64,000 nt of DNA from Phaeospirillum sp. (lineage in GTDB: Bacteria; Pseudomonadota; Alphaproteobacteria; Rhodospirillales; Magnetospirillaceae). Below the pieces are notes generated by a model. The model saw only the letters and a program-made list of their open reading frames with translations. It was not told where the DNA came from and searched no databases. Both the position numbers and the translations under genes were made by a program. Shown here piece after piece: positions 1 through 64,000 of this stretch. How positions within the stretch are numbered: position 1 is the stretch's first letter; each line of letters begins with the position of its first letter. Location: NCBI GenBank assembly GCA_030651575.1, contig JAUSFB010000044.1:1-64000 (forward strand), in the 5' to 3' direction.

Positions 1-120
1 CTCCAGCCGCTCCCGCGCCGTCAGCTTGCCCTTGGCGTGCTGCGCCGCAATCCGGCCAACACCCCCGCCAAGCCGGGCGCGCTCCCGCTTCTCCTCAAGC
101 TGACGAATGATCTCATGCAT
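1..120 (-). CDS. pccB: Propionyl-CoA carboxylase beta subunit, N-terminal fragment
   Basis: Only the first 40 codons lie in the window, reading leftwards from ATG at 118-120; the gene runs off the left edge. The peptide has the typical start of biotin-dependent acyl-CoA carboxylase carboxyltransferase subunits: a charged helix (MHEIIRQLEEKRERA), a glycine-rich turn, then QHAKGKLTARERLE. In this family the protein carboxylates propionyl-CoA to methylmalonyl-CoA together with the biotinylated alpha subunit. It diverges from the ScfR/PccR-type regulator gene starting at 296, an arrangement that fits propionyl-CoA control. Other acyl-CoA carboxylase beta subunits start similarly, so the substrate is inferred from the neighbour. 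Confidence 0.85.
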   Translation of the reverse strand, partial: MHEIIRQLEEKRERARLGGGVGRIAAQHAKGKLTARERLE

Positions 121-226
121 CTGGGTAACCCTCCGGCGGGACGAGTAACAATTGGACCTGTCATATTCGCATTAGCGGCGATGAAGCAACAACAAGCCCC
201 AGGAAAAGGGCGGTGATGCGAACGCC

Positions 227-266
227 TTCGCAATGCTGCATTGCGAATCTGCGAAGGTTGCGAAGG
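227..266. promoter_or_regulatory. Operator-like inverted and direct repeats between pccB and its regulator
   Basis: TTCGCAATG (227-235) and CATTGCGAA (239-247) form a perfect 9-bp inverted repeat around CTG. Two more half-sites follow in direct orientation, CTGCGAA at 249-255 and TTGCGAA at 258-264, so the half-site recurs about every 8-9 bp. The block sits 30-70 bp before the regulator start and about 110-145 bp before pccB. PccR/RamB/MccR-type regulators are known to bind TTTGCAAA-like palindromes near their own and target genes, so an autoregulatory operator is the likely reading. Binding is inferred from sequence only. Confidence 0.6.
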
Positions 267-295
267 GTCTGGAGCCCGGGTATAACCGTAACGTC

Positions 296-1720
296 ATGAG
301 CAAGAAGCTGTTTCTCGGATACAAACTGCGACGACTGCGCGAGCAAAAGAAGCTCTCGCAGGCCGCCTTGGCCGTCTTGCTGGAGGTCTCTCCCAGCTAC
401 CTCAATCAGATCGAAAACAACCAGCGGCCGCTAACCGTTCCGGTGCTGCTGCGCATCGCCAAGGTGTTGGACGTGGATCTGGCGACTCTGGTCGAGGACG
501 AGGAGTCCCGTCTGGTCGCCGACCTGCGCGAGGCTATGAATGATCCGGTGTTCGGCAGCGGCACCATCGGCCTGTCCGAGCTGCGCAACGCCGCCTCGGC
601 CTCGCCCGAGCTGGCCAAGCGGGTCTTGACCCTGTACCAGACCTTCCGCCATCTGGACGAGCGGCTGCACTCCCTGACCGAGAATCTGTCCGCCGCCACC
701 GGCGAGGAGCGGGCCGGGCACGCCCACTTTCCCTACGAGGAGGTGCGCGACTTTTTTTATTACTGCAACAACTACTTCGGCAGCCTGGACGAAGCCGCCG
801 AGGCGTTGGTGGCGCGCGAGGGCTTTCGCCTGGGCCAGATGCACAACGATCTGGTTTCCTACCTGGAAAGTCGCCACGGCATTCGGGTCCACATCAATGC
901 CGATGACGAAGCCGCCGGCATGCGAACCTTCGACCCGGGGCGCGGCTCGCTGGCGCTGTCGGCGCTGCTGTCGGGGCCGAGCCGGACCTTTCAGCTGGCC
1001 CACCAGGTGGCGTTGCTAGCCTATCACGAGCTGATCGAAGACGTCGTGATCGGCGCCAAGCTGTCGTCGGACGATGCCCGGTCCATCTGCCGGGTCGGGC
1101 TGGCCAATTACTTCGCCGGCGCCTTGGTGATGCCCTATCTGGCCTTCGCCGAGCAGGCGCGGACGCTGCGTCACGATATCGAGCAACTGCAAAGCCGCTT
1201 CGGCACCAGCTTCGAGCAGGTCAGCCACCGGCTGTCGACCCTGCAACGCCCCGGCGCGCGCGGGGTGCCGTTCTACTTCGTGCGGGTGGACATGGCCGGC
1301 AACATCACCAAGCGCCACTCCGCCACCCGTTTCCATTTCACCCGGTTCGGCGGGGCCTGCCCGCTATGGAACATCCACGAGGCCTTCGCCCAGCCCGGCA
1401 AGATTCTGGTGCAACTGGCCCGGATGCCCGACGGCATTTCCTATATCTGTCTGGCGCGGACCGTCGCTAAACGCGGCGGCTCCTATCTGCGGTCGGACCG
1501 CCAGTTCGCGGTCGGCCTGGGCTGCGAGGTCGCCTATGCCAGCGAGGTGGTCTATTCCGCCGGCCTTGACCTCGTGCGCGAGCAGGCCCCCGTCCCCATC
1601 GGGGTCAACTGCCGTATCTGCGAGCGCGACAACTGCCGCCAACGCGCCTTTCCCCCCATCGGCAGCCATATCAGCGTCGATGAGAACAATCGCAGCTTTG
1701 TGCCGTATCTGTTTTCCTGA
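296..1720 (+). CDS. pccR: ScfR/PccR-type XRE transcriptional regulator (short-chain acyl-CoA sensing)
   Basis: 474 residues. An N-terminal XRE helix-turn-helix spans about residues 8-62 (KLRRLREQKKLSQ, then SPSYLNQIENNQRPL). A central IrrE/M78-like region reads AYHELIEDVV around residue 243; the usual HExxH zinc motif is incomplete, so it is probably a ligand-sensing rather than protease domain. The C-terminal DUF2083 region contains the Cys cluster CRICERDNC near residue 438. These features define the ScfR family, whose members sense short-chain acyl-CoAs; PccR activates pccB in Rhodobacter. ATG at 296 is preferred over the in-frame ATG at 233 because the latter lies inside the operator repeats. 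Divergence from pccB supports the assignment. The exact ligand is not visible in the sequence. Confidence 0.8.
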   Translation: MSKKLFLGYKLRRLREQKKLSQAALAVLLEVSPSYLNQIENNQRPLTVPVLLRIAKVLDVDLATLVEDEESRLVADLREAMNDPVFGSGTIGLSELRNAASASPELAKRVLTLYQTFRHLDERLHSLTENLSAATGEERAGHAHFPYEEVRDFFYYCNNYFGSLDEAAEALVAREGFRLGQMHNDLVSYLESRHGIRVHINADDEAAGMRTFDPGRGSLALSALLSGPSRTFQLAHQVALLAYHELIEDVVIGAKLSSDDARSICRVGLANYFAGALVMPYLAFAEQARTLRHDIEQLQSRFGTSFEQVSHRLSTLQRPGARGVPFYFVRVDMAGNITKRHSATRFHFTRFGGACPLWNIHEAFAQPGKILVQLARMPDGISYICLARTVAKRGGSYLRSDRQFAVGLGCEVAYASEVVYSAGLDLVREQAPVPIGVNCRICERDNCRQRAFPPIGSHISVDENNRSFVPYLFS

Positions 1721-1743
1721 AAAGCGGGGCGAACCTGGATGCT

Positions 1744-2211
1744 CTAAACGCCGGCGGAGTGGCCAACGGGCGCAAGCCGCGCCGTCGCGATGACGGCATG
1801 GGTCGACTCGCCGTAAACGTCGCCGGACTGCGCCAGGGCGGAATCGATCTGCCGCTGCAAGGACCGCATGGAAACCGGCTTGAGCAGATAGCCGGCGGCC
1901 CCGAACCGGTGAGCCTGGGTCACATGCCTTTCCGTGGCGTCGGCGGTGAGGAAGATGACCGGGGCGATGCGGGCCAGATACTTCTTTTCGGCCATCATGG
2001 TTTGCAGGAAGACAATGCCGTCGACCGGCTTCATGTCAGGGTCGCACACCACCACATGCGGCCACAGGGTGGCATAGGCCTCCAGCCCGGAAGCGCCGTC
2101 GCCGGCCTCGGCGATCTTGCGGATTCCCATGGTTCGGAGCAATCGAACGGTTGTTCCCCTCGAATGGGGCTTGTCGTCGATTACCAGCACCCTGACGTCG
2201 CTGTAAAGCAT
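1744..2211 (-). CDS. Single-domain response regulator (CheY-like receiver)
   Basis: 155 residues forming one receiver domain and a short tail of about 30 residues with no output domain. Conserved phosphorylation residues are present: acidic pair D12/D13, phospho-acceptor D57 in VVVCDPDM, switch threonine T89 in FLTAD, and lysine K111 in LLKPV. Stand-alone receivers usually act by protein-protein contact, in phosphorelays or motility. An in-frame ATG exists 19 codons upstream, but it would add a Cys-rich non-homologous stretch, so ATG at 2211 was chosen. No histidine kinase lies next to it, so the partner is unknown. It converges with the PccR-like gene. Confidence 0.85.
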   Translation of the reverse strand: MLYSDVRVLVIDDKPHSRGTTVRLLRTMGIRKIAEAGDGASGLEAYATLWPHVVVCDPDMKPVDGIVFLQTMMAEKKYLARIAPVIFLTADATERHVTQAHRFGAAGYLLKPVSMRSLQRQIDSALAQSGDVYGESTHAVIATARLAPVGHSAGV

Positions 2212-2340
2212 GGCCTGACATCCTGAGCTCTTCTCAGCAATGAAGCCACAACAACAAAGCAGCAGCAACTAGACGAAAGGGATACGATCCTAGGTTTTAT
2301 TATTTATTTCATAAAATTGTTTATAATCCGCCACCAGGAA

Positions 2341-3117
2341 TTACCCCCCGAACACCTTCTTCAGCAGCTCGGTGGAGCGCTTGGCTGGATCGCTGCGGAT
2401 GCCGGCCTCTTCCTGCCCAAGATAGGTGAAGATGCCGCCCAGGGCCTTTTCCAGCACATGGTCGGTCAGCATGGACGGACCCGCCTGGAGGGCGTCGCCG
2501 ATCATGGGAAGGTTCCGCGCTGCGCCGGCCATGCTGGTATAGGACTGCACCGCCCCGGACTGGGACACCGTCTGATCGACCACCGGCCGCATGGCGGTCT
2601 TGAGGTCGGGAGTCATAGTCCGTTTGAAATACTGGGTGGCGGCGTCGGATGGCCCGTTGAGGATGGCGCGCGCATCGTCCAGGGTCATCTTTTGCACAGC
2701 GTCCTGGAAAATCCGCTTCGCCTTGGGGGTGGCGGCCTCGGCGGCGCGGTTAAGCTTCAACTCCAGGTCGTCGACCAGGGCGGACTGGCCGGCCAGGGCA
2801 AGCCCCTTCTTCACGGTCTGCAATTTCTCGGGCAGCGGAATGTGGATGGCGGGGTCGGCGTTAAAGCCGTCAGCGCGCCCCAACTGGCCGGTAACCTTGT
2901 CCGCCGCCAGCCGCAGCGCCTCCTTGAGGCCAGAGCCGATATCGCCCACCGACAGCGACGAGCCCAGCGCCCCGCCGCCCCCCCGAGGCGACATCCGGCT
3001 TTCAACCTGATCCTTCAGCATGCCCTTGCCCAGGTCCATCAGGCCGCCCTGAGCCAGGACCGGACCAGCCGACAGCAGCGTCGCGACGAGGGCGACGGTC
3101 GAAATCGAGTGTCTCAT
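2341..3117 (-). CDS. DUF4197 exported protein
   Basis: 258 residues beginning with a Sec-type signal peptide (MRHSISTVALVATLLSAG, then PVLAQ). The rest is a soluble helical domain matching the DUF4197 family (GLKEALRLAADK near the N-terminus; FLGQEEA-type end here as TYLGQEEAGIRSDP). Members are periplasmic or outer-membrane-associated proteins of unknown biochemical role. ATG at 3117 follows GAGG; a TTG 15 bp upstream would overlap the preceding gene. The upstream phosphatase-like gene ends 4 bp away on the same strand, so they are probably cotranscribed. The 129 bp between this gene and the downstream receiver gene (2212-2340) is AT-rich and probably holds the receiver's own promoter. Confidence 0.75.
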   Translation of the reverse strand: MRHSISTVALVATLLSAGPVLAQGGLMDLGKGMLKDQVESRMSPRGGGGALGSSLSVGDIGSGLKEALRLAADKVTGQLGRADGFNADPAIHIPLPEKLQTVKKGLALAGQSALVDDLELKLNRAAEAATPKAKRIFQDAVQKMTLDDARAILNGPSDAATQYFKRTMTPDLKTAMRPVVDQTVSQSGAVQSYTSMAGAARNLPMIGDALQAGPSMLTDHVLEKALGGIFTYLGQEEAGIRSDPAKRSTELLKKVFGG

Positions 3118-3121
3118 TGTC

Positions 3122-3955
3122 TTAGGCCTCAAGCAGTTGCAAGATATTGCCGTCGGAACCGAAACAGGCCGCCGTCAGGGTACCACTCTGGCCCGCCCCG
3201 GAATCCAATGTGGCGATATGGGGGCCGATCTTGACGCCGCCATGGCGGCGGTCAGAGCCGCGCACCACCAGCTTGAAGCCGGAATAGGGCTCGGCAAGGC
3301 CGGCGAAATCGTTGGAGCCCCACCAGAACGCATCCACCTGGGCCGAAAGCGGCCGGGTCGGGTCAAGGCCGGCATGGGTGAACAGCAAGGCGTTGTCGTC
3401 GGTGAAGGCGGCGTGCTTCAACACGCTCATCAAGGTGATGTGTCCATCGAAATTGCGCATGTTCTGGCGTAACTGGCTGGTCCAGCGGGTCAGCGCCAGG
3501 ATGCCGTCGCGCACGCAGGTCATGCCCTCGTCCAGATTGCCGCCATAGGCGGCGATGGTCGGGCCGATGCCGTGATCGACCATCCAGCGCAGCACCTCGG
3601 CCGGATTGGGGGCGAATTGCAGTTGCAGCAGCTTTTGCCACATCTCTTCCTGAGCGCCGCGCAGATAGACTACATCATCGACCTCGACCCCCGGCCGGGC
3701 GATGAAAGCGCGGCGGAAGACCAGCAACTCGTCGATGGTTTCCAGCACCGCCGAGCCATAGCCGAGATAATCGCCGAGATAGACTACTTGGTCTCCCGGC
3801 TTGCACTCGGCCGCCATACGGGCATGCAAGGTCCTCAGCCGCTGCCACTCGCCCCGGATGGCGGCAACCGCCCAGACACGGCCGCCACCCCGCAAGGTGG
3901 CGAAAATATTGGGATCGGACACGCTGACTGACGGTCGTTCCGCTTCCGCGATCAT
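3122..3955 (-). CDS. PPP-family metallophosphoesterase-like protein with degenerate active site
   Basis: 277 residues. The order of conserved blocks matches bacterial serine/threonine phosphatases of the calcineurin-like fold, but the metal and catalytic residues are largely lost. GDIHG is replaced by AAIRG (31-35), GDYIDRG by GDYLGYG (61-67), GNHE by RGAQE (99-103), and the final HGH by RGSD (232-235). THAGLDP (193-199) and the C-terminal LDSGAGQSGTL block remain recognisable. It is therefore probably a pseudo-phosphatase with a binding or scaffolding role. The reading frame is intact with normal high-GC3 codons, so it is not simply a decaying pseudogene. It sits directly upstream of the DUF4197 gene. 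Confidence 0.7.
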   Translation of the reverse strand: MIAEAERPSVSVSDPNIFATLRGGGRVWAVAAIRGEWQRLRTLHARMAAECKPGDQVVYLGDYLGYGSAVLETIDELLVFRRAFIARPGVEVDDVVYLRGAQEEMWQKLLQLQFAPNPAEVLRWMVDHGIGPTIAAYGGNLDEGMTCVRDGILALTRWTSQLRQNMRNFDGHITLMSVLKHAAFTDDNALLFTHAGLDPTRPLSAQVDAFWWGSNDFAGLAEPYSGFKLVVRGSDRRHGGVKIGPHIATLDSGAGQSGTLTAACFGSDGNILQLLEA

Positions 3956-4070
3956 TGCACTGCTCGGTTTTCCCGCCGGGCGGACATGGTCGCAGCCACG
4001 GACATCAACGTCAACGATGGGATGTCCGCGGACAATGCGCCTGCGGACAGGATGATCGCAAGCCCGGTGA

Positions 4071-4565
4071 TCAGGCCGCTTCGAGCAGGCCCTGCAACTT
4101 CACGGTGGCCGTTTGCGTATCGATGCTCTCGACCGCCGCCAGTTCCGAGGCCAACCGTTCCAGCGCCGCTTCGTAGATCTGGCGCTCGCTATAGGACTGG
4201 TCGGGCTGGTTGGCGTTGCGGTGCAGGTCGCGGACCACCTCGGCGATGGAAACGGGGTCGCCGGAATTGATCTTGGCCTCGTATTCCTGGGCGCGGCGGC
4301 TCCACATGGTCCGCTTGACCTTGGCGCGGCCCTTCAGGGTCGAGAGCGCCGTATCCATCACCGAGCGGGGGCTGAGTTTGCGCAAGCCGGATTTCTGCGC
4401 CTTGGTGACCGGAACGCGAAGCGTCATGCGGTCACGATCAAAGGTAATGACGAACAGCTGCAACTTCATGCCGCTGATTTCCTGGGTCTCGATGGCGACA
4501 ACCTGACCGACACCGTGAGTGGGATAGACCACAAAATCGCCCTCGGAGAACGAAACGATCGTCAT
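4071..4565 (-). CDS. CarD family RNA polymerase-binding transcription factor
   Basis: 164 residues. The N-terminal CarD/CdnL/TRCF RNA polymerase-interaction domain covers about residues 1-60 (FSEGDFVVYPTHGVGQVVAI). A helical C-terminal domain contains the conserved tryptophan stretch TMWSRRAQEYEAKI. CarD proteins bind the polymerase beta subunit and stabilise open complexes at many promoters, including rRNA promoters. ATG at 4565 gives the canonical N-terminus; the frame stays open 60 codons further but with Arg-rich non-homologous sequence. The upstream neighbour on the same strand is fdxA, separated by 286 bp with a terminator, so carD probably has its own promoter. That gap holds no other gene I can see. 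Confidence 0.9.
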   Translation of the reverse strand: MTIVSFSEGDFVVYPTHGVGQVVAIETQEISGMKLQLFVITFDRDRMTLRVPVTKAQKSGLRKLSPRSVMDTALSTLKGRAKVKRTMWSRRAQEYEAKINSGDPVSIAEVVRDLHRNANQPDQSYSERQIYEAALERLASELAAVESIDTQTATVKLQGLLEAA

Positions 4566-4794
4566 CTTTTCAAATTCCCTAGAATAAGAGTACCTGCGGT
4601 GTTGACGGCGTCGCCTTCTGATTCTAGAAGAAACGCAACACTCCAACCAGCCACGTCGGGGACGGGCAGGCTGCGATACTACGGCTTGTCTTGGTGAGCG
4701 AACCCTCGCCCCAATGGCTCTCGCCGATACGCACGCCGCCGACATAGCTCGACGGACTTGCCCTTATAGCACAACCAACTCTGTGAAGAACAGG

Positions 4795-4843
4795 AAAAAC
4801 CCCGGCCCGCGCGCATCGCCCCGAGGCGTGGCGGCGGGCCGGG
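4795..4843 (-). terminator. Rho-independent terminator after fdxA
   Basis: On the minus strand, just past the fdxA stop codon, CCCGGCCCGC pairs with GCGGGCCGGG (arms 4834-4843 and 4801-4810, 23-nt loop). A run of five T follows in transcript sense. The strong GC stem plus U-tract and position immediately after the ferredoxin gene fit an intrinsic terminator separating fdxA from carD. Confidence 0.75.
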
Positions 4844-4851
4844 AATTCGGA

Positions 4852-5181
4852 TCAGTGTCCGGGCTTGGGCGAGAGCAGGGCCTTCTTGTTCGGCTTGTTC
4901 TTCCAGGCGTCGGCGTCGGCCGGCGCGTCGCCCTTGCGGGTGATGTTCGGCCACTGGCCGGCATATTCGCGGTTGGCGTCGGCCCATTCGGCGGCCTTGG
5001 GATCGGAATCGGGGAAGATGGCTTCCGCCGGGCATTCCGGCTCACAGACGCCGCAATCGATGCATTCGTCGGGATTGATCACCAGGAAATTCTCACCCTC
5101 GTAGAAGCAGTCCACCGGACACACTTCAACGCAATCCTGGTATTTGCACTTGATGCAGTTCTCTGTGACGACGTAGGCCAT
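4852..5181 (-). CDS. fdxA: 7Fe ferredoxin FdxA
   Basis: 109 residues. The first cluster motif is [13 protein letters not shown] with CPVDC (cysteines 9, 12, 17, 21, 25) and the second is [12 protein letters not shown]. This is the 3Fe-4S/4Fe-4S ferredoxin pattern, and the long C-terminal extension ([16 protein letters not shown] region) is typical of proteobacterial FdxA. It acts as a soluble low-potential electron carrier. ATG at 5181 gives the universal MAYVVTENC start; an ATG nine codons upstream is less likely. A hairpin terminator follows the gene. Confidence 0.93.
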
Positions 5182-5338
5182 GCCGCTCTCCAATATCCCT
5201 AAATTCACGGAAAGGGCCGCCGGCCGACCCTTCTGACAAACCCCCGGCTCACCTGCGGGAATTTGGCGAAAGCGATACCACAGCGGCCCTCACCGCTCAA
5301 CCCCATGACCCGAATGGGTATACGTCCCCCGGCCGGTG

Positions 5339-6106
5339 TCACGGCACCGGGGTGCGGAGCTTTACCGGCGCCCGTCGGCCGCGCCGCGCCAACAGATTCA
5401 GAACCTCGATGGCCAGCGAGAACCCCATGGCGAAGTAGAGGTAGCCCTTGGGGACATGATGGCCCATGCCATCGGCCACCAGCGTCATCCCCACCAGAAG
5501 GAGGAAGGACAGGGCCAGCATCTTGATGGTTGGATGGCGGAGAATCAGGGCCGACAGCGGATTGGCCGCCACCACCATCACCGCCGAGGCCAAGACCACG
5601 GCGGCGACCATGACCCTCAGATCGCTGGCCATGCCGACGGCGGTGATTACCGAGTCCAACGAAAAGACGATGTCGAGCACCGCGATCTGAGCGACGACGG
5701 CGATCATCCCCGCCTTGGCGGCGGCGGGAGTGGGGGAGGCGGAACCGGTATTTTCAGTATCCTCGCCGCCGTCGCCTTCCAGGCTGCCGTGAATCTCGTG
5801 GGTGGCCTTGGCGACCAGGAACACCCCGCCGCCGATCATGATGATGTCGCGCCAGCTGACCGGGTGGTCCCAGACCACGAAGACCGGATCGACCAGACTG
5901 GCGATCCACGAGATCGAGCCCAACAGGCCGATGCGGGTCACCAATGCGAAGATCAGCCCCATGCGCCGCCCCAGCGCCTGGAGAGGCTCGGGCAGTCGGC
6001 TGGAGACGATGGCGATGTAGACCAGGTTGTCCACGCCAAGCACGATCTCAAGCAAGGACAAGGTGGCCAGACTGAGCCAGATATCCGGATTGGAAAGCCA
6101 TTCCAT
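5339..6106 (-). CDS. TerC family integral membrane protein
   Basis: 255 residues with about seven hydrophobic segments. TerC signatures are visible: LLEIVLGVDNLVYIAI in the first helix and IAVLDIVFSLDSVITAVG in the second half, each with the conserved acidic residue. A charged, Gly/Thr-rich linker (EGDGGEDTENTG) separates the halves. TerC proteins are linked to tellurite resistance and more recently to manganese export at the cytoplasmic membrane. ATG at 6106 follows AAGGAC. I looked for a yybP-ykoY manganese riboswitch in the 214-bp upstream gap and did not see one. It diverges from the PAS/EAL gene. Confidence 0.88.
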   Translation of the reverse strand: MEWLSNPDIWLSLATLSLLEIVLGVDNLVYIAIVSSRLPEPLQALGRRMGLIFALVTRIGLLGSISWIASLVDPVFVVWDHPVSWRDIIMIGGGVFLVAKATHEIHGSLEGDGGEDTENTGSASPTPAAAKAGMIAVVAQIAVLDIVFSLDSVITAVGMASDLRVMVAAVVLASAVMVVAANPLSALILRHPTIKMLALSFLLLVGMTLVADGMGHHVPKGYLYFAMGFSLAIEVLNLLARRGRRAPVKLRTPVP

Positions 6107-6231
6107 GATCGATCGTCCTTGGGTTGGGTTGATGGCTGGGCGAATGTAAGGCAAATTTTCCAAGATTCCAGCATCCATCCATTTAGAGGGCGTCTAATTG
6201 GCTGAAATCCGCCTTTTCCCTCGGTGACGTC

Positions 6232-6270
6232 GGCTGGTATCGGTTGCTTCGACGGCTGCCAGCCGATACC
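6232..6270. repeat. Overlapping competing inverted repeats in the terC/EAL intergenic region
   Basis: GGTATCGG (6236-6243) can pair with CCGATACC (6263-6270), and GGCTGG (6232-6237) can pair with CCAGCC (6259-6264). The arms overlap, so the two hairpins exclude each other. The element lies 50-90 bp before the GTG start of the EAL gene. It could be an operator or leader structure; no function can be assigned. Confidence 0.3.
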
Positions 6271-6320
6271 ATCGATGCCGAACGGATCGCGGCATCCCTG
6301 CGGGCTCCGGGAGGGAATGG

Positions 6321-8936
6321 GTGACCAGCAGGAATAATTCCATCGAGACCGAAGCTTCGCGCCCAGGTCACGTAGCACCGGTCGTCAACGACGACGGGAA
6401 GGGAGGGTGCGTCCCCTCATGCGCTCCGGAGGATGTGGTTCACCGCCTGATGGAGGCCGAAGCGCGGCTCGCCAGTCTGGCCGCCAATCTTCCCGGCTTT
6501 CTCTTTCAGCGGGTCATGAGCCCGGACGGCGGCATCCGCTACCCCTGGATCAGCGACAGCGCCGAGCCCCTGCTCGGCTTCGCCGTCGCCTCCATTGGCG
6601 TCAATTCCAAGGGTTGCCTCCTGGTCGCCCACTGGGCCGACCGCGATCCCCATCTGGCGGAAATCCACCGTTCGGCCGCCGCGCTTGATACTTGCCATGA
6701 CGAGTTTCGCGCCATCACCGCCACCGGCGAGGTGCGTTGGCTGCGCGGCGCGTCGCGGCCGCGCCGGATGGCCGATGGCGCCGTGATATGGGATGGCGTG
6801 GTCGTCGACATCACCGAGGAACGCCGTGCCGAGCTTCGCCTCGACATGCTGATGGATCATGCCGACGACTCGATTTTGGTTCTGGATTCCCAGGGCCATA
6901 TGGACACCGTCAACGCCGCCGCCGAGCGGCTGTTCGGCTATGCCGCCGCCGATATGATCGGCCAGCCCTTCTCCATGCTGCTCCCGCCCGAGCTGCGGCA
7001 TCCCGACGCCCTCGACGCTCCGGAGGCCGCCGCCGCCAGCATCGTCGGCGGAGGTCCGCGCGAACTGACCGGATTGCGCCGGGATGGCGGCACCTTCCCG
7101 CTGGAACTGTCCACCAGCGAAGTTCGGCTGGAGGGGCAGCGGCTGTTCGTCGGCATCGGCCGCGACATCACCAGACGCCGCCAGACCGAAGCGGCGCTGC
7201 GCGAGACCGAGCATCGGCTGCACGCCATCGCGGCCAATATGCCGGGCATGGTTTTTCAGCGCGTCTTGCATCCCGACGGCTCCATGGAATTCACCTATGT
7301 CAGCGAAGGCTGCCGCAGCGTGCTGGGAATCGGGCCGGAGGAGTTGATGGCCGATCCCAACCGCTTCCTCGCCATGCTGCCGGCCGAAGAGCGCCAGGGC
7401 TTCCTGACCGGGCTCGGCCGTTCGGCCCGCACCATGGAACCGTTCGACGAGGAAATGTCGGTGGCCGGCTCCGATTTCCGCCGCCGGTGGCTGCGGGGCC
7501 AGTCCCGCCCGACCCGCCGCGACGGTGGCGACGTGGTGTGGGATGGCGTCATGCTCGACGTCACCGACCGCAAGATGGCTGAACAGCGCCTGTCCTTCCT
7601 GGCCTATCACGACCCGCTGACCCGCCTGCCCAACCGCCCCGCCTTTCTCGAAGGGTTCGCCGCCGCCGCCGAGAAGGCTCGCCAGCAGGGAGAGTTGCTG
7701 GCGGTGATCAGCATGGGCATCGATCGCTTCGGCATCATCAACGCCACCATGGGCCACGCCATCGGCGATCAGGTGCTGATGGCCGCCGCCGACCTGATCC
7801 GGGCCGCCATCGGCCCCAACGACATCATTGCGCGGGCCTCGGGCGACCGTTTCTTGCTGCTGCTGACCGGCTCGGCGATCAAGCGCGAGCTTCAGGACGC
7901 CCTGGACCGCCTGCATCAAAGCGCCCAGGCCACCGTCAACGTCGCCGGGCAGGATTTCGACATTTCCGCCACCCTGGGCGTCACCTTGTTCCCGCGCGAC
8001 GGCGAGGATGCCGAGACGCTGATCAAAAACGCCGACGCTGCCTTGCAGCGCGCCAAGGATCAGGGGCCATCGACCCTCCAGATGTTCACCAAGGAGATGA
8101 GCACGCGGGCCGCCAAGACGTTGTCGATGCAAAACCGCCTGCGCCGCGCGCTGGACCATGGCGAACTCAGCGCCCACTATCAGCCGCAGGTCGATCTGCA
8201 CGACGGCCGCATCATCGGAATGGAGGCGCTGGTCCGCTGGCAGAGTCCGGAACTGGGCATGGTTTCGCCCGCCGACTTCATCCCGGTGGCCGAGGAATCC
8301 GGCCTGATCGACGCCATCTGCGAATTCATGCTGGAGCTCTGCACCCGTCAGGTCAAGGACTGGCAGGTCGAGGGGTTGCCGGCGATTCCGGTGGCGGTGA
8401 ACGTTTCCGGCCGCCAGTTCCAATATGCCCGCCGTCTGCTGTCGGCCTGTGAACGGGTGCTGTCGACCACCGGCCTCGACAGCCGCTGGCTGGAACTGGA
8501 GTTGACCGAAAGTTCGGCCATGCGCGACGCCGACAACGCCATCGCCGTGGTGCAGCAGCTCAACGAGATGGGAATCGGCTGCGCCATCGATGATTTCGGC
8601 ACCGGCTATTCGTCATTGTCGGTTCTCAAGCGCTTTCCCATCCAGAAGCTCAAGATCGACCGCTCATTCGTGATGGACATCACCACCGACCCCAACGACG
8701 CCGCCATCGTCGCCGCTATCGTCGCCATGGCCAAGGCCCTGAAGCTGAAGGTGGTGGCCGAGGGCGTCGAGACTCAGGAGCATCTGGACTATCTCGGCGA
8801 ATTGGGCGCCGACCAGATCCAGGGCTATTTCTTCAGCCGCCCCCTGCCGGCCGATGGCATGCGGCGGTTGCTGGCGGAAGGACGTCGCATGACGCTTTCT
8901 CCTGGGTCGCCCTTGCATCGAACCGAGGCCGTCTAG
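6321..8936 (+). CDS. PAS-PAS-PAS-GGDEF(degenerate)-EAL c-di-GMP phosphodiesterase
   Basis: 871 residues, GTG start behind GGAGGGAA. Three PAS/PAC modules cover about residues 40-165, 170-285 and 290-415; the first and third resemble each other (NLPGFLFQRV versus NMPGMVFQRV). A GGDEF fold follows (about 420-585), but its signature reads ASGDRF near residue 505, so cyclase activity is unlikely. The EAL domain (about 605-860) keeps EAL at about 635, NVSGRQF, LELTES, IDDFGTGYSSL near 757 and VAEGVET near 813, so c-di-GMP hydrolysis is expected. No transmembrane helix is present; the protein is a cytoplasmic sensor. It stands alone, divergent from terC. Confidence 0.92.
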   Translation: MTSRNNSIETEASRPGHVAPVVNDDGKGGCVPSCAPEDVVHRLMEAEARLASLAANLPGFLFQRVMSPDGGIRYPWISDSAEPLLGFAVASIGVNSKGCLLVAHWADRDPHLAEIHRSAAALDTCHDEFRAITATGEVRWLRGASRPRRMADGAVIWDGVVVDITEERRAELRLDMLMDHADDSILVLDSQGHMDTVNAAAERLFGYAAADMIGQPFSMLLPPELRHPDALDAPEAAAASIVGGGPRELTGLRRDGGTFPLELSTSEVRLEGQRLFVGIGRDITRRRQTEAALRETEHRLHAIAANMPGMVFQRVLHPDGSMEFTYVSEGCRSVLGIGPEELMADPNRFLAMLPAEERQGFLTGLGRSARTMEPFDEEMSVAGSDFRRRWLRGQSRPTRRDGGDVVWDGVMLDVTDRKMAEQRLSFLAYHDPLTRLPNRPAFLEGFAAAAEKARQQGELLAVISMGIDRFGIINATMGHAIGDQVLMAAADLIRAAIGPNDIIARASGDRFLLLLTGSAIKRELQDALDRLHQSAQATVNVAGQDFDISATLGVTLFPRDGEDAETLIKNADAALQRAKDQGPSTLQMFTKEMSTRAAKTLSMQNRLRRALDHGELSAHYQPQVDLHDGRIIGMEALVRWQSPELGMVSPADFIPVAEESGLIDAICEFMLELCTRQVKDWQVEGLPAIPVAVNVSGRQFQYARRLLSACERVLSTTGLDSRWLELELTESSAMRDADNAIAVVQQLNEMGIGCAIDDFGTGYSSLSVLKRFPIQKLKIDRSFVMDITTDPNDAAIVAAIVAMAKALKLKVVAEGVETQEHLDYLGELGADQIQGYFFSRPLPADGMRRLLAEGRRMTLSPGSPLHRTEAV

Positions 8937-9101
8937 CGCCGATCAGAAACCCCTGTATTTTCAATGCGATCTTCCCATATTCCTGATGTTTTTGCTGAAC
9001 GGCCAACATTAGCAGTTGACCCGTTCGCGGCATTGGGCATAGTCGTGTTCCGTAGTCCCGGGACCGCGTCCCTTACCAAAGATTATCGCGCGAAGCACCC
9101 C

Positions 9102-9851
9102 ATGAAAGATCACGACGAAGCCGCCGTTGCCGGCACTGCCTCGGTCAAGCATTCCTATACCATTCCCTGCGCCAGCGGCTTTCGCGACGCGGTGGAAAGG
9201 CTGGCGGCCCGCCGCAAGGTCAATGTGGGCGATATCGCGCGCTCTGTGCTGCTGGTGATACCGGCCGAGACCATCGCCGCCTTCCCCGACCCCGGCGAGC
9301 CGGCGACCGACGACCGTGAAACGGTCATTTTGAAGTCCGGCCCGGCCCAGGGGCGACCCTGGCGGCGCAAGCCTCGGCTTCAAGTCCGCATGGCCCCCGG
9401 CTATGCCGTCGATATCATCCGCAAGGCGCTGGGTATGGCGCTATCCGTGGAGCAGGGCGCCCTGCGGGTCCGGCTGGAAGACCCCACCGCCCCGCCGCCG
9501 CCAAAGCCCGAACCGCCAAAGCCGCCGCCTGCCGAGGCCTTTCCCAAGGTCGAACGGCGGCACGGCGCGCGCGAGCAAAGTCAGAAACTGGCGGCGGTCA
9601 GCGAGGAAATCGACCGCCTCAAGACCATCATCAACGTTCTGGCCTTCGAACCGCTCCCCGAAGGCGTCCAGACCCGGGCCGAGGCTCTGTACATCCTGGG
9701 CTTCGCGCCGGGCGACGCCCCAGACGCCCGGACGCTGCGCGCCAAGTTCCGTATGCTCGCCACCATTCATCATCCCGACAGCCACCACGGCGACCACCAC
9801 CGCATGAGCCAGCTGAATCAGGCCATGGAAGTGCTGCGCGGCTATAATTGA
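9102..9851 (+). CDS. J-domain-containing protein of unknown function
   Basis: 249 residues. Residues 1-130 are an uncharacterised, mostly helical region (FRDAVERLAARRKVNVGDIARSVLL) followed by a basic stretch. A Pro-rich linker (PPPPKPEPPKPPP) comes next, then a helix and a C-terminal partial J domain (about 185-249) with the diagnostic HPD at about 224-226 inside IHHPDSHHGD. J domains stimulate DnaK-type ATPases, so it may recruit Hsp70 to a specific client. ATG at 9102 was preferred; the frame is open to 8964 but the extra 46 codons look non-coding. A hairpin terminator follows directly. Gap 8937-9101 holds no visible feature. Confidence 0.7.
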   Translation: MKDHDEAAVAGTASVKHSYTIPCASGFRDAVERLAARRKVNVGDIARSVLLVIPAETIAAFPDPGEPATDDRETVILKSGPAQGRPWRRKPRLQVRMAPGYAVDIIRKALGMALSVEQGALRVRLEDPTAPPPPKPEPPKPPPAEAFPKVERRHGAREQSQKLAAVSEEIDRLKTIINVLAFEPLPEGVQTRAEALYILGFAPGDAPDARTLRAKFRMLATIHHPDSHHGDHHRMSQLNQAMEVLRGYN

Positions 9852-9853
9852 TG

Positions 9854-9888
9854 CCGACGAGCCAGTGAATCATTCATCGGCTCGTCGG
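9854..9888 (+). terminator. Hairpin terminator after the J-domain gene
   Basis: CCGACGAGCC (9854-9863) pairs with GGCTCGTCGG (9879-9888). The loop contains a further short palindrome (GAATCATTC) that extends the stem. It begins three bases after the stop codon. The T-rich tail is weak (TGCTTATT), so it could also serve the opposite strand. Confidence 0.6.
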
Positions 9889-9977
9889 TGCTTATTCCAG
9901 CGGCCGTAATGTCTAACCTCCGGTCAGTCATTACGGCGCCCTCAAACGCCGGGCGGCGCGGCCGCAGTCGCGGCCGT

Positions 9978-10004
9978 CCAACGGTCGAAAGTTTCGACCG
10001 TTGG
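9978..10004 (-). terminator. Hairpin after the nitronate monooxygenase-like gene
   Basis: CCAACGGTCGAAA (9978-9990) and TTTCGACCGTTGG (9992-10004) are perfect complements around a single G. The palindrome starts three bases past the stop codon of the minus-strand gene. No clear T-run follows on that strand, so it may be a transcript-stabilising or rho-assisted end rather than a classic terminator. Confidence 0.5.
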
Positions 10005-10006
10005 TC

Positions 10007-11404
10007 TTATTCCCCTGTCGCGATCCGGTCGACCAGCTGCTTGACCGTGGGGATGAACCCGTTGGCGTAGAAGGGGTCCTGGCCAAAGCGATAGGCGTTG
10101 TGACCGGCGAACATCAACTCGTGCTCCACATCGCCGCCATGGCCGATGTTTTGCAGGGTCTTTTGAATGCAAAAGCTGCGCGGATCGGCCTTCTTGCCGG
10201 TGGTGCCGGCCTCGTTCTGCGCCCAGTTGGAGAACATGCACTGCGACAGGCACCCCATGCAGGCGACCTGATCGACCCGGATTTCCTCGGCCCGATCGGG
10301 GGTGACGAAGATCAGGGTCGAGTCCGGGGTGCGCAGCGCGTCGGTAAAGCCCTCGGCCATCCAGCCCAGAGCCCGGTCGCGGTCGTGCGGCGTTACCCAG
10401 ACGATGCGCTTGCGGGCGCCGATGGGCAGTTCGGCCTCGTGATCGCCGACGCATTCGCTGGAATACGGGATCTGGTGATCCAGCCGCTGGCACAGTTCGC
10501 TGATGAAGCCGTTCTTGACCGCCGACGAATAGAACCCGGTCGGGCTGAAATGGTGCAGCAGCACGTCGTTGGGTTTCAGGGTCAGCAGGCGATGCTTCCA
10601 GGCGTCGGAGATGGGGCTTTCCTGGGTCAGCAGCGGGCGGGTGCCGTACTGGAAGGCGATGGGGCCAAGCTCGGGATTGCCGATCCAGTCTTCCCACTCC
10701 TTCAGCCACCAGACGCCGCCCGCCATGAAGATAGGGGTCTGGCCAAGGCCGCACTCGGCCATCACCGCGCGCAGCTCCTTGACCCGACCATAGGGCGGTT
10801 CGGGCTTTTTGGGGTCTTCGCTGTTGGACAGGCCGTTGTGACCGCCGGCCAGCCAGGGGTCTTCATAGACCACGCCGCCCAGCAGTGCGCCGTATTTGTT
10901 GTAGGCGCGCTTCCACAGGGCGCGGAAGGCCCGCGCCGATGAAACGATTGGGTAGTAATAGACGCCATAGCGCGCGGCGATCTCGGCGACCTTGTAGGGC
11001 ATGCCGGCGCCGCAGGTGACGCCGTGGATCAGGCCCTTGGCCCCATCCAGCACGCCTTCCAGAATGGCCTCGGCCCCGCCCATCTCCCACAGCACGTTCA
11101 TGTGGATGCGGCCATGGCCGCCCGAGATTTCGTGGGCGATACGGGCCTGGGCGATGCCGCCCCGGATGCCGTAGGCGATCAGCTCGTGATGCTTCTCGGT
11201 CCGTGTCTTGCCGTAATAGACCATATCGATCCGGTTGCCGTTCTCGTCGTAGAGATCGGCATTGACGCCGGAAAAGGTCGCGACGCCACCCGCCGCCGCC
11301 CAGGCGCCGGAGCTTTCACCATTGGAGACGTTGATCCCCTTGCCGCCCTCGACGATGGGCAGGACTTCGCGACCGGAAATGAGAATGGGATCGAGCGGTT
11401 TCAA
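10007..11404 (-). CDS. Nitronate monooxygenase family flavoprotein
   Basis: About 465 residues. The sequence follows the FMN-dependent NMO/2-nitropropane dioxygenase TIM-barrel family: PIVEGGKGINVSNG near the start, HGVTCGAGMPYKV, a central FMAGGVWW phosphate-binding turn, and FQYGTRPLLTQES. A C-terminal Cys motif CMGCLSQC is an extra found in a subset of larger members. Typical members oxidise alkyl nitronates; related proteins act on other enoyl-type substrates, so the true substrate is uncertain. Start choice: a GTG at 11416 overlaps the AAGGAG ribosome site and cannot be used efficiently, whereas TTG at 11404 lies 11 nt past it. A strong palindrome follows the stop. Confidence 0.8.
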   Translation of the reverse strand: MKPLDPILISGREVLPIVEGGKGINVSNGESSGAWAAAGGVATFSGVNADLYDENGNRIDMVYYGKTRTEKHHELIAYGIRGGIAQARIAHEISGGHGRIHMNVLWEMGGAEAILEGVLDGAKGLIHGVTCGAGMPYKVAEIAARYGVYYYPIVSSARAFRALWKRAYNKYGALLGGVVYEDPWLAGGHNGLSNSEDPKKPEPPYGRVKELRAVMAECGLGQTPIFMAGGVWWLKEWEDWIGNPELGPIAFQYGTRPLLTQESPISDAWKHRLLTLKPNDVLLHHFSPTGFYSSAVKNGFISELCQRLDHQIPYSSECVGDHEAELPIGARKRIVWVTPHDRDRALGWMAEGFTDALRTPDSTLIFVTPDRAEEIRVDQVACMGCLSQCMFSNWAQNEAGTTGKKADPRSFCIQKTLQNIGHGGDVEHELMFAGHNAYRFGQDPFYANGFIPTVKQLVDRIATGE

Positions 11405-11506
11405 GGCGACGATCACTCCTTAGGCAGACGACAGTCGCGCCCGCGACCGTCCGAGAGGGGACATATATAGTGCCACGGCGGGGCCGTCACCAGTGACATT
11501 GCGAAA

Positions 11507-12226
11507 TCATGACGAATGAGGATAATCGCTGAAGATGGAACAAACGCCCATCTTCAACAACTCGCCGGCCCTGACGCCGTCATTGACTGTATAGGCCAGT
11601 ACCGAATACCCGGCTTGCGCGACGACGGCGACCAGCGCCGGGTCCAGGTGGCGGTGGTCCGCGTGAATCGTCGAGCAGCCGAACCCGGCCACCCTGTCCC
11701 GCCAATCCTCCGGCACGGCCTTCACCAACAGGCCGCGCGGCCAGGATGGCGTCAGGTCCCGCGCCACGGTCAGACAGACGCCGACGAAACTCGACACCAG
11801 CGGCGCCCGGCCCGAGACCGGCCACAGGGTGGCGGCGCGCTCCAGCGCCAGACGAGCCGTTTCGACCTCGCGCCCGTGATCGGGCTTGATCTCCATGTTC
11901 ACGCCCAGCCCCAACTCCCGACACAGTAGCAGCACCTCGTCCAGCGTGGCAATCCGCTCTCCGCCGAATTGGGGCGCGAACCACGATCCGGCGTCAAGCC
12001 GCTTCAATTCGGCCAGATCGCGAAGCGCCACCGCGCCGACCCCATTGGTGGTCCGCTCCAGCGTGTCGTCGTGGAACGCCACTGGCTGAAGATCGGCGGT
12101 CAGCCGGACATCGAACTCCACCATCTCCAGCCCCCGGGCGGCGGCGGCGTGAAACGAGGCCAGGGTATTCTCCGGCGCCAGACCGGCGGCGCCGCGATGC
12201 CCGATGACCGAAGGAAGATCAATCAC
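11507..12226 (-). CDS. Glycerophosphodiester phosphodiesterase
   Basis: 239 residues of the GDPD TIM-barrel family. Catalytic elements visible are HRG at 10-12 with APENT, the metal-binding E-x-D in VEFDVRLT, and the general acid in FHDDTLERTTNG. NMEIKPD and the late AYTVND strand also match. It hydrolyses glycerophosphodiesters to glycerol-3-phosphate and an alcohol; no signal peptide is present, so it is the cytoplasmic UgpQ-like type. The GTG start at 12226 overlaps the stop of the upstream glycosyltransferase gene (GTGA), implying translational coupling within the GT39-GT9-GDPD operon. An earlier in-frame start would run deep into that gene. Confidence 0.9.
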   Translation of the reverse strand: MIDLPSVIGHRGAAGLAPENTLASFHAAAARGLEMVEFDVRLTADLQPVAFHDDTLERTTNGVGAVALRDLAELKRLDAGSWFAPQFGGERIATLDEVLLLCRELGLGVNMEIKPDHGREVETARLALERAATLWPVSGRAPLVSSFVGVCLTVARDLTPSWPRGLLVKAVPEDWRDRVAGFGCSTIHADHRHLDPALVAVVAQAGYSVLAYTVNDGVRAGELLKMGVCSIFSDYPHSS

Positions 12227-13440
12227 GGCGCGCTTAACCTGGCCCTTGCCCGCTCCAGCACCCGGTCCAGGGTGATGGAGCTCATGCACTTGGCGTCGTC
12301 GCAGGGCGACTTACGGTGATTGAGGGCCGACACGCAGGGCGAACACGCCAGCCCGGCGGTAATGAACTCGGCATTCGGGTTGAGCGCCCCGTACAGCGCC
12401 GGGGTCTCCGGCCCGAACAGCACCATGGTCTTGAGGCCGGTGGGCGCGGAGAAGTGGGCCGGGCCGCTGTCATTGGTCACCATCAGCGCCGCCAGGGTAT
12501 AAAGCGGGATCAGATCGTCCATGCGGGTGAAGCCGGCCAGATTGACGACCCGGTCGTCGCCGCAGGCGTCGCACAGGCCCTGCGCCTCGGCCTTTTCCGC
12601 CGCGACGCCGGTGATCAGCACCGCCACGTCCGGATCGGCCAGCAATCGGCGGGCCAGCTCGGTGTAATTCTCCTTCGCCCATCGCCGTAGCGGCATCAGC
12701 TCGCTGCTGTTGGGATTGAGCAGCACCCAGCGCCGGTACCGCTCCAGCACCGGAAACGCCGCCACCAGACGGGCGCGGAACGCCGCCAGTTCGTCCGGCG
12801 TCGGCACCATCGGATCCAGTCGGATCTCGTCATCGGAAAAGGCGATCTTGGCGTGTGGCACCGTACCCGGCGGCTCGACCAGGGCATGCACCTGCGACAG
12901 AAAGCACTTGGCCACATGCTGGTGCGGATTGTAGGGCACCCGGTGCGTCAAAAGCTCGCCCCGGTACAACCCCTCGCCGTGGAAGTTGTAAAAGCCCACC
13001 CGGTTGGGCGCGCCGCTGAAAAAGCACAGTAGGGCGGCAAAGCGCGAGAACATCTCCATGTCGATGGTGGCGAACAGGTCCAGCCGGTGCATGGCGGCGA
13101 TGGCCCGGAACGTGTCCACCAACAGCGTGCCCAGGCCGTCGGCCCGGATGGTCAGCACGTTCTCGCGCTTGATGGTGCCCATGATGTCCAGGCTGGCGCG
13201 GTTCTTGGCGAAGATCAGGAAATGCAGGCGGGCGTCGGGGAACAGGCTTTGTGCGCGCTTGAACGCCGAATCGGCGATGACGGCGCTGCCCATCTCCGAC
13301 AGCTCGATGAACAAGATATTGCGGCCGGCCGTCGTCGGCCGGGGGCGGAACAGCCGCCACAGGCGGGCGATCGCACTCACCAGGGCGCAGAGCGGAACCC
13401 CCGCCCAGAAATCAATCTGCCGCATGCGGTCGACGTTCAA
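12223..13440 (-). CDS. Glycosyltransferase family 9 (heptosyltransferase-like)
   Basis: 405 residues. The two Rossmann halves of the GT9/GT-B fold are visible: NILFIELSEMGSAVIADSAF near the N-terminus and NPNSSELMPLRRWAKENYTELA plus TNDSGPAHFSAPTG in the donor half. These resemble ADP-heptose:LPS heptosyltransferases, although the acceptor is unknown. A hydrophobic N-terminal stretch (about 11-27) may anchor it to the membrane. A C-terminal Cys cluster (CSPC, then SPCDDAKCM) could bind metal. The TTG start at 13440 has GGGAGGGGGG upstream and overlaps the previous stop (TTGA); ATG at 13425 is the alternative. It probably acts in LPS or envelope glycan assembly. Confidence 0.85.
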   Translation of the reverse strand: MNVDRMRQIDFWAGVPLCALVSAIARLWRLFRPRPTTAGRNILFIELSEMGSAVIADSAFKRAQSLFPDARLHFLIFAKNRASLDIMGTIKRENVLTIRADGLGTLLVDTFRAIAAMHRLDLFATIDMEMFSRFAALLCFFSGAPNRVGFYNFHGEGLYRGELLTHRVPYNPHQHVAKCFLSQVHALVEPPGTVPHAKIAFSDDEIRLDPMVPTPDELAAFRARLVAAFPVLERYRRWVLLNPNSSELMPLRRWAKENYTELARRLLADPDVAVLITGVAAEKAEAQGLCDACGDDRVVNLAGFTRMDDLIPLYTLAALMVTNDSGPAHFSAPTGLKTMVLFGPETPALYGALNPNAEFITAGLACSPCVSALNHRKSPCDDAKCMSSITLDRVLERARARLSAP

Positions 13441-14993
13441 TTCGGCCCCCCTCCCTTGAGGTTGTCCTGATCTTCGAAGGCCCCCCGCCGATAGGCCTCG
13501 CCCAGCCAGATTTCATAGCGGTCGATTACCCGACCGCCCCAGGACCGGTCAATCCCCCGCAACAGCGTCATTTTGTCGAAATACTGCGACGCGTCCTTGA
13601 CGGCGTAGGTGCCGGTGCGGATCACGAAAATCGCGTCCCGGCCGACCAGCCCCGCCACGTCCGAGGCATCATACGAGGGAATTCGCGGAACGCCAGCCGA
13701 TCCGGCAAGGAATGCTTTGGGATGCCCCCGAAGGTAATAGGTCATCAAGCCGCTGACCTCGTGCTTCTGGACATAGACGAAAGCGCCGGGATGACGCGTC
13801 GCCTCGTCCTCCACCGCATGGGCCAGCACGTCCCAGCCTCCCAGCCGGCTGAGCGGGTCGACCCGCGCCGACAGCGGCAGCAGGGCGGTCGCCATGTGGA
13901 AATACACGGCCAGCACCATCCCGCCGCCCAGCGCCGGCGCGGCCCGGAATAGCGTCCGGAGCCATGGCCGCGACAGCCGGCCTTCCAGCGCCATCCAACC
14001 GCCCGCCGCCGCCATGGAGCCGCCCAGATAGGCCGGGCCGGCCCAATGGGGCTGCACCAGCCCCCCCAGGCTGTGCTGGCCGAAGAACAGCAGCACCGGG
14101 GCCGAGCAGGCTCCCATCAGGAACCACTCCGGGCGGTCCCGACGCCAGCCGGCCCACAGCGACCACCCCATCCCCCACAGGCAAAAGCCCAGGATCAGCG
14201 GCGTCACCACCCCCACCTGGGTGGCGGCGAAGGTGGTCATGCTTTTCAGCGGATTGGATACGGGCGTGTCGAAGGAATGAGCCAGCTGCTTGCGAAACGA
14301 AACCCAGTCGTTCAGCAGATTCCACACCAGCACCGGCGAGGTGCAGGCCATGGCCAGCGCGATGGCCAGATAGAAATGTGGCCGCCGCAGCCAGACCCGC
14401 CCCGAAGCGAACAGCACAAAGACCGCCAGCACGCCGGGGGCGATCAGGACCATGGTGTATTTGCTGACGAAGCCCAGGCCCAGGGCGGCGCCGAGGACAT
14501 AGATCCAGACCGGCCGGCCGGTTCGGAGCAGGCGGATCAGCGCCCACAGCGCGGTGGACCAGAACAGCAGCAACGGCGCGTCCGGCGTCGCCGTCACCGC
14601 CGAGGCCCCGAACAAGATGGTGGCGTTGACCCACACCGCAGCCCACAATCCGGCCCTGGTGTCCTCGAACGCCAGTCTGGCGGTATCGAATACCAGCCAG
14701 CTGACCACCGCCGCCGACAGGATCGACGGCAGGCGGATGGCCAGTTCCGAACTGCCGAAGGCCCAGGTGGACGTGGCGATCCACCATGCCAGCATGCCCG
14801 GATGATCGAAATAGGATAGTTGCAGCCGGCGCGACCACAGCCAGTAATAAGCCTCGTCCCCCGACAGCAGGCTATGACCGGCGACCGTGGCGCGCAACAA
14901 GGCAGCGGCCACGATCAACGCCGCCAGCACGATGGGAGGATCGAGCTTTGCCATCTTGGACCAGGGCGTCGGGTTCGACACGAAAGCCAACAT
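13437..14993 (-). CDS. GT39/ArnT-like membrane glycosyltransferase
   Basis: 518 residues with about 10-12 hydrophobic helices. The first periplasmic loop carries the GT-C signature SGDEAYYWLWSRRLQLSYFDHPG, with the acidic residues expected for polyprenyl-phosphate-sugar-dependent transfer. C-terminal soluble sequence (about 400-518) is less conserved. Family members transfer sugars from lipid-linked donors to proteins or lipid A at the periplasmic face; the substrate here is unknown. ATG at 14993 has GGAGA six bases upstream. It is the first gene of the GT39-GT9-GDPD operon, with a 4-bp overlap to the next gene. The 115-bp divergent gap to the lipoprotein gene at 15109 holds the promoters. 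Confidence 0.85.
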   Translation of the reverse strand: MLAFVSNPTPWSKMAKLDPPIVLAALIVAAALLRATVAGHSLLSGDEAYYWLWSRRLQLSYFDHPGMLAWWIATSTWAFGSSELAIRLPSILSAAVVSWLVFDTARLAFEDTRAGLWAAVWVNATILFGASAVTATPDAPLLLFWSTALWALIRLLRTGRPVWIYVLGAALGLGFVSKYTMVLIAPGVLAVFVLFASGRVWLRRPHFYLAIALAMACTSPVLVWNLLNDWVSFRKQLAHSFDTPVSNPLKSMTTFAATQVGVVTPLILGFCLWGMGWSLWAGWRRDRPEWFLMGACSAPVLLFFGQHSLGGLVQPHWAGPAYLGGSMAAAGGWMALEGRLSRPWLRTLFRAAPALGGGMVLAVYFHMATALLPLSARVDPLSRLGGWDVLAHAVEDEATRHPGAFVYVQKHEVSGLMTYYLRGHPKAFLAGSAGVPRIPSYDASDVAGLVGRDAIFVIRTGTYAVKDASQYFDKMTLLRGIDRSWGGRVIDRYEIWLGEAYRRGAFEDQDNLKGGGPN

Positions 14994-15108
14994 CTGTCTC
15001 CGGTGTGCCCGGCGAAACCAAGCGACCGCGCCTTTAGCACGAAGACGACACTGTTGTCGATAATCAGCCGCCCGGCTATACCAGACTCTTCATTGTGGAG
15101 AATCGATC

Positions 15109-15453
15109 ATGACCGGATTTCGCCGCGCCGCCTCGCTTTCCGTGGTTTTCACCGCCTGCGCCCTGCTGACCGCCTGCGGCGGCGAGCCGTCCGACACCGA
15201 TATGAAGGCGGCGGTCGAACAGACCTTTGGCGGCATCAACAAGGAGCTGGACGGCGTCGGCAAGCTGATCGGCAAGGACCTCGCCACCAAGGTCAAGGCG
15301 TTCAAGAAGGTGGCGTGCGCCAAGCCCGAGGGCAAGCCGGGCTATGCCTGCGACTTCGAGATGACCCTGACCGGCCCCCTGGGCGAAAAGACCGAAAAGG
15401 CCTCCGGCCGCTTCGTCAAGGACGACAAGGGCTGGACCGTGATGGAGAAGTAG
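15109..15453 (+). CDS. Small lipoprotein, function unknown
   Basis: 114 residues. A lipoprotein signal peptide ends in LLTAC-GGE, so Cys24 would be lipidated. The mature domain is about 90 residues, lysine-rich, with two further cysteines (VACAKP and YACDFE) that may form a disulfide. The C-terminal strand pattern (GRFVKDDKGWTVMEK) resembles small periplasmic beta-fold domains. ATG follows GGAG with good spacing. The last 38 bp overlap the 3' end of the convergent nasA gene. I do not recognise a named family. Confidence 0.75.
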   Translation: MTGFRRAASLSVVFTACALLTACGGEPSDTDMKAAVEQTFGGINKELDGVGKLIGKDLATKVKAFKKVACAKPEGKPGYACDFEMTLTGPLGEKTEKASGRFVKDDKGWTVMEK

Positions 15454-17998
15454 ACGGGTCGCAAGCGTCCTCGGCCAGGATGACCCGGAGTTCCGGCACG
15501 CAGGAGCCGCAATTGGTGCCGGCCTTCAACAGGGCTCCGATCTCGGCGACGCTGGCCAGCCGATGGTCGCGGATGGCGGTGCGGATCGCCGCCAGACCGA
15601 CCCCGAAGCAGGCGCAGACCGTCTTGTCGCGGCCCCGGTCGCCGCCGGGGGGCGCGCCGGCCACCAGGGTGGCGCGCTCGTCGCCGGCGATGACGGCGCG
15701 GCCGAAGGCGGCGGCCACCCAGTCGGGCGAGAAGTCCGTGGCCCAGCGGAAGATGAACAGCACTCCCTCCAACCGGCCATCCACCAGACGGGCGGCGCGG
15801 AAATGCCCCCGCGTCGGGTCGAGGAACTCGATCCATTCACCGCCTTCGCCCAGCCAGTCCCGCGCGATCACCGGCCAGTCCTGACCGTTCTCGCCGGCTA
15901 GCCGCCAGACCGAATGGGACTGGCCCGCCGCCCGCGACCAATAGATGTCGCGCGGCAGCTCCACCGGCTGGCGACTTAGCATGACGCCGTGCCAGCCGGC
16001 GACGAAGGGTTCCACCATCACCGGTGCATGCTTCATCTCGGGCTGGCCCGAGATCGGGTCGACGGCAGCGTCGATCAGGGTGCCGACCACCGCCTCCGAG
16101 GCGACCCGGTCGGTCCAATGGATGGGGGCGAACACCTCGCCGAGGCGCTGCCCGCCGCTGACCGCGACCCGCAGCAGCGTCGAGGCGCGCCGGCCGCTGA
16201 CCCGTGCCAGGCCGTTATCGGTCAGGCCGAAGCGGATGGCGTCGGCGGGATGAACCGACAGGGTCGGCTCCGGCGCATGGGCCGCCAGCAGCGGAGAGCG
16301 GCCGGTGCGGGTCATGGTGTGCCACTGATCGCGCGACCGCCCGGTATTGAGCGCCAGCGGAAATGCCAGATCGGTCAGGGCGACCGGCGGGCGCGGCTCG
16401 ACCGCGATCTGACGGGCCTTACCGTCGGGGTGATAGAAACGGCCGTCGCCGAACAGCCGGGCCGTCCCGGTTCCACCCTCTGGCACCGGCCATTGAATCG
16501 GTGCCAGGGTCTCGTAATCCACATCCACCAGCCCACCCAGGTCCAGGTCGCGCGCGCCGCCGTTCTCGAAGGCGGTGAGGCGGCAATGCTCGGCGAAGAT
16601 CCCGCCCGGCCCGCCATGGGCGAAGGCGTCGCCAAAGCCCAGCCGCGTCGCCACCTGGGAGATGATCCACCAATCGGCCCTGGCTTCGCCGGGGGGCGGC
16701 AGGAACGGCCGTTGGCGCGAGATGCGGCGTTCGGAGTTGGTGACGGTGCCGTCCTTCTCGCCCCAGGCCAGGGCCGGCAGCCGCATATGCGCCAGCCGCG
16801 TGGTGTCGGTGTCGGCCTCGCAATCGGACACCACCACGAAGGGGCAGGCCGCCATGGCGGCGCGCACCAGATCGGCCTCGGGCAGGCTGACCGCCGGATT
16901 GGTCGCCATCACCCACAGCGCCTTGATTTTGCCATCGGCGACGGCGCGGAACAGATCCACCGCCTTCAAGCCCGGCTTGGCCGCCATGTTCGGCGATCCC
17001 CAGAACCGCCCGACCCGGTCGATGGCGGCGGCGTCGAAGCCCATATGGGCCGCCAGCATATTGGCCAGCCCGCCAACCTCGCGGCCGCCCATGGCGTTGG
17101 GCTGGCCGGTCAGCGAGAACGGCCCCATGCCCGGCCGACCGATGCGTCCGGTCTCCAGATGGCAGTTGATGATGGCGTCGACCTTGTCGGTGCCCGACGA
17201 GGACTGGTTGATCCCCTGCGACCACAGGGTCACCACCTTTTCGGTCTCGGCGAACCACGAGAAGAAGGTCACCACCTGCTCCAGCGGCAGGCCGCATTCG
17301 ACCTCGGCCTCCTCGCCCTTGAGATAGGCCAGCAACCCGTTGAACAGCACCGAATCCGCGCCGGGGCGGATCGCCAGATGCAGATCGGCGCATTCGGCGG
17401 TGGCAGTGCGGCGCGGATCGATCACCACGATGCGCAATTGGGGACGGCGGGTCTTTTCCGCCAGTAGCCGCTGAAACACCACCGGGTGACACCAGGCGGC
17501 GTTGGAGCCGACCAGCACCACCAGATCGGCCAGCTCGATATCCTGATAGCAGCCGGGCACGGTGTCCGAGCCGAAGGCGCGCATATGGCCGGCCACGGTG
17601 GACGACATGCACAGGCGTGAGTTGGTGTCGATATTGGCCGAGCCGATGAAGCCCTTCATCAGCTTGTTGGCGACGTAATAGTCCTCGGTCAGCAACTGGC
17701 CCGAGACATAGAACGCCACCGAATCCGGGCCATGCTCGGCGATGGCCGAAGCGAAGCGATCGGCCACGGTGTCCAGCGCCAGCTCCCAATCGACCCGCTC
17801 GCCCGCGATTTCGGGGTACAGCAGACGCCCGTCCAGACCGATGGTCTCGGCCAGGGCGGCCCCCTTGACGCAAAGCCGCCCGAAATTGGCCGGATGATCG
17901 GGATCACCCTTCACCACCCAGCCGGTTTTGCCCGGTTCGGCGATGACGCCGCAACCGACGCCGCAATATGGGCAGGTGGAGCGGATGATCTCAGCCAT
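15416..17998 (-). CDS. nasA: Assimilatory nitrate reductase catalytic subunit
   Basis: 860 residues. The N-terminus has the 4Fe-4S motif CPYCGVGC (C9, C12, C16) and a fourth Cys in FGRLCVKG. The molybdopterin-binding oxidoreductase core follows (SNAAWCHPVVFQRL; GRIGRPGMGPFSLTGQPNAMGGREVGG), then an MGD-binding domain. A C-terminal BFD-like [2Fe-2S] domain (about 790-845) carries CACFGVG and NCGSC, as in Klebsiella-type NasA. There is no signal peptide: it is the cytoplasmic enzyme reducing nitrate to nitrite for assimilation. It overlaps nirD by 8 bp. No NADH-dehydrogenase partner subunit is encoded here, so the electron donor is unclear. The 3' end overlaps the convergent lipoprotein gene. 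Confidence 0.95.
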   Translation of the reverse strand: MAEIIRSTCPYCGVGCGVIAEPGKTGWVVKGDPDHPANFGRLCVKGAALAETIGLDGRLLYPEIAGERVDWELALDTVADRFASAIAEHGPDSVAFYVSGQLLTEDYYVANKLMKGFIGSANIDTNSRLCMSSTVAGHMRAFGSDTVPGCYQDIELADLVVLVGSNAAWCHPVVFQRLLAEKTRRPQLRIVVIDPRRTATAECADLHLAIRPGADSVLFNGLLAYLKGEEAEVECGLPLEQVVTFFSWFAETEKVVTLWSQGINQSSSGTDKVDAIINCHLETGRIGRPGMGPFSLTGQPNAMGGREVGGLANMLAAHMGFDAAAIDRVGRFWGSPNMAAKPGLKAVDLFRAVADGKIKALWVMATNPAVSLPEADLVRAAMAACPFVVVSDCEADTDTTRLAHMRLPALAWGEKDGTVTNSERRISRQRPFLPPPGEARADWWIISQVATRLGFGDAFAHGGPGGIFAEHCRLTAFENGGARDLDLGGLVDVDYETLAPIQWPVPEGGTGTARLFGDGRFYHPDGKARQIAVEPRPPVALTDLAFPLALNTGRSRDQWHTMTRTGRSPLLAAHAPEPTLSVHPADAIRFGLTDNGLARVSGRRASTLLRVAVSGGQRLGEVFAPIHWTDRVASEAVVGTLIDAAVDPISGQPEMKHAPVMVEPFVAGWHGVMLSRQPVELPRDIYWSRAAGQSHSVWRLAGENGQDWPVIARDWLGEGGEWIEFLDPTRGHFRAARLVDGRLEGVLFIFRWATDFSPDWVAAAFGRAVIAGDERATLVAGAPPGGDRGRDKTVCACFGVGLAAIRTAIRDHRLASVAEIGALLKAGTNCGSCVPELRVILAEDACDPSTSPSRSSPCRP

Positions 17999-18332
17999 GG
18001 GCCACCTTCAGCCCGGCCTTGAGTTCCAGCCAGATCTCGCCCTCGACCAGCTTGACCGGCACCGGGCGGGTGCAGCCCTCGTCGGGGGCGGTGGCCTCGC
18101 CGGTCGCCAGATCGATGGTCCAGCTGTGCAGCGGGCAAACCACCACCTTGCCGGACACGATGCCTTCCGACAGCGGCCCGCCCTTGTGGGGGCATCTGTT
18201 GAAGATGGCGAAGACCTCGTCCCCGCTGGTGCGAAATACCGCCACCTGACCTTGGGCGGTCTCGACGGTGCGGGCGCCCAGGCGGGGAATATCGGACAGG
18301 GTTCCGACCTTGATCCAGTCCAGCATGATCAT
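17991..18332 (-). CDS. nirD: Nitrite reductase small subunit (Rieske-type)
   Basis: 113 residues containing a Rieske [2Fe-2S]-like fold with CPHKGGPL (C47, H49) and CPLHSW (C66, H69). In many NirD proteins these ligands are missing, so their retention here suggests it may bind a cluster. It partners NirB in cytoplasmic NAD(P)H-dependent reduction of nitrite to ammonium. ATG at 18332 overlaps the nirB stop (ATGA); a second ATG at 18326 is possible. The 3' end overlaps the nasA start by 8 bp. Confidence 0.93.
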   Translation of the reverse strand: MIMLDWIKVGTLSDIPRLGARTVETAQGQVAVFRTSGDEVFAIFNRCPHKGGPLSEGIVSGKVVVCPLHSWTIDLATGEATAPDEGCTRPVPVKLVEGEIWLELKAGLKVAHG

Positions 18333-20773
18333 TCCACCTCGGCCAGGGATTGAAACTCGTAGGCTTCGACGCCCAGGACCCGCTCGGCCCAGGGGTCGAT
18401 CTGCGCGTATTTCTGCGAATAAACGAAGCGGGAGAAAGCGGCGCGGCGTCCGGCCTCATCCCCGACCACCCGCTTCTTGATGTAGTCCATGCCGACCCGC
18501 TCGACCCATGGCGCGGTGCGCTCCAGATAGCGGGCCTCCTCGCGATAAATCTGGAGGAAAGCTCCGGCATATTCCAGCACCTCATCCTCGCTGGCGACCC
18601 GGCACAGGGGATCGGTGCCGCGCAGCTCGATGCCGCCATTGCCGCCGACCACGAGGTCATAGCCGGCCTCGACGCAGATCACGCCCAGATCCTTGATGGT
18701 GGCCTCGGCGCAGTTGCGCGGGCAGCCCGACACCGCCAGCTTGAACTTGTGCGGCGTCCAGGTGCCCCACATCAGCTTTTCCAGCTTGATGCCAAGCCCG
18801 GTGGAGTCCTGGGTGCCAAAGCGGCACCACTCCGAGCCGACGCAGGTCTTGACCGTGCGCAGGCCCTTGGCATAGGCGTGGCCCGAGACCATGCCGGCCT
18901 TGTTGAGGTCGGCCCAGACGGCGGGCAGCTGGTCCTTTCTGACCCCCAGCAGGTCGATGCGCTGACCGCCGGTGACCTTGACGGTGGGAATTTGGAACTT
19001 GTCGGCGACGTCGGCGATGGCGCGCAGTTCGGCCGGCGTGGTGACGCCGCCCCACATGCGCGGCACCACCGAATAGGTGCCGTCCTTTTGGATATTGGCG
19101 TGGACCCGCTCGTTGATGAAGCGGCTTTGGCTGTCGTCCACATACTCGGCCGGCCAGGCGCAGAGCAGGTAGTAATTCAACGCCGGCCGGCACTTGGCGC
19201 AGCCGTCGGGCGTCCGCCAGGCCAGCGCCTTGCGCACCGCGGTCATGGATTTCAGCTCCTGGGCGACGATGACGCGGCGCACCTCGTCATGGGGCAGATC
19301 GGTGCAGCCGCACATGCCGGCGGCCTTGGCCTCCACCGCTTCGCCGGTCACATGGGACAAGATGGCCTGGACCACCGCCGAGCACTGGCCGCAGGACGAA
19401 CCGGCCTTGGTATGGGCCTTGACCTCGTCCAGCGAGGTCAGTCCCTTCTCGCAGATGGCCTTGACGATGGTGCCCTTGGAAACGCCGTTGCAGCCGCAGA
19501 CCTGGGTGTCGTCGGACATGGCCGCCACATCGACGCCCTTGCCCTTGGCGGACACGTCGGCATAGGCTTGGCCGAAGATCATGCGGTCGCGCATGGCGGC
19601 GACGTCGGCCTTTTCCCGCAGCATCTGGAAATACCAGGCGCCGTCGGCCACGTCGCCATACATCACCGCGCCCACCACCTTGTCGGCGCGCAGCACCAGT
19701 TTCTTATAGATGCCCTTGGCGGAGTCGCGGTAGATCAGTTCCTCGTCGCCCTCGTCCACCGCCGTCAACTGACCGACCGAGAACACGTCGATGCCGGTGA
19801 TCTTCAACCGGGTCGATAGCGGCGGCGTCTGGTAATTGGCGTCGTCGCGCCCGGCAAGGCGCGAGGCGCAGACCTTGGCCTGCTCCCAGATGGGGGCCAC
19901 CAGCCCGAACACCTGCCCGCGATGCTCGACGCATTCGCCGACCGCATAGATGGCGGGATCGGAACAGCACATGTCGTCGCCGACCTCGATGCCGCGATTG
20001 ATGTCGAGCCCGGCGCCCTTGGCCAGATCGATATTGGGGCGGATGCCGATGGCCACCACCACCAGATCGGCCGGCACCTCGCGGCCATCGGTCAGCTTCA
20101 GCCCCTCGGCCCGGTCCAGGCCCATGATCTCCTCGGTCTGGGCGCCGGTGAAGAAGTGCAGGCCGCGCTCGGTCAGATCCTTTTGCAGCAGGTGACCGGC
20201 CTCGACGTCCAGCTGGCGTTCCATCAGGGTCGGCATCAGGTGAACCAGTGCCACCGGCATGCCGCGCCGGCGCAGGCCCCAGGCGGCCTCCAGGCCCAGC
20301 AAGCCGCCGCCGATCACCACGGCGCGCTGCTTTTGTTCGGCCGCCGCCAGCATCTTCTCCACATCGGCGATATCGCGAAAGGCGACCACGCCGGGTAGTT
20401 CCAGCCCCGGCAGCGGCGGCATCAGCGGCTTGGAGCCGGTGGCCAGCAGCAGGCGGTCATAGGGCACGACCAGACCGGACAGCGAGGTCACCGTCTTGGC
20501 CGCCCGATCGATGGCGACCACCGGATCGCCGGTGTGCAAGGCGATGCCGTTCTCGGCGTACCAGACGCGGGGGTTGATGATGATGTCATCCACCTCCTTC
20601 TCGCCCGCCAGCACCGAGGACAGCATGATGCGGTTGTAGTTGGGGTGGGGCTCGGCGCCGAACACGGTGATGTCGAAGCGGGCCGGCGCGATGGCCAGCA
20701 ACTCCTCGACGGTGCGCATGCCGGCCATGCCGTTGCCGATGACGACCAGTTTCTGGCGGAGAGCTGCGTTCAT
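18329..20773 (-). CDS. nirB: Assimilatory nitrite reductase large subunit
   Basis: 814 residues. In order: an FAD/NAD(P)H-dependent oxidoreductase domain (LVVIGNGMAGMRTVEELL at the start, VIGGGLLGLEAAWGLRRRG for the second nucleotide site); two BFD-like [2Fe-2S] domains (CGCNG with CGQC, and CGCTD with CAKC); and a siroheme/4Fe-4S domain with CVGSEWCRFG and SGCPRNC. It reduces nitrite to ammonium with six electrons. ATG at 20773 begins one base after the upstream ABC ATPase stop; the open frame further upstream is only the antisense-like shadow of that gene. It is followed by nirD with an ATGA overlap. Confidence 0.96.
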   Translation of the reverse strand: MNAALRQKLVVIGNGMAGMRTVEELLAIAPARFDITVFGAEPHPNYNRIMLSSVLAGEKEVDDIIINPRVWYAENGIALHTGDPVVAIDRAAKTVTSLSGLVVPYDRLLLATGSKPLMPPLPGLELPGVVAFRDIADVEKMLAAAEQKQRAVVIGGGLLGLEAAWGLRRRGMPVALVHLMPTLMERQLDVEAGHLLQKDLTERGLHFFTGAQTEEIMGLDRAEGLKLTDGREVPADLVVVAIGIRPNIDLAKGAGLDINRGIEVGDDMCCSDPAIYAVGECVEHRGQVFGLVAPIWEQAKVCASRLAGRDDANYQTPPLSTRLKITGIDVFSVGQLTAVDEGDEELIYRDSAKGIYKKLVLRADKVVGAVMYGDVADGAWYFQMLREKADVAAMRDRMIFGQAYADVSAKGKGVDVAAMSDDTQVCGCNGVSKGTIVKAICEKGLTSLDEVKAHTKAGSSCGQCSAVVQAILSHVTGEAVEAKAAGMCGCTDLPHDEVRRVIVAQELKSMTAVRKALAWRTPDGCAKCRPALNYYLLCAWPAEYVDDSQSRFINERVHANIQKDGTYSVVPRMWGGVTTPAELRAIADVADKFQIPTVKVTGGQRIDLLGVRKDQLPAVWADLNKAGMVSGHAYAKGLRTVKTCVGSEWCRFGTQDSTGLGIKLEKLMWGTWTPHKFKLAVSGCPRNCAEATIKDLGVICVEAGYDLVVGGNGGIELRGTDPLCRVASEDEVLEYAGAFLQIYREEARYLERTAPWVERVGMDYIKKRVVGDEAGRRAAFSRFVYSQKYAQIDPWAERVLGVEAYEFQSLAEVE

Positions 20774-20774
20774 G

Positions 20775-22445
20775 TCAGGACACCTTCTTGGCATGGGCGC
20801 CGGTTTCGTACTCGTCGAGGAAGTCGAGCACTTCGGCGCGGTATTCGTAATAACGGGGATGATCCAGCAGGGCGCGGCGGGTGCGCGGCCGCGGAATGTC
20901 CACATGCAGCACCTTGCCGATACGGGCATTGGGACCGTTGGTCATCATCACCACCCGGTCGGCCATCAAGATGGCCTCGTCCACATCGTGGGTGACGCAG
21001 ATGGCGGTGACCTGGGTCCTGGCCCAGACCTCCATCAGCACCTCCTGCAACTCCCAACGGGTCAGCGAGTCCAGCATGCCGAACGGCTCGTCCAGCAGCA
21101 GAAGCTTGGGCGACAGGGCGAAGGCCCGCGCGATGCCGACCCGCTGGCGCATGCCGTTGGACATCTCGGACGCCTTCTTGCCCATGTCGTCGCCCAGGCC
21201 GACCCGCTCCAGATAGTAGGAGACGATGTCCAGCCGCTCGGCCGGGCTGGCATGGGGATAGACCCGATCCACCCCCAGGGCCACGTTCTGAAGCGCGGTC
21301 AGCCAGGGAAACAGCGAGGGGGCCTGGAACACCACGGCGCGGTCGGGGCCGGCATCGGTGACTTCGCGCCCGTCGAGGATGACGCCGCCCTCGGACACTT
21401 CGGTCAGCCCGGCCGTCATGGTCAGTACGGTGGACTTGCCGCAGCCGGAATGGCCGATCAGGGAAATGAACTCGCCCCGGTGCATCTTGAGGTCGAAGCC
21501 GTCGACCACCGTCAACGGACCCTTGGGAGTGGGGAAGATCTTCTTGACCTGGGAGAACTCCACATAACGGTCGGGATTATTGACCCGGCCGGCCTCGCGA
21601 TAGGCCTTGGGCGGGCCGTTCAGGGTGACGGGAGCCACATCCGGCAGGTGGCGGGCCTCGCCGCCCTCCACATTCCGCTCGACCCCCACCGCCATCAGGT
21701 ATTCGGTGATCCCGGCGCGCAGGCGCTTGAAATCGGGATCGTGGTTGACGGCGGAGCGGTCGCGCGGCCGGGGCAAGTTGACCTTGAAGGCCGGCCCCAG
21801 CGTCGCCCCTGGTCCGGGATTGAGCGGGATGATGCGATCGGCCAGCAGCAAGGCCTCGTCTACATCGTTGGTGATGAGAACGACGGTCTTCTTCTCCTGG
21901 CCCCAGATGGCTTCGATCTCGTCTTGCAACTTGGCCCTGGTCAGGGCGTCCAGCGCCGAGAGCGGCTCGTCCAGCAGCAAGATGTCGGGGCTCATGGCCA
22001 GGGCGCGCGCCACCGCGACCCGCTGGCGCATGCCGCCGGACAGCTCGGCCGGGCGGCGGTCGATGGCGTGGGACAGGCCGACCATGCCGATATATTTGGC
22101 GACCTTTGCGGCCCGCTCGGCCTTGGGCGCACCGGCCATGGTGGCGTCCACCGCCAGGGCGACATTGCCCTCCACCGTCAGCCACGGCATCAGCGAGTAG
22201 CTTTGAAACACCACGCCGCGATCGGCGCCGGGACCTTCGACCGTCTTGCCGCGCAGGCTGACCTGCCCGCTATCGGGCTTGGTCAGCCCCGCCATCAGCG
22301 AGACCAGGGTGGTCTTGCCCGACCCGGAGAAGCCGAGGATGGCGATGAACTCCCCCTCTTCGATGGCGAGGTTGATATCGCGCAGGACCTCGGTCCGGCC
22401 ATAGGCCTTGCTGACGCCCTTGAGTTCGAGGATCGGCATGATCAA
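20775..22445 (-). CDS. nrtCD: Nitrate ABC transporter ATP-binding protein, two fused NBDs
   Basis: 556 residues comprising two complete ABC ATPase domains in one chain. The first has Walker [10 protein letters not shown] (about 38-46), signature LSGGMRQRV and Walker B ILLLDEP. The second has Walker [10 protein letters not shown] (about 325), signature MSNGMRQRV and LLLLDEP. A linker of about 50 residues connects them. Cyanobacterial nitrate transporters use separate NrtC and NrtD proteins, whereas here both ATPases are fused and neither half carries the NrtA-like regulatory domain of NrtC. ATG at 22445 has AAAGGG 8 bp upstream; ATG at 22439 is alternative. It works with NrtA and NrtB to import nitrate. 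Confidence 0.9.
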
Positions 22446-22454
22446 AGCCCTTTC

Positions 22455-23534
22455 TCAGCGGGTGGCTTCGTGGGAGAACATGGCCTGCAACGCCATCATC
22501 ACCCGGTCGAGCAGGAAGCCGATCAGGCCGATGGTGATGACGGCGACCATGATCTTGGCCAGCGACTGCGACGAGCCGTTCTGGAACTCGTCCCACACGA
22601 ACTTGCCGAGGCCGGGGTTCTGGGCCAGCATTTCGGCGGCGATCAGCACCATCCAGCCCACGCCCAGCGACAGCCGCATCCCGGTGAAGATGAAGGGCAG
22701 CGACGACGGCAGCACCAGCTTGCGGATGGTGGTGGTCATGGGCAGGTTCAGCACCCGGCCCACATTCATCAGATCCTTGTCGATGGAAGCGACGCCGATG
22801 GCGGTGTTGATCAGGGTCGTCCACAGCGAGCACAAGGTCACCGTGATGGCCGAGTTGACGAAGGCCTTCTCGAACATGGGGTCGGGCGAGACATAGGTGG
22901 CCGATACCACCATGGTGACGATGGGCAGCCAGGCCAGCGGCGACACCGGCTTGAAGATCTGGATCAAGGGGTTCAGCGCCGAGTTGATCACCTTGGACAG
23001 GCCGCACATGACGCCCAGCGGCACCGCGATCAGGGTCGCCAGCACAAAACCCATGAACACGGTTTCCAGGCTGGTGGCGATCTGGTCGAAATAGGTGGGC
23101 TTGCCGGTGAACTTGCGGATCTTGACCTCGCCGCCATCGGCCTTGGCCTCGGCGTTGCGCTTGGCCTGGCGCTCGTTGAACGCCGCCTCCTTGGCGCGCT
23201 CGGCGCGATGATCGGCGATCAGATTGTCGACCTGGGCCCAGACCTCCACCGGTCCGGGAACCGCCCCCAGCGACGTGTGGACCTTGGGGGCCAGGATGCC
23301 CCAGGCGACGAGGAACAGACAGATGGCCGCCATCGGGATGCCCAGCTGACGCCAGAGTTCGGCCAATTGCTGGCGGGGGTTGCTGCCCGCCGCCAGCTTG
23401 CCCAGCGGCACCACCCAGCCGAAGCCGGCGACGGTCAGGATGGCCCCGGCCCGGTTCAGCGCGTAGCCGAGAGAGATGGCGGGCTTCTTGGGGGCCTTGG
23501 CCGAAGCGCCGGCGATCTGGGTGATGCTGCTCAT
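22455..23534 (-). CDS. nrtB: Nitrate ABC transporter permease
   Basis: 359 residues with about six to seven hydrophobic segments and the BPD-type EAA loop near the C-terminal half (GVASIDKDLMNVGRVLNLP). An extended N-terminal part includes a cytoplasmic or periplasmic insertion rich in Glu, Arg and Lys (about 100-150). It forms the inner-membrane channel for nitrate. ATG at 23534 follows GAGGACA; an in-frame GTG seven codons upstream overlaps the end of nrtA and is less likely. It is second in the nitrate operon, 24 bp from nrtA and 9 bp from nrtCD. Confidence 0.9.
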   Translation of the reverse strand: MSSITQIAGASAKAPKKPAISLGYALNRAGAILTVAGFGWVVPLGKLAAGSNPRQQLAELWRQLGIPMAAICLFLVAWGILAPKVHTSLGAVPGPVEVWAQVDNLIADHRAERAKEAAFNERQAKRNAEAKADGGEVKIRKFTGKPTYFDQIATSLETVFMGFVLATLIAVPLGVMCGLSKVINSALNPLIQIFKPVSPLAWLPIVTMVVSATYVSPDPMFEKAFVNSAITVTLCSLWTTLINTAIGVASIDKDLMNVGRVLNLPMTTTIRKLVLPSSLPFIFTGMRLSLGVGWMVLIAAEMLAQNPGLGKFVWDEFQNGSSQSLAKIMVAVITIGLIGFLLDRVMMALQAMFSHEATR

Positions 23535-23558
23535 GATCTGTCCTCGCTTGGTCACGCG

Positions 23559-24986
23559 TTAGTTTCCGACGACCTTGTTGCTCTCGACCTTCTGGCCGCC
23601 CTTGAGGCCGATGGAGAGGCTTTTCAGGTAGTCGTTGGGCTTCTTGCCGTCATAGCTGACGCCATCGATGAAATCGGCGGTGGGGGCGTGGAAGCCGTCG
23701 CTGTCCCAGGGAAAGTCGGCCTTGGCCACCTTGCCTTCATCCAGCAGCGCCTTGGCCGCCTTCAGGTAGATGTCGGGGCGATAGACGCTCTTGGCGGTTT
23801 CCAGGTACCACGAGTCGGTCTTGGCCTCGGCGATCTGGCCCCAGCGGCGCATCTGCGACAGGTACCAGATGGCGTCCGAGTAAAAGGGGTAGGTGGCGAA
23901 GTAGCGGTAGAACACGTTGAAATCCGCCACCGGCCGCTTGTCGCCTTTCTCGTATTCGAAGGTTCCGGTCATGGAATTGGCGATCACCTTGGCGTCGGCG
24001 CCGACATATTCGGGTTTGGCCAGGATCTTCACTGCCTCGTCGCGATTGGCGTTGTTGTTCTCGTCCAGCCATTTGCCGGCGCGGATCAGCGCCTTGACCA
24101 TGGCGATATGGGTGTTGGGGTTCTTCTCGGCCCAGGCGTTGGTGACGCCCAGCACCTTTTCTGGGTTGTTCTTCCAGATTTCGTAATCGGTGATCACCGG
24201 CACGCCGATGCCCTTGATCACCGCCTGCTGATTCCACGGCTCGCCGACCGAGTAGCCGGAGATGGTGCCGGCTTCCAGCGTGCTGGGCATCTGGGGCGGC
24301 GGCGTCACCGACAGCAAGGCGTCGGCGCCGATCTGGCCCGAAACATTCTCTGGCGAGTAGAAGCCGGGGTTGACGCCGCCCGCCGCCAGCCAGTAGCGCA
24401 GCTCGTAGTTATGGGTCGAGACCGGAAAGACCATGCCCATGTTGAAGGACTTGCCCTGGGCCTTGAACGCCTCGATCACCTTCTTCAAGGCGTCGGCCTT
24501 GATGGGGTGGAGCACCTTGCCATCCGGTCCCTTGGGCAGGTGGGGCTTCATCAGGCCCCAGACCTCGTTGGACACAGTGATGCCGTTGCCGTTGAGATCC
24601 ATGGAAAAGGCAGTGACGACATGGGCCTTGGTGCCATACCCGATGGTGGCGCCCAACGGCTGACCGGCCAGCATGTGGGCGCCGTCCAGTTCGCCGGAAA
24701 TGACCCGGTCCAGCAGAACCTTCCAGTTGGCTTGGGGCTCCAGGGTGACGAACAGGCCCTCGTCTTCGAAAAAGCCCTTTTCCTTGGCGATAGCGAGCGG
24801 GGCCATGTCGGTCAGCTTGATGAAGCCCAGCTTCAGCTCGTCCTTCTCCAGCTTTTCCTTGGCCTCGACCGGCCAGGACGCCACGGCGGCGACCGAGACC
24901 GCGACCAGCAGGCCAAGCGCCCCCCGACGGCGGAGGCCGGACCAGGAACCACTCATGCCCTCACTCTTGTTGTTCTTCGTCATCAT
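23559..24986 (-). CDS. nrtA: Nitrate ABC transporter substrate-binding protein
   Basis: 475 residues. A twin-arginine-like signal ([20 protein letters not shown]) is followed by the NrtA/SsuA-type periplasmic binding fold: [38 protein letters not shown] and [13 protein letters not shown]. It captures nitrate (possibly nitrite) in the periplasm. Two adjacent ATGs at 24986 and 24983 follow GAGGGAAAG; an upstream in-frame start at 25034 lies within the sigma-54 promoter region and would precede the transcription start. It is the first gene of the nitrate assimilation operon. Confidence 0.93.
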
Positions 24987-25018
24987 CTTTCCCTCACGCC
25001 GTTGCAGTGCGGTATGAA

Positions 25019-25033
25019 GCAACTGGCATGCCA
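25019..25033 (-). promoter_or_regulatory. Sigma-54 (-24/-12) promoter of the nitrate assimilation operon
   Basis: Reading leftwards, TGGCAT-N5-TTGC matches the sigma-54 consensus TGGCAC-N5-TTGC with one mismatch; GG and GC have the required 10-bp spacing. Transcription would start near 25007, leaving a leader of about 20 nt with GAGGGA before the nrtA ATG at 24986. RpoN dependence is the known mode of control for nitrate assimilation genes in many proteobacteria. The start site is inferred. Confidence 0.7.
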
Positions 25034-25073
25034 ATCGGCTTGGCCAAGGATTTCCAGGGGGAGTCGCTCATAT

Positions 25074-25132
25074 GGTGCAGATAGTCAGCCTATATAATGT
25101 GCGCTTAATTATTGATGCCTAGTTTATGTGCA
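25074..25132 (-). promoter_or_regulatory. Candidate NtrC-type upstream activating half-sites
   Basis: Three TGCAC/GCGCAC-like half-sites appear in minus orientation at 25128-25132, 25099-25104 and 25074-25079, spaced about 25-28 bp. They lie roughly 70-125 bp upstream of the predicted sigma-54 start, where an enhancer-binding protein would sit. NtrC boxes are TGCAC...GTGCA palindromes; here only half-sites are clear, so the assignment is tentative. Confidence 0.35.
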
Positions 25133-25211
25133 TTTAATGCTGCCGCCGTGACAGCGAAGCCCGATTGAACTAGCCTTGTCACCGGACTTGACCGGGAAGG
25201 ATGCTGCCGCC

Positions 25212-25751
25212 ATGAACCGATATCTGCGGGTGCTTGTGGGGATTCTGGCCGTGTTGGTTGTCAACCCCGCCTGGGCCGAGGGTAAGAAGAGTGGAGTCGG
25301 CGAAAGCGGCGGCGGCGGCATCGCCCCCATCGGCAGCACTGGCGTCGGCCCGCGCGAGATTTTCATTCCGCCCGAACAGGCCAGTCAGAGCCTCGGCACC
25401 GTTCTGGTGGCCGCCACCATGATGGCCGGGGCCGGAGCCGGTAAATGCCGGATGAACTTCGTCGTCACCAATATGTCCACCACCACCATCACCATGGGAG
25501 CGGTGGGCACCGCCACCAACGACAAGGGGGACGTGACCGACAACTGGGTGATCTCCATCGGCTCGCTGGCGCCCAACGCCCAGGCCGCACGGCTGTTCTC
25601 CTGCGCCCTGGGCGCCGTCAAGCTCACCCTGACCCCCCTCGGAGAATTCAGTTGGCCGCCGCTGAAATGTGCAAAACCGGACAAGGAACCAGAGGCCTGT
25701 CCGCTGGGAATGCAGATCAGGTCCAGCCTTCCCATCGCCGAAAAGAAATAA
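25212..25751 (+). CDS. Secreted protein of unknown function
   Basis: 179 residues. A Sec signal peptide (MNRYLRVLVGILAVLVVN, then PAWA) precedes a Gly/Ser-rich segment and a mature domain with four cysteines (GKCRMNF, LFSCALG, LKCAKP, EACPLG), likely disulfide-bonded. Many Thr-Thr and hydrophobic alternations (FVVTNMSTTTITMGAV) suggest a beta-sandwich. ATG at 25212 was chosen over an in-frame ATG at 25176 because it gives a clean signal peptide and follows GGGAAGG. It diverges from the nitrate operon but shares no obvious functional link. I do not recognise a family. Confidence 0.65.
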   Translation: MNRYLRVLVGILAVLVVNPAWAEGKKSGVGESGGGGIAPIGSTGVGPREIFIPPEQASQSLGTVLVAATMMAGAGAGKCRMNFVVTNMSTTTITMGAVGTATNDKGDVTDNWVISIGSLAPNAQAARLFSCALGAVKLTLTPLGEFSWPPLKCAKPDKEPEACPLGMQIRSSLPIAEKK

Positions 25752-25844
25752 CGGGATGCGATGCTTTACCCGCATGCGCGGCGCAGGTATTACACTGTGG
25801 AGAGATGGCCCCCGCCGGCCGCATTGCCTGAATTGTGAGCAAAG

Positions 25845-26570
25845 ATGATTCTGGAACGCCGCGTCATCATTTTCCCGCGGGCGGATTTTCTTGACGCCAT
25901 GCGACGCTACGGCGAGCGGATCGGAAAGAATCTGCCGGATACCGCCCCGGACATGCTCGGGTTCGACCCATCCCAGGACATCGCGCTGACCATCCGCTTT
26001 CCCGCCCTCTATGCCGGCAGTTCGCCCAAGGACTTCGTCTTCAGCCGGGACGATGTGGGCCAGGCACTGACCATCTACTGCCGCGAACATCGGGTGCCGT
26101 TGCCCAAGGGCGCCAACAAACAGATCGAGAAGTTCAAGGATGGCGCCGCCCTCAGCATGCTGATCGGTGGCGGCGGGCTCCACGTCATGATCATCGACGA
26201 TCAGGAGGTCATGCGCACCATCATCAAAAAGCTGCTGACCAAGGCCAATCCCTCGCAGGTCTCCGAGGCCGGCGACGGGGTCAAGGCCCTGGACATGCTG
26301 CGCTCGGGCGAAGTCGACCCCGACGTCATTATCTGCGACCTGCACATGGAAAATATGGACGGCATCGAGTTCCTGCGCACCCTGCGGGCCGAGAAGGGCA
26401 ACATCAACAGCCGGAAACCGGTCCTTATCCTTACCGGCGACAAGTCGGAGCGGGCGCACGAGATCACCCGCCAGGTGGGGGCCTCCAAGGTTCTGACCAA
26501 ACCAATCTCCGCCGACGACCTGATCAAGCAGATCAATCTGGTGCGCGGCCACTTCGAGGTCAGCCGCTGA
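25845..26570 (+). CDS. Response regulator with N-terminal unknown domain and C-terminal receiver
   Basis: 241 residues. Residues 1-110 (beginning MILERRVIIFPRADFLDAMRRYG) form a compact domain with no recognisable motif. Residues 112-235 are a receiver: acidic pair in MIIDDQE, phospho-acceptor in VIICDLHMENMDG, Thr in LILTGD, and Lys in LTKPIS. Receivers are normally N-terminal, so this order is unusual. No DNA-binding or enzymatic output is visible; output may be by protein contact. Spacing to the next gene is 27 bp on the same strand. The partner kinase is not in the window. Confidence 0.75.
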   Translation: MILERRVIIFPRADFLDAMRRYGERIGKNLPDTAPDMLGFDPSQDIALTIRFPALYAGSSPKDFVFSRDDVGQALTIYCREHRVPLPKGANKQIEKFKDGAALSMLIGGGGLHVMIIDDQEVMRTIIKKLLTKANPSQVSEAGDGVKALDMLRSGEVDPDVIICDLHMENMDGIEFLRTLRAEKGNINSRKPVLILTGDKSERAHEITRQVGASKVLTKPISADDLIKQINLVRGHFEVSR

Positions 26571-26597
26571 CCTGTCCATGAATAGAGGAGAATGCCC

Positions 26598-27308
26598 GTG
26601 AGACTCCTCCGCTTCTGCCGCCAGCCGCTTCGCGGTCTGGTCATTCTGATCGAGCAGTTCCCCACCTTCCTGCGCCTGTCCTGGATCTGCGTGGCCGCCA
26701 GCCTGCTGGGGGGCGCGGTGTCCGACCGCTATGTCTGGCTGGGTGGCGTCACCGATCTGCTGGCGCGCGGCGTGTTTGCGGTGGCGTGGCTGCGGCTGGT
26801 CGGCTTGGGAGAGATTCCGCGCCGCCCGGCCTATTTCCGCCTGGGCCGCCGCGAAATCCTGACCGCGCTGGGATGGATGACCGCCGAGGTTTTCGTGATC
26901 TTCCCCGCACAGGCCCTCGCCGCCGCCCTGGCCCTGGCCACCGGAATGCCGTTCCCCGATCTGATGATGCCCATGCTGGCCATGGCCCATGCCCTGCTGG
27001 GAGCTGCCTATCTGCTGCCGACCGAAGCGGCGCTGGAAATCGGCGGCGACGCCCGGTGGCGGCTGCCCGAAATGATCATGAAAGGCGGCGTCGCCGCCAG
27101 TCTGGCGGTATTTATGGCCTGGCTGCCGATCAACCTTCTGCTGGAAGTGGCAAAGGCACTGCCGGCGGTAAGCCTGCTGGAAGACATCAGCCTACTCCAG
27201 GCGGTCACCGTCCTGATCCGCTATCTCGGCGTCGCCCTGATGGCGGGAACCCTGGCCCTGACCTGGAACGCCCTGGTTGCGGAAGGCGATGAGGAAGGCC
27301 GCCTCTAG
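26598..27308 (+). CDS. Multi-pass inner-membrane protein, unknown function
   Basis: 236 residues with about six hydrophobic segments, for example [42 protein letters not shown] and [15 protein letters not shown]. No known motif is evident. GTG at 26598 is preferred because GAGGAG (26585-26590) lies seven bases before it, whereas ATG at 26592 is only one base from that site. The gene follows the response regulator by 27 bp, so the two may be cotranscribed. The last 4 bp overlap the convergent rnhA gene. Confidence 0.65.
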
Positions 27309-27763
27309 AGTCCAGCCCTGACATCGGCGATGCCGTCGCGGGCCAGTTGATCGGCGCGCTCGTTCTCCGGGTGGCCGTTATGGCCCTTGACCCAGTGCCA
27401 CGCGATCCGATGCCGCGCCGTCGCTTCGTCCAGCGCCCGCCACAGATCCTCGTTCTTGACCGGCTTCTTGTCGGCGGTCTTCCAACCGCGTGCCTTCCAG
27501 CCGCGCAGCCACTCGGTCACTCCCTTCATGACGTACTGGCTGTCGGTGTAAAGATCGACGGCGCAGGGCCGGGTCAGGCTGTTCAGGGCCTCCAGCGCCG
27601 CCATCATCTCCATGCGGTTGTTGGTGGTGAGCTTTTCGCCGCCCCTCAGCTCCTTCTCCACCCCCTTGAAGCGCAAGATCGCCCCCCAGCCGCCAGGGCC
27701 GGGATTGCCGCTGCATGCGCCATCGGTAAAAATCTCGACCGCTTCCGCCTTCGGCTCGTTCAT
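27305..27763 (-). CDS. rnhA: Ribonuclease HI
   Basis: 152 residues, the usual length. The catalytic carboxylates are all present: D14 in [18 protein letters not shown] in [14 protein letters not shown] in DLYTDSQYV, and D in NERADQLA; the H of KGHNGHPEN is also there. It degrades the RNA strand of RNA:DNA hybrids in the cytoplasm. It is third in the ispH-thrB-rnhA order commonly seen in alphaproteobacteria, 31 bp after thrB. Confidence 0.97.
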
Positions 27764-27794
27764 GTTTTTTGTCCCTCAGGCGCTGGGCGGGCGC

Positions 27795-28757
27795 TCATTC
27801 TATTCCGTATCCGCCGGGGCCGCCGATTCCCTGGTGGAACAGCAGCTTGCGATAATATTCCATGGGGTCCTTGCGCTTGACGAAGGCCCCTTCCGGGGTG
27901 TTCAGCCAATCATAGCTGCGAGTCAGCAAGAACCGGGTGGCGGCGCCCCGCGCCAGCAAGGGCAGCGCGTCCAGTTCGTCGGCCGAAAGCGGCCGGACCC
28001 GGCGATAGCCGTTCAGCATCAGCCGCGCCTTGGTGGCGTTAAAGGCCCCATCCGCTTCGAAGCACCAGGCATTGAGACAGATGGCGATGTCGTAGGCGAG
28101 AAAGTCGGTGCAGGCGAAATAGAAGTCGATGATGCCCGACATCTTCTCACCCAGGAAAAAGACGTTGTCGGGAAACAGGTCGGCATGAATCAGGCCCACC
28201 GGCAGGGCCTTGGGCCAATGGGCCTCCAGGTGATCCAGCTCGGCGGCCAGCAGGTCGGCAAGATCGTCCTTGATTTCATGGGCGCGGGGGCGAACCGCCT
28301 CGAACAGGCCGCGCCAGCCCTCCACCGACAGGCTGTTGCGGCGGGTCAGGGCGAAGTCGGCCCCCTTCAGATGCATCTCGGCCATGGCCGGCCCCAGTTC
28401 GGCGCAATGGGTCAGGGTCAGCCGCCGGTGCCACATGCCCTTGAGAAAGCTGACGATGGCGGCGGGACGGCCGCACAGAGTCCGCAAAGTCTGGCCGTCA
28501 CGGCCGTGAATCGGCGTCGGGCAGGCCAGTCCGCGCGCCGCCAGATGCTCCATCAGGCCGATGAAGAACGGCAGCTCCTCGGGGTTCACCCGCTTCTCGT
28601 AGAGAGTCAGGATATAGGAATCGCGATCGGTCTGGAGCAGGTAGTTGGTGTTCTCCACGCCTTCGGCGATGCCCTTGCAAGACACCACCGCGCCGATATC
28701 GTATTCAGCGACGAACTCTTCCAGCTCGTCGTCGGAAACCTCGGTGTAGACCGCCAT
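27795..28757 (-). CDS. thrB: Homoserine kinase, type II (APH fold)
   Basis: 320 residues. It matches the aminoglycoside-phosphotransferase-fold ThrB found in alphaproteobacteria: [13 protein letters not shown] (nucleotide loop), [13 protein letters not shown] (catalytic Asp), and [16 protein letters not shown] (metal-binding Asp). It phosphorylates homoserine in threonine biosynthesis. It lies 105 bp downstream of ispH (the gap 28758-28862 holds no visible feature) and 31 bp before rnhA, all on one strand. Confidence 0.95.
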
Positions 28758-28862
28758 ACCCCTATAACCCTATTCCACCTGGGACCGGCGGAAGGTACGA
28801 CAGTTCACCGTCGGGCGGCAACCTCCGTCCCACGCCTCCGATTGCCGGCGAAACCGCCCGCG

Positions 28863-29831
28863 TTATTCCGCCAAGGTCTGCGGCAGCTTGAAGGTTACGG
28901 TCTCGGTGGTGACGCGGACCTCTTCGATGGTGACGTCGAAGCGCTCGCGCGCCGCCGCCACCACTTCCTCCACCAGAATCTCCGGGGCGGAAGCGCCGGC
29001 GGTGATCCCCAGCCGGGAGACGCCGTCCAGCAGACTCCAATCCACCTCGGCGGCCCGCTGCACCAGTACCGACTTGGCGCAGCCGGCCCGCGCCGCCACT
29101 TCCACCAGACGCGAGGAATTTGACGAGTTGGGCGAGCCGATCACCATCAGCGCCTCGCAATGGGGCGCAATGGTCTTGACCGCCGCCTGACGGTTGGTGG
29201 TGGCATAGCAGATGTCTTCCCGCTTGGGGCCGGCCATCTCGGGGAAGCGGCGCTGCAACACCTCGATCACCGCGGCGGCGTCATCGACCGACAAGGTGGT
29301 CTGGGTGATGTAGGCCAGCATGGACGGGTCCAGCGGCTGGACCGTCTCGGCCTCGGCCGGAGTCCCGACCAGCATGACGGTGCCTTCCGGTACCTGGCCG
29401 ATGGTGCCGATGACCTCTGGGTGGCCGGCATGGCCGATCATGATGATCTGGCGTCCCATTTCGTAATGCTGCTCCGCCTCGCGGTGGACCTTGGTCACCA
29501 GCGGGCAGGTGGCGTCCAGCGAGATGAGCGCCCGGCGATCCGCCTCGGCCGGCACCGTCTTGGGCACCCCATGGGCGGAGAACACCACCGCCGCCTGATC
29601 GGGAACCTCGTCCAGCTCCTCGACGAAGACCGCGCCCTTGCGGGCCAGGGATTCGACGACATAGCGGTTATGCACGATCTCGTGACGCACATAGACGGGA
29701 GCGCCGTATTTCTCCAACGCCTTCTCGACGACATGGATGGCGCGATCGACGCCGGCGCAAAAGCCGCGCGGGCTCGCCAGCACCAGGGTGAGGGGCTTTT
29801 TCGGGGTTGAAACGGGTGTGCTCACGTTCAT
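28863..29831 (-). CDS. ispH: 4-hydroxy-3-methylbut-2-enyl diphosphate reductase
   Basis: 322 residues. The three cluster cysteines are in [24 protein letters not shown] and [28 protein letters not shown] and [11 protein letters not shown] are also diagnostic. It is a [4Fe-4S] enzyme performing the last step of the MEP isoprenoid pathway. ATG at 29831 lies only two bases after GAGG, so the GTG two codons in (29825, eight bases from GAGG) may be the true start. It is followed by thrB and rnhA. Confidence 0.97.
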
Positions 29832-29996
29832 TACCTCATATCGGCATGGCTGTCGGCTTGTGCCCGACCTCGGCCTTCTCTAAAGTCGGACGCCACGTTT
29901 AGCAGATCATGTACCGTCGAAGGAAGATTTGGCATGAGCGATTTCGCCGACCCGCCGACCCGGCACATGCGCCCCACTCCAAGCTCCAGGACATCC

Positions 29997-30542
29997 ATGA
30001 CACCTCGTTGCCTCCGTTTGTTCGCGCTTGCCCTGGCGGCTCCCCTGGCCCTGTCCGGCTGCACTTCCTTCTCCGAGGCCTTCAGCAAGACCAAGCCGCC
30101 GCCTTGCCCGCCCATCTATATCCTGTCGGATACGGCCACGATCACCAAGTTCCGCCCCGGCGGCGGGCGCGACCTGACCGATGTGGAGTTGGAGGCGGAG
30201 ATCACTGGATACAAGGGCAGCTGCTCGTATAACGAAAAAGGCGCGGCGGTCGAAATCCAGGTCGGCATGAACGTCAAGCGCGGCCCGGCCAACACCACCC
30301 GCGCCGGCGAGTTGAGCTATTTCATCGCCATTCCCAAATTCTACCCGGCTCCCGCCGCCAAGGCGGTGTTCACCGTCCCGATCAACTTCCCGGAGGGAAT
30401 GGATCAGGCCCGCGTCAATGACGAGGACGTGGTGATGCACATCCCGGTCAAGGACAAGGACGTCGTCAACAACTACGAAATCTATATCGGCTTCCAGACC
30501 TCCCCCGACGAGTTGGAAATGAACCGCCGCACCAAACGCTAG
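29997..30542 (+). CDS. Lipoprotein of unknown function
   Basis: 181 residues. The signal peptide MTPRCLRLFALALAAPLALS ends in a lipobox LSGC, so the mature protein begins at the Cys of CTSFSEAF. Most of the mature part is predicted beta-rich (IYILSDTATITKF; VELEAEITGYKGSCSY; AVEIQVGMNVKRGP). ATG at 29997 follows AGGA and gives a standard lipoprotein leader; an in-frame start 63 bp upstream only extends the cytoplasmic part. The gene diverges from ispH and ends 55 bp before the glycine riboswitch. No named family recognised. Confidence 0.7.
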   Translation: MTPRCLRLFALALAAPLALSGCTSFSEAFSKTKPPPCPPIYILSDTATITKFRPGGGRDLTDVELEAEITGYKGSCSYNEKGAAVEIQVGMNVKRGPANTTRAGELSYFIAIPKFYPAPAAKAVFTVPINFPEGMDQARVNDEDVVMHIPVKDKDVVNNYEIYIGFQTSPDELEMNRRTKR

Positions 30543-30596
30543 CGTCGCTGTCGTTGACTCCGGCGGCGCGCTGACTAAGATGGCCGGCGCAGACGA

Positions 30597-30825
30597 ACCC
30601 CGTGGGAGAGATCGCCCTTGCTTTTCCCTGGAAAGCAAAGGCGGCGCCGAAGGAGCAACCGCCCCTGGAAACTCTCAGGCAAATGGACCGCGGGGGAATT
30701 AGCCTCTGGAAAGCGCGCCGGCAAGGGTACTAAACCGCCCTTTCGGCCCACCGACGATGTAAGCTGCCGACGCCCTCCCATCGGGTCCGGCGGTGAATCT
30801 TTCAGGTTCCCAGACAGAGGGGGGC
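30597..30825 (+). promoter_or_regulatory. Tandem glycine riboswitch
   Basis: Two glycine aptamers precede gcvT. Aptamer 1 (about 30597-30696) has the GGGAGAG 5' arm, GCCGAAGGAGCAA, AAACTCTCAGGCAAA and the closing GGACCGCGGGG. Aptamer 2 (about 30703-30825) starts CCTCTGGAAAG, has a more divergent middle (CACCGACGATGTAAGC) with a long P3b, and ends GAATCTTTCAGGTTCC then AGACAGAGGGG. Glycine binding normally turns on the gcv operon. A stem GCGGG/CCCGC (30869-30885) lies directly before the GGGAGGAA ribosome site of gcvT and may be the expression platform. Confidence 0.92.
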
Positions 30826-30898
30826 AAACCGGGCGACGCCACAGCTGCGCCCGTGCCCTTCAACCGCGGCGGGTCTTTGGCCCGCAGGGAGGAACCCG

Positions 30899-32014
30899 GT
30901 GAGCGATTCCGATACCCCGTTGCTGACCACGCCCCTGGACAGCCTGCACCGCCAGCTGGGGGGCAAGATGGTCCCCTTCGCCGGCTACGCCATGCCGGTG
31001 CAATACCCCGCCGGCGTCATGGCCGAACATCTGCACACCCGCGGCGACGCCTCGCTGTTCGACGTCTCCCATATGGGGCAGGTCGAGATCACCGGCCCCG
31101 ATTGCGCCCGCTGGCTGGAGACCCTGGTCCCCGGCGACATCCAGGGCCTGGGGCTGGGCAAAACCCGCTATACCGTCTTCACCAACGACCAGGGCGGCAT
31201 CCTCGACGACCTGATGGTCAGCAAGATGGCCGACGACCGCCTGTTCCTGGTGATCAACGCCGCCTGCAAGCATGCCGACTTCACCCATATGAAGGCGGCG
31301 ATCGGCGACAAGGTCGCGCTGCGCATGATCGAGGACCGGGCGCTGGTGGCGCTGCAAGGCCCCAAGGCGGCCGAGGCCATGGCCAGACTGGCCCCCGACT
31401 CCGCCGCCATGACCTTCATGACCATCCGCGAGATCGTCATTGCTGGCATCGCCTGCCTCGCCACCCGCTCGGGCTATACCGGCGAGGATGGCTGGGAAAT
31501 TTCGGTACCGGCGGCTCGGGCCGAGGAACTGGTGCGCGCTTTGCTGGCCCTGCCCGGCGTCGCGCCGGCCGGCCTGGGCGCCCGCGACAGTCTGCGCCTG
31601 GAAGCCGGTCTGTGCCTTTACGGCTCGGACATCGACGCAGCCACCACCCCGGTGGAGGCCAATCTGTCATGGATCTTGGGTAAGCGCCGCCGCGCCGAGG
31701 GCGGTTTTCCCGGCGCCGCCATCATCCAACAGCAGTTGGCCGAGGGACCGGCGCGGCTGCGCGTCGGTATTCAGCCGCTGGGCCGCGCCCCCGCCCGCGC
31801 CCATACCGAAATCACCGACGAGGCCGGCAACCGGCTGGGTGAAATCTGCTCTGGCGGCTTCGGCCCCTCGGCCGACCGCCCCGTCGCCATGGGCTATGTC
31901 CCCAGGGCGTTCGCCGTGATCGGCGCCAAGATCAAGCTGGTGGTTCGCGGCAAGGCGCTGGACGCCGAAGTCGTGGCGCTGCCATTCGTTCCGCATCGTT
32001 ATATCAAAGCTTAA
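30899..32014 (+). CDS. gcvT: Glycine cleavage system T protein (aminomethyltransferase)
   Basis: 371 residues. Typical GcvT sequences include PFAGYAMPVQYPAGVMAEH, SLFDVSHMGQVEITG, GDIQGLGLGKTRYTVF and RSGYTGEDGWEI; the folate-site region LGARDSLRLEAGLCLYG is also present. It transfers the aminomethyl carbon of glycine to tetrahydrofolate and releases ammonia. The GTG start at 30899 is set by GGGAGGAA. It is the first gene of the gcvT-gcvH-gcvPA-gcvPB operon under the glycine riboswitch, 14 bp before gcvH. Confidence 0.97.
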   Translation: MSDSDTPLLTTPLDSLHRQLGGKMVPFAGYAMPVQYPAGVMAEHLHTRGDASLFDVSHMGQVEITGPDCARWLETLVPGDIQGLGLGKTRYTVFTNDQGGILDDLMVSKMADDRLFLVINAACKHADFTHMKAAIGDKVALRMIEDRALVALQGPKAAEAMARLAPDSAAMTFMTIREIVIAGIACLATRSGYTGEDGWEISVPAARAEELVRALLALPGVAPAGLGARDSLRLEAGLCLYGSDIDAATTPVEANLSWILGKRRRAEGGFPGAAIIQQQLAEGPARLRVGIQPLGRAPARAHTEITDEAGNRLGEICSGGFGPSADRPVAMGYVPRAFAVIGAKIKLVVRGKALDAEVVALPFVPHRYIKA

Positions 32015-32028
32015 GGGGAGTCCCGATC

Positions 32029-32406
32029 ATGGGCGACAAGCGTTTCACCAAGGACCACGAGTGGATTTCCGTCGAGGGTGACATGGGCACCGTCGGCATC
32101 AGCGACTATGCCCAGCATGCCCTGGGCGACGTGGTGTTCGTCGAGGTTCCCGATGCCGGCCGCGCCATCGCCAAGGGGGCCGAGGCCGCCGTGGTGGAAT
32201 CGGTCAAGGCGGCGTCCGAGGTCTATTCCCCGGTCTCCGGCACGGTGGTCAAGGGCAACCAGGCCATCGTCGATCAGCCCGGTCTGGTCAACGAGGCGGC
32301 CGAGGCCGGCGCATGGTTCTTCACCGTCAAGCTGTCCGACCCGTCCGAACTGACCGACTTGATGGATCGCGCTGCCTATGACGCCTATCTGAAGACGCTG
32401 GAATAG
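32029..32406 (+). CDS. gcvH: Glycine cleavage system H protein
   Basis: 125 residues. The lipoylation lysine lies in [16 protein letters not shown], and the N-terminus ([13 protein letters not shown]) and C-terminus ([13 protein letters not shown]) are canonical. The lipoyl arm shuttles the methylamine group between the P, T and L proteins. ATG follows GGGGAG by eight bases. Confidence 0.98.
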
Positions 32407-32417
32407 GACTCCGACCC

Positions 32418-33770
32418 ATGCGCTACCTGCCGCTGACCGACTCCGACCGCCGCGCCATGCTGGCGGCGATCGGGGCCACGGATGTGGACGAGCTGTTCCG
32501 CGACGTCCCCGCCGCCGCCCGCCTCGCCGAGGCACTGCCCCTGCCTCGCCATCAGGGCGAGATGGAGGTGGAGCGCGCCTTCACCCGCATGGCCGGCAAG
32601 AATCTGTCGGCCGGCTGCGCGCCGTTCTTCATCGGCGCCGGCATCTATCGTCACCATGTGCCGGCGGCGGTGGACCAGTTGCTGCTGCGCGGCGAGTTCC
32701 TGACCGCCTACACCCCCTACCAGCCCGAGGTCAGCCAGGGCACCTTGCAGGCGCTGTTCGAATTCCAGACCCAGGTCGCCATGATCACCGGCATGGATGT
32801 GGCCAACGCCTCCATGTATGACGGCGCCACCGCCGCCGCCGAGGCGGCGGTGATGGCGTGCCGCGTCACCAAGCGCGCCAGAGTGATTCTGTCGGGCTCG
32901 TTGCACCCCCACTATGCCGAGACCACCGAAACCTCGCTGCGCTACACCGAGATGACGGCCGAGCGGCTGCCGCCCGACCCGCTGGGCTTCGAGGACCTGC
33001 TGGGTCGGGTCGATTCCCGGACTGCCTGCGTCGTGGTTCAAAATCCCGGTTTCTTCGGCGGCGTCAGGGATCTGCGCCTGCTGGCCGCGACCTGTCACGA
33101 GGCCGGCGCTCTGCTGGTGGTGATGGTTGCCGAGCCCACCAGCCTGGGCCTGTTCGAATCGCCCGGCGCCATGGGGGCCGATATCGTGGTCTGCGAAGGT
33201 CAGTCCCTTGGCGTGGGAATGAATTTCGGCGGCCCCGGTCTCGGCCTGTTCGCCACCCGTGACAAATATGTCCGCCAGATGCCCGGCCGCCTCGTCGGCC
33301 AGACGGTGGATGTGGACGGCAAGCGCGGCTGGGTGCTGACGCTCTCGACCCGCGAGCAGCATATCCGCCGCGAGAAGGCCACCAGCAATATCTGCACCAA
33401 TTCCGGCCTGTGCGCCCTGGCCTTTTCCATGCATCTGACCATGCTGGGCGGCAGCGGACTGGCCCGCCTCGCCGAACTGAACCACGCCATGGCGGTGAAA
33501 CTGGAGCAAAAGCTGGCGGCGGTGAAGGGCCTCAAGGTCCTGGCCCAAAGCTATTACAACGAATTCGCCGTCCATCTGGGCGACGGGGCCGATGCCGCCC
33601 TGCTGGTGGACAAGCTGGCCGATCAGGGCATCCTGGCCGGCGTGCCAGCGTCGCGCTTTTACCCCACTTGGCCGGAACTGGCCCCGGTGCTGATCCTGGC
33701 CGCGACCGAGACCAACACCGAAGACGACATGGACCGCCTGGTGGCGGGCTTGAAGGAGGCTCTGTCATGA
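32418..33770 (+). CDS. gcvPA: Glycine dehydrogenase (decarboxylating) subunit 1
   Basis: 450 residues, the N-terminal half of the P protein in organisms with a split enzyme. Recognisable sequences are [54 protein letters not shown] and [22 protein letters not shown]. With GcvPB it decarboxylates glycine and passes the methylamine to lipoyl-GcvH. The start follows AGGA. It overlaps gcvPB by 4 bp (ATGA). Confidence 0.97.
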
Positions 33771-35257
33771 GCGAGACCACCACGTTCAGCGGCAATCGCG
33801 GCCTCCAGATCGAGGAAAAGCTGATCTTCGAGATGGGCAATGAGGGCTGCTCCGGCGTTGATCTGCCCGAGCCCGGCCCGGTCGATCTCGACCGCATGGG
33901 CGGCTTGGCCAAACGCGGCTCTTCCGGCCTGCCCGACCTGTCCGAGCCTCAGGTGGTGCGTCACTACACCCGCCTGTCGCAAAAGAATTACGGCATCGAC
34001 ACCGGCTTTTACCCGCTGGGCTCGTGCACCATGAAGCACAACCCCCGCCTGTCGGAGAAGGTTGCCCGCCTGCCCGGTCTGGCCGACCTGCATCCGTTGC
34101 AGCCGCAGAAGACCGTCCAGGGCGCGCTGGAGGTCATGGACTCCCTGGCCCATTGGCTGAAGGAGTTGACCGGCATGCCGGCGGTGGCCATGAGCCCGGC
34201 CGCCGGAGCCCATGGCGAGTGGTGCGGCCTGATGGCCATCCGCACCGCCCACGAGGAAAAGGGCGAGGGCCATCGCCGCCGCGTCCTGGTCCCCGAAAGT
34301 GCCCATGGCACGAATCCGGCCTCGGCCGCCATGTGCGGCTTTACCGTCGATCCGATTCCGGCCAAGGAGAACGGCCGGGTCGATCTCGACGCCCTGAAGG
34401 CCAAGCTCGGCCCCGACGTCGCCGGCCTGATGCTGACCAACCCCAACACTTGCGGCCTGTTCGAGTCCGAGATTATCGAAATCGCGGCGGCCATCCACGG
34501 CGCGGGCGGTTATTTCTACTGTGACGGGGCCAACTTCAACGCCATCGTCGGGCGGGTGAAGATCGCCGATCTCGGCATCGACTGCATGCATATCAACCTG
34601 CACAAGACCTTCGCCACCCCCCATGGCGGCGGTGGTCCCGGCGCTGGCCCGACGGTTCTGTCGGCGGCCCTGGCCCCCTTCGCTCCCGTGCCCTATGTGG
34701 TCCATGGCAAGGGCGGTTTCGAATTGGTCGAGGATGCGCGCGAGGGCGCCAAGCCGTTTGGCCGGGTCAAGGGCTTTCACGGCCAGTTCGGCGTCTTCGT
34801 GCGCGCCCTGGCCTATATCGCCTCCATGGGCGCCGATGGATTGCGTCAGGCCTCGTCCGACGCGGTGCTCAACGCCAACTACCTCCAGGCCCGCCTGGGC
34901 GACATGCTGACGCCGTCCTTCGACGGCCCCTGCATGCACGAGGCGCTGTTCGACGATCGCTTCCTGAAAGATACCGGCGTCACCACGCTCGACTTCGCCA
35001 AGGCGCTGATCGACGAGGGCTATCACCCCATGACCATGTACTTCCCGCTGGTGGTGCATGGCGCGCTGCTGATGGAACCGACCGAGACAGAGTCCAAGGA
35101 GGCCATCGACCAGTTCATCGATGTGGTCCGCAGCCTCGCGCTCAGGGCCAAGGCCGGGGCCGCCGACGAGTTCAAGGCGTCGCCCAGATTCACCCCGCGT
35201 CGCCGCCTGGACGAAACCCTGGCGGCCCGCACCCCCGTATTGCGCTGGAAGGCGTAG
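33767..35257 (+). CDS. gcvPB: Glycine dehydrogenase (decarboxylating) subunit 2
   Basis: 496 residues. The PLP-binding lysine is about K280 in [47 protein letters not shown] and [12 protein letters not shown] are other signatures. It forms the catalytic P protein with GcvPA. ATG at 33767 overlaps the gcvPA stop; a much longer open frame upstream is a shadow inside gcvPA. A strong hairpin follows the stop. Confidence 0.97.
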
Positions 35258-35277
35258 GACGAAAGCAAGTCCCAGCA

Positions 35278-35311
35278 GGGCTCCGCCGGGAACACGTCCC
35301 CGGCGGAGCCC
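35278..35311. terminator. Bidirectional hairpin between gcvPB and thiC
   Basis: GGGCTCCGCCGGG (35278-35290) pairs perfectly with CCCGGCGGAGCCC (35299-35311), a 13-bp stem with an 8-nt loop. It lies in the 74-bp gap between two convergent genes, so it probably ends both transcripts. T-runs are absent on both sides, so termination may need other factors. Confidence 0.65.
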
Positions 35312-35331
35312 GCGAAACACAGGCGGCGTGA

Positions 35332-37371
<2,040 letters not shown>

Positions 37372-37393
37372 TTACTTTACGAATGTAAGGCGG

Positions 37394-38191
37394 TTACTCC
37401 CGGCTGTTATGAGGCCAGCAGCCGATCTTATGGCTGGCGGCGGCGCGGCAATAGGCCCCTACATCCTCGGCCTTGCCCTGGGCGATCAGGCGATACCACT
37501 GCTTGCCGTCCTTGAGCCGGAGCGGGGAAATCTCGAAATCGAGGCCGGGCCGCTTCAGCCGTCGCAGATCCGCCTCGGCCCCCTGGCGGGTCCGGTAGGA
37601 GCCCACCTGAATCCGTACCGGAGGCTGCGGAGGTTCGATGAACGGCGCAGCCGCCGCGACCTGAACCGGAGCCGGGGCGGAAGCGGAAACCACGCTCGCC
37701 TTGGGCTCGGGTTTGGGCTCGGGTCCGGCGGCCAGACGGTCCAGCTCCCGCTGCGCCGGAGCGATACCGCCCGCCGCCGCCTGGGTCAGCCAGCGCAGGC
37801 CGGCCGGCCGGTCGATGGCGAAGTTCGGGCCGCCATTCAGATAGACCATGCCCAGATTATACTGGGCCGAGGCCACCCCGGCATCGGCGGCGACCTGATA
37901 CCACGCCACCGCGATGGCGGTATCCTGCTCGACCCCCAATCCCTGGCGGTAGAGATGGCCGAGATTGCGCGCGGCCTCGGCATCGCCGAAATGGGCGGCA
38001 CGCTCCCAACGAACGGCGGCTTCCTTGTGAAAGCCCTCGTGGAAGGCGGCCAGACCATCATAAAACAGGCCGTCGCGGATGGTCTGCATGGGATCGGGCG
38101 CCGGAGCGCAGCCGCCCAGGATCAGCACTCCCAGCAGCAGGGCCTTGACATGCCCCCGCGCAGGGATCACCCGCCGCATCCGTGTAAGCAT
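37394..38191 (-). CDS. Sel1-repeat/SPOR-domain lipoprotein
   Basis: 265 residues. The leader ends in a lipobox (LLLGVLILGGCAPA). Two to three Sel1-like repeats follow (about 45-145: GDAEAARNLGHLYRQGLGVEQD; GVASAQYNLGMVYLNGG). A Pro/Ala/Lys-rich linker then leads to a C-terminal SPOR domain (about 188-262: VRIQVGSYRTRQGAEADLRRL). SPOR domains bind denuded septal peptidoglycan, so a cell-division or envelope role is likely. ATG at 38191 has AGGGGAAGA nearby. A weak CCTTAC/GTAAGG hairpin (37371-37391) follows the gene. The thiC promoter must lie between here and 37325. Confidence 0.8.
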   Translation of the reverse strand: MLTRMRRVIPARGHVKALLLGVLILGGCAPAPDPMQTIRDGLFYDGLAAFHEGFHKEAAVRWERAAHFGDAEAARNLGHLYRQGLGVEQDTAIAVAWYQVAADAGVASAQYNLGMVYLNGGPNFAIDRPAGLRWLTQAAAGGIAPAQRELDRLAAGPEPKPEPKASVVSASAPAPVQVAAAAPFIEPPQPPVRIQVGSYRTRQGAEADLRRLKRPGLDFEISPLRLKDGKQWYRLIAQGKAEDVGAYCRAAASHKIGCWPHNSRE

Positions 38192-38472
38192 TGAAATCTT
38201 CCCCTAACGCGCTTTGTGCGGCCGCTCACAGATCAAGATCGCCACAAGGCGTAAAGTCAGCAACTGACAATCATGGCGGCACAAACGTTTGAACGGAAAC
38301 GGTAAATGAATATCGACCTTACAGATTGGGCGGCCCTGCTGGAAGCCCTTGACGGCGTCAGGGGATATCCGCCCGTCCCGCCGCCCCTGCCGTTGACGAT
38401 GTCGCCGCTGGTGCCCCCCTTGGCCGCCCCCCTCATCCCCCGCCGTTGCGGCCCGAGCCGCCGGCCGTCCCG
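38192..38472. other. 281-bp gap between the SPOR gene and the LysR gene
   Basis: No convincing gene is visible. The 38220-38310 part is AT-richer than its surroundings and probably holds the promoter of the minus-strand SPOR gene. A plus-strand open frame from 38306 to 38512 encodes a 68-residue Pro/Arg-rich peptide that runs into the LysR 3' end; I do not regard it as a gene. No tRNA or strong hairpin seen. Confidence 0.5.
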
Positions 38473-39402
38473 TCAGGCCTTGCCGCCCCAGGCGATGCCG
38501 CGATCCCAATAGGGTTCGGGACCAAAGCTCTCGGCCAGATAATCTACGAAGGCCCGAACCTTGGGCGACAGATGGCGGCCATGGGGATAGACCGCGTTCA
38601 GCGATACATCCAGCGGAACAAACCCCTCTAGCAGTGGAACCAATCGGCCGGCGCGAATATCGTCGCCCAGAAAAAAGCTGGGCAGTAAGACGACGCCGAG
38701 GCCGGCCAGGGCCATCACCCGCAAGACATCGCCGTTATCGGCGTGAAAGCGTCCGTGGACCCCCACCTGAAGCGGCCGGCCGTCGGGAGAGACGAAGCGC
38801 CACTCCGCCGCCACCATCCCGCTATGGGTCAGGCAATCATGCCCCTCCAGGTCCGAGGGAACCAGGGGCATGCTCCGCCGCTCCAGATAGGCCGGCGCCG
38901 CCGCCGCCAGCCGGCGGATCGGCGCCAGCCGGCGGGCGATCAGCGATGAATCCGCTAATCGCCCGATTCGCACCGCCACGTCCCAGCCCTCCTCCACCAG
39001 ATCCACGTGGCGGTCGGTCATGTTCATTTCCAGCTCGATCTCGGGATATCGTTCGAGAAAGCCGGGCAGGGCCGCCGACAGGTGGCCGATGCCGAACGAC
39101 AGCGGCGCGCTGACCCGCAGGCGGCCGCGCGGCATGGCCTGAAGCTGGCTGACCAGCAGATTGGCTTCGTCGAGATCGGCCAGAATCCGTTGACAGCGGT
39201 CGAGATAGGCGCGGCCCGCCTCGGTTGGCGACAGCGACCGGGTGGTGCGGTGAAGCAGCCGGACCCCCAGTTCCGCCTCCAGGGACGAGACCTGCCGGCT
39301 GACCATGGACTTGGACAGGCCCAGCCGCCGGGCGGCCTCGGAAAAGCTGCCGGTCTCCGCCACCCGGACAAAGGCTTGCAGGTAGTCGAATCGCGTCAGC
39401 AT
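38473..39402 (-). CDS. LysR family transcriptional regulator
   Basis: 309 residues. The N-terminal winged helix-turn-helix (about 1-60) includes FVRVAETGSFSEAARRLGLSKS and VSRQVSSLEAELGVRLLHRTTR. The C-terminal periplasmic-binding-like effector domain (about 90-300) includes VDLVEEGWDVAVRIG and FHADNGDVLRVMALAGLGV. It belongs to the CrgA/DmlR-like branch that often regulates neighbouring or divergent genes. The divergent gene encodes a bacteriohemerythrin, a possible but unproven target. ATG at 39402 gives the standard MLTRFDYL start. Confidence 0.9.
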   Translation of the reverse strand: MLTRFDYLQAFVRVAETGSFSEAARRLGLSKSMVSRQVSSLEAELGVRLLHRTTRSLSPTEAGRAYLDRCQRILADLDEANLLVSQLQAMPRGRLRVSAPLSFGIGHLSAALPGFLERYPEIELEMNMTDRHVDLVEEGWDVAVRIGRLADSSLIARRLAPIRRLAAAAPAYLERRSMPLVPSDLEGHDCLTHSGMVAAEWRFVSPDGRPLQVGVHGRFHADNGDVLRVMALAGLGVVLLPSFFLGDDIRAGRLVPLLEGFVPLDVSLNAVYPHGRHLSPKVRAFVDYLAESFGPEPYWDRGIAWGGKA

Positions 39403-39541
39403 TGATGCGTATCCCGCAACAGTTACAGGCGTATGCCAGACTTTGTTGAATTCTGCTCTAAATGCGGCGTTCGATCCACCCGTATCCGCGCCTCCCCGGC
39501 CCATGCTAGAGTCGCGAACCAAGCCCATCTGGAGTGTCGCC

Positions 39542-39967
39542 ATGTCCTATCTGCAATGGACGGAAAACCTGAGCGTCGGCGTCCCGCGCATGGACGAGCA
39601 CCACAAAAGGCTGGTGAATCTGATCAATCTGCTGTTCGAGGCCATGAGCGGCGACGCCACCAGCGCCGTCGATACGGTGTTGAACGATCTGCTGGATTAC
39701 ACCCGCTATCACTTCGCCGAGGAGGAAAAGTTGCTGGCCGTCTGCGGCTACCCCGAGTTGGAGGAGCATCAGGCGATCCATCGCGCCATGGTCAAGGAGG
39801 TGCTGGAGATGCGTCAACGCTATCTGGGCAACCCCGCCAGCGTGCCGGCCTCGGAAGCCCTCGATTTCCTGTCCAAGTGGCTGATGCGCCACATCATCGG
39901 CAAAGATCTGCGCTATAGCTCCCACGTCGGGGATCACCCCCTCGACGACTCCTCGCCGGGCTCGTAA
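39542..39967 (+). CDS. Bacteriohemerythrin
   Basis: 141 residues. The di-iron ligands of the four-helix bundle are in place: H20 or H21 in DEHHKRL, H57 and E61 in YHFAEEE, H76 and H80 in EEHQAIH, and H117 and D122 in RHIIGKD. WTENLSVGVPRMDEHH is the family start. It binds oxygen reversibly; single-domain forms are common in magnetotactic spirilla and may deliver or sense oxygen. ATG at 39542 follows GGAG. The last 34 bp overlap the convergent GT2 gene. Confidence 0.92.
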   Translation: MSYLQWTENLSVGVPRMDEHHKRLVNLINLLFEAMSGDATSAVDTVLNDLLDYTRYHFAEEEKLLAVCGYPELEEHQAIHRAMVKEVLEMRQRYLGNPASVPASEALDFLSKWLMRHIIGKDLRYSSHVGDHPLDDSSPGS

Positions 39968-40899
39968 AGCTTGCGGATGATGAACAGCGGCCGCCCCTTG
40001 ACCTCGTCGAACACCCGGCCGAGATAGTCGCCGATGATCCCCAGGGTCAGCAATTGCATGCCGCCCAGGAACAGCACCGAAACCAGAATGGATTCATAGC
40101 CGGGCACATCGACGCCCCAGACCAGGGTCCGGATGATGCGGATCACGATATAGATGAAGGCCAGACTCGAAATCACCGCCCCGATCGCGCCCCAGACTTT
40201 CAGCGGAAAGTTGGAGAACGAGGTCAGTCCGTCGAAGGCGAATCGCAACAGCTTCAACGAGTTGAACTTGGACACGCCCGCCGCCCGCTCGGCCTGATGA
40301 TAGATGATTTCGGTATGGCGATAGCCGATCCAGGCGAAGATGCCCTTCATGAAGCGCGACCGCTCCGGCATCTTGTTGATGGTCTCGACCACCTTGCGGT
40401 CCATCAGGCGGAAATCGCCGACCTCGCGCGGCAACCGGACGTCGGACAGGTGATCGAACACCCAGTAAAAACCCTTGGCGAACAGGCGTTCCGACAGGCT
40501 CTGGCCGGCGCGGGCGTCACGCCGGGCGAACACGACTTCCCAGCCGTCGCGCCATTGCGCCAGCATGTCGGCGATGGCCTCGGGCGGGTGCTGGAGGTCG
40601 GCGTCCATGGGCACCACCGCTTGGCCCCGGCTGTGGAACAGACCGGCCGACAGCGCCTTTTCCTTGCCGAAATTGCGCGACAGGTCGACAATCCGCAAGG
40701 CGGGTTCGGTCTTTTGAACCTCCAGCAACTGCTCCAGCGTGTCGTCGCCGGAGCCGTCATTGACGCAGACCACCTCGAACGATACGCCCAGTCCCCGCAG
40801 CACCGGCCCCAGCCGGGCGAACAGGAGCGGCACGTTCTCGCCCTCGTTATAGCAAGGAATAACCACCGACAGGATTGGCGCGGATGAATCCGAAGTCAT
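39934..40899 (-). CDS. GT2 glycosyltransferase, polyprenyl-phosphate type (GtrB-like)
   Basis: 321 residues. A GT-A domain (about 8-225) shows SVVIPCYNEGENVPLLFARL, CVNDGSGDDT, VPMDADLQHPPE (DxD metal motif) and REVGDFRLMDRKV. Two C-terminal transmembrane helices follow (about 235-260 and 270-295), then a short basic tail. Such enzymes load a sugar onto undecaprenyl phosphate for later transfer by GT-C enzymes, and the ArnT-like gene at 13437 could be one consumer. ATG at 40899 gives the usual short N-terminus. The 3' end overlaps the hemerythrin gene by 34 bp. Confidence 0.88.
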   Translation of the reverse strand: MTSDSSAPILSVVIPCYNEGENVPLLFARLGPVLRGLGVSFEVVCVNDGSGDDTLEQLLEVQKTEPALRIVDLSRNFGKEKALSAGLFHSRGQAVVPMDADLQHPPEAIADMLAQWRDGWEVVFARRDARAGQSLSERLFAKGFYWVFDHLSDVRLPREVGDFRLMDRKVVETINKMPERSRFMKGIFAWIGYRHTEIIYHQAERAAGVSKFNSLKLLRFAFDGLTSFSNFPLKVWGAIGAVISSLAFIYIVIRIIRTLVWGVDVPGYESILVSVLFLGGMQLLTLGIIGDYLGRVFDEVKGRPLFIIRKLYEPGEESSRG

Positions 40900-41045
40900 G
40901 AGGACACTCTTTCGACGAGGCTGAACCACGAGCATGGCACCACCGGCGTCCGGCGGCAATGTGACTATGCGCAGGGGACGCTTGTCGGATCGCGCGCTCC
41001 ATGGCAGCTTTCACTATGTTTACGTTCATTAAGGGACGAGAACCG

Positions 41046-41405
41046 ATGCTCAGAACCCTGCTTCTTGCCGCCGTTATGGCGCTGGGGCTATTGCTGCCCG
41101 ACACCGCCGCCGCTCATGCCGTGCTGGTGGACTCCCTGCCGGCCCCCAAGGCGAAGGTCGTCGGGTCCAAGGTCGAGTTCAACCTGCACTACAACAGCCG
41201 GGTTGACGCCAAGCGGTCGCGGCTGACCCTGAAGGGTCCGGCCGGCGCCAGGGCGCTGGAGGTGCGTCAAGGCAAGACCGAGGCCGATCTGGCCGCCGAC
41301 ATCGTCACCCTGGCCCCCGGCGGCTACGTCTTGCACTGGGACGTGCTGTCGGTGGATGGCCATGTCAGCCGCGGTCAGGTTCCCTTTACCGCCACGGAAC
41401 GCTGA
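41046..41405 (+). CDS. copC: CopC-domain periplasmic copper-binding protein
   Basis: 119 residues. The signal peptide (LLLAAVMALGLLLPDTAAA) should be cut just before His, giving the N-terminal His copper ligand of HAVLVDSLP. The C-terminal HWDVLSVDGHVSRG supplies the second set of ligands, and PAPKAKVVGSKVEFNLHYN is standard CopC. It binds copper in the periplasm and may hand it to the adjacent CopD membrane protein. ATG at 41046 gives the clean signal peptide. It is separated from copD by 2 bp. Confidence 0.87.
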   Translation: MLRTLLLAAVMALGLLLPDTAAAHAVLVDSLPAPKAKVVGSKVEFNLHYNSRVDAKRSRLTLKGPAGARALEVRQGKTEADLAADIVTLAPGGYVLHWDVLSVDGHVSRGQVPFTATER

Positions 41406-41407
41406 TC

Positions 41408-43012
41408 ATGCTGGCGGCGCTGCCCCCCGACATCATCGCCTTTCTGGCCGTCATCTTGCGCGGCATGCAGCTTTCGGCGCAATCCATCGTGCTGGGCGGT
41501 CTGCTGTTCCTGCTGGGCTTCACCCGCCCGTTGGCCGGGCGGCTGGCCGGCATCGGCCCCGAGATGGAAGCCGCCGGGCTACGCTGGACCGCCCGGGCCG
41601 CTTTTGCCCTGACCACCGTGGTGCTGGTCGCCATCGTCGCCAACCTGTCCCAACTGGTCGCCGGGCTGGACATCGCCCCATCCGAAGCGGTGGGAGCCGA
41701 CTTCGTCGGCTGGAATCTGGTCATGGCCGCCGCCGCCCTGGTGGCGGGGCTGGTCGCCCGCTCGGCCCGTCAGGGCGCGCCGCTGCTGGTCCTGACCGCC
41801 GCTTCGCTGGTGATTCTACTGGCCTCGGTCCTGTCCAGCCACGCCTATGCCCGTCTGGACGACCGGCCGTTCTTCATGCTGGCCGACGCCTTGCACCAGG
41901 CCGGGGCCTCATTGTGGATCGGCGGCATTCCCTTCATGCTGCTGGCCCTGGCGCGGGCGGACGCATCCGAAACCCGTCTCATGATCGGGATGCGCTTTTC
42001 CCACCTGTTCACCGGCGCGGTCGGCCTGCTGCTGGTGGGTGCGGCCATGCTGGCCTGGGGCTATATCGCCACTCCGGCCGGCCTGATCGGCACCGCCTAC
42101 GGGATCATGACCGGGGCCAAGATCACCCTGTTGGCGGTATTGCTGCTGCTGGCCTCCATGAACCGCCGCTCGGTCCGGGCCGAGGCCGAGGACCGGGGGC
42201 AGTTCCGCCTGCGCCGCTTCGCCGAGGTCGAAATCGGCATCGGCGTCACAGTGCTGATGATCGCCGCCTCCATGGCGTCGCAGCCGCCGGCGGTGGACCA
42301 GACCGAGTTTCAGGCCACGGTTTCGGAAATCTACGAGCGCCTGGCCCCGGCGCGGCCGCCGCGCCTGGTCAGTCCGCCGGCCGAGGCGCTCAGTATCGCC
42401 ACCGACGCCAATATCGGCCAGGTCAAGACCGCCGACATGGAACTGGCCGACAAGATGTGGTCCGAGTTCAACCACAACTGGTCGGGCGTCTTCGTCCTGA
42501 CCATGGGGCTGCTGGCCTTGGCCAATGGCAGCGGCAAGGCGCGTTGGGCGCGGCACTGGCCGCTGATGTTCCTGGTGATCGGCACCGCCATCATGGTCCG
42601 CTCCGACCCCGAAAGCTGGCCCATCGGCCCCAAGGGCTTCTTCGAGACCCTCGGCGATCCCGAGGTGTTTCAGCACCGGGTGGTGGGGCTGTTGCTGTTT
42701 CCGTTTGGCCTGTTCGAATGGGCCGTCCGCACCGGTCGGCTGAAGACCGAACGCTCGGCGCTGATCTTTCCCGTCCTGTGCGCCGTGGGCGCGGCCTTGC
42801 TGCTGGTCCACAACCACACCCTGTCCGACGTCAAGGAACGCTTTCTGATCGAGTTCAGCCACATCCCCATGGGCATCTTCGGGGTCTTGGCCGGCTGGAT
42901 GCGCTGGCTGGAAATCCGCGGCGAAGGCCGGGTGAAGCGGGTCGCCGCCGTGGTCTGGCCGATCTGCTTTTCCATGGTCGGATTGTTGCTGCTGATTTAT
43001 CGGGAGATCTGA
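41408..43012 (+). CDS. copD: CopD-like membrane protein with extra C-terminal membrane domain
   Basis: 534 residues. The N-terminal part (about 1-295) has eight or so helices and the CopD copper-import domain, with a His in FMLADALHQAGASLWIGG and another in FSHLFTGAVG. After a 60-residue soluble loop, a second membrane part (about 355-534) has conserved-looking histidines in EFNHNWSG, FQHRVVG, LLVHNHTLSD and EFSHIPMG. The length is about twice that of a minimal CopD. It probably moves copper across the inner membrane together with CopC. ATG directly follows the copC stop (TGATCATG). Confidence 0.85.
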   Translation: MLAALPPDIIAFLAVILRGMQLSAQSIVLGGLLFLLGFTRPLAGRLAGIGPEMEAAGLRWTARAAFALTTVVLVAIVANLSQLVAGLDIAPSEAVGADFVGWNLVMAAAALVAGLVARSARQGAPLLVLTAASLVILLASVLSSHAYARLDDRPFFMLADALHQAGASLWIGGIPFMLLALARADASETRLMIGMRFSHLFTGAVGLLLVGAAMLAWGYIATPAGLIGTAYGIMTGAKITLLAVLLLLASMNRRSVRAEAEDRGQFRLRRFAEVEIGIGVTVLMIAASMASQPPAVDQTEFQATVSEIYERLAPARPPRLVSPPAEALSIATDANIGQVKTADMELADKMWSEFNHNWSGVFVLTMGLLALANGSGKARWARHWPLMFLVIGTAIMVRSDPESWPIGPKGFFETLGDPEVFQHRVVGLLLFPFGLFEWAVRTGRLKTERSALIFPVLCAVGAALLLVHNHTLSDVKERFLIEFSHIPMGIFGVLAGWMRWLEIRGEGRVKRVAAVVWPICFSMVGLLLLIYREI

Positions 43013-43017
43013 CACCC

Positions 43018-44310
43018 ATGCGCAACCGCACCAGAATCCTTCTGCTGGGACTGGTGACGGTGGTGCTGACCGTCGTGGCGACGGTCACGGCCCGCGACTG
43101 GTACCGCCAGCCGGCCGTCATCACCATCGCGGTCGGGCCGGAGACCAGCCCGGAGAACCGCTTCGCCGTCAAACTGGCCGAGGTCCTGCAACAGAACCAC
43201 GCCTCGATCCGCCTGAAGGTCGAGACGCAGGAGAGTCGCAGTCAGGCCCTGAGCCGCTTTGCCCATCACGAGGCCGATCTGGCCATCGTGCGCACCGACG
43301 ACCGCAAGATCCCGGCGAATGCGCGGGCGCTGGCGGTGCTGGAGCACGAGGCGCTGCTGTTGTTCGGGGTCAAACGGGCCAAATTCGGCACCTTGGCCGA
43401 CATCCAGGGCAAGCGGGTCGTGGTGGTCGGCCGCGACGGCCGCAACGAGGCCTTCGTGCGGCGTCTGCTGGAGCAGTACAAGTTCGATCCGCACAAAACC
43501 GATATCCGCACCGTCCCGCCGGAGACTTCGCTGGACAAGATGCTGTCCGCCAGCGCCGATCTGGCGATCCTGGTCTATCCGTTGTCGCGGTTGGGCTCGG
43601 GTCGCGACTTCAGGGGGCTGGCCCACCATGAACGGGGCGTCTCGGTCCACGCCATCAACGACGCCAGGGCGTTGGAGCGCAAGGTTCCCGGCGTCTACAC
43701 CGAGACCATCGAAGCCGGTCTGCTATCAGGCTCTCCCCGTATGCCCGAGGAAGACATCGAGACGGTGGCGCTGCAAAAAATCCTGGTGGCGCGGCGCGGC
43801 ATGCCCGAACAGCACGCGGTCGAGCTGATGCGCGCCCTGTTCGAATATGGCCGCCAGCTTGCCATCGACGGCAGCTTCGCCACCCGGATCGAACCGCCGG
43901 ATCCCGAAAAAGGCGCCCAGATCGCCATTCACGAGGGTGCCAATCAATACATCGCCAGCGAGGTCAAAACTTTCTTCGACCGCTATTCCGACCTGATCTA
44001 TATCGGCATATCCATGGCCAGCGTGCTGGCCTCTATGGCGGTGGCGCTCTACAGCACCGTGTTCCGCCACTCGCCCCATCAGGCCAATGAACGGATCGGC
44101 GACCTGATCCGGCTGCGCGACCGCATCCGCTCCGCCACCCTGCCCGAAGAGTTGACGGCTGCCGAGGCGGAGTTGGAGGCCGTCTTGAACGAAACCCTGC
44201 TCGGCCTTGCCGACGGCGCCTTGTCGCCGCGCGGCCTGGAAGCGTTCCGGCTGGCCTATGACCTTGCCCGCGACGACCTGATCGCGGCGCATGGCCGGAT
44301 CGGGGGATAA
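43018..44310 (+). CDS. TAXI-family solute-binding-like protein with membrane anchors
   Basis: 430 residues. An N-terminal hydrophobic segment (about 6-26) acts as a signal anchor. Residues 35-300 follow the TAXI/NMT1-like binding fold (TIAVGPETSPENRFAVKLAEVL; DLAIVRTDD; TLADIQGKRVVVVGRDG; ADLAILVYPLS). A second transmembrane helix lies at about 328-350, and the rest is a charged cytoplasmic helical region. No TRAP permease is nearby, so it may be a membrane-tethered sensor or a subunit of the copper system. The start is six bases past the copD stop with GGGAGA upstream. Confidence 0.7.
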   Translation: MRNRTRILLLGLVTVVLTVVATVTARDWYRQPAVITIAVGPETSPENRFAVKLAEVLQQNHASIRLKVETQESRSQALSRFAHHEADLAIVRTDDRKIPANARALAVLEHEALLLFGVKRAKFGTLADIQGKRVVVVGRDGRNEAFVRRLLEQYKFDPHKTDIRTVPPETSLDKMLSASADLAILVYPLSRLGSGRDFRGLAHHERGVSVHAINDARALERKVPGVYTETIEAGLLSGSPRMPEEDIETVALQKILVARRGMPEQHAVELMRALFEYGRQLAIDGSFATRIEPPDPEKGAQIAIHEGANQYIASEVKTFFDRYSDLIYIGISMASVLASMAVALYSTVFRHSPHQANERIGDLIRLRDRIRSATLPEELTAAEAELEAVLNETLLGLADGALSPRGLEAFRLAYDLARDDLIAAHGRIGG

Positions 44311-44397
44311 TACCGTCCCGCCATCTTCTCCCTTGCATCCGGCCTCCCCATATTGGAACCATGTCGAATCGAGCGGATGGTTGAAGGACTGCCGATC

Positions 44398-44760
44398 ATG
44401 GATCGCCCCCTGACCGACCTTGCCGGCGAGCGGCTGGTTCGCAAGGCGCCGAACCAGATTCTGGCGCTGGACTCTGCGGATCGCGACTATATCCGCGCCG
44501 GTCTGACGGCGGTGGAGGCGGCCTTTGCCGTGGCGGCGCGGCCCGATATTCCCATCGAACTGATGCCGGGGCGGACCTTGATGCGGCTGCTGGTCGATCT
44601 GCGCGCCCAGCTGACGCCGGCGACGCCCGAACAAAGCGAGGCCTGGGGACGGCTGTCCGGGGCCATCTTGCTGCTGGATACCGCCTGTGCCTTCGCCACC
44701 GAACACGCCTTGGCCATGCGCCGCCGGGCCGAAGCCGAGGACCCGGAGCAAGAAGAATAA
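44398..44760 (+). CDS. Small hypothetical protein
   Basis: 120 residues, mostly helical, acidic at the end (AEAEDPEQEE). It has no signal peptide, membrane segment or recognised motif. ATG at 44398 follows GAAGGA; an in-frame ATG at 44353 would extend it by 15 codons. Codon use is typical of the genome, and its position 81 bp before the SpoIIE-type phosphatase gene on the same strand suggests a shared transcript. Function unknown. Confidence 0.6.
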   Translation: MDRPLTDLAGERLVRKAPNQILALDSADRDYIRAGLTAVEAAFAVAARPDIPIELMPGRTLMRLLVDLRAQLTPATPEQSEAWGRLSGAILLLDTACAFATEHALAMRRRAEAEDPEQEE

Positions 44761-44841
44761 GCCGTCCTTGCGATTATGACGTGACAGCACCGCCGACCCG
44801 CATATCATGTCGGGCGATTCCCTCGATTCAGGGCTTTTTCG

Positions 44842-46506
44842 GTGCAGCAGCAGCCTCCCACTAAACAAACCGTCGGGGTACTGCACGGCCTGTCGTTCAA
44901 ACAGGCGGTGGCCACCTTGATCATCGCCCTGGGCCTGGGCGTGGTGGCTGGGGCCTGGGATCTGATCTCCGACTACCGCGACATGCGCCGGGAGGTTCAA
45001 GAAACCACCGCCGCCAATCTGGCGTTGGTGCGCGGGTTGGCGGTGGAATCTGCCTATCTGCTGAGTGCCGATCTGGCCGGGGAAGTGGCCGGCGGGTTGA
45101 TGCTCAACCCCCTGGTCGCCGAGGTCCGGCTATCCGACAATTTCGGCGACGTCCTGGGCCAGATCAAGCGCCCGGCCACCGCGACCGCCCTGCCGGACAT
45201 GACCGAGCGGCTGTTCGGCGACATCGTTACCTATTCCCTGACGCTGCAATCCTTCCAGCGGCAAAGCCGGGTGGATGTGGGTCGGCTGGAACTGAAACTC
45301 GATCCCGGCCGCCTGATGAACAGCTACCTCGCCCATGTCACCGCCAACGCCGCCGCCGGAGCCGCCCGGACCGTCCTGCTGTGCCTGCTGGTGGTGGCGG
45401 TGTTCTACGGCCTGATCACCAAGCCGCTGCTGAAGATCACTTCGGCCATCGCCACCGTCGACCCCGACCGGCCCGGCGCCGTCCTGATCGAGTTGCCCCG
45501 CCGCCACGAAGGCGACGAATTGGGGTTGCTGGTCTCCACCGTCAACGCGCTGCTGGCCCAATCCCAGGCCGGCCTGATCGGCCGCGACGCCGCCGAGGCC
45601 GAATTGGCGGCGCTGGCCCGCGATCTGGAACAGCGGGTCCTGGAGCGGACCGCCGAACTGGAGCGCGAGAAGGCGGTGGTCGAACGCGCCAACTCCGAAT
45701 TGGAAAAAGCCAACCGCTTCATCTCCGACGGCATCCGCTACGCCAGCCGCATCCAGACCGCCCTGCTGCCCGACGCCACGGCGTTGGAGGGTGCGGTCGA
45801 TGGAATCACCATCGGCTGGCGGCCGTTCGACATCGTCGGCGGCGACTACTACTGGACCGGCAAGTTCGGCGACAAGACGGTGATCGCGGTGATGGACTGC
45901 ACCGGCCACGGTGTCCCCGGCGCTTTCATGACCGCGGTGGTGTCGTCGATCCTGGCGCGCATCCTCCATCATCACGGCCATGACGACCCGGCGCTGATCC
46001 TGTCCCTACTCAATGTCTTGGTAAAGTCGGCCCTGCGCCAGGACCGGGCCGACGCCCCGGCCAATGACGGCCTCGACGCCGCCATCTGCGTCTTGGACCA
46101 TCATCGGGGCGTGGTCAGCTTCGCCGGCGCCAATCTGCCGCTGATGATCTGGTCGGATGGCCAGATGCAGGTCATCAAGGGTGACCGCCGCAGCCTGGGC
46201 TACCGCGACTCCGCCCCCGACGCTATCTTTACCGGCCACGAGATTCCCATCACTCCCGGCGCGATCTTCTATCTCTACACCGATGGGGTGATCGACCATA
46301 TGGGCGGCCCCTCCAAGCGGGCGCCGGGCCGCAAGCGGCTGTTCGGCCGTAACCGCCTGCAAGAAACCCTGGCCGGCCTCGCCCATCTGCCGCTGGAGCG
46401 GCAAAAGGAAAAGTTGTTCGCCGCCCTGGACGACTGGCGCGACGGCCAACCCTGGCGCGACGACATGACCTTCATCGCCTTTCGGCCGAAAAAGGCCGAA
46501 GCATGA
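44842..46506 (+). CDS. Membrane HAMP-SpoIIE (PP2C-type) serine phosphatase
   Basis: 554 residues, GTG start. TM1 lies at about 21-41, a periplasmic sensor of about 130 residues follows, TM2 is at about 171-192, and a HAMP domain comes next (about 193-245). A coiled coil (LARDLEQRVLERTAELEREK) leads into a SpoIIE/RsbU phosphatase domain (about 310-550) with metal-binding acids in DIVGGDYYW, VIAVMDCTGHGVPGAFM and IFYLYTDGVIDHMGG. Such enzymes usually dephosphorylate an anti-sigma-factor antagonist. The stop overlaps the yejA start (ATGA), so it is translationally coupled to the transporter operon. Confidence 0.88.
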   Translation: MQQQPPTKQTVGVLHGLSFKQAVATLIIALGLGVVAGAWDLISDYRDMRREVQETTAANLALVRGLAVESAYLLSADLAGEVAGGLMLNPLVAEVRLSDNFGDVLGQIKRPATATALPDMTERLFGDIVTYSLTLQSFQRQSRVDVGRLELKLDPGRLMNSYLAHVTANAAAGAARTVLLCLLVVAVFYGLITKPLLKITSAIATVDPDRPGAVLIELPRRHEGDELGLLVSTVNALLAQSQAGLIGRDAAEAELAALARDLEQRVLERTAELEREKAVVERANSELEKANRFISDGIRYASRIQTALLPDATALEGAVDGITIGWRPFDIVGGDYYWTGKFGDKTVIAVMDCTGHGVPGAFMTAVVSSILARILHHHGHDDPALILSLLNVLVKSALRQDRADAPANDGLDAAICVLDHHRGVVSFAGANLPLMIWSDGQMQVIKGDRRSLGYRDSAPDAIFTGHEIPITPGAIFYLYTDGVIDHMGGPSKRAPGRKRLFGRNRLQETLAGLAHLPLERQKEKLFAALDDWRDGQPWRDDMTFIAFRPKKAEA

Positions 46507-48311
46507 GCGTCCGGACCCTCATTCTCCTTCTGGCCGTCCTCGTCCTGGGTTTCCCCGCCGGGGCCGAGCCGGTCCACGGCATCGCCATGCATGGCGCCCT
46601 CAAATACCCGGCGGGGTTCAAGCAGTTCGACTATGTCGATCCCAACGCCCCCAAGGGCGGCGAAATCCGGTTGGCCGAGATCGGCGGCTGGGATTCGCTC
46701 AACCCCTATATCGTCAAGGGCGAGCCGCCGGGTGGGGCCGATTTGCCGTTCGAGACCCTGATGACCGGCTCGGCCGACGAAGCCTTTTCCGAATACGGCC
46801 TGATCGCCGAATCGCTGGAGACGCCGGCCGACCGCTCGTGGGTGATCTATACCTTGCGTCCCCAGGCCTGCTGGCACGATGGCAAGCCCATCACCGCTGA
46901 CGACGTGATTTTTTCGTTCGAGACCCTGAAGGCCAAGGGCCATCCCCGCTTTCGTTTCTATTACGCCGCCGTGGACAAGGTGGAACGCCTGGGCGAGCGC
47001 CGGGTCCGCTTCAGCTTCAAGCCGGGCGACAATCGCGAACTGCCGCTGATCGTCGGCCAATTGCCGGTGCTGCCCAAGCATTACTGGCAGGGCCGCGACT
47101 TTGCCGCCACCACCCTGGAGCCGCCGCTGGGCAGCGGCCCCTACCGCGTCGCCGCTTCCGAGACCGGCCGCTATATCGTCTATGAGCGGGTCAAGGACTA
47201 TTGGGGGGCCAATCTGCCGGTGCGTAAGGGCCAGTTCAACTTCGACCGCATCCGCTATGACACCTACCGTGACACCACCGTGGCGCTGGAGGCGTTCAAG
47301 GCCGGCGAATACGACTGGCGGCTGGAGAACGAGGCCCGCAAATGGGCGACCGCCTACGAGGACTGGCAAGGCCTGAAGGACGGCAAGGGCCGCAAGGAAG
47401 CCCTGCCCAACCAGCGTCCGGCCGGTATGCAGGCCTTCGCCTTCAACCTGCGCCGCGACCTGTTCCAAGATGCGCGGGTGCGCCAGGCCCTGTCCCACGC
47501 CTTCGACTTCGAATGGACCAACAAGACCCTGTTCTATGGCCAGTACAAACGAACCGTCAGCTACTTCGCCAACTCGGAACTGGCCGCCGCCGGCCTGCCG
47601 GGACCGCTGGAGCTGAAGGCGCTGGAGCCCTTGCGGAGTACAGTGCCGTCCGAGGTCTTCACCGCTCCCTACACGCCGCCCGCCACCGAGGGCGACGGCA
47701 ATATCCGCCCCAATCTGCGCAAGGCCATGGCCCTGTTGGAGCAAGCCGGCTGGCGGGTGGAAGACGGCAAGCTGGTCAAGGCCGGCCGGCCGTTCGTCTT
47801 TGAAATCCTGCTGGTCCAGCCCACCTGGGAGCGTATCGCCCTGCCATTCGCCCGCAATCTGGCGCGGCTGGGGGTCGAGGCCAATGTGCGGACCGTCGAT
47901 TCCGCCCAGTACAAGAACCGCCTGGATCATTATGATTTCGACATGGTGGTCCATGTTTGGGGCCAGTCCCAGTCGCCCGGCAACGAGCAGGCCAGCTTCT
48001 GGGGCAGCGAATCGGCCGACCAACCCGGCGGCCAGAATTTAGCCGGCATCCGCAACCCCGCCATCGACGCCCTGGTCGATCAGGTCATCGCCGCCCCCGA
48101 CCGCGAAATCCTGGTGGCCAATACCAGGGCGCTGGACCGGGTGCTGTTGTGGAACCACTACGTCATCCCCCACTGGCATCTCGGCCTCGACCGGCTGGTG
48201 TGGTGGGACAAGTTCGGCCGTCCAGCCATCTCGCCCGCCAACGGGGTGCAGCTGTTCAGCTGGTGGACTCGTCCAAACGCAGCAGCTGAACAACAAACCA
48301 ATGCGCGCTGA
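46503..48311 (+). CDS. yejA: Peptide/microcin C-type ABC transporter substrate-binding protein
   Basis: 602 residues. A Sec signal (LILLLAVLVLGFPAGA) precedes the SBP family 5 fold: HGIAMHGALKYPAGFKQFDYVDPNAPKGGEI, WVIYTLRPQACWHDGKPITADDVIFSFE and VRQALSHAFDFEWTNKTLFY are YejA-like. It binds oligopeptides (in E. coli also microcin C) for import by YejBEF. Its start overlaps the phosphatase stop. The C-terminal codons contain a hairpin (TGTTCAGCTG at 48253-48262 with CAGCTGAACA at 48283-48292), which may weaken readthrough into the inserted NYN gene downstream. Confidence 0.93.
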   Translation: MSVRTLILLLAVLVLGFPAGAEPVHGIAMHGALKYPAGFKQFDYVDPNAPKGGEIRLAEIGGWDSLNPYIVKGEPPGGADLPFETLMTGSADEAFSEYGLIAESLETPADRSWVIYTLRPQACWHDGKPITADDVIFSFETLKAKGHPRFRFYYAAVDKVERLGERRVRFSFKPGDNRELPLIVGQLPVLPKHYWQGRDFAATTLEPPLGSGPYRVAASETGRYIVYERVKDYWGANLPVRKGQFNFDRIRYDTYRDTTVALEAFKAGEYDWRLENEARKWATAYEDWQGLKDGKGRKEALPNQRPAGMQAFAFNLRRDLFQDARVRQALSHAFDFEWTNKTLFYGQYKRTVSYFANSELAAAGLPGPLELKALEPLRSTVPSEVFTAPYTPPATEGDGNIRPNLRKAMALLEQAGWRVEDGKLVKAGRPFVFEILLVQPTWERIALPFARNLARLGVEANVRTVDSAQYKNRLDHYDFDMVVHVWGQSQSPGNEQASFWGSESADQPGGQNLAGIRNPAIDALVDQVIAAPDREILVANTRALDRVLLWNHYVIPHWHLGLDRLVWWDKFGRPAISPANGVQLFSWWTRPNAAAEQQTNAR

Positions 48312-48332
48312 ATACGCCTTTTGTGATTGCTT

Positions 48333-48430
48333 TTGCGTTTTGCGAAAAGTAGAGTGGTCTACTATATCCGCTACGCCCGTAGGCGGGCATGTTAATCGAG
48401 ACCCCCTTGCGGCAACGCTTGGGGGTCTTT
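48333..48430 (+). promoter_or_regulatory. Promoter and structured RNA leader of the NYN gene
   Basis: An AT-rich patch contains a direct TTTTGCG repeat (48331-48344) and a plausible promoter, TTGCGA (48340-48345) with 17 bp to CTATAT (48363-48368). Three compact hairpins follow: AGTAGA/TCTACT (48348-48363), GCCCG-TAGG-CGGGC (48375-48388), and GACCCCC/GGGGGTC (48400-48427) with a TT/TT internal loop, a GCG/CGC stem and a GCAA (GNRA) tetraloop, ending in TCTTTC. The 3' arm holds the only Shine-Dalgarno-like G-run, 9 bases before the GTG start. It could act as a terminator, an attenuator or a translational switch. Confidence 0.5.
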
Positions 48431-48434
48431 CACT

Positions 48435-48926
48435 GTGACGTGCGCATCCGTACTGATCGACGGGGGACATCTAAGGGTTCAGGCGACCCAGGCCGGGCAA
48501 GCATACAGCCCGGATTTCATCGAGAAGGTCGCCCATTCCTGCGTAAGGTCCGACGAGTCCCTCTTGCGGGTGCTGTATTACGATTGCGCTCCAGATGTTG
48601 GGTACGGTGCGTCTCGGCGTGCTGAAATTCAGGGGCTTCAAGCCGCGAAAAATTCCGCTTGTGACTGCGCCGCTGACTTCAAGCCCATTTTCGAGCAAAA
48701 GGGCGTCGATATGCGTACCGGATTGGATATTGTAAATTTCGCGGCAAAAAATTCCGTGGATCGGATCATTCTCATTACCGCCGATACCGATTGCCTTCCG
48801 GCCATGAAACATGCCCGTACTGCCGGCCTTCAGATTGTTCTGGTCTCGCTTCCCAATGGCCGGCCCGCACAAGAATTACTCTGGCACAGTGACTTCAGGC
48901 GCCCAATTTCCTGGCTCCCCACATGA
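48435..48926 (+). CDS. NYN-domain (PIN-like) putative RNase inserted in the yej operon
   Basis: 163 residues, GTG start. The NYN/LabA-type PIN fold is indicated by SVLIDGGHLR (D9), MRTGLDIVNFAAKNSVDR (D98) and ILITADTDCLPAMKHARTAGLQIVLVS (D117, D119), the acidic residues that bind metal in this nuclease superfamily. Seven cysteines is unusually many. Codon use is clearly AT-richer than the flanking yej genes, suggesting lateral acquisition. It sits between yejA and yejB, which are normally adjacent, and its stop overlaps the yejB ATG (ATGA). It may be a mobile cassette or an RNase regulating local transcripts; neither is shown. Confidence 0.8.
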   Translation: MTCASVLIDGGHLRVQATQAGQAYSPDFIEKVAHSCVRSDESLLRVLYYDCAPDVGYGASRRAEIQGLQAAKNSACDCAADFKPIFEQKGVDMRTGLDIVNFAAKNSVDRIILITADTDCLPAMKHARTAGLQIVLVSLPNGRPAQELLWHSDFRRPISWLPT

Positions 48927-50035
48927 TCGCCTACACGCTCCGCCGCCTGATGCTGATTCCGCTGACCCTGTTCGGCATCATGCTGGTGAATTTCATGGTG
49001 GTGCAGTTCGCCCCGGGCGGGCCGGTCGAGCTGATGATCGCCAAGGTCCAGGGCGTCAATGTGGAGGCCGCCGCCCGCGTCTCCGGTTCCAGCGGCGGCG
49101 AAAGTGCCGCGCCCCGGACAGCGCGCGGCCAGAGCGGCCAAGGCAACCAGGGGGCCTATCGCGGCGCCCAGGGCCTCGACCCCGCCTTCATCAAGGAGAT
49201 CGAAAAGCAGTTCGGCTTCGACAAGCCGGCCCATGAGCGTTTTTTCCTGATGCTGGGCCAGTATGTGCGCTTCGACTTCGGCAAAAGCTTTTACCGCGAC
49301 GTCTCGGTGATGGGGCTGGTGATCGAGAAGATGCCGGTCTCGGTGTCGCTGGGGCTGTGGAGCACCCTGATCATCTACCTTGTCTCGATTCCGCTGGGCA
49401 TCGCCAAGGCACGGCGCGACGGCTCGCGCTTCGATATCGCCACCTCCTGGGCGGTGATCATCGGCTATGCCGTGCCCGGCTTCCTGTTCGCCATCTTGCT
49501 GGTGGTGCTGTTCGCCGGCGGCAAGTATCTGGCCTGGTTTCCCCTGCGCGGCCTGTCGACGCCGGGCATGGAAGGCCAGCCGCTGCTGGCCCGCGCCATC
49601 GACTACGCCTGGCATCTGGCCCTGCCGGTGACGGCGCTGGTGGTGGGCGGCTTTGCCTCGCTGACCATGCTGACCAAGAACTCGTTCCTGGAGGAGATCA
49701 ACAAGCAGTACGTGGTGACCGCCAGGGCCAAGGGCCTGACCGAGCATCGGGTGCTGTACGGCCATGTTTTTCGCAACGCCATGCTGCTGATCGTCGCCGG
49801 CTTTCCCCGCGCCCTGGTGGGAATCCTGTTTACCGGCTCGGTGCTGGTGGAGATCATCTTCTCGCTGGACGGCATCGGCCTCCTGGGCTTCGAGGCGGTC
49901 AGCAACCGTGACTATCCGGTGATGTTCGGCACGCTCTACGCCTTCAGCTTGCTGGGGCTGGTGCTGAATCTGGTCAGCGACCTGACCTATCACTGGGTCG
50001 ATCCCCGGATCGACTTCGGCAAGCGGGAGGGATGA
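48923..50035 (+). CDS. yejB: Peptide/microcin C-type ABC transporter permease B
   Basis: 370 residues. Six helices of the DppB/YejB type are visible, starting with YTLRRLMLIPLTLFGIMLVN, and the EAA loop is VVTARAKGLTEHRVLYGHVFRNA. A Gly/Ser/Ala-rich low-complexity insertion lies at about residues 52-80 in the first periplasmic loop, with GLDPAFIKEIEKQFGFDKPAHERF after it. It forms half of the transmembrane channel with YejE. ATG overlaps the stop of the NYN gene. Confidence 0.93.
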   Translation: MIAYTLRRLMLIPLTLFGIMLVNFMVVQFAPGGPVELMIAKVQGVNVEAAARVSGSSGGESAAPRTARGQSGQGNQGAYRGAQGLDPAFIKEIEKQFGFDKPAHERFFLMLGQYVRFDFGKSFYRDVSVMGLVIEKMPVSVSLGLWSTLIIYLVSIPLGIAKARRDGSRFDIATSWAVIIGYAVPGFLFAILLVVLFAGGKYLAWFPLRGLSTPGMEGQPLLARAIDYAWHLALPVTALVVGGFASLTMLTKNSFLEEINKQYVVTARAKGLTEHRVLYGHVFRNAMLLIVAGFPRALVGILFTGSVLVEIIFSLDGIGLLGFEAVSNRDYPVMFGTLYAFSLLGLVLNLVSDLTYHWVDPRIDFGKREG

Positions 50036-50039
50036 CGCC

Positions 50040-51061
50040 ATGCGCCTGACGCCCCTCGACCGCCGCCGCCTCGACGCCTTTTGCCGCAATCGGCGCGGCT
50101 TTTGGTCGCTATGGATCTTCCTGGCCCTGTTCGGCCTCACCCTGATAGCCGAACTGATCGCCAATGACCGCCCCATCCTGGTCAGCTATGACGGGGCGCT
50201 GTACGCGCCGGTGGTCAAGGACTATCCCGAGGTGACCTTCGGCGGCGACTTCCAGACCTATGCCGACTACCGCGACCCCTACATCATCGCCAGGATCGCC
50301 GAACATGGCTGGGCGCTGTGGCCGCCGCTCCGCTTTGATTACCGCGCCATCAATTACGACAGCGCCAAACCGCACCCGGCCCCGCCATCCGCCGCCAACC
50401 CGCTCGGAACCGACGATCAGGGCCGCGACGTGTTGGCTCGGCTGATTTACGGCCTGCGGCTGTCGATCCTGTTCGGGCTGGCCCTGACCGTGGTCAGCAC
50501 GGTGGTCGGTGTCGCCGCCGGAGCGGTGCAGGGCTATTTCGGTGGCCGCATCGACCTGCTGTTCCAACGCTTCCTGGAGATCTGGGGCGGGCTGCCCGAG
50601 CTGCTGATCCTGATCATCATCGCCTCCATCATCAAGCCGGGCTTCTGGAGCCTGCTGCTGGTGCTGGTGATGTTCTCCTGGACCAATCTGGTCGGCGTGG
50701 TCCGCGCCGAGTTCCTGCGGGCGCGCAATTTCGATTATGTACGCGCCGCCCGCACCCTGGGCATGTCGGACGGCCGGATCATGGTCCGCCACGTCCTGCC
50801 CAACGCCATGGTGGCGACCCTGACCTTCATGCCGTTCATCCTCAACTCCTCCATCGTGTCGCTGACCGCGCTGGACTTCCTCGGCCTGGGGCTGCCGCCG
50901 GGCTCGGCCTCGTTGGGCGACCTGCTGCGCCAGGGTAAGGAGAACCTCCAGGCTCCCTGGCTGGGCCTGACCGGCTTCATCACCGTCGCCGCCCTGCTGT
51001 CGCTGCTGATCTTCGTCGGCGAAGCGGTGCGCGACGCCTTCGATCCCCGAAAGACCACGTC

Positions 51062-51065
<4 letters not shown>
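50040..51065 (+). CDS. yejE: Peptide/microcin C-type ABC transporter permease E
   Basis: 341 residues of the DppC/YejE type. NRRGFWSLWIFLALFGLTL opens the first helix. The long periplasmic loop includes ANPLGTDDQGRDVLARLIYG, and the EAA loop is VRAARTLGMSDGRIMVRHVLPNA. ATG at 50040 follows GGGAGGGA by eight bases. It is 4 bp from yejB and overlaps yejF by 4 bp. Confidence 0.94.
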
Positions 51066-52671
<1,606 letters not shown>

Positions 52672-52675
<4 letters not shown>

Positions 52676-53565
52676 GCCAACGCCATCTTCATCTTGATGC
52701 CCTGGCCATGAGTCTGATGGTGGGGCTGTGCGTCCTGTGGGGGCTCAATCAGGTGGCGATCAAGGTCGCCAATGCCGGCATCTCGCCGGTGTTGCAAGCG
52801 GGGTTGCGCTCGGCTGGGGCGGCGGCGCTGCTGTGGGGGTGGTCATCCTGGCGCGGCGTTCGACTGTTCGAGCGGGACGGCTCGCTGTGGCCGGGCCTGA
52901 TCTCGGGGCTGATGTTCGCCGGCGAATTCGCCCTGATCTTCTGGGGGCTGGAATACACCCCCGCTTCCCGCGCCGCGGTGTTCCTCTATACCGCGCCGTT
53001 CGTGGTGGCGTTGGGCATGCACCTGCTGGTGCCCAGCGAGCGCCTGAACCGATGGCAATCGGCGGGATTGCTGGCGGCCTTCGCCGGCATCGTCCTGGCC
53101 TTTGGGGAAACCTTGTCGCTACCCACCGGCCGCGAGATACTGGGCGATTCCATGATGCTGGCGGCGGCGGCGCTATGGGGCGGAACCACCGTCTTGATGC
53201 GGACCAGCCGACTGGCCGCCATCACGGCCAGCAAAACCTTGTTCTATCAGTTGACGGTCTCGGCGGTGGCGCTGCCGCTGGTTTCGGTCGCGCTGGGAGA
53301 AAAGGGCTTTACCGATCCCACCGCCCTGACCTGGGCCTCGCTGGCCCTGCAAACCGCGGTGGTGGCCTTTGCCTCCTACCTGATCTGGTTCTGGCTGATC
53401 ACCCGCTATCCCGCCACCAAACTATCGGCGTTCTCGTTCCTGACGCCGCTGTTCGGGATGCTGTTCGGCGCATGGCTGTTGGACGAGCGCATCACCCCCT
53501 CCCTCGCCGCCGCCATGACCCTGGTGGCGGTGGGAATCTGGCTGGTGAACCGCAGGAAGGGGTAG
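52672..53565 (+). CDS. EamA/DMT-family transporter
   Basis: 297 residues with ten hydrophobic helices in two EamA repeats. Typical elements are LCVLWGLNQVAIKVANAG in the first helix, LEYTPASRAAVFLYTAPFVVAL in the first repeat and PATKLSAFSFLTPLFGMLFGAWLLDE in the second. It probably exports a metabolite or amino acid. It overlaps yejF by 4 bp, so it is the last gene of the transporter operon. A 6-bp hairpin (53576-53593) lies in the 47-bp convergent gap to panC. Confidence 0.88.
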
Positions 53566-53612
53566 GGAGCCTTTTGCGGATCGGCGCATCCGCGGAATGG
53601 CGCGGACGCTCG

Positions 53613-54470
53613 TCACGCCCCCTCGGGAACAGCCCCGATGTTGTCGATCAGTCGCGTTTTGCCCAGCCGGGCGGCGACCAGGATACGGACCGGTCGGTCG
53701 AGGCGATCCGCCGGGGCCAGCGACGCAGCGTCGCGGACCTCCATATAATCGACCGAGGCGAAGCCGGCCTTCAGCAGGCCGTCCGCCGCCTTGGGGCAAA
53801 GATCGGCGGCCAAGGCCCCCGCCCGCAGGCCGTCGGCGACGCCTTGCAGCGCCCGATGCAGCCAGGGGGCGATGGCGCGTTCCTCCGCCGTCATATAGGC
53901 GTTGCGCGACGACATGGCCAGGCCGTCGGCCTCGCGCAGGGTGGGCACGCCGAGGATGACGGCGGGAATGTCGAGATCGCGGGCGAAGCGGCGGATCACC
54001 GCCAGCTGCTGGTAATCCTTCTCGCCGAACACCGCCAGATCGGGCAGCGCCTGCAACAGCAGCTTGGTCACCACGGTGGCGACGCCGGCGAAGTGACCGG
54101 GCCGCACCGTCCCGCACAACCCCTCGGATACGCCGCCCACGGCGATGGTGGTGGCAAAGCCGTCCGGATACATCTCGGCGACGGTGGGGGCGAACAGCAG
54201 ATGGCAGCCGGCCCCGTCCAGCAGTTCGGCATCACGCTCCTCCTGGCGGGGATAGCGCGAGAAATCCTCGTTGGGGCCGAACTGGCTCGGATTGACGAAG
54301 ACCGAGGTCACCACCCGGTCGGCGCGCTCCAACGCAGCGCTTACCAGCGACAGATGCCCCTGGTGCAAGGCGCCCATGGTGGGAACCAACGCCACGGTCA
54401 GTCCCTGATCGCGCCAATACCTGACCCGCGCGCGCAGCTCCGCCACCGATCGAACGATATCGATGCTCAT
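53613..54470 (-). CDS. panC: Pantothenate synthetase
   Basis: 285 residues. Signatures are [17 protein letters not shown] (ATP site), [33 protein letters not shown] and FGEKDYQQL. It joins pantoate and beta-alanine using ATP. ATG at 54470 overlaps the panB stop (ATGA); the frame stays open far upstream inside panB but that is a shadow. It is the last gene of the cco-fnr-pan run. Confidence 0.97.
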
Positions 54471-55291
54471 TTCTTGGCAATTCCAAAGCAGTGCTCCGGA
54501 CCGGGAAAGCTGCGCGCCTTGACCTCGGCGGCATAGGTTTCCACCGCCTGGGTGATGATGGGGCGCAGATCGGTATAGCGTTTGACGAATTTCGGGGTGA
54601 AATCGTCGAACAGCCCCAATACATCCTCGGTCACCAGCACCTGACCGTCGCAGGCGACCGAAGCCCCGATGCCGATGGTGGGAATGGCGATCTCGGCCGA
54701 CAGGGCGCGGGAGACCGGCTCCACCGTGCCCTCGACCACCACGGCGAAGGCGCCGGCCTCGGTAATGGCGCGGGCGTCGGCGCGAATGGCTTCGGCCTCG
54801 GCATCCAGGCGGCCCTGGGCGCGAAAGCCGCCGGCGGCGTGAACCGCCTGGGGCTTCAGGCCGATATGAGCCATCACCGGCACGCCGCGCTCGGTCAGGA
54901 AGAGAATGGTGTCGGCCAGTTCGCGCCCGCCCTCCAGCTTGATGGCGGCGCAGCCGGTCTCGCACATGACGCGGGCGCAGTTGCGGAAGGCCTGTTCCCG
55001 GCTTTCCTGATAGCTGCCGAACGGCATGTCGACCACGACGCAGGCATGGGTCGAGGCCTTCACCACGGCGCGGCCGTGATTGATCATCATGTCCAGGGTC
55101 ACGCCCAGGGTGGTGTCCATGCCATAGACCACCATCCCCAGCGAATCGCCCACCAGCAAGATGTCGCAATGGGGGTCGAGCAAGCGGGTCATGGGCGCGG
55201 TATAGGCGGTCAGCACCACCAGGGGCTCACCGCCCTTGCGGGCGCGGATATCGCGGGTGGTCACCCGCTTGATCTTGACTTCAACGCTCAT
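54467..55291 (-). CDS. panB: 3-methyl-2-oxobutanoate hydroxymethyltransferase
   Basis: 274 residues. Signatures are [43 protein letters not shown] and MAHIGLKPQ. It adds a hydroxymethyl group to 2-oxoisovalerate, forming ketopantoate. It lies 12 bp after fnr and overlaps panC by 4 bp, so both pan genes probably lie on the cco-fnr transcript as well as any promoter of their own. Confidence 0.97.
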
Positions 55292-55303
55292 TCTTCATGT
55301 CCC

Positions 55304-56062
55304 TCATGCGCCTTCCGCCATTTCCTTCAGCACGTCCCAGTCGTTCAGAACGCACTGCCCCGAAGCCGGCAGACCGATGATATTGTCGCGCTTCAACTGT
55401 GTGAAGGTCCGGCTGACGGTCTCGACGGTCAGACCCAGGTAATCGGCGATGTCGGCGCGGCTCATGGGCAGCGCCACCGGGCTGCCGGGCTGGCCGATCC
55501 GGATCGAACGCTGCGCCAGCTTGACCAGGAAGGTCGCCACCTTTTCCCGCGCCGTCTTGCGCCCCAGCAGCAGCATCTGTTCCTGGGCCGCCACCAGATC
55601 CTTGACCGCCATGTCGAACATGCGGCGTTCCAGCCGGGGGATCTCTCCCATCAGCGAGTCCAGCTTGCGATGCGTGAACCGGCATACCTGGGTGGGGGTG
55701 ATGGTCTCGGCGGTGTAGCAATAGCCGTCATTGGTCCCCAGCCCGAAGATATCGCCGGAGAACAAGAAGCCGATGACCTGGCGCCGCCCGTCCGGCAGCA
55801 GCTTGTACAGCTTCACCGCGCCGTTGGAGATGGAATAGACGTGATCGACCAGATCGCCTTCGCGAAAGACGGTGTAGGAGGCGGGCAGCGTCGAGTGACA
55901 CCGCACCGAGGCCAATCGCTTGACCTCGTCATGGGACAGGTCGGCGCAAAAGGCGATCTCGCGCACGATGTCGCAGTTGCGGCAGGTCGACGATTTGAGG
56001 TCGGCGACGTGTTCGATCTTATGGCCGTCAAAGTCGAGGGGAGGCATCTGCAAACTTCCCAT
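55304..56062 (-). CDS. fnr: FNR/FnrL-type oxygen-sensing transcription factor
   Basis: 252 residues. N-terminal cysteines TCRNC (C27, C30) and FCADL (C39), with C115 in NDGYCYTAE, form the candidate [4Fe-4S] ligand set, with a wider third spacing than E. coli FNR. A cyclic-nucleotide-binding-like beta barrel (about 45-150), dimer helix and C-terminal helix-turn-helix (RADIADYLGLTVETVSRTF, with E/SR contacts as in FNR) follow. It should activate low-oxygen genes such as the cbb3 operons. It directly follows ccoS (6 bp) and precedes panB. An alternative ATG lies at 56047. Confidence 0.92.
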   Translation of the reverse strand: MGSLQMPPLDFDGHKIEHVADLKSSTCRNCDIVREIAFCADLSHDEVKRLASVRCHSTLPASYTVFREGDLVDHVYSISNGAVKLYKLLPDGRRQVIGFLFSGDIFGLGTNDGYCYTAETITPTQVCRFTHRKLDSLMGEIPRLERRMFDMAVKDLVAAQEQMLLLGRKTAREKVATFLVKLAQRSIRIGQPGSPVALPMSRADIADYLGLTVETVSRTFTQLKRDNIIGLPASGQCVLNDWDVLKEMAEGA

Positions 56063-56068
56063 CGCGCA

Positions 56069-56230
56069 TCAAACCTTGCGCTTCGGCTGATCGTCGTCAT
56101 CGAACAAAATGCGATAGGCCGCCCCATCCAGGTCATCGAACTGACCTGACTTCATGGCCCACAGGAACCCGAGTAACCCCAGAAAGCCCAAACCCAGGGC
56201 CACGGGGATCAGCATCAACAGATTATCCAC
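56069..56230 (-). CDS. ccoS: cbb3 oxidase assembly protein CcoS
   Basis: 53 residues, GTG start, easily missed by length cut-offs. A single transmembrane helix (LMLIPVALGLGFLGLLGFLWAM) is followed by the conserved SGQFDDLDGAAYRIL and an acidic tail DDDDQPKRKV. CcoS is needed for cofactor (copper and heme) insertion into cbb3 oxidase. Its GTG shares one base with the ccoI stop TAG, and it ends 6 bp before fnr, consistent with the usual ccoGHIS order. Confidence 0.93.
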   Translation of the reverse strand: MDNLLMLIPVALGLGFLGLLGFLWAMKSGQFDDLDGAAYRILFDDDDQPKRKV

Positions 56231-58569
56231 TAACCTCTCCGGCGGGATAGACGCAGGGCGTTGGCAATTACTACCAGTGACGAGGTGGACATAGCAATCG
56301 CGGCGACGAGGGGGGTCACCATTCCGGCCACCGCCAGGGGAACCGTGAACACGTTATAGCCCAGCGCCAGCGCAAAATTCTGTTTTACTAATACACGGGA
56401 TTTGCGGGCCACTTCCAGCGTTTCCACCACCGGAGACAGGCGACCGCCCTGAAACACCACGTCGGCGGCGGTCTGGCTGACATCCACCGCCGAGGACGGC
56501 GACATGGAGACATGCGCCGCCGCCAGCGCCGGAGCGTCGTTGAGCCCATCTCCGATCATCAGGACCTTGCGCCCCGATCGCGCCAGCGCGGCGAGGCGCT
56601 CGCATTTCTCGGCCGGGGCGCAACCCGCCCGCCACTCGGCGATCCCCAGCTCCGCCGCGATCTTGGCCGCGGTGGCCGCCCGGTCGCCGGACAGCAGCTC
56701 GACCGCCATCCCCATGGCCAGGAGGTCGGCCACCACCTGTCTGGCGTCGGGTCGGGGCGCATCGGTGAAGGCAAAGCGGATGGCCGCCATGCCCGGCCGC
56801 GCCAGCCACAGTTCCGGCCCCTCGACCGCACCGTCATCGGCCACGCCGACGAATTTACGGCTGCCCAGGCGTAGGCCGGAGGCAAGCTCCAGCCCGTGGC
56901 CGGGAATCTCGGCGACGCCATCGGCCAGCCGGGCTTGCGGAGCCGCTGCCGCCAGGGCGCGGGCGAGGGGATGCTTGGACGCCAGGGCCATGCCGGCCGC
57001 CTGGACCAGATCGGCATCGGTCCAGCCGCCGTCTTGCATCAGCTGCGGCTTGCCCAGCGTCAGGGTGCCGGTCTTGTCGAACACCACCGTATCCACATCG
57101 GCGAACCGCTCCAGCGCCGTCGCCGACTTGACCAGGATGCCTTGACGCAGCAGCCGTCCCGAGCCGATCACCTGGACCACCGGCACTGCCAGCGCCAGGG
57201 CGCAGGGACAGGTGATGATCAGGACCGCCACCGCATACAGCAAAGCCATCTGCCAGGGAGCCGCCCCCAGCACGATCCAGGCGGTGAAGGTCAGTAACGC
57301 CGCCAGATGCACCACCGGCGCGTACCAGCGCGAAACCCGGTCCGCCAGGGCGACATAGCGGGCGCGCCCCTGCTCGGCCACCTCCATCATGCGCACGATC
57401 TCGGCCAGCAGGGTCTGCTCGCCCACCGCGCTCACCACCAGGCGCAGCGGCCCCGACAGGTTGATGGTCCCCGCGAAGACCTGGGCGCCGGGCGCGACCT
57501 GAACCGGCACGCTCTCGCCGGTCAGCAGGCTGGTATCCACGTCGGACACCCCCTCATTGATCGTACCGTCGACGCCGATCCTCTCGCCCGCCGCCACCAG
57601 CACCCTGGCCCCCGCCGCCACCTTGTGGGGCGGCACCAGCCGGAGGACGCCATCGTCTTCCATTACCGTCACGGCGGTGGCGTCCAGCGCCAGCAGATGC
57701 TCCACCGCCGTCCGCGCCCGTCCGCGCGCCCGCGAATCCAGGTAGCGCCCGATCAGCAGGAAGAACAGCAAGGTGATGGCCGAGTCGAAATAGGCGTATT
57801 CGCCGCTGTGGATGGTTTCCCACAGGCTCATCAGGCAGGCCAGGGTGACGCCGATGGAAATCGGCACGTCCATATTGGTCCGCCCGGCCCGCAACGCCGA
57901 CACCGCCGACCGGGCAAAGGGCCGGATGCACCACGCCACCGCCGGCAGGGCCACCAGGGCCGACACCCAATGCATCAGATCGCGGGTCGCCGGCCCCATA
58001 TAGGAGAAGTGACCGGCCCAGACCGACACCGACAGCAGCATGACGTTGCCGGCGGCGAAACCGGCCACCGCCATGGCGCGGAGCAGTTCCTTTTCCTGAC
58101 GTTGGGTCTCGGCCCCCAGGCGCTCGGGATCGTAGGGCACCAGCCGGTATCCCACCGCCATCACCGGCGCCAGCAGCGCGGCGGCCTCGACCTCGGCCAC
58201 CCGCCAGCGCACCACCAGACGGCGGGTGGTCATGTTGACCCGCGCCCAGGTCACGCCCGGTTGCCGGTTGAGCAGTGATTCGATCAGCCAGACGCAGGCG
58301 CCGCAATGCAGACCCTCAACCATCAGATGAAGGCTGGCCTCGCCCTTGTCGTCGGCCATGACATGGGCGCTGAAGTCGTGGAGTTGACCGGATTCGTCGG
58401 CGGGGCGCAACGGCCGGGCGGCGGGGTCGACGCTGCGGCGGCTGTAATACCGCTCCAGCCCCAGATCCTGGACCAGCGCATAGGCCCCCTCGCACCCCCG
58501 ACAGCAAAAGCCGCCGGTCAGGTCGGCCGGAACGGGGCCGCCGCAATGGAGACAGGGGGAAGGGGTCAC
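56230..58569 (-). CDS. ccoI: Copper-transporting P-type ATPase for cbb3 biogenesis
   Basis: 779 residues, GTG start overlapping the ccoH stop (GTGA). In order: an N-terminal Cys-rich zinc-finger-like segment (CLHCGGPV, FCCRGCEGAY); an HMA domain with GLHCGACV; eight helices with the metal site ITCPCAL; the actuator loop LLTGESVPV; phosphorylation motif VFDKTGTLT; SKHPLARAL; and GDGLNDAPAL. This layout is that of FixI/CcoI, which exports copper to the periplasm for the CuB site. Confidence 0.95.
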   Translation of the reverse strand: MTPSPCLHCGGPVPADLTGGFCCRGCEGAYALVQDLGLERYYSRRSVDPAARPLRPADESGQLHDFSAHVMADDKGEASLHLMVEGLHCGACVWLIESLLNRQPGVTWARVNMTTRRLVVRWRVAEVEAAALLAPVMAVGYRLVPYDPERLGAETQRQEKELLRAMAVAGFAAGNVMLLSVSVWAGHFSYMGPATRDLMHWVSALVALPAVAWCIRPFARSAVSALRAGRTNMDVPISIGVTLACLMSLWETIHSGEYAYFDSAITLLFFLLIGRYLDSRARGRARTAVEHLLALDATAVTVMEDDGVLRLVPPHKVAAGARVLVAAGERIGVDGTINEGVSDVDTSLLTGESVPVQVAPGAQVFAGTINLSGPLRLVVSAVGEQTLLAEIVRMMEVAEQGRARYVALADRVSRWYAPVVHLAALLTFTAWIVLGAAPWQMALLYAVAVLIITCPCALALAVPVVQVIGSGRLLRQGILVKSATALERFADVDTVVFDKTGTLTLGKPQLMQDGGWTDADLVQAAGMALASKHPLARALAAAAPQARLADGVAEIPGHGLELASGLRLGSRKFVGVADDGAVEGPELWLARPGMAAIRFAFTDAPRPDARQVVADLLAMGMAVELLSGDRAATAAKIAAELGIAEWRAGCAPAEKCERLAALARSGRKVLMIGDGLNDAPALAAAHVSMSPSSAVDVSQTAADVVFQGGRLSPVVETLEVARKSRVLVKQNFALALGYNVFTVPLAVAGMVTPLVAAIAMSTSSLVVIANALRLSRRRG

Positions 58570-59048
58570 GGGACGATGATGCGGCGGGCCAAGGTATGGG
58601 CCGCGTCACCGCCACGCGCGGATACGGTCATGTCCCAGACCCCGGACAGCGGCAGTTCCTGGGCGGTGGCGTAGGTGCCCGGCGCCACGCGGGCCAGGGT
58701 AACCTCGCGGTCATGGCCCTTGGCGGTGGGGCGGACCAGTGAGGCGCGCACGGTCAGGTCTTCCAGCGGCTTGCCGTCGCGATCTTGGTAACTGATCGTG
58801 ATATGCGCACCGTGATTGGCCTGGGGATCCACATTGGAGCCGACCGTCCAGCCCAGTTCGTCCTGCTTGCGGGCGGCCTCCAGGGTCTGGTTGTAGGCCA
58901 GCCCCTTCTCATAGGCGCGATCGGTCGCCAATCCCGAAAAAGTGGAATTGGCGAAATAGGCCATGGTGAAATTCACCAGCAGAACCACGACGAAACCGGC
59001 CACGAAGATATAGGGATACCACCAACCGGGTCTGCGTTCGGCAACCAT
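58566..59048 (-). CDS. ccoH: cbb3 oxidase assembly protein CcoH/FixH
   Basis: 160 residues. One N-terminal membrane helix (YPYIFVAGFVVVLLVNFTMA) anchors a periplasmic domain with the FixH-type YEKGLAYNQTLEAARKQDELGW. It stabilises cbb3 assembly intermediates. It ends overlapping ccoI and follows ccoG by 6 bp. Confidence 0.92.
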   Translation of the reverse strand: MVAERRPGWWYPYIFVAGFVVVLLVNFTMAYFANSTFSGLATDRAYEKGLAYNQTLEAARKQDELGWTVGSNVDPQANHGAHITISYQDRDGKPLEDLTVRASLVRPTAKGHDREVTLARVAPGTYATAQELPLSGVWDMTVSARGGDAAHTLARRIIVP

Positions 59049-59054
59049 GTGACC

Positions 59055-60518
59055 TCACTTATCGGGAGCGGCAAACAGGGACTCAACACGGGTGATCCCG
59101 CCTTCTGACGTCTCGCGCAGGGTGAAGACCAGCGGGGTCCGCTTGCCCTGAAGGCTGGCCAGCGGCGCGTTGACGAAGACGTTATAGGCGCCGATGGCAT
59201 CGGGCGAGACCTTCAGCGTAGCGGCGGCGACATTGCTTTCGCCGCCCACCACCGACACCCGCGCGCCGTCGATGCCGCCGACCTCCAGGATAAAGGTGCG
59301 ATCCTCACGGACCATATTGAGCACCTTCAGCACATAGCCGTTGCGGATGGCGCCGTCCGACATCTGGACATAGAGCGGCGAGCGTTCGTGGATGACGTTC
59401 AACTCGGTGGTCTTGCGCGACGCCAGGGAGAATACGATTAATCCGCCGACCAACGACATGATGACGGCGTAGATGATAGTACGTGAACGCACCAGCCGCA
59501 GCTTGCCCTGGCGTCCCTCCGCCCGGGCCGCCTGATTGGCGATGGAGTCCCAGGTGATGAGGCCGCGCGGCAGCTTGTAGCGATCCATCATGGAATTGCA
59601 GGCGTCGATGCAAAGGGCGCAACCGATGCAGCCCATCTGAATCCCGTCGCGGATATCGATGCCGGTGGGGCAGGCGGTGACGCACATCTTGCAGTCGATG
59701 CAGTGGCCGCGATTCTCGAACCCCTCGCCCTTGCGCGCCGGCTTTCGGGGCTCGCCCCGCCATTCCTCATAGCCGACGATCAGCGAATGCTCGTCGAACA
59801 TGGCTGACTGAAAGCGCGAATAGGGGCACATATACAAGCAGACCTGCTCGCGGGCATAGCCGGCCAGCAGGAAGCAGCAGCCGCCCACCACCGCGATGGC
59901 GCTGTAGACCCCCACATCCTCGTTGCCGGTCAGGATATCGACCAGCATGGAGGGCGCATTGCCGAAGAACAGGGTGAAACCGATACCGCATGAAGCGGAA
60001 ATGGCCAACCAGACCAGATTGATCACCGCCTTCTTGCCGAATTTGGCGGCAGACCAGGGCGCACGGTCCAGCGCCATGCGCTTGGAGCGGTCGCCCACCA
60101 CCAGCCGCTCGACCAGCATGAACAGGTCGGTATAGACCGTCTGGAAGCAGAAGAAACCGCACCACACCCGCCCGGCCAGCGAGCTCATGAAGAACAGCGC
60201 GATGGCGGCGATGAACAGCAGGCCGGTGATGTAGTAGACCTCCTGCGGCCAGATCTCCAGGAAGAAGAAATAGCCGCGCCGGCCCGTCATATCGGCCAGA
60301 ATGGCCTGATTCGGAGCCCCTGGCCCCCGGTCCCAGCGCAGGAATGGCCCCAGGTGATACACCGCCAGCAACAGGGCCATCGCGGCCCATTTCCAGGTCC
60401 GGAAGGTTCCCTTGACCGTCCGCGGATGGATCATCACGGTTTCGGCATAAAGCGACCCGCCGTCACTGGCGCCGGGGGCGGCATTCTTCAAGGTCGGGTC
60501 AATCTTGGGAGAGGCCAT
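59055..60518 (-). CDS. ccoG: cbb3 oxidase assembly ferredoxin-type protein CcoG/FixG
   Basis: 487 residues. Membrane helices and a periplasmic C-terminal Ig-like domain surround two 4Fe-4S motifs, CIDCKMCVTACP and CIGCALCIDAC. GRVWCGFFCFQTVYTDLF and CLYMCPYSRFQSAMFD are FixG signatures. It is thought to reduce copper(II) during cbb3 assembly. ATG at 60518 was chosen for the typical N-terminus; a GTG at 60590 in the same frame is possible. I found no convincing FNR box in the 240-bp gap before ccoP. Confidence 0.94.
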   Translation of the reverse strand: MASPKIDPTLKNAAPGASDGGSLYAETVMIHPRTVKGTFRTWKWAAMALLLAVYHLGPFLRWDRGPGAPNQAILADMTGRRGYFFFLEIWPQEVYYITGLLFIAAIALFFMSSLAGRVWCGFFCFQTVYTDLFMLVERLVVGDRSKRMALDRAPWSAAKFGKKAVINLVWLAISASCGIGFTLFFGNAPSMLVDILTGNEDVGVYSAIAVVGGCCFLLAGYAREQVCLYMCPYSRFQSAMFDEHSLIVGYEEWRGEPRKPARKGEGFENRGHCIDCKMCVTACPTGIDIRDGIQMGCIGCALCIDACNSMMDRYKLPRGLITWDSIANQAARAEGRQGKLRLVRSRTIIYAVIMSLVGGLIVFSLASRKTTELNVIHERSPLYVQMSDGAIRNGYVLKVLNMVREDRTFILEVGGIDGARVSVVGGESNVAAATLKVSPDAIGAYNVFVNAPLASLQGKRTPLVFTLRETSEGGITRVESLFAAPDK

Positions 60519-60697
60519 GGGACGGGGCTGCTTTGCTGACGGTCCGACAATCGACGGCTTGGCCGGAACCAAACCGGTCGGGGGGATCACATTGACATAT
60601 CGGCGGGATCATCGCCCGCACATGAGAATGGTGATAATCCAATTTTTTCGAATTTAGAATTCTTCATTTCGGTGGGAATAGGGGGGCGGCGAAAACG

Positions 60698-60739
60698 CCG
60701 GAGGGGTGCGCCTCCTTCGCAAGAAGCGCACCCCTCCGG
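60698..60739 (-). terminator. Terminator after ccoNOQP
   Basis: CCGGAGGGGTGCGC (60698-60711) pairs perfectly with GCGCACCCCTCCGG (60726-60739), a 14-bp stem with a 14-nt loop. On the minus strand it is followed by CGTTTTCG. It lies 19 bp past the ccoP stop and before ccoG, so it probably separates the structural and assembly operons. Confidence 0.75.
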
Positions 60740-60758
60740 TCCCCCCCCTTCGCAGTCC

Positions 60759-61634
60759 TTACTTACCGCCGCCCAGATTATGGACGTAAACGGCAAGCAT
60801 CTTGATCGTGCTCGGGTCCAGACGGTCAACCCAGGCCGGCATGGCGCCATGCTTCGGCTTGGTGACCTGGGCCACGACCAGGTCCTTGACGGAGTCCTTG
60901 CCCCCCTTGAACAACCAGATCTGGTTGTTCAGGGCCGGAGCACCCAACGCGGCCTGACCGGCGCCGTCCTCGGCATGGCAAACGGCGCAGTTTTCGGCAT
61001 AGACGGTCTCGCCCGCCGAACCCTTGGCCGGAGCCTTGGACGCCAGCGTCACGACGTAGTCGGCCACCGCCGCGATCTGCTCATTCTTGAGCAGGCCATC
61101 GGCGCCGAACTTCGGCATCTCGCTGGCGCGGGTATCCTTGTGCGCGCTACGCACACCGTACTGGATGGTCTGCTCGATGTCGGCCAAGGCGCCGCCCCAC
61201 AGCCATTCGTCATCGGCCAAGGTCGGATAAGCCCCGACGACGCCGACGCCGCCCGAACCGTGACAAGGCGCGCAATTCTCGTTGAACGCGATCTTGCCGC
61301 CGGCCATGGCATAACGCAGCAGGTCCTTGTCCTTCTCGATGGCGGCCGTGTCGGACGCTTCGATCTTGGACAGCCAGGCCGACCGGCCCTTTTTCTGGAG
61401 TTCCAGATCATTGGCCAGCTCACCGCGGGACGAATAGCCCAACGTGCCCTTGAGATAGCCGTTCTGGGTCGGCCACGACGGATACAGAACCCAGTAGCCA
61501 ATCGCCCAGATGACACTCGCCCAGAAAACGTAAACCCACCACTTCGGCAAAGGAGTATTCAGCTCCTTGATGCCATCCCACTCGTGTCCGGTCGTATTTT
61601 GTCCGGACACCGAGTCCTTTTCAATGGTCGCCAT
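60759..61634 (-). CDS. ccoP: cbb3 oxidase diheme subunit CcoP
   Basis: 291 residues. An N-terminal membrane helix pair (VYVFWASVIWAIGYWVLYP) is followed by two c-type heme motifs, CAPCHGSG and CAVCHAED, with axial methionines in the following MP segments. It passes electrons to CcoO and CcoN. It starts 2 bp after the ccoQ stop. Confidence 0.96.
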   Translation of the reverse strand: MATIEKDSVSGQNTTGHEWDGIKELNTPLPKWWVYVFWASVIWAIGYWVLYPSWPTQNGYLKGTLGYSSRGELANDLELQKKGRSAWLSKIEASDTAAIEKDKDLLRYAMAGGKIAFNENCAPCHGSGGVGVVGAYPTLADDEWLWGGALADIEQTIQYGVRSAHKDTRASEMPKFGADGLLKNEQIAAVADYVVTLASKAPAKGSAGETVYAENCAVCHAEDGAGQAALGAPALNNQIWLFKGGKDSVKDLVVAQVTKPKHGAMPAWVDRLDPSTIKMLAVYVHNLGGGK

Positions 61635-61636
61635 AT

Positions 61637-61798
61637 TTAGCGCTCCTCATTGTCATCTCTCAAAGGGATGTTTCCGTACTCTTCCAGCCGTTGCTTGTTC
61701 TTTGGCCGGTAAGCATAGAAAACAATCCCGATGAAGATCATGATCACCCACAAAACCCAAAAGGGCCGGAGTACATTGTCGACGAAACCGACTAGCAA
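61637..61798 (-). CDS. ccoQ: cbb3 oxidase small subunit CcoQ
   Basis: 53 residues with a TTG start, below common length limits. A single helix (FWVLWVIMIFIGIVFYAY) is followed by RPKNKQRLEEYGNIPLRDD, the usual CcoQ tail. AGGAG lies eight bases before the TTG. It lies 11 bp after ccoO and 2 bp before ccoP, exactly where ccoQ is expected. It stabilises the oxidase complex. Confidence 0.93.
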   Translation of the reverse strand: MLVGFVDNVLRPFWVLWVIMIFIGIVFYAYRPKNKQRLEEYGNIPLRDDNEER

Positions 61799-61809
61799 AC
61801 TCCGTACTC

Positions 61810-62550
61810 CTAGCGGCGGATCAGCTTGTCATCCACGGTCTTGAAGTCGACCATCGTGCCGAGCACCTGCAGATACGCCACCAGGGCATCCATTTCCGTA
61901 ACCACCTTGGGATTGGCGGTCGACAGACCGATGCTGGCCTTGCCAAGACTGGCCTTGGGGTAGCTGGCGAGCACGGCCGGGCTGGAGCCCACATCCGAGA
62001 ACACCTGCTCCTCGACGTCCTTCTTGGCACTGGCGATCTGGGCGTCGGTGTAGGGCACGCCGACCATGCGATTCACCGTGAGGTGAGTGGCGATGTCGGC
62101 ATAGTCCAACGGACGCGTCAGATGCTTGTAGCCCGGCATGATGGATCCGGGGACCACATCACGCGGGTTGATCAGATGACGAACCTGCCAATCGTCGGTG
62201 TACTTGCCACCGACGCGGGCCAGATCCGGACCAGTCCGCTTCGAGCCCCACTGGAAGGGGTGATCGTACTTGGACTCGGCCGCGAGGCTGTAATGGCCAT
62301 AGCGTTCGACCTCGTCCTTGAACGGACGGATCATCTGGCTGTGGCAGTTATAGCAACCCTCGCGGATATAGATGTTACGGCCCGCCAGCTCCAGGGGAGT
62401 GTAGGGACGGACACCGTCCACCTTCTCGATGGTCGATTCGATCGAGAACAGCGGGATGACTTCGACCAGACCACCGACGACGATCGTGAGAAGGATGCCG
62501 ACGGCCATGAAGAAGATGTTGGTCTCGATTTTGGCGTGATGCTTGAACAT
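61810..62550 (-). CDS. ccoO: cbb3 oxidase monoheme subunit CcoO
   Basis: 246 residues. One membrane anchor (IFFMAVGILLTIVVGGLVEV) and one heme c motif CYNCHSQM, with RTGPDLARVGGKY and a Met ligand in SIMPGYKHL. It transfers electrons between CcoP and CcoN. It is 12 bp downstream of ccoN. Confidence 0.97.
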   Translation of the reverse strand: MFKHHAKIETNIFFMAVGILLTIVVGGLVEVIPLFSIESTIEKVDGVRPYTPLELAGRNIYIREGCYNCHSQMIRPFKDEVERYGHYSLAAESKYDHPFQWGSKRTGPDLARVGGKYTDDWQVRHLINPRDVVPGSIMPGYKHLTRPLDYADIATHLTVNRMVGVPYTDAQIASAKKDVEEQVFSDVGSSPAVLASYPKASLGKASIGLSTANPKVVTEMDALVAYLQVLGTMVDFKTVDDKLIRR

Positions 62551-62562
62551 GGGTCGGTCTCC

Positions 62563-63999
62563 TCAGCGCGCGCCGCTAGTGGCGGAAGCGTAGGCCTCGT
62601 CGGCGACGTCACCCTTGATGGTCTTGTAGATGTTGTAGACCATCACAAGCGAGCCGACCACGAAGAGCAGGCCGCCCAAGGCACGGATGACATAGTACGG
62701 ATGCATCGCTTCCACGGTCTCGATGAACGAGTACTGCAAGAAGCCGAGGCTGTCATATGCACGCCACATCAAGCCCTGCATGATGCCCGAGATCCACATC
62801 GCGGTGATGTAGAGCACGATGCCGATGGTGGCGACCCAGAAGTGAACGCCGACCAGCTTCAACGAGTATACTTCCTTGCGGCCCCACAGCTTGGGGATCA
62901 GGTCGTACAAAGCGCCGAACGAAACGAAGGCGACCCAGCCGAGAGCGCCCGAGTGCACATGGCCGATGCCCCAATCGGTGTAGTGCGACAGCGAGTTCAC
63001 CGCCTTGATCGACATCATCGGACCTTCGAAGGTCGACATGCCGTAGAACGCCACCGACGACACCAGGAAACGCATGACCGGATCGGTCCGCAGCTTGTCC
63101 CAAGCGCCCGACAGCGTCATCAGACCGTTGATCATGCCCCCCCAGGACGGCATCCACAGCATGATCGAGAAGGTCATGCCCAGAGTCTGCGCCCAATCCG
63201 GCAGGGCGGTGTAGTGCAGGTGATGCGGGCCAGCCCAGATGTACAGGAAGATCAGCGCCCAGAAGTGCACGATCGACAGACGGTAGGAGTAGACCGGACG
63301 CTCGGCCCGCTTCGGCACGAAGTAATACATGATGCCGAGGAAGCCGGCGGTCAGGAAGAAGCCCACCGCATTATGGCCGTACCACCACTGGGTCATGGCG
63401 TTCTGCACGCCGCCAAAGATGTTGTAGCTCTTGGTGAGCGACACCGGAATGGCGAGGTTGTTGCCGAGGTGCAGCATGGCGATGGTCAGGATCATCGCGA
63501 AGAAGAACCAGTTGGCCACGTAGATGTGGGGTTCCTTGCGCTTCATGATCGTACCGGCGAAGACGATCAGGTACAGAACCCAGACCACCGTCAGAAACAG
63601 GTCGATGGCCCATTCCGGTTCGGCGTATTCCTGGCCCTGGGAATAACCCAGGACGTAGGACAGCGCCGCCATGACGATGAACAGCTGATAGCCCCAGAAC
63701 ACGACAGTGCTGAGACCCTCGCCGCCGAACAGGCTGGCGCGGCTGGTGCGCTGCACGATGTACAGCGAGGTTGCGAGAAGAACGTTACCGCCGAACGCAA
63801 AGATCACCGCGGAGGTGTGAACCGGACGCAAGCGCCCGAACGACGTCCATTCGAGATCTAGGTTCAGAACGGGAAAGGCCAACTGCAGGGCGATGAAATC
63901 GCCCGCCAGGAAGCCCACGACACCCCAGAAAACTGCTGCGATCGCAAACTTTTTGATCGCGTCTTCGCAATAGGGCGTGGCTTCGGTATTGATGCTCAT
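62563..63999 (-). CDS. ccoN: cbb3 oxidase catalytic subunit CcoN
   Basis: 478 residues, complete; its ATG is one base from the right edge. Twelve helices carry the heme and CuB histidines ([64 protein letters not shown]). It reduces oxygen to water with high affinity and pumps protons. It heads ccoNOQP; the promoter and any FNR box lie outside the window. Confidence 0.97.
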
Positions 64000-64000
64000 G

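Follow-up and report, generated by a model that had tools for sequence, protein, structure and literature searches.

Insert between yejA and yejB

The window, the entire 64-kb stretch of DNA analysed here, corresponds to contig C20 of a 4.2 Mb source genome. On its forward strand, the genes yejA (46503-48311), encoding an extracellular solute-binding protein of family 5, and yejB (48923-50035), encoding a permease, both assigned from the list of open reading frames (ORFs) and Pfam matches, are separated by an insert of about 648 nt (~48275-48922, same strand), which is AT-richer than its surroundings and which 16 of 17 close relatives lack. The left end of the insert, accurate to within a few nucleotides, was placed by eye at the point where the yejA frame departs from the ending of its family. 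The insert contains only a small RNA element and a gene for an NYN-type nuclease (48435-48926, forward strand), whose stop codon overlaps the ATG of yejB in an exact ATGA, as originally predicted. Neither a transposase nor a recombinase was found in the insert, and no target duplication was seen at its ends, the junctions being judged by eye.

The expectation that yejA and yejB are normally contiguous was borne out. Of the 17 other genomes of the genus and family, 16 have the two genes abutting or overlapping (gap -4 to +4 nt); in five of these 16 the script overran the yejA stop (giving -28 or -34), and there the CCATGA overlap was identified by visual inspection. At the level of the order, yejA lies within 150 nt of yejB in ten of 11 genomes, and in the remaining one (L035) no yejA was found within 1500 nt. 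The yejB gene itself was detected in 29 of 30 sampled relatives.

The NYN ORF has a GC content of 0.557, against 0.644-0.677 in five neighbouring genes, and a GC3 of 0.598, against 0.842-0.892 in the same neighbours; equally AT-rich stretches of 492 nt account for 0.9% of the 64 kb. The patch immediately preceding the RNA (48312-48364) has a GC content of 0.396, a value as low as this being reached in 0.3% of 53-nt segments. The insert is sporadic among relatives, and its description as foreign-looking is upheld.

In the yejB trees, the window pairs with G008, whose site is empty (support for the pair 0.95 and 0.96), and G007 falls outside this pair. G007 carries the same RNA directly before yejB, without an NYN gene (87% over 68 nt; 39 bits with the model R1 described below). 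An unrelated 424-codon frame (L077:6221-7495) sits between yejA and the RNA in this genome, and thus the yejA/yejB junction took up other DNA as well. The history of the site in the window and G007 may have involved ancestral occupation and losses, repeated gain, or exchange between lineages.

The clean 3' end of the NYN gene had been read as a possible sign of long co-evolution with the operon. This reading does not hold, since the NYN stop falls where the yejA stop of the relatives falls (CCATGA), and the NYN gene is decayed. Because an RNA gene with its terminator now stands before yejB, the present effect on the host is likely to be on yejBEF, and yejA and yejBEF are probably uncoupled.

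The NYN gene

The NYN frame starts with GTG and is open for 163 codons. Its product matches the Pfam family NYN (PF01936) with 29.4 bits, above the curated cut-off of 24.2, as well as PHROG 5783 and the PADLOC profiles HEC-09 (2.6e-6) and NYN (8.9e-4); the nearest solved structure in a PDB fold search is 2qip. No second copy of the gene was found in the source genome.

The gene had been described as a 163-codon NYN/PIN-like gene; frame-aware alignment and a structure model reveal it to be broken. Frame-aware alignment to three intact homologues gave scores of 521, 490 and 425, against 460, 439 and 411, respectively, for in-frame alignment. Relative to these homologues, the stretch at 48600-48674 (forward strand) is out of frame beside a loss of 28-29 codons: the frame changes near 48600-48607 and is regained near 48661-48674, the exact ends varying with the reference. 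In the structure model, residues 54-89 of the window protein have pLDDT values below 50, while both ends of the NYN core are modelled at high confidence and retain their conserved aspartates. The AlphaFold model of the intact homologue L125 (mean pLDDT 96) has several strands across the same middle region. Many genomes carry intact versions of the gene. The window protein lacks a complete NYN domain, and the nuclease is probably dead in this genome; a working nuclease at this locus is not supported. The preservation of an open frame despite the breakage could be a coincidence, or could reflect coupling of yejB translation to it.

A conserved hairpin RNA

The RNA core, composed of UAUCCGCUAC and the hairpin GCCC-GUAGGC-GGGC (48375-48388), occupies positions 48365-48391 of the forward strand. 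It was delineated by model R1 and by covariation in homologues. The model was built from 37 sequences of NYN loci with the window left out, and the window RNA scores 44 bits against it (E 1.9e-10), with 26 of 27 positions identical to the consensus. For the surrounding leader (48340-48440), the folding energy is -43.3 kcal/mol (z -3.47) and none of 200 shuffled sequences was as stable, in agreement with the structured leader originally predicted.

The suggested check of whether the leader segment 48340-48430 recurs with NYN genes elsewhere came out positive for its core. Of 160 homologous loci, 63 have the 27-nt core ahead of the NYN gene (53 of 80 from genomes and 10 of 80 from viral contigs), the 160 being the best 80 of each of two scans, a non-random set that includes near-duplicates; the GUAGGC core is absent from the other 97. 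The distance from the core to the start of the NYN match is mostly 58-101 nt, and the order is a near-identical TATCCGCTACGCCCGTAGGCGGGCA, a hairpin with a T-rich tail, and the NYN start. If at most three mismatches are allowed, TATCCGCTACGCCCGTAGGCGGGCA is present in 60 of the 160 loci; among the first 48 listed, 40 have it. A GTAGGC loop flanked by four paired arm positions was likewise found in 60 of 160 loci, against a single locus for one of 26 permuted loops and none for the other 25, and in a further 1.86 Mb of sequence it occurs five times.

The stem covaries around an invariant loop. At 69 sites (63 loci), picked by CCG and the loop alone with no requirement for pairing, the inner three pairs are formed in 68 and all four in 65. 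The arms are GCCC/GGGC (34 sites), GCTC/GAGC (17), GCCG/CGGC (6), GCCT/AGGC (2) and GCTT/AAGC (2), and ACCC/GGGT and ACCG/CGGT were also seen. The loop and its flank vary far less than the stem does.

A cmscan search of all Rfam 15 families gave none near its cut-off at the RNA. Two sub-cut-off matches overlapping the RNA, to ctRNA_p42d at the terminator (21 bits, cut-off 50) and to Atu_C7 at L125 (18 bits, cut-off 45), were taken as chance. A pseudoknot was dropped from consideration by reasoning only, as no space is left for its loops. A BLAST search of the leader against 60 relatives, 38 of which gave a match at E <= 1, was convincing only for the window and G007, the rest of the matches being short.

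Predicted promoter, terminator and tandem hairpins

A weak promoter-like sequence, TTGCTT-17-TAGAGT (48327-48355, forward strand), was recognised by eye where TTGAC promoters stand in homologous loci. The RNA core is followed by a terminator-like hairpin (48398-48429, forward strand), identified by folding, with a counterpart in homologues, and its G-rich 3' arm may also act as the ribosome-binding site of the NYN frame. This hairpin is absent from the output of a consensus scan of 48200-49100, which returned neither a sigma-70 site nor a terminator-like site. Thus, of the AT-rich promoter-like patch ascribed to the gene, the AT-richness stands but the promoter is a weak match.

Upstream of the RNA, TTGAC is present in 45 of 61 loci, with 3.8 expected, and for 37 of the 48 occurrences the distance to the following TCCG is 36-42 nt, which places the expected transcription start near UAUCCG. 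A hairpin with a T-rich tail follows the RNA in all 56 loci examined, four loci having been excluded beforehand. Among 130 non-redundant loci, 90 have a hairpin of -15 kcal/mol or lower with a T-rich tail ahead of the NYN gene, whereas 31 of 262 other genes there are preceded by one; in the 72 non-redundant loci devoid of the GTAGGC core, a terminator-like hairpin is present in 38 and missing in 34. Tandem hairpins occur in L127 (Massilia), which has four, and L130 (Trinickia), which has three; other loci have a single hairpin, many of them then with a partial TATCC.

Distribution of the nuclease and the RNA

Relatives of the NYN protein were found in 14 of 149 genomes, the source genome included. 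Fifteen of the 16 other genomes of the genus have no NYN match, and the match in G012 (E 2.4e-4) was rejected because it belongs to a different NYN type. In a tree of 85 NYN rows, one clade of 61 rows (support 99) has members from Pseudomonadota, Acidobacteriota, Myxococcota and Nitrospinota intermingled, although its labels are still clustered and wrongly binned contigs can inflate the mixing of phyla. The RNA is tied to the NYN family in these four phyla, in Planctomycetota and in others. Another hairpin is shared, as judged by eye, by at least three loci (L108, L114 and L118) of an NYN clade with five rows (support 96), so the RNA type seems to follow the protein clade.

Other NYN subfamilies (L140, L146 and L155; L147 and L148; L170 and L171; L173; L174) have, by eye, different structured stretches ending in a T run directly upstream, perhaps representing more RNA types. 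In the lambdoid phage ev099, a distant NYN relative (L310:1495-2352), preceded by a promoter-like stretch, a hairpin and a T run, is located between the repressor and N-like genes. In other lambdoid phages this interval is the place of exclusion genes. The NYN gene of G041 (L003:1753-3228), which has no GTAGGC RNA, adjoins a frame resembling VirD4/TraG coupling proteins, as seen by eye, and is perhaps part of a conjugative element. Distant NYN relatives were also found in 168 plasmid records, 136 of them from Campylobacter; nearly all of the 30 plasmid rows viewed are annotated as NYN domain proteins.

Among 385 genomes of the class, R1 detected seven strong sites in six genomes, counting only sites of at least 29 bits; 37 genomes matched at E <= 0.05. 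Thirty-one have weaker matches only, and three of these that were read (L249-L251) contained no NYN among the frames printed. In 398 genomes of the phylum, matches at E <= 5e-4 were obtained in two, the window included. An exact-pattern search of the 385 class genomes gave about as many matches in the reversed control as in the real sequences, and therefore proves nothing by itself.

At the nine cellular RNA sites, the NYN gene is intact in three (G424, G204 and G201), broken in three (the window and both sites in G501) and absent in three (G007, G407 and G585). Loss of the nuclease beside a retained RNA fits a requirement that the RNA outlast the nuclease. The two copies in G501 share only ~165 nt, comprising the promoter region, the RNA and the gene start, and have no shared ends. 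The genes flanking five sampled modules are unrelated, encoding RsgA, an IS1 transposase, a release factor, HrcA and others, and three of the ten flanking proteins have no Pfam match. The notion of a self-moving cassette finds no backing in the absence of a transposase, of shared ends and of any target duplication visible by eye.

Stand-alone RNAs in viral contigs

A scan of IMG/VR that started from the RNA yielded 32 sites, of which those in L290 and L300 are identical around the site. The arms are matched at all 32, though mixed arms were permitted by the pattern. An NYN gene follows in eight, an NYN-like start that soon stops in one (L292), and none in 23, three of which have less than 300 nt of downstream DNA. 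Some of the viral sites may belong to other hairpin families.

All 24 viral sites that lack an intact NYN gene were checked for tRNA genes, and several lie close to one. The hairpin stands behind a same-strand gene for tRNA-Trp at a distance of 5 nt in L283 (5808-5908), for tRNA-Thr at 26 nt in L289 (1248-1370), and for tRNA-Ser at 50 nt in L282 (3796-3945), and same-strand tRNA genes lie within ~1.4 kb of the hairpin in L284, L290, L300 and L304. A tRNA gene was found within 200 nt in one of 54 NYN modules (L123) and within 1.7 kb in none of the eight viral NYN sites. The gene behind the tRNA-Trp and the stand-alone RNA (L283:5988-7010) resembles SIR2_2/AbiH-type defence genes (3.9e-5, just under the Pfam cut-off).

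Phage and plasmid records were compared with the short RNA by BLAST, an insensitive approach; the four matches opened, of 15 listed, included a real stand-alone RNA with a terminator on a Paracoccus plasmid, with the same sequence as L287. Matches in Citrobacter and Pectobacterium plasmids and in a fecal phage were dropped, as they have no GTAGGC loop.

Proposed function and alternatives

The anatomy of the locus, the co-occurrence of RNA and nuclease, the covariation, the sporadic spread over phyla and the broken nuclease beside a retained RNA, all read from sequence, point to a recurrent unit, and the compact RNA-nuclease unit of the original prediction is upheld in this form. With roughly even confidence, we regard the insert as a decaying copy of this two-part module, most likely acting in the manner of type III toxin-antitoxin systems or AbiF. 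By analogy with these, the module would be expected to possess promoter activity, RNA-protein binding, RNase activity, toxicity and a role in defence. The promoter would yield a short RNA (~65 nt in the window) that starts with UAUCCG and carries the GUAGGC-loop hairpin, in tandem in two loci, and the terminator, while read-through past the terminator would produce the NYN-fold RNase encoded directly behind the RNA. The RNA, being in excess, would bind and restrain the nuclease, whose output the terminator would keep down. If the RNA were lost, for instance upon shut-off of host transcription by a phage, the nuclease would be freed. The 97 of 160 loci without the RNA core, the 34 of 72 non-redundant ones that also lack the terminator-like hairpin, the single hairpin of most loci, the weak promoter match of the window and a nearest solved structure (2qip) that points to no common fold with ToxN speak against a toxin-antitoxin reading, and the stand-alone hairpins at 23 of 32 viral sites against a strict pairing of RNA and NYN.

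More tentatively, these loci could represent an undescribed class of RNA-controlled NYN ribonuclease systems, founded on a GUAGGC-loop hairpin RNA and occurring in several phyla and viral contigs, from which phages have captured the RNA alone, repeatedly beside tRNA genes of their contigs, as a decoy disarming the nuclease. The boldest account of the stand-alone viral RNAs, though not a firm one, is that they act as decoys sequestering the nuclease; these copies would serve as natural test cases for RNA decoys.

One competing idea is that the RNA is only a cis-acting leader, a non-toxic NYN protein binding or cutting its own hairpin leader and so tuning read-through of the terminator. In the loci counted, RNA and terminator are always upstream of NYN on the same strand, and terminator-like hairpins precede NYN in 90 of 130, as autoregulation would have it, but the RNA is retained without any NYN at three cellular sites (G007, G407 and G585) and at the 23 viral sites, including the three with little downstream DNA, and is repeated in tandem in two loci, so that we think this unlikely. 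It is rather improbable that the RNA is a cofactor or guide, carried by the nuclease and picking targets through the exposed UAUCCG or the GUAGGC loop: a recognition or pairing surface should indeed be far more constant than the stem, but so should a protein-binding site, and no variable guide part was seen in the RNA.

Little weight can likewise be given to a compact working NYN nuclease serving the yej operon, its shortened middle being an adaptation. The open frame meets yejB in an exact overlap, and the flanking parts of the NYN core are modelled with high confidence; against this, the middle agrees with homologues only in another frame, is poorly modelled at residues 54-89 where the intact homologue has strands, and no other genome of the genus carries an NYN gene at yejA/yejB. 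As for the hairpin being a DNA-level mobile repeat moving by itself, presumably like REP elements, which it resembles, the spread over phyla, the two copies in G501 and the hairpins without NYN would all fit. Nevertheless, this is very improbable, as the insert has no transposase and no target duplication visible by eye, the G501 copies share only ~165 nt, and a promoter and terminator, needless for a DNA site, are conserved.

The RNA is of interest as a near-invariant core with a covarying stem that is tied to one nuclease family and matched by no Rfam 15 family. If it is an antitoxin, NYN would be a further enzyme fold among RNA-inhibited nucleases, and the module would offer a short, synthesizable RNA-protein pair for testing. 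The window adds a further case of a broken nuclease beside a preserved RNA.

Comparison with known systems

The NYN/LabA-like nucleases (PF01936; PHROG 5783; PADLOC NYN and HEC-09) have the fold and the conserved aspartates in common with the module. PHROG 5783 has no stated function, and no library entry names an RNA partner. The CRISPR-associated NYN protein of Bacteroides fragilis cuts single-stranded RNA and is proposed to trim small RNAs (PMC11346440); it belongs to a type III CRISPR locus. The titles and abstract openings of the literature, which was covered in part, describe no NYN gene with an upstream RNA; PMC12557735 was set aside, as 'NYN' there denotes a codon scheme.

Searches for type III toxin-antitoxin systems look for a promoter, a small repeat RNA, a terminator and an RNase gene (PMC8860590). 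As in ToxIN, CptIN and TenpIN, the module has a promoter, a small RNA and a terminator, with a putative RNase gene directly behind: a predicted -35/-10 promoter, weak in the window itself, precedes the RNA, and the terminator lies between the RNA and the nuclease gene. The enzyme is, however, an NYN protein and not of the ToxN-type fold, no ToxN-type entry (families ToxN, CptN and TenpN) being found in Pfam or among the leading PDB fold matches, and the RNA is mostly one short hairpin, not an array, with no pseudoknot found.

AbiF with its RNA RCd22 (Rfam RF03085) is similar in layout. PMC12373285 describes a prophage-borne candidate with its own promoter, a short structured RNA with a repeated motif, acting in cis and in trans, and a terminator. 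In both AbiF and the module, promoter, structured RNA and terminator are followed by a nuclease-like gene, but AbiF carries an Abi_2/AbiF protein and another RNA, while the module carries NYN. Consistently, RF03085 was not matched by cmscan with all Rfam 15 families, and Pfam gives NYN only, with no Abi_2/AbiF protein. Thus, the module shares the gene order of the type III and AbiF systems and, differing from them in both enzyme family and RNA, is a member of neither.
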